From a virus, in the IMG/VR virus record IMGVR_UViG_3300027491_000022, positions 1-21,354 of that record: a DNA stretch of 21,354 bases; one strand, written 5' to 3'. Below the pieces are notes generated by a model. That model saw nothing but the letters and a program-made list of their open reading frames with translations, had not been told where the DNA came from and made no database searches. A program made the translations under genes and the position numbers. This document shows, piece after piece, positions 1-21,354 of the stretch (positions are counted from its first letter, which is position 1; each line of letters starts with the position of its first letter).

Positions 1-1531
1 CATATTGAGTTTTTAGATGATTAGATACTAACTCATAAAAACCATCTGGTTCAGCATGCAATTTATCTAAATTATAATTTTGGAAAATATAGTTTGCAGC
101 ATTTCTTGGTGATAAAAATTTTTCAATTCCATGCGCAGCTGCATAGTCTTCATTAATTTTTTCCATTATTGTTTGAAAATCTTTAGCGGCTAAATTTATT
201 GAAGAAACTTCATCAGGTATGTCTTTTATAATAACATTTCTTACTCTGCGCCCAAATTCCTCAAAAGACATTGCTTTTTTTTCACTAAAAGCTTGAGTCA
301 TATTTTTAACTGCATTAACTGTTTGCAAAGAACTTGTTAAGCCATTTGCAGCATAATAGTGCTCTAAATAAGCGCCACTAAATTTTGTTGCGGTGGCTCT
401 ATAATATGACTGTATTGCCTCCGCACTATCAGGTCTCGCAAATCCTTGTAATTCTTCTGCTGTTCTAATGCCATGGTCAGCAATATTGTTTACAAAGTCC
501 CTGAAAAACTGAAAGTCGCTACTTAATCCTCTAAAGACCGGGCTTGCCAACATTGAACCTTTTTTTAGAACTTTACCTAGACCAGGAATTTTATATAAGC
601 CAGACTCAGCAACCATATTGAGAGCCTCAATTTTTGCCTCTTTAACTTTTTGAGCATTGCCAGCAATTTTCTCACCAGGAACAAAATCGTAACCAGTAAT
701 TTCTCCGTTTTCAAATATTGGATTTATAGTAGAGCCTTCATACTCCATATTCATTACTTTACGTGCATTCCAGATTTTCATGTTATCTAAACCATAACCT
801 GTTGCTTTAGCAAATCCAGATAAAGCTCCTCCAAATATTGTATCTCTAAGTGTGTTAACAGCTAAATCAGGTAAATCAACTTGCATTTTGGATAATTGCA
901 GGCCACCTTCGTAAGCAAGAGAATCTAGAGCAATATTAGGCAAAGCTTTTACTACGCTTGATAATGTATCTTGTGCAATTTTTCCTGTTCTTAATGTTGA
1001 TAAACTTGGCAAAAACCACTTTGATATACCAACACCATAACTACCAACAGTTACCCCTAAAGCGCCTCCAATAAATCCACCTACTGCTGAACCATCTTCG
1101 AATCTTTGTTTGTTATATATTTCTTCTTGTATTCTCGCTTGGCGTGCCTTTAAATCATTCGGGCTTACTGCCTCACGAATATCAGGCCAGTATTCAGGAG
1201 GTATATTTTTATATAAATCTGGATCTTCAGTGTTAAAATTGTCAGGCACATCATCTTGCAAGTAATAAAGACTTAGTCCAGTTTGTTTTAAAGACTGGTA
1301 AGCATTTGGCCAAATGCCAAATTCTTTAAATCCTAAATATGCAGTTTCAAAAAGACCAGCTTTTGGCTCTTCATCCCCAACAGGCATTTCTGGTCTTAGG
1401 CCATATACAGATCCCATGTCAGCATTTGTAAGGTCGTATGGTAAATCCTTAGGGTTGCTTATTCGATTAGCCTCAAAGCTTTCTATGGCTGCTTTGTTAA
1501 TACTTTCAGTTGCATTAGTTTTTATTGCCAT
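1..1531 (-). CDS. Large internal virion (ejection) protein, T7 gp16-like, C-terminus beyond window
   Basis: The reading frame is open from the ATG at 1531 to the left edge, giving at least 510 residues without a stop, so the C-terminus lies outside the window. The start has a good ribosome site (TAAGGAAATACTATG) that overlaps the end region of the 781-residue gene before it. It is the third of three consecutive ejection-type genes, the position of T7 gene 16, whose product enters the cell envelope with the DNA. A glycine-rich hydrophobic stretch near residues 130-155 (GGFIGGALGVTVGSYGVG) could contact membrane. I see no lysozyme or transglycosylase motif in the N-terminal part, unlike T7 gp16. 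The role is inferred from gene order and size. The family is not recognised from residues alone. Confidence 0.75.
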   Translation of the reverse strand, partial: MAIKTNATESINKAAIESFEANRISNPKDLPYDLTNADMGSVYGLRPEMPVGDEEPKAGLFETAYLGFKEFGIWPNAYQSLKQTGLSLYYLQDDVPDNFNTEDPDLYKNIPPEYWPDIREAVSPNDLKARQARIQEEIYNKQRFEDGSAVGGFIGGALGVTVGSYGVGISKWFLPSLSTLRTGKIAQDTLSSVVKALPNIALDSLAYEGGLQLSKMQVDLPDLAVNTLRDTIFGGALSGFAKATGYGLDNMKIWNARKVMNMEYEGSTINPIFENGEITGYDFVPGEKIAGNAQKVKEAKIEALNMVAESGLYKIPGLGKVLKKGSMLASPVFRGLSSDFQFFRDFVNNIADHGIRTAEELQGFARPDSAEAIQSYYRATATKFSGAYLEHYYAANGLTSSLQTVNAVKNMTQAFSEKKAMSFEEFGRRVRNVIIKDIPDEVSSINLAAKDFQTIMEKINEDYAAAHGIEKFLSPRNAANYIFQNYNLDKLHAEPDGFYELVSNHLKTQY

Positions 1532-1540
1532 AGTATTTCC

Positions 1541-3886
1541 TTATCGAAACATTTTTCCAGATTCTAATAGTCTCATTGTGCCAGTTTTTTGTAATAAAAA
1601 TCTATTTATAGCTGATTGAAAATCTTCTCCTTCAAATACACTTACAGAACCATACCGTTCATTAATTTTATTTATGTTTGGTCTATAGTTAGGAGAAGTA
1701 TAACTATTGCCAAAAGTTCCGTTCATTTGTTCTAAACCACCACTACTATTTCTTAAATTAACATCATATCCACCTAAAGTTGGCTCTCCGGGATTGGTTA
1801 ATGATATAAATGGGCTTGGTCTAACCTCAATTGTATATGGTATTTTTTCGCCTGTTCTTTTTAAGACTTTATAAATTGTAATAGGTTCGCCAGATAAGTA
1901 TTGTTTTTGTAGTTCTTGTGCATTAGCAGAATTATTAATTTTTGCTTCAGAAAATTTATTGTAATTAATTCTTTCTGGTAATTCATAGTAAAAATCAAGT
2001 GTACTACCTTTCATGTCATAAACTGCTTTCATATTGTCAACATGCATCTTAACTTGTTCATATACATCATCTTGAATTAAAGGTATTACTCGTTCATCTT
2101 TGTTCAAAGCTTTTTCAATAGGCATATAAACAAACTCTGAGCGACCATTAACTTTTGTTGTTCCATAGTTTTGATTTATACCTTTTTGTACAAATGATTT
2201 TGCTAACTCCGCATTTCCTTTAAAATACACCAGTGCATCTTTGTATGCATTTGCAACAGTTATGTTAAATGCTCCTTGATTTGGTATTGCAACACTTCTT
2301 GGTAAATTAACAAAAGTTTTTGCAAATGATTGTAATTGATTAGCAGAACTATGTTTATTGTTCCATTTTTGTGCTTCAGATTGGGCAAATTGCATTTCTT
2401 CTTTAGTTTGATAAATCATCCCTCTAGCCATTTCTACGGCTTGTTGATCTGATTCTGCAAAAGGCAACAATTCAGTAATTGCATGCTGTAGATGAGCCAA
2501 CCGACTATCACTACTTCTTAATTCAGGAGAAAGTTTCTCTCCTTGATTTGTATCGTACAAACGCTGAATTGTTTGGGCTGCTTTGATTGCTATAGAAGGA
2601 TTGGGATTGCCAAGCTGCGTGGCTAATTGATTTGTATATGCTGGACTTGAAACCGCCATGGTAGATTGCGCTCTAAATTGAGCTTCTTCTAAATTTATAG
2701 GTCGACCAAGATCTTGCGCTTTTTGCAACTCAGAGTTTGTTAACGCATCAAAAGCTTGGTTAACTTCTTTATTAGTTGCTCTTGACATGATAATTGGGTT
2801 TTGTGCATTTGCAGCAAGAAAATTAGTTTGTTCTATAGCTTTATTTGTTTTGTTTTGCTGATTTAAAAATTGTGAATAAAAATCATTAAAGCGAATAGGA
2901 TCTAAATTTGTTTTCAAATTATCAATATCAGTTGGACTAAAAGTATTGTTTTCCATTTTCACTTTAGCTTCTGATATTAAAAGATTTTGTTCTCTTTGTG
3001 TAAACATTTCATAGTTTTGTACAGATCTCAAAGCGGAGTTTCTTGCATTAGACCAATCTGTATAACCTACTTTAATACCAGCAAATTCTTCAGGAACATC
3101 GGTTAATGAGTTTAAAAATGGCTCTAATTTTTTTCCTTTGCTTGCATCAATTGCTTGCCGACTTAACTCATTTGAAAGGTATAATTGTTTCAGTTCTTGT
3201 CTTTTGGCTTCTGCTGCACCTTTTGTTAATAAACCAGATTTTTCTTTTGCATTTATATAACCTATAGTTTGATCGAAGGTCTGTTTAGATTGGAGATTAG
3301 CATTTTCTCGACCACTTAAAGCAAGGTCAGTAATGTTTTTAGCTTGATTAGAAAGGTACAAGTCCGTATTTTCTTTTTCTTGTCTTTTTTGTTGACTTAT
3401 AAGTTGATTATTTAAACTATAAACGTTTTGTTCTAATTTTGCCGTATATTGATTAGCTAATTTAGATTTAATTGTAAAAGGCGCTTGTTCAATAATTTGT
3501 TGCAAACCTTGTTGCATATTTTTTGAATAACTTTGAATTGAGCCATTGGACAATTGATAGTTATTGCTCAAATCTAAATGACCTTTTTGCAGCAATTGTT
3601 GAGCTTGCAAACCTAAGGTTTGTTCTGCCTGGGCACTATAACCTTCTACAAAAGCTTTATCAGCCTCTGTAATAGGAGGCAATAAATTACCACTAGGTTC
3701 CTTTCCTGCTTCTATTCCCCTGAGTTGTTGATATGTTTGAGATGCATTTTGAGCCATTTTTACGCCGATATCTCCTAATAAATTAGAAGAACTAGCAAGT
3801 TGAGTCATTGCGTTTACATAATTCTGTGGCTGCGTTGTAATAGAAAGCCGTTGTGTTGGTTCAAGTGTTTGGATTTCAGTAGCCAT
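1541..3886 (-). CDS. Internal virion (ejection) protein, T7 gp15-like
   Basis: This 781-residue protein is close in length to T7 gp15 (747 residues). It is rich in Gln, Asn and Ser and appears mostly helical, with long polar stretches and no signal peptide or membrane span. It lies between a gp14-sized gene and a gp16-sized gene. T7 gp14, gp15 and gp16 form the internal core that is ejected into the cell to make a DNA channel across the envelope. The start at 3886 overlaps the end of the 171-residue gene by 11 bases, which suggests coupled translation. Position and size carry most of the weight, as no catalytic motif is visible. Confidence 0.75.
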   Translation of the reverse strand: MATEIQTLEPTQRLSITTQPQNYVNAMTQLASSSNLLGDIGVKMAQNASQTYQQLRGIEAGKEPSGNLLPPITEADKAFVEGYSAQAEQTLGLQAQQLLQKGHLDLSNNYQLSNGSIQSYSKNMQQGLQQIIEQAPFTIKSKLANQYTAKLEQNVYSLNNQLISQQKRQEKENTDLYLSNQAKNITDLALSGRENANLQSKQTFDQTIGYINAKEKSGLLTKGAAEAKRQELKQLYLSNELSRQAIDASKGKKLEPFLNSLTDVPEEFAGIKVGYTDWSNARNSALRSVQNYEMFTQREQNLLISEAKVKMENNTFSPTDIDNLKTNLDPIRFNDFYSQFLNQQNKTNKAIEQTNFLAANAQNPIIMSRATNKEVNQAFDALTNSELQKAQDLGRPINLEEAQFRAQSTMAVSSPAYTNQLATQLGNPNPSIAIKAAQTIQRLYDTNQGEKLSPELRSSDSRLAHLQHAITELLPFAESDQQAVEMARGMIYQTKEEMQFAQSEAQKWNNKHSSANQLQSFAKTFVNLPRSVAIPNQGAFNITVANAYKDALVYFKGNAELAKSFVQKGINQNYGTTKVNGRSEFVYMPIEKALNKDERVIPLIQDDVYEQVKMHVDNMKAVYDMKGSTLDFYYELPERINYNKFSEAKINNSANAQELQKQYLSGEPITIYKVLKRTGEKIPYTIEVRPSPFISLTNPGEPTLGGYDVNLRNSSGGLEQMNGTFGNSYTSPNYRPNINKINERYGSVSVFEGEDFQSAINRFLLQKTGTMRLLESGKMFR

Positions 3887-4391
3887 AATTTACCTCTTCT
3901 AAACCGTAGGAAGCTTTTCCTTTTTTCCCTAAACCAGCGGTTAAACTAGATATTGGAATTAAGTTAATAAACCGTTGCTGCATAGCTTGACCAAGTTGAG
4001 TTTGGCTAGATAAAGCATGTAAACCAGACAACACATTTCCAGCTCTAAGGTCTGCTTCTTTAGCAAGTTGATTCATTCTACGCACTCTTTCGTCTTCGCT
4101 AAATGCTGCCATGGATGTTTGTCTTAGGGTAGAGGCTGTACCTCCTGCGCTACTTGTTCCTCTTGCTGCTTGAACTGCAATTTGAGTGCCAATATTTTGT
4201 CTTAACTGTTTCATGGCAAACAATGATTCTTGCTCTGTTTGTGCTCTAAGAGATTCAAGATTAGCTTCATATTGTGCTTGCTCAATCTCACGACCAGCTT
4301 GTATTAAACCCTGTTGTCGGCGTGTTTGCGTATAATCGACAATCATGCCGGCTGCTTGCATTCCTAATAATATTCCAGCGAAAGGTAACAT
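3876..4391 (-). CDS. Internal virion protein, T7 gp14-like
   Basis: The protein has 171 residues, and T7 gp14 has 196. The N-terminus (MLPFAGILLGMQAAGMIVDY) is hydrophobic and glycine-rich enough to insert into a membrane. It is followed by a long charged, Gln/Glu/Ala-rich helical or coiled-coil region from about residue 30 to 125, with a Gly-Thr-Ser-Ser-Ala-Gly-Gly break near residue 78. In T7, gp14 ends up in the outer membrane during ejection, and this layout is compatible with that. It is 3 bases from the tail tube B gene and overlaps the next gene. The function is inferred from the gp14-gp15-gp16 order. Confidence 0.7.
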   Translation of the reverse strand: MLPFAGILLGMQAAGMIVDYTQTRRQQGLIQAGREIEQAQYEANLESLRAQTEQESLFAMKQLRQNIGTQIAVQAARGTSSAGGTASTLRQTSMAAFSEDERVRRMNQLAKEADLRAGNVLSGLHALSSQTQLGQAMQQRFINLIPISSLTAGLGKKGKASYGLEEVNYGY

Positions 4392-4393
4392 AA

Positions 4394-6691
4394 TTATTCC
4401 TCGATTTTGTAATACACGCCAATTAATCTTATATCAAAAGGGTCACTGTGTGTGATTGTAATTGGATCTCTTAAAAACTCATTCCAGCCTTTCATGAGGC
4501 TTTTACTAAATATGCCTGTCTGTGGCACTGGTGGCCCTAATGGATTATATTGATTAAGAGTTTGTAATGTAATTGGCTGACCATCAATCTCACCACCAAT
4601 AGTATTGTTAAACATGAATGTAGCGTTACGGATATGTTGTGGGTAAACTAAACTAGTGCCTTTTGGCCCTGTGGCTCCGGGTGGCGCATTAGGTAAGGTT
4701 TGAATAACCATGTTGATAGGTAGCCCAATGAATGCCTCTGTAACATCTGTAGGTTGGCCATGTGCAATAAATTCGACTGTTGAATTTGTTACACTGTCTT
4801 GAAATCCATAACCATCGCCTTGCATAACAACATCTTTGCCGTTAAATCTTGGCAGACCTGCAATGCTATTTACTGGAGGTCCTGAGTAAACATGACTGCA
4901 ATCAGTAAATACATTAAAGCTTAACTCTTCAATAAAATATTTGGTGCTATAAGTAAAAGGTGCAACAAGTTCATTAGCAACTTTTCTTTCTACAACAAAC
5001 CATGCACGACCATCTGGACTACTTGCGCCCCATCTAAAATAGGCTCTAAGCTCTGGTTTATTATCGTTGATTTCACCTGTGATGCATGATGTAAAACCTG
5101 TCACATTTTCATTCATTAATGTTTGGTAAACAACAAGGCTGCCATCGTCATTGATAATAAATATGTACCTACTACCTGCACGATTTAAATTCTGAAATGA
5201 GACTTCATCGTGAGGTGCGCTGATAAGGTGTTCGGAGGTAACACTCACAATATTTGACATGTAAGAGTTATTGCCACCATCCCAAAGCATTGTGTGAACA
5301 TCATTACCACTGATAATAATAATCTGATTATCTATGCCTTGTGGTTGAATTGCCGTTGCAGGAGTTGAATCTTGCAGTTGCAATGAAAATGTTTTAGGTG
5401 TTAAAGCAGTTTCGTAGATTAATGGTGAGGAAAAAATTGCTGAATTTGTATGAACCGTTAAGCTTCGATATGGCACAATAAATTTAATAACATTTACAGT
5501 GTCGCTTGACGGAAAATAACTGATTGCATCGTCATCAGCTGGGTCTAATAATAATTCATCAAAGTTATTAAAATCATTAATTGCTGATAACCATAAACCA
5601 TTTGGTAATGCATCGGTATTTGCAAATATAGCACGGCTTTGAAAACTAGAGCATTTGCTTGGAAAACCTCTTTTAGTGGACCAAGCTGGTTCTCTAACTT
5701 CAACTAATCGGCCTAATTGTGCTGTTAGTGTGCTTAAAGTACTGGTTACTGTGCCTGTCATTTGTGTTGCTGATACATAAGCTGTGAATGAGACACAACC
5801 ATTTGATAGAAATATACTTCCACCGACATGCTCTGGTGTAAACACATTTCCTGAGCTTGTAATGGTACATGCTGTACCAACAGTCACTGAGGTTGGTGTA
5901 AAAGTAAAAGTATCGTAATTTACATCACCAAAATCATATTGAGGCAAATTAGTGAATACAATTGGTGTTAGAGTCCAGTTGTTTGCTATTAGTACGTTTG
6001 TAGTACCTGCGCCAACGGTATTTAATGTAAAAGCATTTGTGTTGTTTGCTGCATCACGGGCAGTTGCGTAAACTTTAATCAAGGTTCCTGTCGCATCAGT
6101 ACGAATGAAGTACGTTACACCTATAAGTATTTGTGGTGTTGTACTAGGCATACTTGCCGGTACTGCATTTGTAAATCGTGCTGCTGATATCAAATTTGCT
6201 GCAACTGGATTAGTTAATGTAAATTGATTTGAAACAATACCAGCACCAGTATTGATTGGATTTGCTGCTAAACTGGAACGACTTAAGATATGTGGTTGGA
6301 TAATATCAGCTGTTATTTCAAATTTATCTTCAAGTATTGTCCAGTCCATTGTTCGAATAACATGGCTTGTTAGTATGGCATTTGCAACAGTAGCGACTAA
6401 TTCGTTTTCTAAATAAATTTCAACTTGTCCGGGAACAAAAGCTAAAACATATGTACATTCATTTTTATAAGGAAAAGTTTCAAAGAAAATATCACGCCAA
6501 TCTGTTACACCAGTAATTTCGGCCGTGTATATAGTACCGAATCTTTTACCAATACCACCTTGAGGGTATGTAATAGTATTCTGTGCCTTTTTTAAAGATT
6601 TATAATAAGCGTCAAGAGTAGTTCTACCGTAAAGCATAGGTGACAACTCACCTCTACTAAACTCATCTTGTGACCATATAATTTGTGGCAT
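4394..6691 (-). CDS. Tail tubular protein B, T7 gp12-like
   Basis: This 765-residue protein (T7 gp12 is 794) is the nozzle-like part of the short tail. The N-terminus has the typical start of the family: a Ser/Gly-Glu-Leu-Ser-Pro motif (GELSPMLYGR, about residues 14-23), then YPQGGIGKRFGT near residues 43-54. The remainder is rich in beta-type Thr/Val/Asn segments, as expected for a propeller and tube protein. It is directly downstream of tail tube A, as in T7. The ribosome site AAGGGGAGCATATG supports the start at 6691. The identification rests on N-terminal motif, length and context. Confidence 0.88.
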   Translation of the reverse strand: MPQIIWSQDEFSRGELSPMLYGRTTLDAYYKSLKKAQNTITYPQGGIGKRFGTIYTAEITGVTDWRDIFFETFPYKNECTYVLAFVPGQVEIYLENELVATVANAILTSHVIRTMDWTILEDKFEITADIIQPHILSRSSLAANPINTGAGIVSNQFTLTNPVAANLISAARFTNAVPASMPSTTPQILIGVTYFIRTDATGTLIKVYATARDAANNTNAFTLNTVGAGTTNVLIANNWTLTPIVFTNLPQYDFGDVNYDTFTFTPTSVTVGTACTITSSGNVFTPEHVGGSIFLSNGCVSFTAYVSATQMTGTVTSTLSTLTAQLGRLVEVREPAWSTKRGFPSKCSSFQSRAIFANTDALPNGLWLSAINDFNNFDELLLDPADDDAISYFPSSDTVNVIKFIVPYRSLTVHTNSAIFSSPLIYETALTPKTFSLQLQDSTPATAIQPQGIDNQIIIISGNDVHTMLWDGGNNSYMSNIVSVTSEHLISAPHDEVSFQNLNRAGSRYIFIINDDGSLVVYQTLMNENVTGFTSCITGEINDNKPELRAYFRWGASSPDGRAWFVVERKVANELVAPFTYSTKYFIEELSFNVFTDCSHVYSGPPVNSIAGLPRFNGKDVVMQGDGYGFQDSVTNSTVEFIAHGQPTDVTEAFIGLPINMVIQTLPNAPPGATGPKGTSLVYPQHIRNATFMFNNTIGGEIDGQPITLQTLNQYNPLGPPVPQTGIFSKSLMKGWNEFLRDPITITHSDPFDIRLIGVYYKIEE

Positions 6692-6700
6692 ATGCTCCCC

Positions 6701-7294
6701 TTAAGAAATACTATTAGGATAAACACCACCAATAGCACGATTGCCAAGAACAGGGAAATCAACCTGAGTAAACTGAGGTCTATTTTGACAATCAATTGCA
6801 CATGCCATGGCTTGCATCTGATTTCGTTTACCTTCGATAACACTGTAGTATTCGGTTTTTTGAGCATTACTTAAACACAAGTATGCTGCTATTTCATAAA
6901 CAAAGTAATTTACAAACCAAGGTGGGAGAGCTGAAACATCAGGCTGATAAATAAACTGCATATACCACGGCCCTTGGTTAAATGTGTAAATCTTGTTTCC
7001 ATTAAAAATATCCCAGTCATATGTGTTTGGCCACACACTTAATGTTTTTAACCAACCACTGGGGAGTTGATATACATATAAATAAGGTGGTGGAGGTGTT
7101 TCAACAAGCAAAGATAGTTGTTCAAACTTGCTTGCAAATCTCCAGTTGTTTGCTGATAGAACACTTGGCAAAAGCATGTCAAAAGCTTGCTCTGCTGCTA
7201 CAACTAATTCATCTTGGTCTATCAATGACACGATAGGTGCATGGCCCAACTGGGCCAAAGCATTTGAAATGATTTGTACTTTTGTTAAGGCCAT
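6701..7294 (-). CDS. Tail tubular protein A / head-tail adaptor, T7 gp11-like
   Basis: The 197-residue protein matches T7 gp11 (196 residues). It begins with the helix typical of this family (SNALAQLGHAPIVSL), continues with a Phe-Asp-Leu-Leu-Pro-type segment and NNWRFA near residue 50, and has a Trp/Tyr/Pro-rich middle (SGWLKTLSVWPN). The protein would form the dodecameric ring that joins the portal to the nozzle. It lies between a fibre-like structural gene and tail tube B. The start is supported by AGGGGAATTGCATG. Confidence 0.87.
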   Translation of the reverse strand: MALTKVQIISNALAQLGHAPIVSLIDQDELVVAAEQAFDMLLPSVLSANNWRFASKFEQLSLLVETPPPPYLYVYQLPSGWLKTLSVWPNTYDWDIFNGNKIYTFNQGPWYMQFIYQPDVSALPPWFVNYFVYEIAAYLCLSNAQKTEYYSVIEGKRNQMQAMACAIDCQNRPQFTQVDFPVLGNRAIGGVYPNSIS

Positions 7295-7306
7295 GCAATT
7301 CCCCTA

Positions 7307-7966
7307 TTAGCTAGCTGCTCTTAAAACTTGATAATACAACACCAAGTCAGCACCTGGGTCACCAGAAAAAATAACTGTAATGGTGTTTAAAGTTGCTGCT
7401 GCTGATAATACAGTACGGTTATTCGTACCATCATTTTTAACTTGCACAAATACTAAGTCAGTAGCTGCAACTCCGGTTACTGTAAACGCTTCTGTAGCAC
7501 TACCACCAACAGTTGTTACTTGTGCAGCATATTTAACAATGTGACTTGGAGTAATTCCAGATGCTAATTTTGCTAATGTTACGTTAGCATTTAGAATTTT
7601 TGCAGTTTCAACAGCATCATTTGCAAGTTTAATTGCAGTTACTGCACCATTCTGTAAATTAGCTGTACCAACTGAACCAACTGGTCCAAATGTAACAACA
7701 GTAACAGTACCAGCGGTTTGGTTAACAGCATCTACATAATACATGCCGTTAGCATCACTTGCTTCAATGATAATAATATCACCTACCGCTAAATCATATA
7801 CTGCTGATGCAAAATAGTTAGCAGCTGTAACAGTTGCAATATCATCAGTAGCAGAAGCATAACTGAAAATTGCTGGTCCATTTGTAAAAGCTGGGCCGTC
7901 TACTGTTACACGTCCACTGTTGAACGCTAAAGTATGTCTAGTAAATCTTTGGTCATTAAAAGCCAT
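7307..7966 (-). CDS. Virion surface or head-fibre-type protein
   Basis: This 219-residue protein lies between the major capsid gene and tail tube A. The middle, about residues 104-142, has a repeating motif of about eleven residues (NLQNGAVTAIKLANDAVETA, continuing to AKLASGI). Such repeats form a triple-stranded or beta-helical shaft in phage fibres and decoration proteins. The C-terminal domain (about 145-219) is rich in Thr, Val and Ala and predicted beta, and could be a trimer head. It has no cysteine, as is common in exported or virion proteins. The exact role (capsid decoration, head fibre or tail appendage) cannot be told from sequence. The start has AAAGGGGAATAAAAATG. Confidence 0.65.
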   Translation of the reverse strand: MAFNDQRFTRHTLAFNSGRVTVDGPAFTNGPAIFSYASATDDIATVTAANYFASAVYDLAVGDIIIIEASDANGMYYVDAVNQTAGTVTVVTFGPVGSVGTANLQNGAVTAIKLANDAVETAKILNANVTLAKLASGITPSHIVKYAAQVTTVGGSATEAFTVTGVAATDLVFVQVKNDGTNNRTVLSAAATLNTITVIFSGDPGADLVLYYQVLRAAS

Positions 7967-7981
7967 TTTTATTCCCCTTTA

Positions 7982-8812
7982 TTATGCAGTTTCATCGCAT
8001 TCGATTCCCAATACGCCCCGGGAATCGATCACTGTGGCTCCAGCACTGAATACACCGTTTACTAAGTAAGAGGTGTTCTGTGGAATGTAGTTCACTTCGG
8101 TGCGGAAATTCATACCGATACCCATACCAGTTGACATTTTGTGCCATGCTAAAGCGGTACGAATGTTTCCGGTTTTTGGTAAGCCACCCTCTGTCATTTG
8201 TGGAACTACGATAACGTTGAAACCTAAGTATTCACGAATGCGTGCACGGTCAATTACATCATTTCTGGTGTAGAAAGTAGAAACGAATTGGTCATCTTGC
8301 ATTAAAGACTTGAAGTTATTTGCAGACATAGCTACATAACGCTCTGCAAGTGGCACTGCGTTGTTATCAAAGAACTCTAAACATTGGGTAAATTTCAAGT
8401 AGTTGAAGTTTGTACCGCCATCTGCAATAGTGTCACCGGGATTAGCAACTAATGCATCAATGGTGATTTGGTCAGAACGACGACCCATAGCTTGAGCGAC
8501 TAACATGGCGTTTTCCATTTTAGCGTCAAAGTTTACTGTTAGTTCTTGTACTTCGTCTACTGCGGTAGGTGTGGTGTATTTTTGTAAAGTACATACTGCT
8601 TTGTTGTAACCGGGATCTTGAATGGTTACTGCTGCTAAGTAAGCAGTTGGTACAGAAATTACTTGATCTACTTTACGAAACTCTACGCTTGCACCGATAA
8701 CATCGTATTTTGTACGAATGGTATCACGCATTAAAAAACCTGTAGAGCGATAGATTGCTTTTACCAACGCATCGAACTCGATTTGTTGGACATTAGTTAA
8801 ACTTATGGACAT
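7982..8812 (-). CDS. Major capsid protein
   Basis: This 276-residue protein follows the scaffold gene and precedes the tail genes, the invariable place of the podoviral capsid gene. The N-terminus (TNVQQIEFDALVKAIYRSTG) is helical. The middle contains VQELTVNFDAKMENAMLVAQ and an RRSDQITIDALVA segment typical of short capsid proteins with the HK97 fold. The C-terminal part alternates beta strands (FNVIVVPQM, TEVNYIPQNTSYLVNGVF). It is shorter than T7 gp10A (345). The upstream leader is long (142 bases) with a hairpin, and the ribosome site AAGGGGATTAAAATG is strong, as expected for the most abundant virion protein. Confidence 0.85.
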   Translation of the reverse strand: MSISLTNVQQIEFDALVKAIYRSTGFLMRDTIRTKYDVIGASVEFRKVDQVISVPTAYLAAVTIQDPGYNKAVCTLQKYTTPTAVDEVQELTVNFDAKMENAMLVAQAMGRRSDQITIDALVANPGDTIADGGTNFNYLKFTQCLEFFDNNAVPLAERYVAMSANNFKSLMQDDQFVSTFYTRNDVIDRARIREYLGFNVIVVPQMTEGGLPKTGNIRTALAWHKMSTGMGIGMNFRTEVNYIPQNTSYLVNGVFSAGATVIDSRGVLGIECDETA

Positions 8813-8895
8813 TTTAATCCCCTTAAATAGTTAATGATGTTTTATTAAGTATTATTGGGCTTGTAAAATGTTGGTTGTCCGTGAAGGGCCGATTA

Positions 8896-8938
8896 TGTAC
8901 AAGTTATCCAATTCCCAGAAAAACTGGATACTTGTACA
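8896..8938. promoter_or_regulatory. Long hairpin in the scaffold-capsid spacer
   Basis: TGTACAAG(T)TATCCA on the left pairs with TGGATACTTGTACA on the right, about 14 base pairs with one bulge and an 8-10 base loop. It lies in the 142-base gap between scaffold stop and capsid start. No U-tract follows on the transcribed (minus) strand, so it is not a standard intrinsic terminator. It is more likely an RNA processing or stability element for capsid mRNA, by analogy with RNase III sites of T7. I see nothing else convincing in the gap. Confidence 0.55.
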
Positions 8939-8954
8939 CATTATAAACCGCTAT

Positions 8955-9650
8955 TTACTTAGTTTGCAATCTTTCGATTTTTGCAGTTATTTCTCTTCGA
9001 TATCTTGGATCTGATTTATATTTTTCAATATTCTGAATCATCTCAAGTTGCAAATCTTCAAGACTATGTACGCCATCAGATTGTGATTGCTCATTGCCCG
9101 GTATCATTGTGTTTTGTCCTAACATTTTTGACCTCAATTCTTCTAATGCTAACACTGCGTCAGCGGTTCTTAAATTTGATGTTAAAGCATAAAATGAGTC
9201 TTCAGATAAATTAGATTTAGCCCAGTTGTTTAAGATTTCTAATCTTTCATCTGCTTTATCACCTAAAGCCTGTTTTTCAGCATTATAGTCGATATTAAAC
9301 TCATCCATGTACTTACCAACTGCGGATAACATTTTATCCATCACGTCTTGTGGTACACGTTTTGATTTAGCATATTGAGCCAATTCTTGAAATGGTTCAT
9401 AGTCTGGGTCAATCCAGCCTTGTCCTGCTTCCCATGAATATTCATTAGGTGCATCACCAAATCTTTTTTGTAATTCTTGATAGGACTTTGCAACATCCGA
9501 GGCTTTTTTAAATTGGCTTGGCAACCAGTCAGGTCTATCACCTACACCGGGGGTATTATCATCAAGCCACCAAGAAGGTTCTTGTTTTTGTATACCAGCG
9601 TCTTGCATAGCCATATCTTCTACTGTTGACGTTATAGTATCAAAACTCAT
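8955..9650 (-). CDS. Capsid assembly scaffolding protein, T7 gp9-like
   Basis: The 231-residue, acidic, mostly helical protein sits directly before the capsid gene. The N-terminal third contains Pro-Asp-Trp-Leu-Pro (about residues 40-44), a segment common in podoviral scaffolds (DRPDWLPSQFKKASDVAKSY). The C-terminus is helical with basic residues (SDPRYRREITAKIERLQTK), the region that contacts capsid protein in related scaffolds. Its ATG overlaps the stop of the 106-residue gene by four bases (ATGA), indicating coupled translation. Scaffold is normally lost or degraded after procapsid assembly. Confidence 0.82.
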   Translation of the reverse strand: MSFDTITSTVEDMAMQDAGIQKQEPSWWLDDNTPGVGDRPDWLPSQFKKASDVAKSYQELQKRFGDAPNEYSWEAGQGWIDPDYEPFQELAQYAKSKRVPQDVMDKMLSAVGKYMDEFNIDYNAEKQALGDKADERLEILNNWAKSNLSEDSFYALTSNLRTADAVLALEELRSKMLGQNTMIPGNEQSQSDGVHSLEDLQLEMIQNIEKYKSDPRYRREITAKIERLQTK

Positions 9651-9967
9651 GCTTCACCTGCTGCTCTGCGTGCTTCTTCATCTTTTCGTATTTGATAGCT
9701 TTGTACACTACCAATGATTTGTCGAAAAGCTTCCCTAAAGCCTTCATAATAAATACATGCTTTATCATAGTTATCATTAATTTGGCTTGGTGTTCCGGGT
9801 ATGATAAAACGCTCTTTGAATATCTCTAAAAGCTTTCTACCACCATCAGAATTAAACACATCCCAACATAACTCGTCGAGCTGTACTACATCTGTGTTAC
9901 GCTCAGGTTGTGCTGTTTGATACTGTTCATAAAAGTTCTCAGGATTTATATATTGATTTTCACTCAT
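9647..9967 (-). CDS. Small structural or assembly protein, possibly Bbp19-like
   Basis: The 106-residue soluble helical protein lies between portal and scaffold. Residues 30-90 (FNSDGGRKLLEIFKERF, then YYEGFREAFRQII) resemble the small Bbp19-type domain found at this place in Bordetella phage BPP-1 and other podoviruses. That link is from memory and is only an inference. It ends in an Ala/Arg/Glu-rich tail. It overlaps scaffold by four bases and lies two bases after the portal stop, so it belongs to the head-assembly cluster. Confidence 0.6.
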   Translation of the reverse strand: MSENQYINPENFYEQYQTAQPERNTDVVQLDELCWDVFNSDGGRKLLEIFKERFIIPGTPSQINDNYDKACIYYEGFREAFRQIIGSVQSYQIRKDEEARRAAGEA

Positions 9968-9969
9968 TC

Positions 9970-11553
9970 TTATACCTCTGGTAATTGTGCTGCTGGTGCT
10001 GCACCTTGCTGTTGCATTAACATGTCTTGCTGCTCATTCAACTTGTCTTGTTGTGCTTGAAACACTCTTGCAACTTCTTCCGGAGCATTCAACAACCGAC
10101 TATCAATTTGCATCAAGTCTGCTAATAGATACGGATATTCCATTGGGTTAATAAATGCTTGTGCTGCTTCAGGGCCACTGATACCTTGCAATAATTGAAA
10201 GTACTGTGTGAATCTGGCTATTTGCTCTTGTCCCTTAGCTAAAGCAAGTGGTGACCTGTAAACGAAAGAGATCAACTTTCTGTCTAGATTTGGATATGGA
10301 AGCAAACCCATTTTGTCCAGAATGTATGAGCATCTTTCGATTACTGGCCATAGAAACTCTTGTTGTAACCTACTAAATAAAGGCCCAATACGTTCAGCCA
10401 AGGTTTGATTTTGTATCATTAATTGCGTAGCACTAACTGGTTGCTTAGAGTCAGTTGGAATGATTGAATCTGCAAACATTAGGCTACGAATTTGCATACG
10501 CAAATCTTGGATACTCAATTGGCTAAACTGAGGATTTGAAGTATCAGGCAATGGAATTAAAGGTGGTTGACCACCTGCGCCTAATGGTGCAATTGGAATG
10601 ATTGTCATAGGCTGTAATTTAAATGTGTGTGGGTTAAATGTTGCGTCAGTAAATGCCATGTATGGTTTGAATGTATTAAGGTTTGCTGCTGCAAGTTCAA
10701 TGCGTGCAAGTTCATTTAAACTGATAATAGAAGGCAATGCATCCATAATTGGACCACGCCCATATGTATCGTTGTTTGTTTTTTGGAAACGCCACACAAT
10801 ACCGGGATTTACTTCAAACTCATCTACATACAAAATCTCACTGTCAGTACAAACCACATACTGATAACTCTTTTTTTGTTGTGGATTATACATAACACCT
10901 TCGTACACCATCTTGATTGTGTAGTCAGGATTGTTTCTCATCATCTGTAATATGCTTGGTGGTATTACTGCATTGCGCCAGCGTGTTGTTATCTCACTTG
11001 CTTTAACATCTTCCCAGTTACGATACCATGACTCTATTCTACCAGTCATTGCTTCTTCAATAGCAAGCTTATCCATAGGTATAGATGTAAATAACAACGG
11101 TTGTTCGTCAGTGTATTGATTCACTACCAAACAAGATGTGCCTACCGCCAAATCAAAATAACATTCATTAATTACTACATCGAAATTAGAATCATGGATG
11201 TATTCAAATAGTTTGCGCATGTAATCATTTAACATACGTTGAGCGTCATCACGACTTATTCCTGCATCGTCCTCATCAAACTCAGGGTCAACACTCAAGA
11301 ATCCCCATTGCGTTTGTGGTGGGGTCATAGCGGTATGTAGTTTCGATACAAACGTTTTTGTCGCTTCGATAGCCGTTGTATCATAAACCCTTGTACCTTT
11401 CGACTCACCTTGTTGCTCTTTTGGTCTCCAGAATCTATTTCGATTTGGTATTGCATAGAAATAGCAAGCTTCGTGCAGACTCGCCCAAAGATAGCTAATT
11501 TGTTGCGCTCTATCGTAACGCTTCTTAAATTGATCTAAAAGTCTGTCTGCCAT
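9970..11553 (-). CDS. Portal (head-tail connector) protein, T7 gp8-like
   Basis: This 527-residue protein is close to T7 gp8 (536). Family-type features include the N-terminal helix (FKKRYDRAQQISYLWASLHE) with Tyr-Ala-Ile-Pro-Asn, the RVYDTTAIEATKTFVSKLH segment (about 55-73), MTPPQTQWGFL, and a C-terminal Gln/Ala-rich tail with repeated Gln-Gln. It forms the 12-fold ring through which DNA is packaged and ejected. It follows a small helical gene and precedes the 106-residue protein and scaffold, as expected. Two ATG-side bases upstream give only a weak ribosome site (AGGC), so expression may rely on coupling to the preceding gene five bases away. Confidence 0.9.
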   Translation of the reverse strand: MADRLLDQFKKRYDRAQQISYLWASLHEACYFYAIPNRNRFWRPKEQQGESKGTRVYDTTAIEATKTFVSKLHTAMTPPQTQWGFLSVDPEFDEDDAGISRDDAQRMLNDYMRKLFEYIHDSNFDVVINECYFDLAVGTSCLVVNQYTDEQPLLFTSIPMDKLAIEEAMTGRIESWYRNWEDVKASEITTRWRNAVIPPSILQMMRNNPDYTIKMVYEGVMYNPQQKKSYQYVVCTDSEILYVDEFEVNPGIVWRFQKTNNDTYGRGPIMDALPSIISLNELARIELAAANLNTFKPYMAFTDATFNPHTFKLQPMTIIPIAPLGAGGQPPLIPLPDTSNPQFSQLSIQDLRMQIRSLMFADSIIPTDSKQPVSATQLMIQNQTLAERIGPLFSRLQQEFLWPVIERCSYILDKMGLLPYPNLDRKLISFVYRSPLALAKGQEQIARFTQYFQLLQGISGPEAAQAFINPMEYPYLLADLMQIDSRLLNAPEEVARVFQAQQDKLNEQQDMLMQQQGAAPAAQLPEV

Positions 11554-11557
11554 GTTT

Positions 11558-11839
11558 TTAGCCTAATGTTTGTTGATAGCCAGAGTCACTCATTGGTTGT
11601 AAGAATCCACTAGAGCGATATTTACGTCTCATTGACCGAATCGTTTTTTCTTGGATACGTTGTTGTTCCATTTGCTTCTCAGCACCGATTCTTTTTTGTT
11701 CTTCAATTGCAGATTGCTTTTGCTGATAATAAGTATTTACTGCATCAGCTCTTGCTCTTTTTTCTGCTTCACTTGTATGTGGTACTAATCCACCTACAAC
11801 GTCTTCTATTTTTTTTAAACCTTTTGATAGCCAGCTCAT
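11558..11839 (-). CDS. Small helical virion-associated protein upstream of portal (T7 gp7.3 position)
   Basis: This 93-residue protein has a basic N-terminus (MSWLSKGLKKIEDVVGGLVP), a central charged coiled coil about residues 23-70, and a short tail ending Gly-Tyr-Gln-Gln-Thr-Leu-Gly after an RSSG motif. T7 gp7.3, encoded just before the portal, is also small with a basic N-terminus and an Arg-Ser-Ser-Gly-Gly C-terminal region, and is a virion protein. The similarity is in position and composition only. The ribosome site GAGGGTATAAAATG supports the start. Confidence 0.6.
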   Translation of the reverse strand: MSWLSKGLKKIEDVVGGLVPHTSEAEKRARADAVNTYYQQKQSAIEEQKRIGAEKQMEQQRIQEKTIRSMRRKYRSSGFLQPMSDSGYQQTLG

Positions 11840-11848
11840 TTTATACCC

Positions 11849-11983
11849 TCATATCCAAATGTGAACATAAATTACTTTTTCTACAAACTCATCGGGATGA
11901 ATTTCCCTTTCAACGTATACTATTCTATACGGTATTTTAATCTGTTGCTTTAGTTTCTTTAATTGCTGCGATATTGTTGCCAT
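11849..11983 (-). CDS. Small hypothetical protein overlapping the terminase gene end
   Basis: This 44-residue frame runs from an ATG at 11983, inside the last 47 bases of the small terminase gene, to a TGA at 11849. It fills the otherwise empty gap before the next gene. The translation looks protein-like: a basic Gln/Lys helix (SQQLKKLKQQIKI) followed by alternating strands and charge (RIVYVEREIHPDEFVEKVIY). The ribosome site is weak, so coupling to terminase translation is likely if it is real. No function is recognised. The alternative is that the gap is simply untranslated leader. Confidence 0.45.
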   Translation of the reverse strand: MATISQQLKKLKQQIKIPYRIVYVEREIHPDEFVEKVIYVHIWI

Positions 11984-12518
11984 TATGCATATTCATCTTA
12001 ATCAAATCGTCTTTCATTTTATCGACTTGTTCTTGTAATTTAAATGATTCATACGCACGAATACCAATGTTTATAGATTCCATTAGTTGTTTAATTTCGC
12101 TTGCACAAAACTCACCGCCTGTGGCTTGTTCTATAAGTTGTTGATACTGTGTGTGTGGGTCAGCACTACTATCTACATTTAAACGTATTCTAGCACTTCT
12201 GCCGTAGTTATAACGTTGTGCGCCAATACCTTCCCAGTACTTAAAGTTAAAGTCTGGGTTGTCAGCGTTTTCCTCGCCTTCACGTTCCCACATTACCTGA
12301 GCATACAAACTTGCAAGTCTTGAGCATTCGTCAAAGATGGGATAAGTATTTCGCCATTTATAAAATCGTTTTTCTGAAATGCAAGCTTCTAAACAGAACT
12401 CAGCAACAGTACCACCATTACCGATAATATTTAATACCATTAAACAATGGATTTGTTCATCGTATATTTGATTATGCGTTTTTACTTTATTGTATATTTT
12501 CTTAGGGTCTAGTTTCAT
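11937..12518 (-). CDS. Terminase small subunit-like protein
   Basis: This 193-residue protein is the first gene of the leftward late operon. Residues about 35-60 (GTVAEFCLEACISEKRFYKW) form a helix-turn-helix typical of small terminases, followed by a helical segment with MWEREGEENADNP and a C-terminal oligomerisation-type helix. Small terminases recognise the packaging site and hand DNA to the large ATPase subunit. The ATG at 12518 has GAGGAG nine bases upstream. A TTG one codon earlier is possible. No large subunit follows, which is unusual, so another DNA-binding role remains possible. Confidence 0.6.
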   Translation of the reverse strand: MKLDPKKIYNKVKTHNQIYDEQIHCLMVLNIIGNGGTVAEFCLEACISEKRFYKWRNTYPIFDECSRLASLYAQVMWEREGEENADNPDFNFKYWEGIGAQRYNYGRSARIRLNVDSSADPHTQYQQLIEQATGGEFCASEIKQLMESINIGIRAYESFKLQEQVDKMKDDLIKMNMHNGNNIAAIKETKATD

Positions 12519-12527
12519 CAATAGATT

Positions 12528-12560
12528 CTCCTCTATAATTATTCTGTACTATTTTTGGAG
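12528..12560 (+). promoter_or_regulatory. Divergent spacer with weak rightward -10 and ribosome sites
   Basis: The 52-base spacer between the leftward terminase gene and the rightward lysozyme-type gene carries a perfect TATAAT at 12534-12539 on the plus strand, but no good -35 is found 16-18 bases upstream. TACTAT at 12547-12552 is a second possible -10. GAGGAG for the leftward gene (12528-12533) and GGAG for the rightward gene (12557-12560) are clear. Promoter assignment is weak. Confidence 0.3.
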
Positions 12561-12570
12561 AAATTACAAA

Positions 12571-13038
12571 ATGATTGATAATAAGCAATTGCGAGAACAA
12601 ATTATAAAACCTGCTTTAGATAGTTTACAAATGTATAGTGATAACGCTATGGAGTTACTTGTATTTACTTGCGCATGTGAATCGTTAGGTGGCACATACG
12701 TTAAACAAGTCAAAGGGCCTGCACTCGGTATCTATCAAATGGAACCTGCAACTTATACAGACATTTGGGAAAACTATATTAAACATAGTTCGTCTTTAGT
12801 TCAGTTGTTAGCACTAAACTTTGCTTCCCCTTCAATTCCAAACCCAGAACGCATGGTATATGACCTGAGGTTTGCAACGGCCATGGCACGACTACACTAT
12901 CGTAGACGCAGTGAACCTTTGCCCCAACATACTGATATTGAAGCGATTTGGGAATACTATAAAAAGTATTACAACACCCATTTAGGCAAAGCAGAAAAAG
13001 AGGAATCAATTAAACATTACCGGAAGTTTGTAAAGTAG
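12571..13038 (+). CDS. Lysozyme / lytic transglycosylase-like phage protein
   Basis: This 155-residue protein has an SLT-type motif. Cys-Glu-Ser at residues 36-38 is placed where the catalytic glutamate of transglycosylases sits, followed by GPALGIYQMEPAT (49-61), equivalent to the Gly-x-x-Gly-x-x-Gln-x-x-Pro-x-Thr segment of that fold. No signal peptide is present. It could degrade peptidoglycan during entry or lysis, although many phage proteins with this motif have no proven activity. The ATG at 12571 is chosen because GGAG lies ten bases upstream, and the longer frame from 12490 has no ribosome site. It is the only rightward gene in the late half of the window. Confidence 0.65.
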   Translation: MIDNKQLREQIIKPALDSLQMYSDNAMELLVFTCACESLGGTYVKQVKGPALGIYQMEPATYTDIWENYIKHSSSLVQLLALNFASPSIPNPERMVYDLRFATAMARLHYRRRSEPLPQHTDIEAIWEYYKKYYNTHLGKAEKEESIKHYRKFVK

Positions 13039-13207
13039 TTTGATTCGCCATAACATCGCTTAGCTCAATAATATGTAAGCAGTGATTGCACATTAATGTG
13101 GTCACTTGCTTCATATGTGGGCTGCATACCCACGAAACTGGTATATAGTTATGATTATCGCTTATACCGCACACCTTAGCCTTCTCTATCCACATAGGGT
13201 TACACAA
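13010..13207 (-). CDS. Possible small cysteine-rich protein (zinc-ribbon-like)
   Basis: The frame ends at 13010 and overlaps the tail of the rightward lysozyme-type gene by 29 bases. Only the C-terminal part of a longer open frame looks like protein. A TTG at 13207 has GGAGAG five bases upstream. An ATG at 13195 lacks a ribosome site. From the TTG it would be 65 residues with Cys13, Cys28 (VSWVCSPH) and Cys40-Asn-His-Cys43 (MCNHC), a spacing compatible with a structural zinc site. No function is recognised. It may be non-coding. Confidence 0.42.
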   Translation of the reverse strand: MCNPMWIEKAKVCGISDNHNYIPVSWVCSPHMKQVTTLMCNHCLHIIELSDVMANQTTLQTSGNV

Positions 13208-13389
13208 GATATCTCTCCATAAATTACCGTCGCCTATATGATATCCCACAAGGGATGATACAGTATAGAGTAGAGGGGATGGGATGAGGACTTTCCTGAT
13301 TAACCGCCCCTTGAACTGTAAATTATTTTGACAGGTAAAAAGGGAACTGGCCGTCCACCACCAACAATTCTGGGGCACCGGACTCCACT

Positions 13390-13419
13390 CCCCCAGCAAA
13401 AACCCGAAACCCTCCCCCC
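13390..13419 (-). other. G-quadruplex motif on the minus strand
   Basis: On the minus strand the order is G6-A-G3-TTTC-G3-TTTTTGCT-G5. This gives four G-tracts of at least three with loops of 1, 4 and 8 bases. The last loop is slightly longer than the usual limit of seven. The matching C-tracts on the plus strand are 13390-13394, 13403-13405, 13410-13412 and 13414-13419. Such runs are out of character for this AT-rich genome. Confidence 0.55.
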
Positions 13420-13462
13420 GACCGTAGTCTCCGATTGATTTTTTGGTTTTCGCATATAATGA

Positions 13463-13503
13463 GCGCGTGCCTGCGTACGTGTGCATGATGCGTGTGTGCG
13501 TGC
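13463..13503. repeat. Alternating purine-pyrimidine (Z-DNA-type) tract
   Basis: The 41 bases alternate purine and pyrimidine with only a few phase breaks (around 13471, 13488 and the ends), mostly as GC, GT and TG steps (GCGCGTGC, GCGTACGTGTGCATG, GCGTGTGTGCGTGC). Such sequence readily adopts Z-form DNA under negative supercoiling. It lies just upstream of the strong early promoter. Confidence 0.6.
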
Positions 13504-13550
13504 TCTATACCGAATAACTGTTACATTTAATATTATTTTTAAATAAACAC

Positions 13551-13578
13551 TTGACAATGATATTTTGTTGTGTATAAT
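13551..13578 (+). promoter_or_regulatory. Consensus sigma70 early promoter
   Basis: TTGACA at 13551-13556 and TATAAT at 13573-13578 are both perfect, separated by 16 bases. The 25 bases upstream are almost entirely A/T (TTAATATTATTTTTAAATAA), like an UP element. Transcription would start near 13585 and read the small genes from 13615. This is the best promoter in the window and indicates use of host RNA polymerase. Confidence 0.85.
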
Positions 13579-13614
13579 GCGAATCATACAAACAACGTTA
13601 ACAGGAGAAGAGAA

Positions 13615-13821
13615 ATGAATCAAGTATATGTAGAGATAAGCGAACAAGTGTGGCCAGCTTTTTATAGCGACAATCAACAGCAAGCTTTATTAAATGTTCT
13701 TAGCAAAATCCAAAATCAACCATTTTATCGCAATCAAGATATCATGACGTTTGCAGGTTTTTGTAATGACGGCAAAGAATTATTATTTTATGTTCAAAGC
13801 AAATTAAAAGGTCTGAAATAG
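13615..13821 (+). CDS. Small hypothetical early protein
   Basis: This is the first gene after the consensus promoter. From the ATG at 13615 it encodes 68 residues. Upstream in-frame starts (13570) lie within the promoter and are excluded. The ribosome site is AGGAGAAGAG, nine to twelve bases before the ATG. The protein is soluble and mixed, with an N-terminal strand (QVYVEISEQVWPAFY), a helix (NQQQALLNVLSKI) and a C-terminal strand (KELLFYVQSKLK). No family is recognised. Its place suggests a host-takeover or regulatory role, which is inference only. Confidence 0.72.
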   Translation: MNQVYVEISEQVWPAFYSDNQQQALLNVLSKIQNQPFYRNQDIMTFAGFCNDGKELLFYVQSKLKGLK

Positions 13822-13835
13822 AGGCGAAAGCCTCT
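13820..13835 (+). promoter_or_regulatory. GNRA-capped hairpin between early genes
   Basis: GAGGC at 13821-13825 pairs with GCCTC at 13830-13834 around a GAAA tetraloop, and an outer A-T pair extends it. It starts on the stop codon of the 68-residue gene and is followed by TTTAACGGGAGAAGAG and an ATG. The T-run is too short for a confident terminator. RNA stability or ribosome-site presentation is more likely. A very similar arrangement occurs before the gene at 21019. Confidence 0.5.
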
Positions 13836-13851
13836 TTAACGGGAGAAGAGA

Positions 13852-14010
13852 ATGAAATATGTAATAACTTATTTTTTACAAGACATGACTATAGCAATGT
13901 TTCCTACCTATTTTTATTCGAAAGAAGAAGCTCAGACTTATATCGATACTTGTTATAAGTTCGGGCAGCATCTTGACAAAGAATTACGTGTAATTGAATA
14001 CGTAGATTAA
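13852..14010 (+). CDS. Small hypothetical early protein
   Basis: This 52-residue protein starts MKYVITYFLQDMTIAMF and ends LRVIEYVD. It has a short beta strand, a Phe/Tyr/Met-rich centre and a charged helix (SKEEAQTYIDTCYK). The ribosome site GGGAGAAGAG lies directly upstream, in the same leader as neighbouring genes. The family is unknown. The strand-helix-strand layout could be a very small regulatory fold. Confidence 0.65.
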   Translation: MKYVITYFLQDMTIAMFPTYFYSKEEAQTYIDTCYKFGQHLDKELRVIEYVD

Positions 14011-14023
14011 CGGGAGAAGAGAA

Positions 14024-14092
14024 ATGTTAGATAATGCAACTCTTTCCATTTTGGAAACACATCATCGACATATACTCAAATCGTGTCGATAA
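14024..14092 (+). CDS. Possible 22-residue early peptide
   Basis: The ATG at 14024 has the strong leader TTAACGGGAGAAGAGAAATG. The frame (MLDNATLSILETHHRH to CR) stops at 14090-14092, exactly at the end of the 27-bp palindrome. It may be a real short peptide or leader peptide, or a remnant of a longer gene. An overlapping frame from 14034 looks more protein-like but has no ribosome site of its own. Confidence 0.35.
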   Translation: MLDNATLSILETHHRHILKSCR

Positions 14093-14193
14093 ATTAAAGT
14101 ATTTTCGACAATTAACAAAAACATGTATGCCCAACTAACAAAAATCAATGGATTCCAGTAGAATTTAAAAATGGAAAGCATAAATATAAGTAA
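14034..14193 (+). pseudogene. Probable frameshifted small gene
   Basis: From the ATG at 14034, 34 residues read well (FPFWKHIIDIYSNRVDKLKY, then FRQLTK) and stop at 14136-14138. In the next frame (+1) the following bases read TNKNQWIPVEFKNGKHKYK with a stop at 14191-14193, which also looks like protein. One base lost or gained around 14125-14138 would join them into a protein of about 52 residues. Programmed +1 slippage at the CCC codon (14130-14132) is an alternative. There is no independent evidence for either. Confidence 0.35.
14064..14090. promoter_or_regulatory. 27-bp palindromic operator candidate, copy A
   Basis: ATCGACA and TGTCGAT are perfect inverted arms separated by 13 bases (centre-to-centre 20 bp, about two helix turns). 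The same arms with the same 13-bp spacing recur at 21143-21169, and 24 of 27 positions agree between copies. The next bases here, AAATTAAAGTATTTT, match the flank of copy B in inverted orientation. It overlaps the doubtful small frames at 14024 and 14034. Confidence 0.6.
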
Positions 14194-14206
14194 AAACAGG
14201 AATAAT

Positions 14207-14383
14207 ATGGTTATTAGTATGTTTGATGTGAAAAAAGAGTCTGGCACTAAAGATAGTTCGAGTACTGCACAAACTGGATGGCCTAATAATTGTGACTACC
14301 CTACGTGGTGGGGATATTTACCGTATCGTGATGACACAGTTGAAAAGTTAGATAGAGAATATTTTGCAGCTAAACCAAAATAG
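14207..14383 (+). CDS. Small hypothetical early protein
   Basis: This 58-residue protein contains a Trp/Pro/Tyr-rich centre (WPNNCDYPTWWGYLPYRDD) and a charged C-terminal helix. The ATG at 14207 is preferred over 14171 because AGGA lies five bases upstream and the region before it belongs to another frame. It is the last rightward gene of the small early cluster and converges on thymidine kinase, leaving only 11 bases between stops. No family is recognised. Confidence 0.6.
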   Translation: MVISMFDVKKESGTKDSSSTAQTGWPNNCDYPTWWGYLPYRDDTVEKLDREYFAAKPK

Positions 14384-14394
14384 ATTCAGCCACA

Positions 14395-14940
14395 TTATAT
14401 CCCCTTAAAAAAATCAGCCCGACACACTGAAACATAGCTTTCTTCACGGCCTATTTGAACTTGAGCACCCTCATTTATACGCTTGCCATCAGCGTCAATC
14501 CTAATGTTCATGGTTGCTTTTTTGCTACAAGAACAAATAGTTTTAATTTCGTTAATCTCATCTGCTAAGGACAAAAGATATTTGGAACCTTCAAAAGGTT
14601 CGCCCATAAAGTCAGTGCGCAACCCATAACACAACACTGGAATATCAAATGTATCAACGACACCAGCCAAGAAAATGACTTGTTTTTTGCTAAGAAATTG
14701 CGATTCATCAACAAAAACGCATGACACGCCATCAAATAGACCAGCGTCCAAAACATCCCCATCAAATACGATTGCATCTCTTGTTAACCCTATTCTTGAT
14801 TCTACTTTTGTTCTTCCGACAACAGCAGGAATAAGAGTAAGTACTTTCATCCCACGCTCTTCATAATTATGAGCCGATTGCATAAGACTTGTTGATTTCC
14901 CTGCGTTCATCGCTGCGTAATAGTAAAACAATTTAGCCAT
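14395..14940 (-). CDS. tdk: Thymidine kinase
   Basis: This 181-residue type II thymidine kinase phosphorylates thymidine to dTMP for phage DNA synthesis. The P-loop AAMNAGKST spans residues 9-17. The Walker B motif with catalytic acid is VFVDESQF (75-82). The lasso region GLRTDFMGEPFEGS (106-119) binds thymidine. The zinc lobe has Cys136 and Cys138 (CSC) and Cys173 (SVCRAD). The fourth ligand, usually the His of a Cys-Arg-Lys-His motif, is replaced by Asp. The ATG overlaps the preceding stop by one base (TAATG). It is the last gene of the leftward recombination operon. Confidence 0.95.
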   Translation of the reverse strand: MAKLFYYYAAMNAGKSTSLMQSAHNYEERGMKVLTLIPAVVGRTKVESRIGLTRDAIVFDGDVLDAGLFDGVSCVFVDESQFLSKKQVIFLAGVVDTFDIPVLCYGLRTDFMGEPFEGSKYLLSLADEINEIKTICSCSKKATMNIRIDADGKRINEGAQVQIGREESYVSVCRADFFKGI

Positions 14941-15245
14941 TAGTGTACCTCTGGGGTGTTTTCATAGTCTTGGTATAGCTTTGTGTACTCATTTTGCATG
15001 CGCTTAATAAAATGATTAAAGTTATCAGTGATAATATCCTCTGGGCTTGCGTTAAACAGTACATAAAAAAAGAGGATGCTACAAACATCCTCAACTAAAC
15101 AAAACCCTTTGTAGCCCACGTCTTCATCATTTATCAAGCCTTCTTCTTCTAGATAGTTGTGTATTAAATCAAGCGCATTATCTACAATTTGATAGATGAT
15201 TTCAGCGTGTGCAACATTATCATATTCAAAGTTTAGTTTTTTCAA
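14940..15245 (-). CDS. Hypothetical acidic phage protein
   Basis: The chosen start is a TTG at 15245, which overlaps the end of the annealing-protein gene by 20 bases and has GGGGA about seven bases upstream. The longer frame from 15335 would be read entirely inside the upstream gene. The product has 101 residues, acidic and helical, with a hydrophobic patch near residues 55-65 (VCSILFFYVLF). It may be a small dimeric protein. No family is recognised. Its place between recombination genes and thymidine kinase suggests a DNA-metabolism accessory, without proof. Confidence 0.62.
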   Translation of the reverse strand: MKKLNFEYDNVAHAEIIYQIVDNALDLIHNYLEEEGLINDEDVGYKGFCLVEDVCSILFFYVLFNASPEDIITDNFNHFIKRMQNEYTKLYQDYENTPEVH

Positions 15246-16104
15246 TATTAGTCCCCAACAATTTTTCCAAGTCTTCCTTGGCCTGTTCGTTACTTGCCTT
15301 TTCAGGCTTCTTGAATGCATCGAAAAAGTCTTCACGCTTGCTCATGCCATCTTTAATTGATTTAAATATGCCACGTAACGTAACGATTTCTTGTGGAACT
15401 GTAGCATCAAGATTATGCCCGAGTCTAGCTTCAAGATGTTCTACCTTGACACCGATTTCATCAAACGCAACAACTAAACGTTTAATTTGCTCAGACATTG
15501 GGATCTCACTAGTCTCAAGAGTCTTTCTGCATTGCGCAACTGCTGCCTCAATGACATCACCAGGAATGATTGCGAGAATACAAGCTCTCAAGCGTCTTGC
15601 GCCCTGGTTAGCAACCAGCTCGTAGATGTCCCTTGAGTCTGTAAGCTTTTGCTTTCCCTTCTTTGTGTCACGTGTGTGGGGCACATGGAAAACCTTAGTC
15701 ACTCTAGTGTTAGTCTGCAAGTCAATTGCGTAAGCCTCAGCAATACTAACACCATTCGCCTGACTAACTTCACGTACGCCACAATCCAAGTTACCCCATG
15801 ACTGCGCCATACTCTCTGCTAGTCGAATACTTGCACCCTCAACTAATTGGCCACCACGGGGGTAAGCATACATCGCTTGTTCTGCAAGATACGGACGTTT
15901 GCATGACTCTAAAATCTGCATATAAGCTTCATGCTGGTTTCGTGGAAACTTTTTAGCTATGACGTATTGTGCTTGTACTTCTGCGACCGCTCTTGCTTCA
16001 CCTGTTGCCTGCAACGGGTTTTCAGTCGTTTGTTTAGTTCCAGCAAATCCGAGTTGGAACTCGCCATTTGTGTACTCTGGACTGTATGTTTTAATTTCGT
16101 TCAT
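15226..16104 (-). CDS. Probable single-strand annealing (recombination) protein
   Basis: This 292-residue protein belongs to a phage family usually found beside RecE-like exonucleases. Recognisable conserved blocks are AEVQAQYVIAKKFPRN (41-56), the CKRPYLAEQAMYAYPRGG block (68-85), QSWGNLDCGV (101-110), an HTRDTKKG-type loop (143-150) and the core ANQGARRLRACILAIIPGD (165-183). The C-terminal third is charged and flexible. Annealing proteins coat single strands made by the exonuclease and pair them with complementary DNA. Function is inferred from context and family memory. The ATG overlaps the preceding stop region with a MNEIK start. Confidence 0.65.
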   Translation of the reverse strand: MNEIKTYSPEYTNGEFQLGFAGTKQTTENPLQATGEARAVAEVQAQYVIAKKFPRNQHEAYMQILESCKRPYLAEQAMYAYPRGGQLVEGASIRLAESMAQSWGNLDCGVREVSQANGVSIAEAYAIDLQTNTRVTKVFHVPHTRDTKKGKQKLTDSRDIYELVANQGARRLRACILAIIPGDVIEAAVAQCRKTLETSEIPMSEQIKRLVVAFDEIGVKVEHLEARLGHNLDATVPQEIVTLRGIFKSIKDGMSKREDFFDAFKKPEKASNEQAKEDLEKLLGTNIEKTKL

Positions 16105-16342
16105 TTTCTACCTCGACTTCATCTGTAAGAATTCCTTTCGTATCGATAGCGCATTGCACAAATCCAGCAGTAAACGCCATTTTGAGAAATTGTAAAAATT
16201 CAGGACGATTAATTTCTTTAATATTGTTTTCCTTTATCATTTCTTTAATTGATGCGTGTAAATCATAAAAACTTTGTAAATGTCCTGTAAGTTCATAGAC
16301 ACTGCGGGAGAGTTTTTCTATATCATTTTTAATTTCGTTCAT
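16091..16342 (-). CDS. Small hypothetical protein in recombination operon
   Basis: This 83-residue helical protein begins MNEIKNDIEKLSRSVYEL and ends DEVEVENERN. It has a polar N-terminal coiled-coil-like helix and a more hydrophobic middle (FLQFLKMAFTAGFVQCAI). Both ends overlap neighbouring genes by 14 bases, so translation is coupled. No family is recognised. It may be an accessory of the nuclease and annealing pair. Confidence 0.7.
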   Translation of the reverse strand: MNEIKNDIEKLSRSVYELTGHLQSFYDLHASIKEMIKENNIKEINRPEFLQFLKMAFTAGFVQCAIDTKGILTDEVEVENERN

Positions 16343-16574
16343 AATCTCTCATCCTCATATCAAAGTCGTTTAACATGGATTGCATTTCTTCGATTTGGTC
16401 ACGAATAAATATAATCGCATCCTCTGATATATATTTTGTTTGTTTGTGTTCAATTGCCATCATCGTCATCAAGCCTTGCATATAAGTTAAATCACGCTTG
16501 AATTGTTCAACAGTATTAACAAAAAGCTGTCTTTGCGACTCGATTAATTTACTTTGTCTATCTATGATATTCAT
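16329..16574 (-). CDS. Small helical protein in recombination operon
   Basis: This 81-residue protein starts at the ATG at 16574, which overlaps the nuclease stop (ATGA). In-frame ATGs up to 16598 are less likely because they lie inside the nuclease gene. The sequence is nearly all helical, with Met- and Gln-rich heptad-like patterns (YMQGLMTMMAIEHKQ, IEEMQSMLNDFDMRMRDY), so a coiled coil is likely. No family is recognised. Confidence 0.68.
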   Translation of the reverse strand: MNIIDRQSKLIESQRQLFVNTVEQFKRDLTYMQGLMTMMAIEHKQTKYISEDAIIFIRDQIEEMQSMLNDFDMRMRDYERN

Positions 16575-17380
16575 TGGTTTAAGTCCCATTCCGCCCACGC
16601 CGGTGGTGTTAAAGTTTTCACTTTCGACTTTAAAAAACTGTCGTCCTCGAATTCATGTTTAAGTTTTTGTGATAAGCTTGCAAAAAGTCTTAAACCATAA
16701 TCTATTGCTTGTTCATCAAGCGCATAAAGCACGACTTCATGACTTGTTTTATCGCAACAAATGAACACAAACTTTTCAAATTCTTGGCCTGCTTTTTCTA
16801 ATGCAATCTTTGCCATCGCTGCCTGTAAGAAATAGCCATAGTCTACACAAGATTTTTGAAAAGCTTTGTATGTCACGTCTTTACATGTCTTCACGTCTGC
16901 AACAATACCCCCTTTGATAATGTCTGGACGTGATTTAAATATAAAACCAGTGTCTGAGTCATTCCAGAATATCGATTTCTCACACTCTGCGTCTTCAAGA
17001 ATTGAGCGCGCTATCTTGTCGCTTATAATCGCTTTTGCCATGTCTGCCGATTTAGCATAAATATTTGCATCAACTGCGGTTATGTTTTGCTCTGTTGTAT
17101 AACTGTTAAACTTTTCAAACTCTTCTTTGCCCTTATTGCTACGTTTATTGAATTTAGGCGCTGGGATGTATTCACCCATTTTGTGGGGTTCTAGCAAAAT
17201 TGTATGCACTAATTGACCAAGCATAAAATCATCTGATTGCTTAAACTCACGATTCTTTAAAACATACTCATTATAAAACCTTACTGGTGAGTCTCTATAA
17301 GTGATTAAAGCACTTTTAGAGTAGCCATCACTTGAGTGATACTCTTCATTACTAATATCCAATAATACATTTGTTTCCAT
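16571..17380 (-). CDS. RecE-like PD-(D/E)XK exonuclease
   Basis: This 269-residue protein matches the C-terminal nuclease domain of RecE (exodeoxyribonuclease VIII), which degrades one strand from double-strand ends. Visible motifs are GQLVHTILLEP (55-65) with His59 and Glu64, FKSRPDII (148-155) with catalytic Asp153, and VADVKTC (160-166) with Asp162-x-Lys164. A YGYFLQAAMA helix (181-190) carries the conserved Gln. The start at 17380 has AAGGAGAACAAAAATG. It leads the leftward operon and pairs with the annealing protein for recombination or concatemer repair. Confidence 0.85.
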   Translation of the reverse strand: METNVLLDISNEEYHSSDGYSKSALITYRDSPVRFYNEYVLKNREFKQSDDFMLGQLVHTILLEPHKMGEYIPAPKFNKRSNKGKEEFEKFNSYTTEQNITAVDANIYAKSADMAKAIISDKIARSILEDAECEKSIFWNDSDTGFIFKSRPDIIKGGIVADVKTCKDVTYKAFQKSCVDYGYFLQAAMAKIALEKAGQEFEKFVFICCDKTSHEVVLYALDEQAIDYGLRLFASLSQKLKHEFEDDSFLKSKVKTLTPPAWAEWDLNQ

Positions 17381-17480
17381 TTTTGTTCTCCTTTTCTTGA
17401 TTTTCGATCATAATAATATTATATTTAACTATATGTGTAAATGCACATTTTTAAATTTTATTATAACTGAGGGTAAAATT
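17381..17480. promoter_or_regulatory. Divergent control region with palindrome
   Basis: This 100-base AT-rich spacer separates the leftward nuclease operon from the rightward Cro-like gene. A leftward -10 (TATAAT, minus strand of 17418-17423) has only a poor -35. A rightward TATAAC lies at 17462-17467, also without a clear -35. ATGTG at 17433-17437 and CACAT at 17444-17448 form a 16-bp inverted repeat between the two possible promoters, a natural operator site for the Cro-like protein. Weak -35 elements suggest regulated promoters or an activator. Confidence 0.5.
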
Positions 17481-17675
17481 ATGACAGTTGAAGATGTTTA
17501 TAATCATTTTGATAAAAGATGGACAGAAGTGTCCAGAGGTACGTGTATGAGTCTTTCATCGTGGCGTATTTATCGCATGTGTGGCTACGTTCCGATGCGA
17601 CAACAACGCATGATTGAAGCTATCACGCAGGGAGTTTTAAAAGCAGATTTAGCACACGCAAAAAGGGCATCGTAA
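17481..17675 (+). CDS. Cro-like DNA-binding regulator
   Basis: This 64-residue protein starts at 17481 with GAGGG upstream. The sequence has the pattern of small Cro/YdaS-type regulators: an N-terminal helix (VEDVYNHFDKRW), a helix-turn-helix (about 17-33), then GYVPMRQQRMIEAITQGVLKA (about 35-55), where Val-Pro, the basic helix and the GVLKAD end are typical. It would bind the palindrome in the adjacent spacer and control divergent transcription. It is first in the operon that ends with the replication genes, like cro in lambda. Confidence 0.7.
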   Translation: MTVEDVYNHFDKRWTEVSRGTCMSLSSWRIYRMCGYVPMRQQRMIEAITQGVLKADLAHAKRAS

Positions 17676-17836
17676 TGACTACACAAAAGGATTTGTCGAC
17701 TGAAGAAAAGCTGAAGAATGTATTCCGAGCTACTCTATTAGACCAAGGAGTAGCTGGGTATGACATTGACAAAATTGCAGATGCATTGGTATCTAATCTT
17801 TTAATCATGTTGAGTTTAAATTATGCAGACAAATGA
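17675..17836 (+). CDS. Small hypothetical protein at the cII position
   Basis: The ATG overlaps the stop of the Cro-like gene by one base (TAATG). The product has 53 residues, acidic and helical (STEEKLKNVFRATLLDQ, then DKIADALVSNLLIMLSL). It overlaps the next gene by 14 bases. It occupies the place of lambda cII but is too short and has no clear helix-turn-helix. Function unknown. Confidence 0.65.
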   Translation: MTTQKDLSTEEKLKNVFRATLLDQGVAGYDIDKIADALVSNLLIMLSLNYADK

Positions 17837-18050
17837 GATAATGAAATTGATGGGGATTGTATTTTTATTGTGCTTGAGCTTTTTTTTAATGTCATCGAGC
17901 GTCTATATATTAAACAAGACATTTAGTCATGATATAAAGCACGTCAACGTACACTTAGATAGTGATTACATTGCTGATCAAGTGTCGGAAGCACTACTGG
18001 ACACTAATGTGGCTAGTGATTTAGAAGAGATTAAACAAGCGAGCAACTAA
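17823..18050 (+). CDS. Small single-span membrane protein
   Basis: This 75-residue protein has one hydrophobic segment at about residues 10-30 (MGIVFLLCLSFFLMSSSVYI) followed by an acidic soluble tail (DSDYIADQVSEALLDTN). There is no signal-peptidase site I would trust, so an inner-membrane anchor is more likely than export. The ATG at 17823 overlaps the previous gene, and starts at 17841 or 17850 are possible. No family is recognised. A role in host exclusion or membrane attachment of replication is speculation. Confidence 0.65.
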   Translation: MQTNEIMKLMGIVFLLCLSFFLMSSSVYILNKTFSHDIKHVNVHLDSDYIADQVSEALLDTNVASDLEEIKQASN

Positions 18051-18254
18051 ATGGAAATAATAACTCTGCAAGAAATTGAGGCTTTAGAGCGAGAAATTAA
18101 TACTATTTTAAAACCTTTGATACTTGAGCAAATCAAGGGTTTTATAACTGTTTACTGTGATAGAGACAGCAAACTTTATCCAAAATCATTGCAAATGATA
18201 GCGATTGCAGTATCTGAAATCGGGAGGGATTTACACGAAAGAGATTTAATATAA
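18051..18254 (+). CDS. Small hypothetical protein
   Basis: This 67-residue protein starts immediately after the previous stop (TAAATG). It is helical and amphipathic (TLQEIEALEREINTILKPLI, then LQMIAIAVSEIGRDLHERDL). No motif is recognised. It is the last gene before a hairpin and the repeats that precede the replication genes. Confidence 0.62.
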   Translation: MEIITLQEIEALEREINTILKPLILEQIKGFITVYCDRDSKLYPKSLQMIAIAVSEIGRDLHERDLI

Positions 18255-18258
18255 GATT

Positions 18259-18283
18259 AAAGGCCAACCGCAAATTGGCCTTT
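18259..18283. terminator. Perfect 9-bp hairpin upstream of the replication genes
   Basis: AAAGGCCAA pairs perfectly with TTGGCCTTT around a 7-base loop, five bases after the stop of the 67-residue gene. The A-run and T-run are part of the stem, giving terminator-like features in both directions, but the T-tract is short. It could limit readthrough into the replication genes, making an antitermination step possible. Confidence 0.5.
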
Positions 18284-18292
18284 ATGAGCAAT

Positions 18293-18369
18293 TAACAAAC
18301 TTTAAAAGTAGGATGATTACTAATCACTTTACTAATAGGACGTACGCTAATCACTTTACTAACAGGACG
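18293..18369 (+). repeat. Tandem 23-base repeats before the replication initiator gene
   Basis: CTAATCACTTTACTAA-T/C-AGGACG occurs at 18320-18342 and 18347-18369, with 22 of 23 bases identical and a 27-base period. A degenerate third unit lies at about 18296-18316 (ACTTTAAAAGTAGGATG). They end 14 bases before the ATG of the O-like gene. They could be iterons, regulator sites or an RNA leader. Nothing else is visible in this 128-base gap besides the hairpin. Confidence 0.6.
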
Positions 18370-18382
18370 GGTAAATTATATC

Positions 18383-19393
18383 ATGAATGATAAAAATAAC
18401 AACAAAAATAATTCAGCATTAAATCAAACAGATGTAACTAAATCAAAGAAAAAGGAAACTTTTATCGTGTTGTACGAGCGATATTTACTTGATGGCAATT
18501 TAGACTTGTTAGATAAATTGTTCTATGCGTTTTTTGTATCCTTACATTGCGCTGGCCGTGTTATCGATATTACAAATTCACAATTAAGAGAAAAAATTAA
18601 AGTTAGTCCAGACGAATTTATTTCGATAGACAAGGTTAAAAGAAGTTTAAAAAAACTTGAAGACTTGGACTATATCAAAAGATACACAAATAAAACCAAC
18701 AGCGACAGAATAATTGTCCCAGTAATAAAGCATGATTTTGACGAGATTGACGAATCAAAAGCTGATGTTTTCTATGATAGATACGGCAATGAATATCACC
18801 CTGTCGATAAAAATGCACCTAGGGGCAACGGTGCACCAAGGGGCAAATTTGCACCACCCCCAGTGCACGGGTGCACCACATATAATATAAAAGATAATAT
18901 AAAAGAAAATAATAACTTCGTTATTACAAAAAACGAGTTTGCAGATGTTATTCAGAAAGCTCAAGAGTGTTTAGAAAAAACAAAGGAGAATCTTCCAAGC
19001 ACATCAAGCGAGATTGTTCCGTATGAATACCAAGATACAAATTTACCTGCCTTAAAAAAATCAACAACACTTACACAGTTAGAAGAAATTAATTCTCTTA
19101 ATTTACCCAGTGAGTTTTTAGAGCAGTTGATTTTGATACGCAAAGCCAACAAAGCATCGGTAAACAAAAAAGCCATGCAAGCGGTTTATCAAGAATTAGT
19201 GAAATTAAAAAATGCTGGACTTGATTTAAACGAATGTTTAAACATGTATGCCAATTGTGGGTGGAAAGGTTTTGTTGCTGATTGGTTTATAAATTCGATG
19301 GCTAAAAAGCCAAGCACTCATTTAGATCATAATTCGATTCAATGGGGTAAGGATATGGAATCAGATCCATTTTTTCAAAATTTATTGGATTAA
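18383..19393 (+). CDS. Replication initiator, lambda O-like
   Basis: This 336-residue protein has the layout of lambdoid O proteins. The N-terminal winged-helix domain is at about residues 25-115 (LLDGNLDLLDKLFYAFFVSL, then VKRSLKKLEDLDYIKRYT). A low-complexity linker follows (about 143-166, NAPRGNGAPRGKFAPPP), and then the short NIKDNIKENN seen in many prophage initiators. The C-terminal domain (about 230-320) ends in GWKGFVADWF, the region expected to contact the helicase loader. The linker is encoded by 18-bp repeats that are the likely origin. The next gene is P-like. The ribosome site is weak. Confidence 0.75.
   Translation: MNDKNNNKNNSALNQTDVTKSKKKETFIVLYERYLLDGNLDLLDKLFYAFFVSLHCAGRVIDITNSQLREKIKVSPDEFISIDKVKRSLKKLEDLDYIKRYTNKTNSDRIIVPVIKHDFDEIDESKADVFYDRYGNEYHPVDKNAPRGNGAPRGKFAPPPVHGCTTYNIKDNIKENNNFVITKNEFADVIQKAQECLEKTKENLPSTSSEIVPYEYQDTNLPALKKSTTLTQLEEINSLNLPSEFLEQLILIRKANKASVNKKAMQAVYQELVKLKNAGLDLNECLNMYANCGWKGFVADWFINSMAKKPSTHLDHNSIQWGKDMESDPFFQNLLD
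18814..18925. other. Candidate replication origin: 18-bp iterons plus AT-rich element
   Basis: TGCACC occurs at 18814, 18832 and 18850, an exact 18-base period. The first two units continue as A/T-AGGGGCAA. Two further partial copies lie at 18864 (TGCACG) and 18872 (TGCACC). Directly downstream, 18878-18925 is almost pure A/T with repeated ATAATATAAAAGA on the plus strand. In lambda, O binds 18-bp iterons inside its own gene next to an AT-rich melting region. The same arrangement is seen here. Confidence 0.7.
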
Positions 19394-19398
19394 ATAAC

Positions 19399-19980
19399 AT
19401 GAATGATAAATTTAATGAACAGTCTTACAATGTCATTAACTCTTTATTTGCTAAACTGGCTGGTATATTTCCAGCATTTTCTAAAGCATGGCCGACGGCA
19501 GTAGAGTTTGAATCAGCAAAAAAGAACTGGTTGCTTGCTTTAGTTGAAAATGACATAAACACTTTGGCTAAATTGCAGATTGGTTTAAAAAAAGCTAGAG
19601 CGCTAGGTAGGCCTTGGATACCCAGCATCGGAGAATTTATTGAATGGTGTAAGCCAAGACTTGAAGACTACGGCATGCCCGAATTGTTTGAGGCTTACAA
19701 AGAGGCTTGTCGCAATGCACACGATGTTAAATACAATTATCCATGCAATTGGTCACATCAAGCGGTTTATCATGCTGCAATCGAAACTGGGATATACGAA
19801 TTAGAGAAAAAGTTTGATGCGTTTAAAGTTTACTATCAAAGAGCCTGTCAAACCGTTTTTGATGGGGGTACATTGAGAGATTTACCAAAACTTATATCTC
19901 ACAACCAAGAAAAAGAAAAGTCGCCCGTAGTGGCTATAAATGCGTTAAACGATATGTTAAAACAACTTGGTAAAAAATAA
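19399..19980 (+). CDS. Helicase loader, lambda P-like
   Basis: This 193-residue protein matches the lambda P family. Motifs include NSLFAKLAGIFPAFSKAWPT (about 14-33), KNWLLALVEN (about 42-51), RPWIPSIGEFIEWC (about 71-84) and the WSHQAVYHAAIETG block (about 118-131). It would take DnaB from the host and deliver it to the O-origin complex. It begins five bases after the O-like stop, as in lambda, and ends the rightward operon. Confidence 0.9.
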   Translation: MNDKFNEQSYNVINSLFAKLAGIFPAFSKAWPTAVEFESAKKNWLLALVENDINTLAKLQIGLKKARALGRPWIPSIGEFIEWCKPRLEDYGMPELFEAYKEACRNAHDVKYNYPCNWSHQAVYHAAIETGIYELEKKFDAFKVYYQRACQTVFDGGTLRDLPKLISHNQEKEKSPVVAINALNDMLKQLGKK

Positions 19981-20011
19981 TATTTTGTTATACTTTGTGT
20001 GCAGCAAAATA

Positions 20012-20042
20012 GGGGAGCAAGTTCCACGCTTTCTTGTTCCCC
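20012..20042. terminator. Hairpin between convergent operons
   Basis: GGGGAGCAAG pairs with CTTGTTCCCC, ten base pairs including one G-U, around an 11-base loop. It lies between the ends of the P-like gene and SSB. On the minus strand it is followed by TATTTT, on the plus strand by ACCTTCTT, so it fits best as a terminator for the leftward SSB operon and may work both ways. Confidence 0.65.
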
Positions 20043-20048
20043 ACCTTC

Positions 20049-20450
20049 TTAAAACGGTATGCCGTCGTAAATCTCATTTGTAACTGTTTTCCGTGGTGCA
20101 ACGTTACCTAATCTCTCCTCTGGTTTTTGCAGTATGCTGAAATCGTTAAGCATAATCTTTGTAGAGAGTTTTTGACCTCCTGTGCTGTCTTGGTATTCTT
20201 GATAGTCTAAAGAGCCGTCTAGGTATATCTTTGAGCCTTTGGTAACTATCTTTGATGCGTTCTCTGCAGTCTTTCCGAAAGCCACAACGTTGTGCCACAA
20301 AGTGGCTTCAAATGGTTCGCCGTTCGGGTCTTTTCTTTTTACCATCGTTGCGACTGGAAAAGTCACAATTGGCAATCCTGATTTTGCTTGTTTAAGTTCA
20401 GGCGTTTGACCTACAATGCCCAGAATGTGTACTTTAGCAAGTGTTTTCAT
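20049..20450 (-). CDS. ssb: Single-stranded DNA-binding protein
   Basis: This 133-residue SSB has a recognisable OB fold (VHILGIVGQTPELK, then LWHNVVAFGKTAENASKIVT, KGSKIYLDGSLDYQEY), a short linker, and the acidic tip YDGIPF, equivalent to the DDIPF that binds partner proteins. It protects single strands during replication and recombination and may work with the P-like loader and annealing protein. The start overlaps the HTH gene stop (ATGA) after AAGGAGAG. It is the last gene of its operon. Confidence 0.95.
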   Translation of the reverse strand: MKTLAKVHILGIVGQTPELKQAKSGLPIVTFPVATMVKRKDPNGEPFEATLWHNVVAFGKTAENASKIVTKGSKIYLDGSLDYQEYQDSTGGQKLSTKIMLNDFSILQKPEERLGNVAPRKTVTNEIYDGIPF

Positions 20451-20758
20451 TTCTCTCCTTTTTTGTTTTTTTTATTGACTTTTGAGTTATCTACACAAAA
20501 ATCCACAGATTCTGTGGATAAGTTAATCATAGGTTTGGTGGTTAATAATGTTTCTAAGCTAACACTTAACGCCTCAGCAAGTTTTAGTAAAGTTGTTAAT
20601 TTTGGGTTTGTTTGTTCGTGAAAACACATGTGCCAAGCGCAAGATTTACTTATATTCAAAGACTTGGCTACCTCTCCAAAGCTTTTATTATTAACAACCA
20701 TGTAATGCTTAACATGGCTAACAATGTTTAAGCGTATAGTTTCTATATCTGTTTCCAT
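20447..20758 (-). CDS. Xre-family HTH transcriptional regulator
   Basis: This 103-residue protein has a classical helix-turn-helix. SFGEVAKSLNISKSCAWHM (26-44) aligns with helices 2 and 3, then NPKLTTLLKLAEALSVSLET (51-70) with the rest of the domain. The C-terminus is a short Lys/Asn/Ser tail with no cleavage or dimerisation domain seen in full repressors. It probably regulates early promoters, perhaps through the palindrome at 21143-21169 upstream of its own operon. Whether it acts as repressor or Cro-like switch is open. The start has GAGGTAATAAAATG. Confidence 0.85.
   Translation of the reverse strand: METDIETIRLNIVSHVKHYMVVNNKSFGEVAKSLNISKSCAWHMCFHEQTNPKLTTLLKLAEALSVSLETLLTTKPMINLSTESVDFCVDNSKVNKKNKKGEK
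20487..20521. promoter_or_regulatory. DnaA-box pair and 19-bp palindrome inside the HTH gene
   Basis: TTATCCACA (consensus DnaA box) lies on the minus strand at 20513-20521. A one-mismatch box TTATCTACA lies on the plus strand at 20487-20495. Between them ATCCACAGA-T-TCTGTGGAT (20501-20519) is a perfect inverted repeat of 9-base arms. All lie within coding sequence near the gene end, so function is not proven. Confidence 0.45.
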
Positions 20759-20767
20759 TTTATTACC

Positions 20768-21019
20768 TCAAGCCGTGAATTCACGATAAGATTTTTTCAT
20801 AATAAAAACCATGTCGCCGTTAGGCAAAGTTCCACCTACAAATTCACCTTTCCATTCTAATTTTTGAGCAAGCATTTTAGCGGCCAACATCATGTTTTCG
20901 GGATAATCCAGCGAGTAATCTTGATCAATAGTTAATGAAATACCATCGCCAATAAATGCTTTGTAGCGAGAGCCTTTAGTGTTTGTTGGTGCTAAGTATT
21001 TTACTTGTATTGCTTTCAT
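20768..21019 (-). CDS. Conserved hypothetical phage protein
   Basis: This 83-residue protein belongs to a widespread phage family of unknown function, recognised by its start (MKAIQVKYLAPTNTKGSRYK) and the GEFVGGTLPNGDMVFI end. It is mostly beta with one helix (ENMMLAAKMLAQKL). It is the first gene of the leftward HTH-SSB operon. The ribosome site is CAGGAGAAAAG. Role unknown. Confidence 0.78.
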   Translation of the reverse strand: MKAIQVKYLAPTNTKGSRYKAFIGDGISLTIDQDYSLDYPENMMLAAKMLAQKLEWKGEFVGGTLPNGDMVFIMKKSYREFTA

Positions 21020-21042
21020 TTCTTTTCTCCTGTTAATTAAAC

Positions 21043-21058
21043 GGAGGCCGAGGCCTCC
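21043..21058. promoter_or_regulatory. GC-rich leader hairpin
   Basis: GGAGGC at 21043-21048 pairs with GCCTCC at 21053-21058 with a four-base loop. On the minus strand it is followed by GTTTAATTAACAGGAGAAAAG and the ATG of the 83-residue gene. This matches the hairpin and leader before the gene at 13852 in composition and order. Confidence 0.5.
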
Positions 21059-21093
21059 TAGTGGATAATGTTGGAGTGGGAACCAACAGTACT

Positions 21094-21121
21094 ATTATAT
21101 ATGATTGTAAATATAAGTCAA
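21094..21121 (-). promoter_or_regulatory. Sigma70 promoter of the HTH-SSB operon
   Basis: On the minus strand, TTGACT (21121 to 21116) and TATAAT (21099 to 21094) are separated by 16 bases, a near-consensus promoter pointing at the 83-residue gene. Transcription would start near 21087. The 27-bp palindrome lies about 20 bases upstream of the -35. Confidence 0.75.
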
Positions 21122-21142
21122 CAGTCTAAAATATTTTAATTT

Positions 21143-21169
21143 ATCGACATATATTTAAAACGTGTCGAT
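21143..21169. promoter_or_regulatory. 27-bp palindromic operator candidate, copy B
   Basis: ATCGACA and TGTCGAT, 13 bases apart, repeat the arms of the copy at 14064. A minus-strand TTGACA lies at 21177-21172, and an AT-rich -10-like ATATAT or TATATG follows 17 or 18 bases later inside the palindrome. A bound protein would therefore cover this second, weaker promoter. Confidence 0.6.
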
Positions 21170-21238
21170 GCTGTCAATAGTTTAAAATAATTTATCTGCT
21201 GTTGCTTCAATAACATCCCAATTTATGCCAATGGTTGA

Positions 21239-21275
21239 CTCGATAAACCATATCGAGAATGCTCTCGGTATGGTT
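21239..21275. promoter_or_regulatory. Two overlapping, mutually exclusive hairpins
   Basis: CTCGATA (21239-21245) pairs with TATCGAG (21251-21257). The same TATCGAG bases can instead pair with the right-hand arm: AACCATATCGAGA (21246-21258) with TCTCGGTATGGTT (21263-21275), 13 pairs with one wobble and an ATGC loop. No U-tract follows on either strand. The larger hairpin lies just after the end of the partial gene at the right edge. Confidence 0.5.
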
Positions 21276-21286
21276 GGATCGCACTA

Positions 21287-21354
21287 TTAAGTATTAGAAT
21301 TAGCTTTATTTGATTCATTCATTTTTTTTTGAATTCTTATGTCTGCTTGCAAAA
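21287..21354 (-). CDS. Possible C-terminal end of a leftward gene cut by the window edge
   Basis: The frame is open from the right edge to tandem stops TAA TAG (21289 to 21284). It encodes a polar tail, QADIRIQKKMNESNKANSNT. The N-terminus lies outside the window. No function can be assigned, and the stretch is short enough to be open by chance. Confidence 0.35.
   Translation of the reverse strand, partial: LQADIRIQKKMNESNKANSNT

Follow-up and report, generated by a model that had tools for sequence, protein, structure and literature searches.

Gene content of the early region

We analyzed a linear virus record of 21,354 bases from IMG/VR (here, the window), which is probably a fragment of a phage genome. 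The phage is T7-like-tailed and is known only from metagenomes. Its early genes are arranged in two divergent arms, and exactly 100 bases, with no cI gene, separate the first start codons of the two arms. The features of this region are as follows.

14395-14940, minus strand: thymidine kinase, at the far end of the leftward arm (PF00265, E 2.9e-41)
15226-16104, minus strand: conserved protein of 292 aa (PHROG 3657, function unknown, E 3.8e-101)
16571-17380, minus strand: RecE/exonuclease VIII-like nuclease, which opens the leftward arm (PHROG 412, exonuclease VIII, E 1.3e-52)
17381-17480: divergent control spacer
17481-17675, plus strand: Cro-like repressor of 64 aa, which opens the rightward arm
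17675-18254, plus strand: three small genes (53, 75, and 67 aa) at the position of cII
18258-18284: hairpin or terminator-like repeat preceding the O-like gene
18383-19393, plus strand: O-like replication initiator (PHROG 678, E 9.9e-16)
19399-19980, plus strand: lambda P-like helicase loader (PF06992, E 2.5e-32)
20049-20450, minus strand: single-strand DNA-binding protein (SSB) of the convergent operon (PF00436, E 1.1e-24)
20447-20758, minus strand: single-domain helix-turn-helix (HTH) protein of 103 aa, without a peptidase domain, in the convergent operon 3 kb away
20768-21019: PHROG 3199 protein of the convergent operon

A sequence-only reading of the window had described two arms that meet directly, a rightward arm of Cro-like, small, O-like, and P-like genes, and a remaining HTH regulator 3 kb away in a convergent operon; the gene order, coordinates, and family assignments agree with this description. 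The same reading placed a RecE-like nuclease and an annealing protein in the leftward arm. Here, the nuclease stands, while the annealing label is unproven, given that the family of the 292-aa protein has no assigned function and Bet is not matched.

In the leftward arm, the nuclease exceeds the cutoffs of PF12684 and PF12705, and it matches the NCBIfam model of exodeoxyribonuclease VIII with an E value of 8e-32, but falls below the full-length cutoff of that model. By PHROG, Pfam, and NCBIfam, the RecE-like half of a recombination pair is present. Two small genes lie between the nuclease and the 292-aa gene, and a gene for a 101-aa protein lies between the 292-aa gene and the thymidine kinase. 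The 292-aa protein is 51 to 99% identical across 11 relatives. It matched no Pfam family above threshold, no NCBIfam annealing family, and no solved fold in a fold search, and its profile did not match lambda Bet (hhalign probability 0.4%). For one homologue, in Mycobacterium phage Sparky, the annotation reads "putative RecT"; from this annotation and from its place beside the nuclease, the 292-aa protein is a putative single-strand annealing partner. None of the genes of the leftward arm matched lambda N, gam, or cIII.

The first protein of the rightward arm, taken alone, gave a PHROG 409 match with an E value of 1.5e-4 and scored below the Pfam P22_Cro cutoff (17.7 versus 30.2 bits). Because this single-protein match is weak, we gathered orthologues from other contigs to build a profile. 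The six-orthologue profile matched the solved structures of P22 Cro (1rzs, E 3.8e-8) and N15 Cro (2hin, E 4e-7); all six orthologues matched PHROG 409, and three exceeded the P22_Cro cutoff individually. An AF2 model of the protein (pLDDT 88.7) had N15 Cro (6on0) as its top Foldseek match, with TM scores of 0.82/0.85 and a probability of 1.00. Judged by sequence profile and predicted fold, the gene at 17481-17675 encodes a Cro repressor of the P22/N15 type.

Downstream, the three small genes keep their order in the related loci L003 and L004, and none of them matched CII. The hairpin that follows them is also found in L003. The O-like gene contains three GCAACGGTGCACCA-like iteron repeats (18825-18878) followed by an A+T-rich stretch, a probable replication origin. 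An O-like initiator with internal iterons, followed by a P-like loader, constitutes a replication module of the lambda type.

Search for a CI repressor and an integrase

Because the window is probably a fragment, we checked the absence of cI and integrase on a longer sequence of this phage. Scanning viral contigs recovered G001, which has 32,528 bases and is 99.99% identical to the window across their overlap. With G001 the genome is nearly complete, as a circle of approximately 33.1 kb: only about 600 bases of the second copy of an inverted repeat (see below) are missing, and the other copy of that repeat is known.

Family searches, to which a repressor or partition gene outside the known families would be invisible, found no tyrosine integrase (PF00589) and no serine recombinase (PF00239) in G001, G002, G003, or G004, and no S24 repressor (PF00717) in G001 or other members of the clade. 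The only HTH_3 match in G001 is weak and corresponds to the 103-aa HTH protein. Overall, lambda cI, rex, N, cII, cIII, and gam were not found, and neither were the elements of a lambda-type CI/Cro bistable switch, namely an integrase and a CI with HTH and S24 domains encoded opposite cro. The 32.5-kb contig, together with the self-closing contig G019 described below, rules out that the absence of cI is an artifact of a fragmentary record. We also looked for relatives of the portal protein in contigs from 84,980 species of bacteria and archaea, and found none; this survey yielded no prophage and named no host, although sampling a single genome per species leaves room for lysogeny.

The sequence-only reading had proposed either a rearranged or reduced switch or a strictly lytic phage, and it pointed to a CI-like repressor and integrase elsewhere in the genome as the finding that would speak against this. 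With neither found in the nearly complete genome or elsewhere among the records of this clade, that proposal gains support. The lack of both CI and integrase leaves no route to classical lysogeny, so the phage is most likely strictly lytic.

The most direct alternative assigns the missing function to the 103-aa HTH protein, which would act in trans on the spacer as a repressor of lysogeny or pseudolysogeny while the phage is maintained as a circle outside the chromosome. The protein is a single-domain, Xre/RstR-like HTH (its HTH_3 and HTH_26 matches, and its RstR-like match with an E value of 9e-4, are all under cutoff), and the cro operon of G019 has a comparable HTH gene in second position. 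We consider this rearranged switch unlikely. G001 has no integrase or resolvase, G004 has no HTH_3 match, and in the close relative G024 the HTH gene and most of its neighbor are deleted between flanks that are approximately 94% identical to the window. Because it is absent from this close relative, we judge the 103-aa HTH gene to be accessory and dispensable rather than the missing half of a switch, and the deletion in G024 and the lack of an HTH_3 match in G004 lead us to favor a strictly lytic lifestyle over a rearranged switch.

The same layout in relatives

Direct abutment of nuclease and cro genes is also found at L003, L004, L035, L040, and L037. The nuclease of the window has a 92% identical counterpart at L003 and a 51% identical one at L004, but it has no match in the nucleases at L040 and L037, where the cro genes exceed the Pfam P22_Cro cutoff. 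The ends of G019, the contig that carries L040, share a direct repeat of 127 bases, so this genome is probably complete, and family searches found no integrase and no S24 repressor in it.

Phages with a lysogeny module provide the contrasting order. In G018, a provirus-like contig, a cro gene of the YdaS/Cro type is followed by a divergent CI gene (HTH and S24 domains), the nuclease, the 292-aa gene, and an integrase. It is the one related record with both CI and integrase, and cI lies opposite cro, as in lambda. Acinetobacter phage MD-2021a has cro, a phage repressor, a homologue of the 292-aa protein, and a recombinase, in that order. Since the lambda order persists in temperate phages that carry the 292-aa gene, the cI-less order appears to be a coherent alternative and not a sequencing accident.

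These temperate phages also allow for a different history, in which cI was recently deleted from an ancestor close to G018 or MD-2021a and the control region today works just as it would with Cro as its only repressor. In both, cro lies opposite cI, the 292-aa gene follows farther down the same operon, and approximately 2.7 to 4 kb lie between cro and the nuclease or the 292-aa gene. A recent loss is nevertheless improbable: the abutment must be old, because it is found with nucleases that are only 51% identical or unrelated, and the cro gene of G018 encodes a different, YdaS-type protein.

Conservation and candidate promoters of the spacer

We scanned the spacer for promoters and palindromes and found three candidate elements.

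17397-17425: candidate rightward promoter, TTGATT-17-TATATT (promoter scan)
17441-17413: candidate leftward promoter, TTTACA-17-TATTAT (promoter scan), overlapping the rightward candidate
17433-17448: candidate operator, ATGTG-N6-CACAT, recognized as a palindrome

Taken alone, the promoter pair of the window is within chance, as approximately 11% of shuffled sequences contain one, and we therefore use it only together with the spacers of L040 and L037 and with conservation. At L040 and L037, the spacers have nested antiparallel promoters scoring 11/12 each, which none of 1,000 shuffles reached. The spacer of L004 is shorter and lacks the nested pair. Between the window and L003, approximately 80 bases of the spacer are identical, whereas third codon positions are only 70% identical in the nuclease gene and 63% in cro. 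Given that the spacer is conserved beyond the third codon positions that flank it, the simplest reading is that its DNA is itself under selection. It is very improbable that the two operons are mere neighbors, each with its own unregulated promoter and with the Cro-like protein acting elsewhere, as the chance-level promoters of the window might suggest, since the spacer is far more conserved than nearby synonymous positions and the abutment recurs with different nucleases.

We consider it likely that, of a lambda-type switch, the early control region retains just the lytic half, that Cro shuts off both back-to-back operons from the one spacer, and that the phage, lacking CI and integrase, is strictly lytic. 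Lambda Cro acts at oR and oL. Based on this known action and on the nested promoters of L040 and L037, we propose a mechanism with a single site. The overlapping promoters would fire both the recombination and nucleotide operon (nuclease to thymidine kinase) and the cro-O-P operon, and they would be mutually exclusive at the one site. Cro, as the first product of the rightward operon, would bind the spacer and turn both operons down later in infection, such that one site would serve both arms.

Inverted repeats flanking the early region

The early region is framed by a repeat, of which the window contains one copy.

13206-14024: first copy of the inverted repeat (~817 to 819 bases), flanking the early segment
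13551-13578, plus strand: perfect consensus sigma-70-type promoter, TTGACA-16-TATAAT, within the repeat and reading into the early segment

The start of G001 is the reverse complement of positions 13206-13328 of the window, and its end is that of 13926-14024; hence, there must be two copies of the repeat of ~817 bases in opposite orientation, one adjacent to p157/TerS and the other to TerL. The second copy starts approximately 100 bases past the right end of the window and borders TerL. The unique part that lies between them is also exactly what an independent contig, G021, covers (G001 positions 124-24183). The circle consists of a late block of approximately 24.1 kb, a repeat, an early block of 7.4 kb, and the other repeat, so that two unique segments alternate with the inverted copies. 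The repeat also holds two small genes. The second copy presumably carries the promoter as well, in its middle portion, which lies outside the contig. Repeats are found at corresponding places in eight contigs (G001, G004, and another six that are related or more distant), and in the four in which both ends are visible they are 0.5 to 1.2 kb in length.

In G002, the thymidine kinase side is joined through the whole repeat to TerL, not to TerS, and both joins are also seen in G014/G015 and G024. The two joins are what inversion of the segment would give. We do not take them as proof of flip isomers, because an assembler cannot resolve identical repeats and may join either flank. G019 has the nuclease and cro layout without the inverted repeat, so the two features are independent of each other. 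Of the two, the inverted-repeat frame is the more unusual and the more novel.

As a tentative explanation, which we put forward as possible though well short of likely, the early or replication segment (recombination genes, cro, O with its origin, P, and SSB) could be an invertible cassette. Each repeat would supply the same strong inward promoter, and the repeats would recombine with help from the phage nuclease and its partner and so flip the segment during replication, perhaps in an amplification of the double-rolling-circle type. A central spacer controlled by Cro alone would then make expression independent of orientation. If true, an invertible cassette would give tailed phages a genome plan that is new for them; among the papers listed by literature searches, none described a phage genome with an inverting early segment, and the cases listed were those of a herpesvirus, chloroplasts, and a yeast plasmid.

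Implications and comparison with known systems

The layout suggests how the early region of lambda can work minus its lysogeny half: cro is retained opposite the recombination operon, on the other side of one short, highly conserved control site, in several lineages and with nucleases that can be exchanged. It also makes the lytic role of Cro testable in a system without CI. The inverted-repeat frame, if it inverts, adds an unusual plan for a phage genome.

Herpes simplex virus 1, chloroplast DNA, and the yeast 2-micron plasmid have inverted-repeat genomes that invert (PMC3147054). Like them, the phages described here have two unique segments parted by inverted repeats; unlike them, they are tailed phages, and their inversion is hypothetical.

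With lambda (NC_001416), the phage shares divergent early arms, cro as the first rightward gene, O and P genes with iterons in O, and a leftward arm that carries recombination genes. The distance from exo to cro in lambda is 6 kb, a stretch occupied by bet, gam, kil, cIII, N, rex, and cI, whereas here the nuclease adjoins cro, is RecE-like, and belongs to a left arm with a different gene order. MD-2021a and G018 likewise have cro opposite an operon that encodes the 292-aa protein (~57% identical), but they differ in having a repressor or CI between cro and the 292-aa gene, as well as a site-specific recombinase or integrase.

The virulent Streptococcus thermophilus phage DT1, on which Lamothe et al. 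worked in 2005, reportedly keeps cro beside its replication module (the cro-ori region). DT1 differs in being a Gram-positive siphophage without the divergent nuclease and cro layout seen here. Retention of cro by virulent phages that have no lysogeny module is already known in kind; what is new is the compact layout, in which nuclease and cro genes abut in several lineages, and the inverted-repeat frame around it.

Inverted repeats and gene exchange around the early segment

The early segment, which carries the recombination genes, cro, the O-like and P-like genes and SSB, is bounded by long inverted repeats of 0.5 to 1.2 kb in eight contigs from related phages. Both orientations of the early block relative to the late block occur among the assembled contigs, and the blocks lie in opposite relative orientation, as assembled, in contigs G015 and G014, both of which have a serine resolvase/invertase gene at the margin of their early blocks. 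Near TerL, L027 carries genes for a probable nuclease and an endonuclease VII-like protein.

Repeats, recombinase genes and probable nuclease genes in the window and related loci
Window 13206-14024; L027, L001, L028/L004, L075-L079, L081: inverted repeats flanking early segment
L035 6586-7155 (G015); L034 1825-2391 (G014): serine resolvase/invertase gene
L027 1358-1798: PHROG 5702 (Holliday junction resolvase) matched weakly; probably a nuclease
L027 2768-3355: endonuclease VII-like protein (PF02945, E 3e-18)

Inside the window's repeat, a sigma-70 consensus promoter with a perfect 12/12 match is predicted at 13551-13578; if the second repeat copy is complete, two such predicted promoters would face inward on the early segment. 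The repeat also contains a 68-aa gene (13615-13821) whose DNA is 100% identical to that of the close relative L003, whereas neighbouring genes differ; recombination may homogenise the repeat.

Divergent from the small terminase gene, window 12565-13038 encodes a 157-aa PHROG 3108 protein, a possible endolysin given a lysozyme-like motif spotted by eye (ESLGG...GPALGIYQMEP).

The O-like and P-like genes of L003 (645-2449) are largely unlike those at the same place in the window (18383-19980), sharing part of O only; by this sequence comparison, the replication pair is evidently swapped as a cassette.
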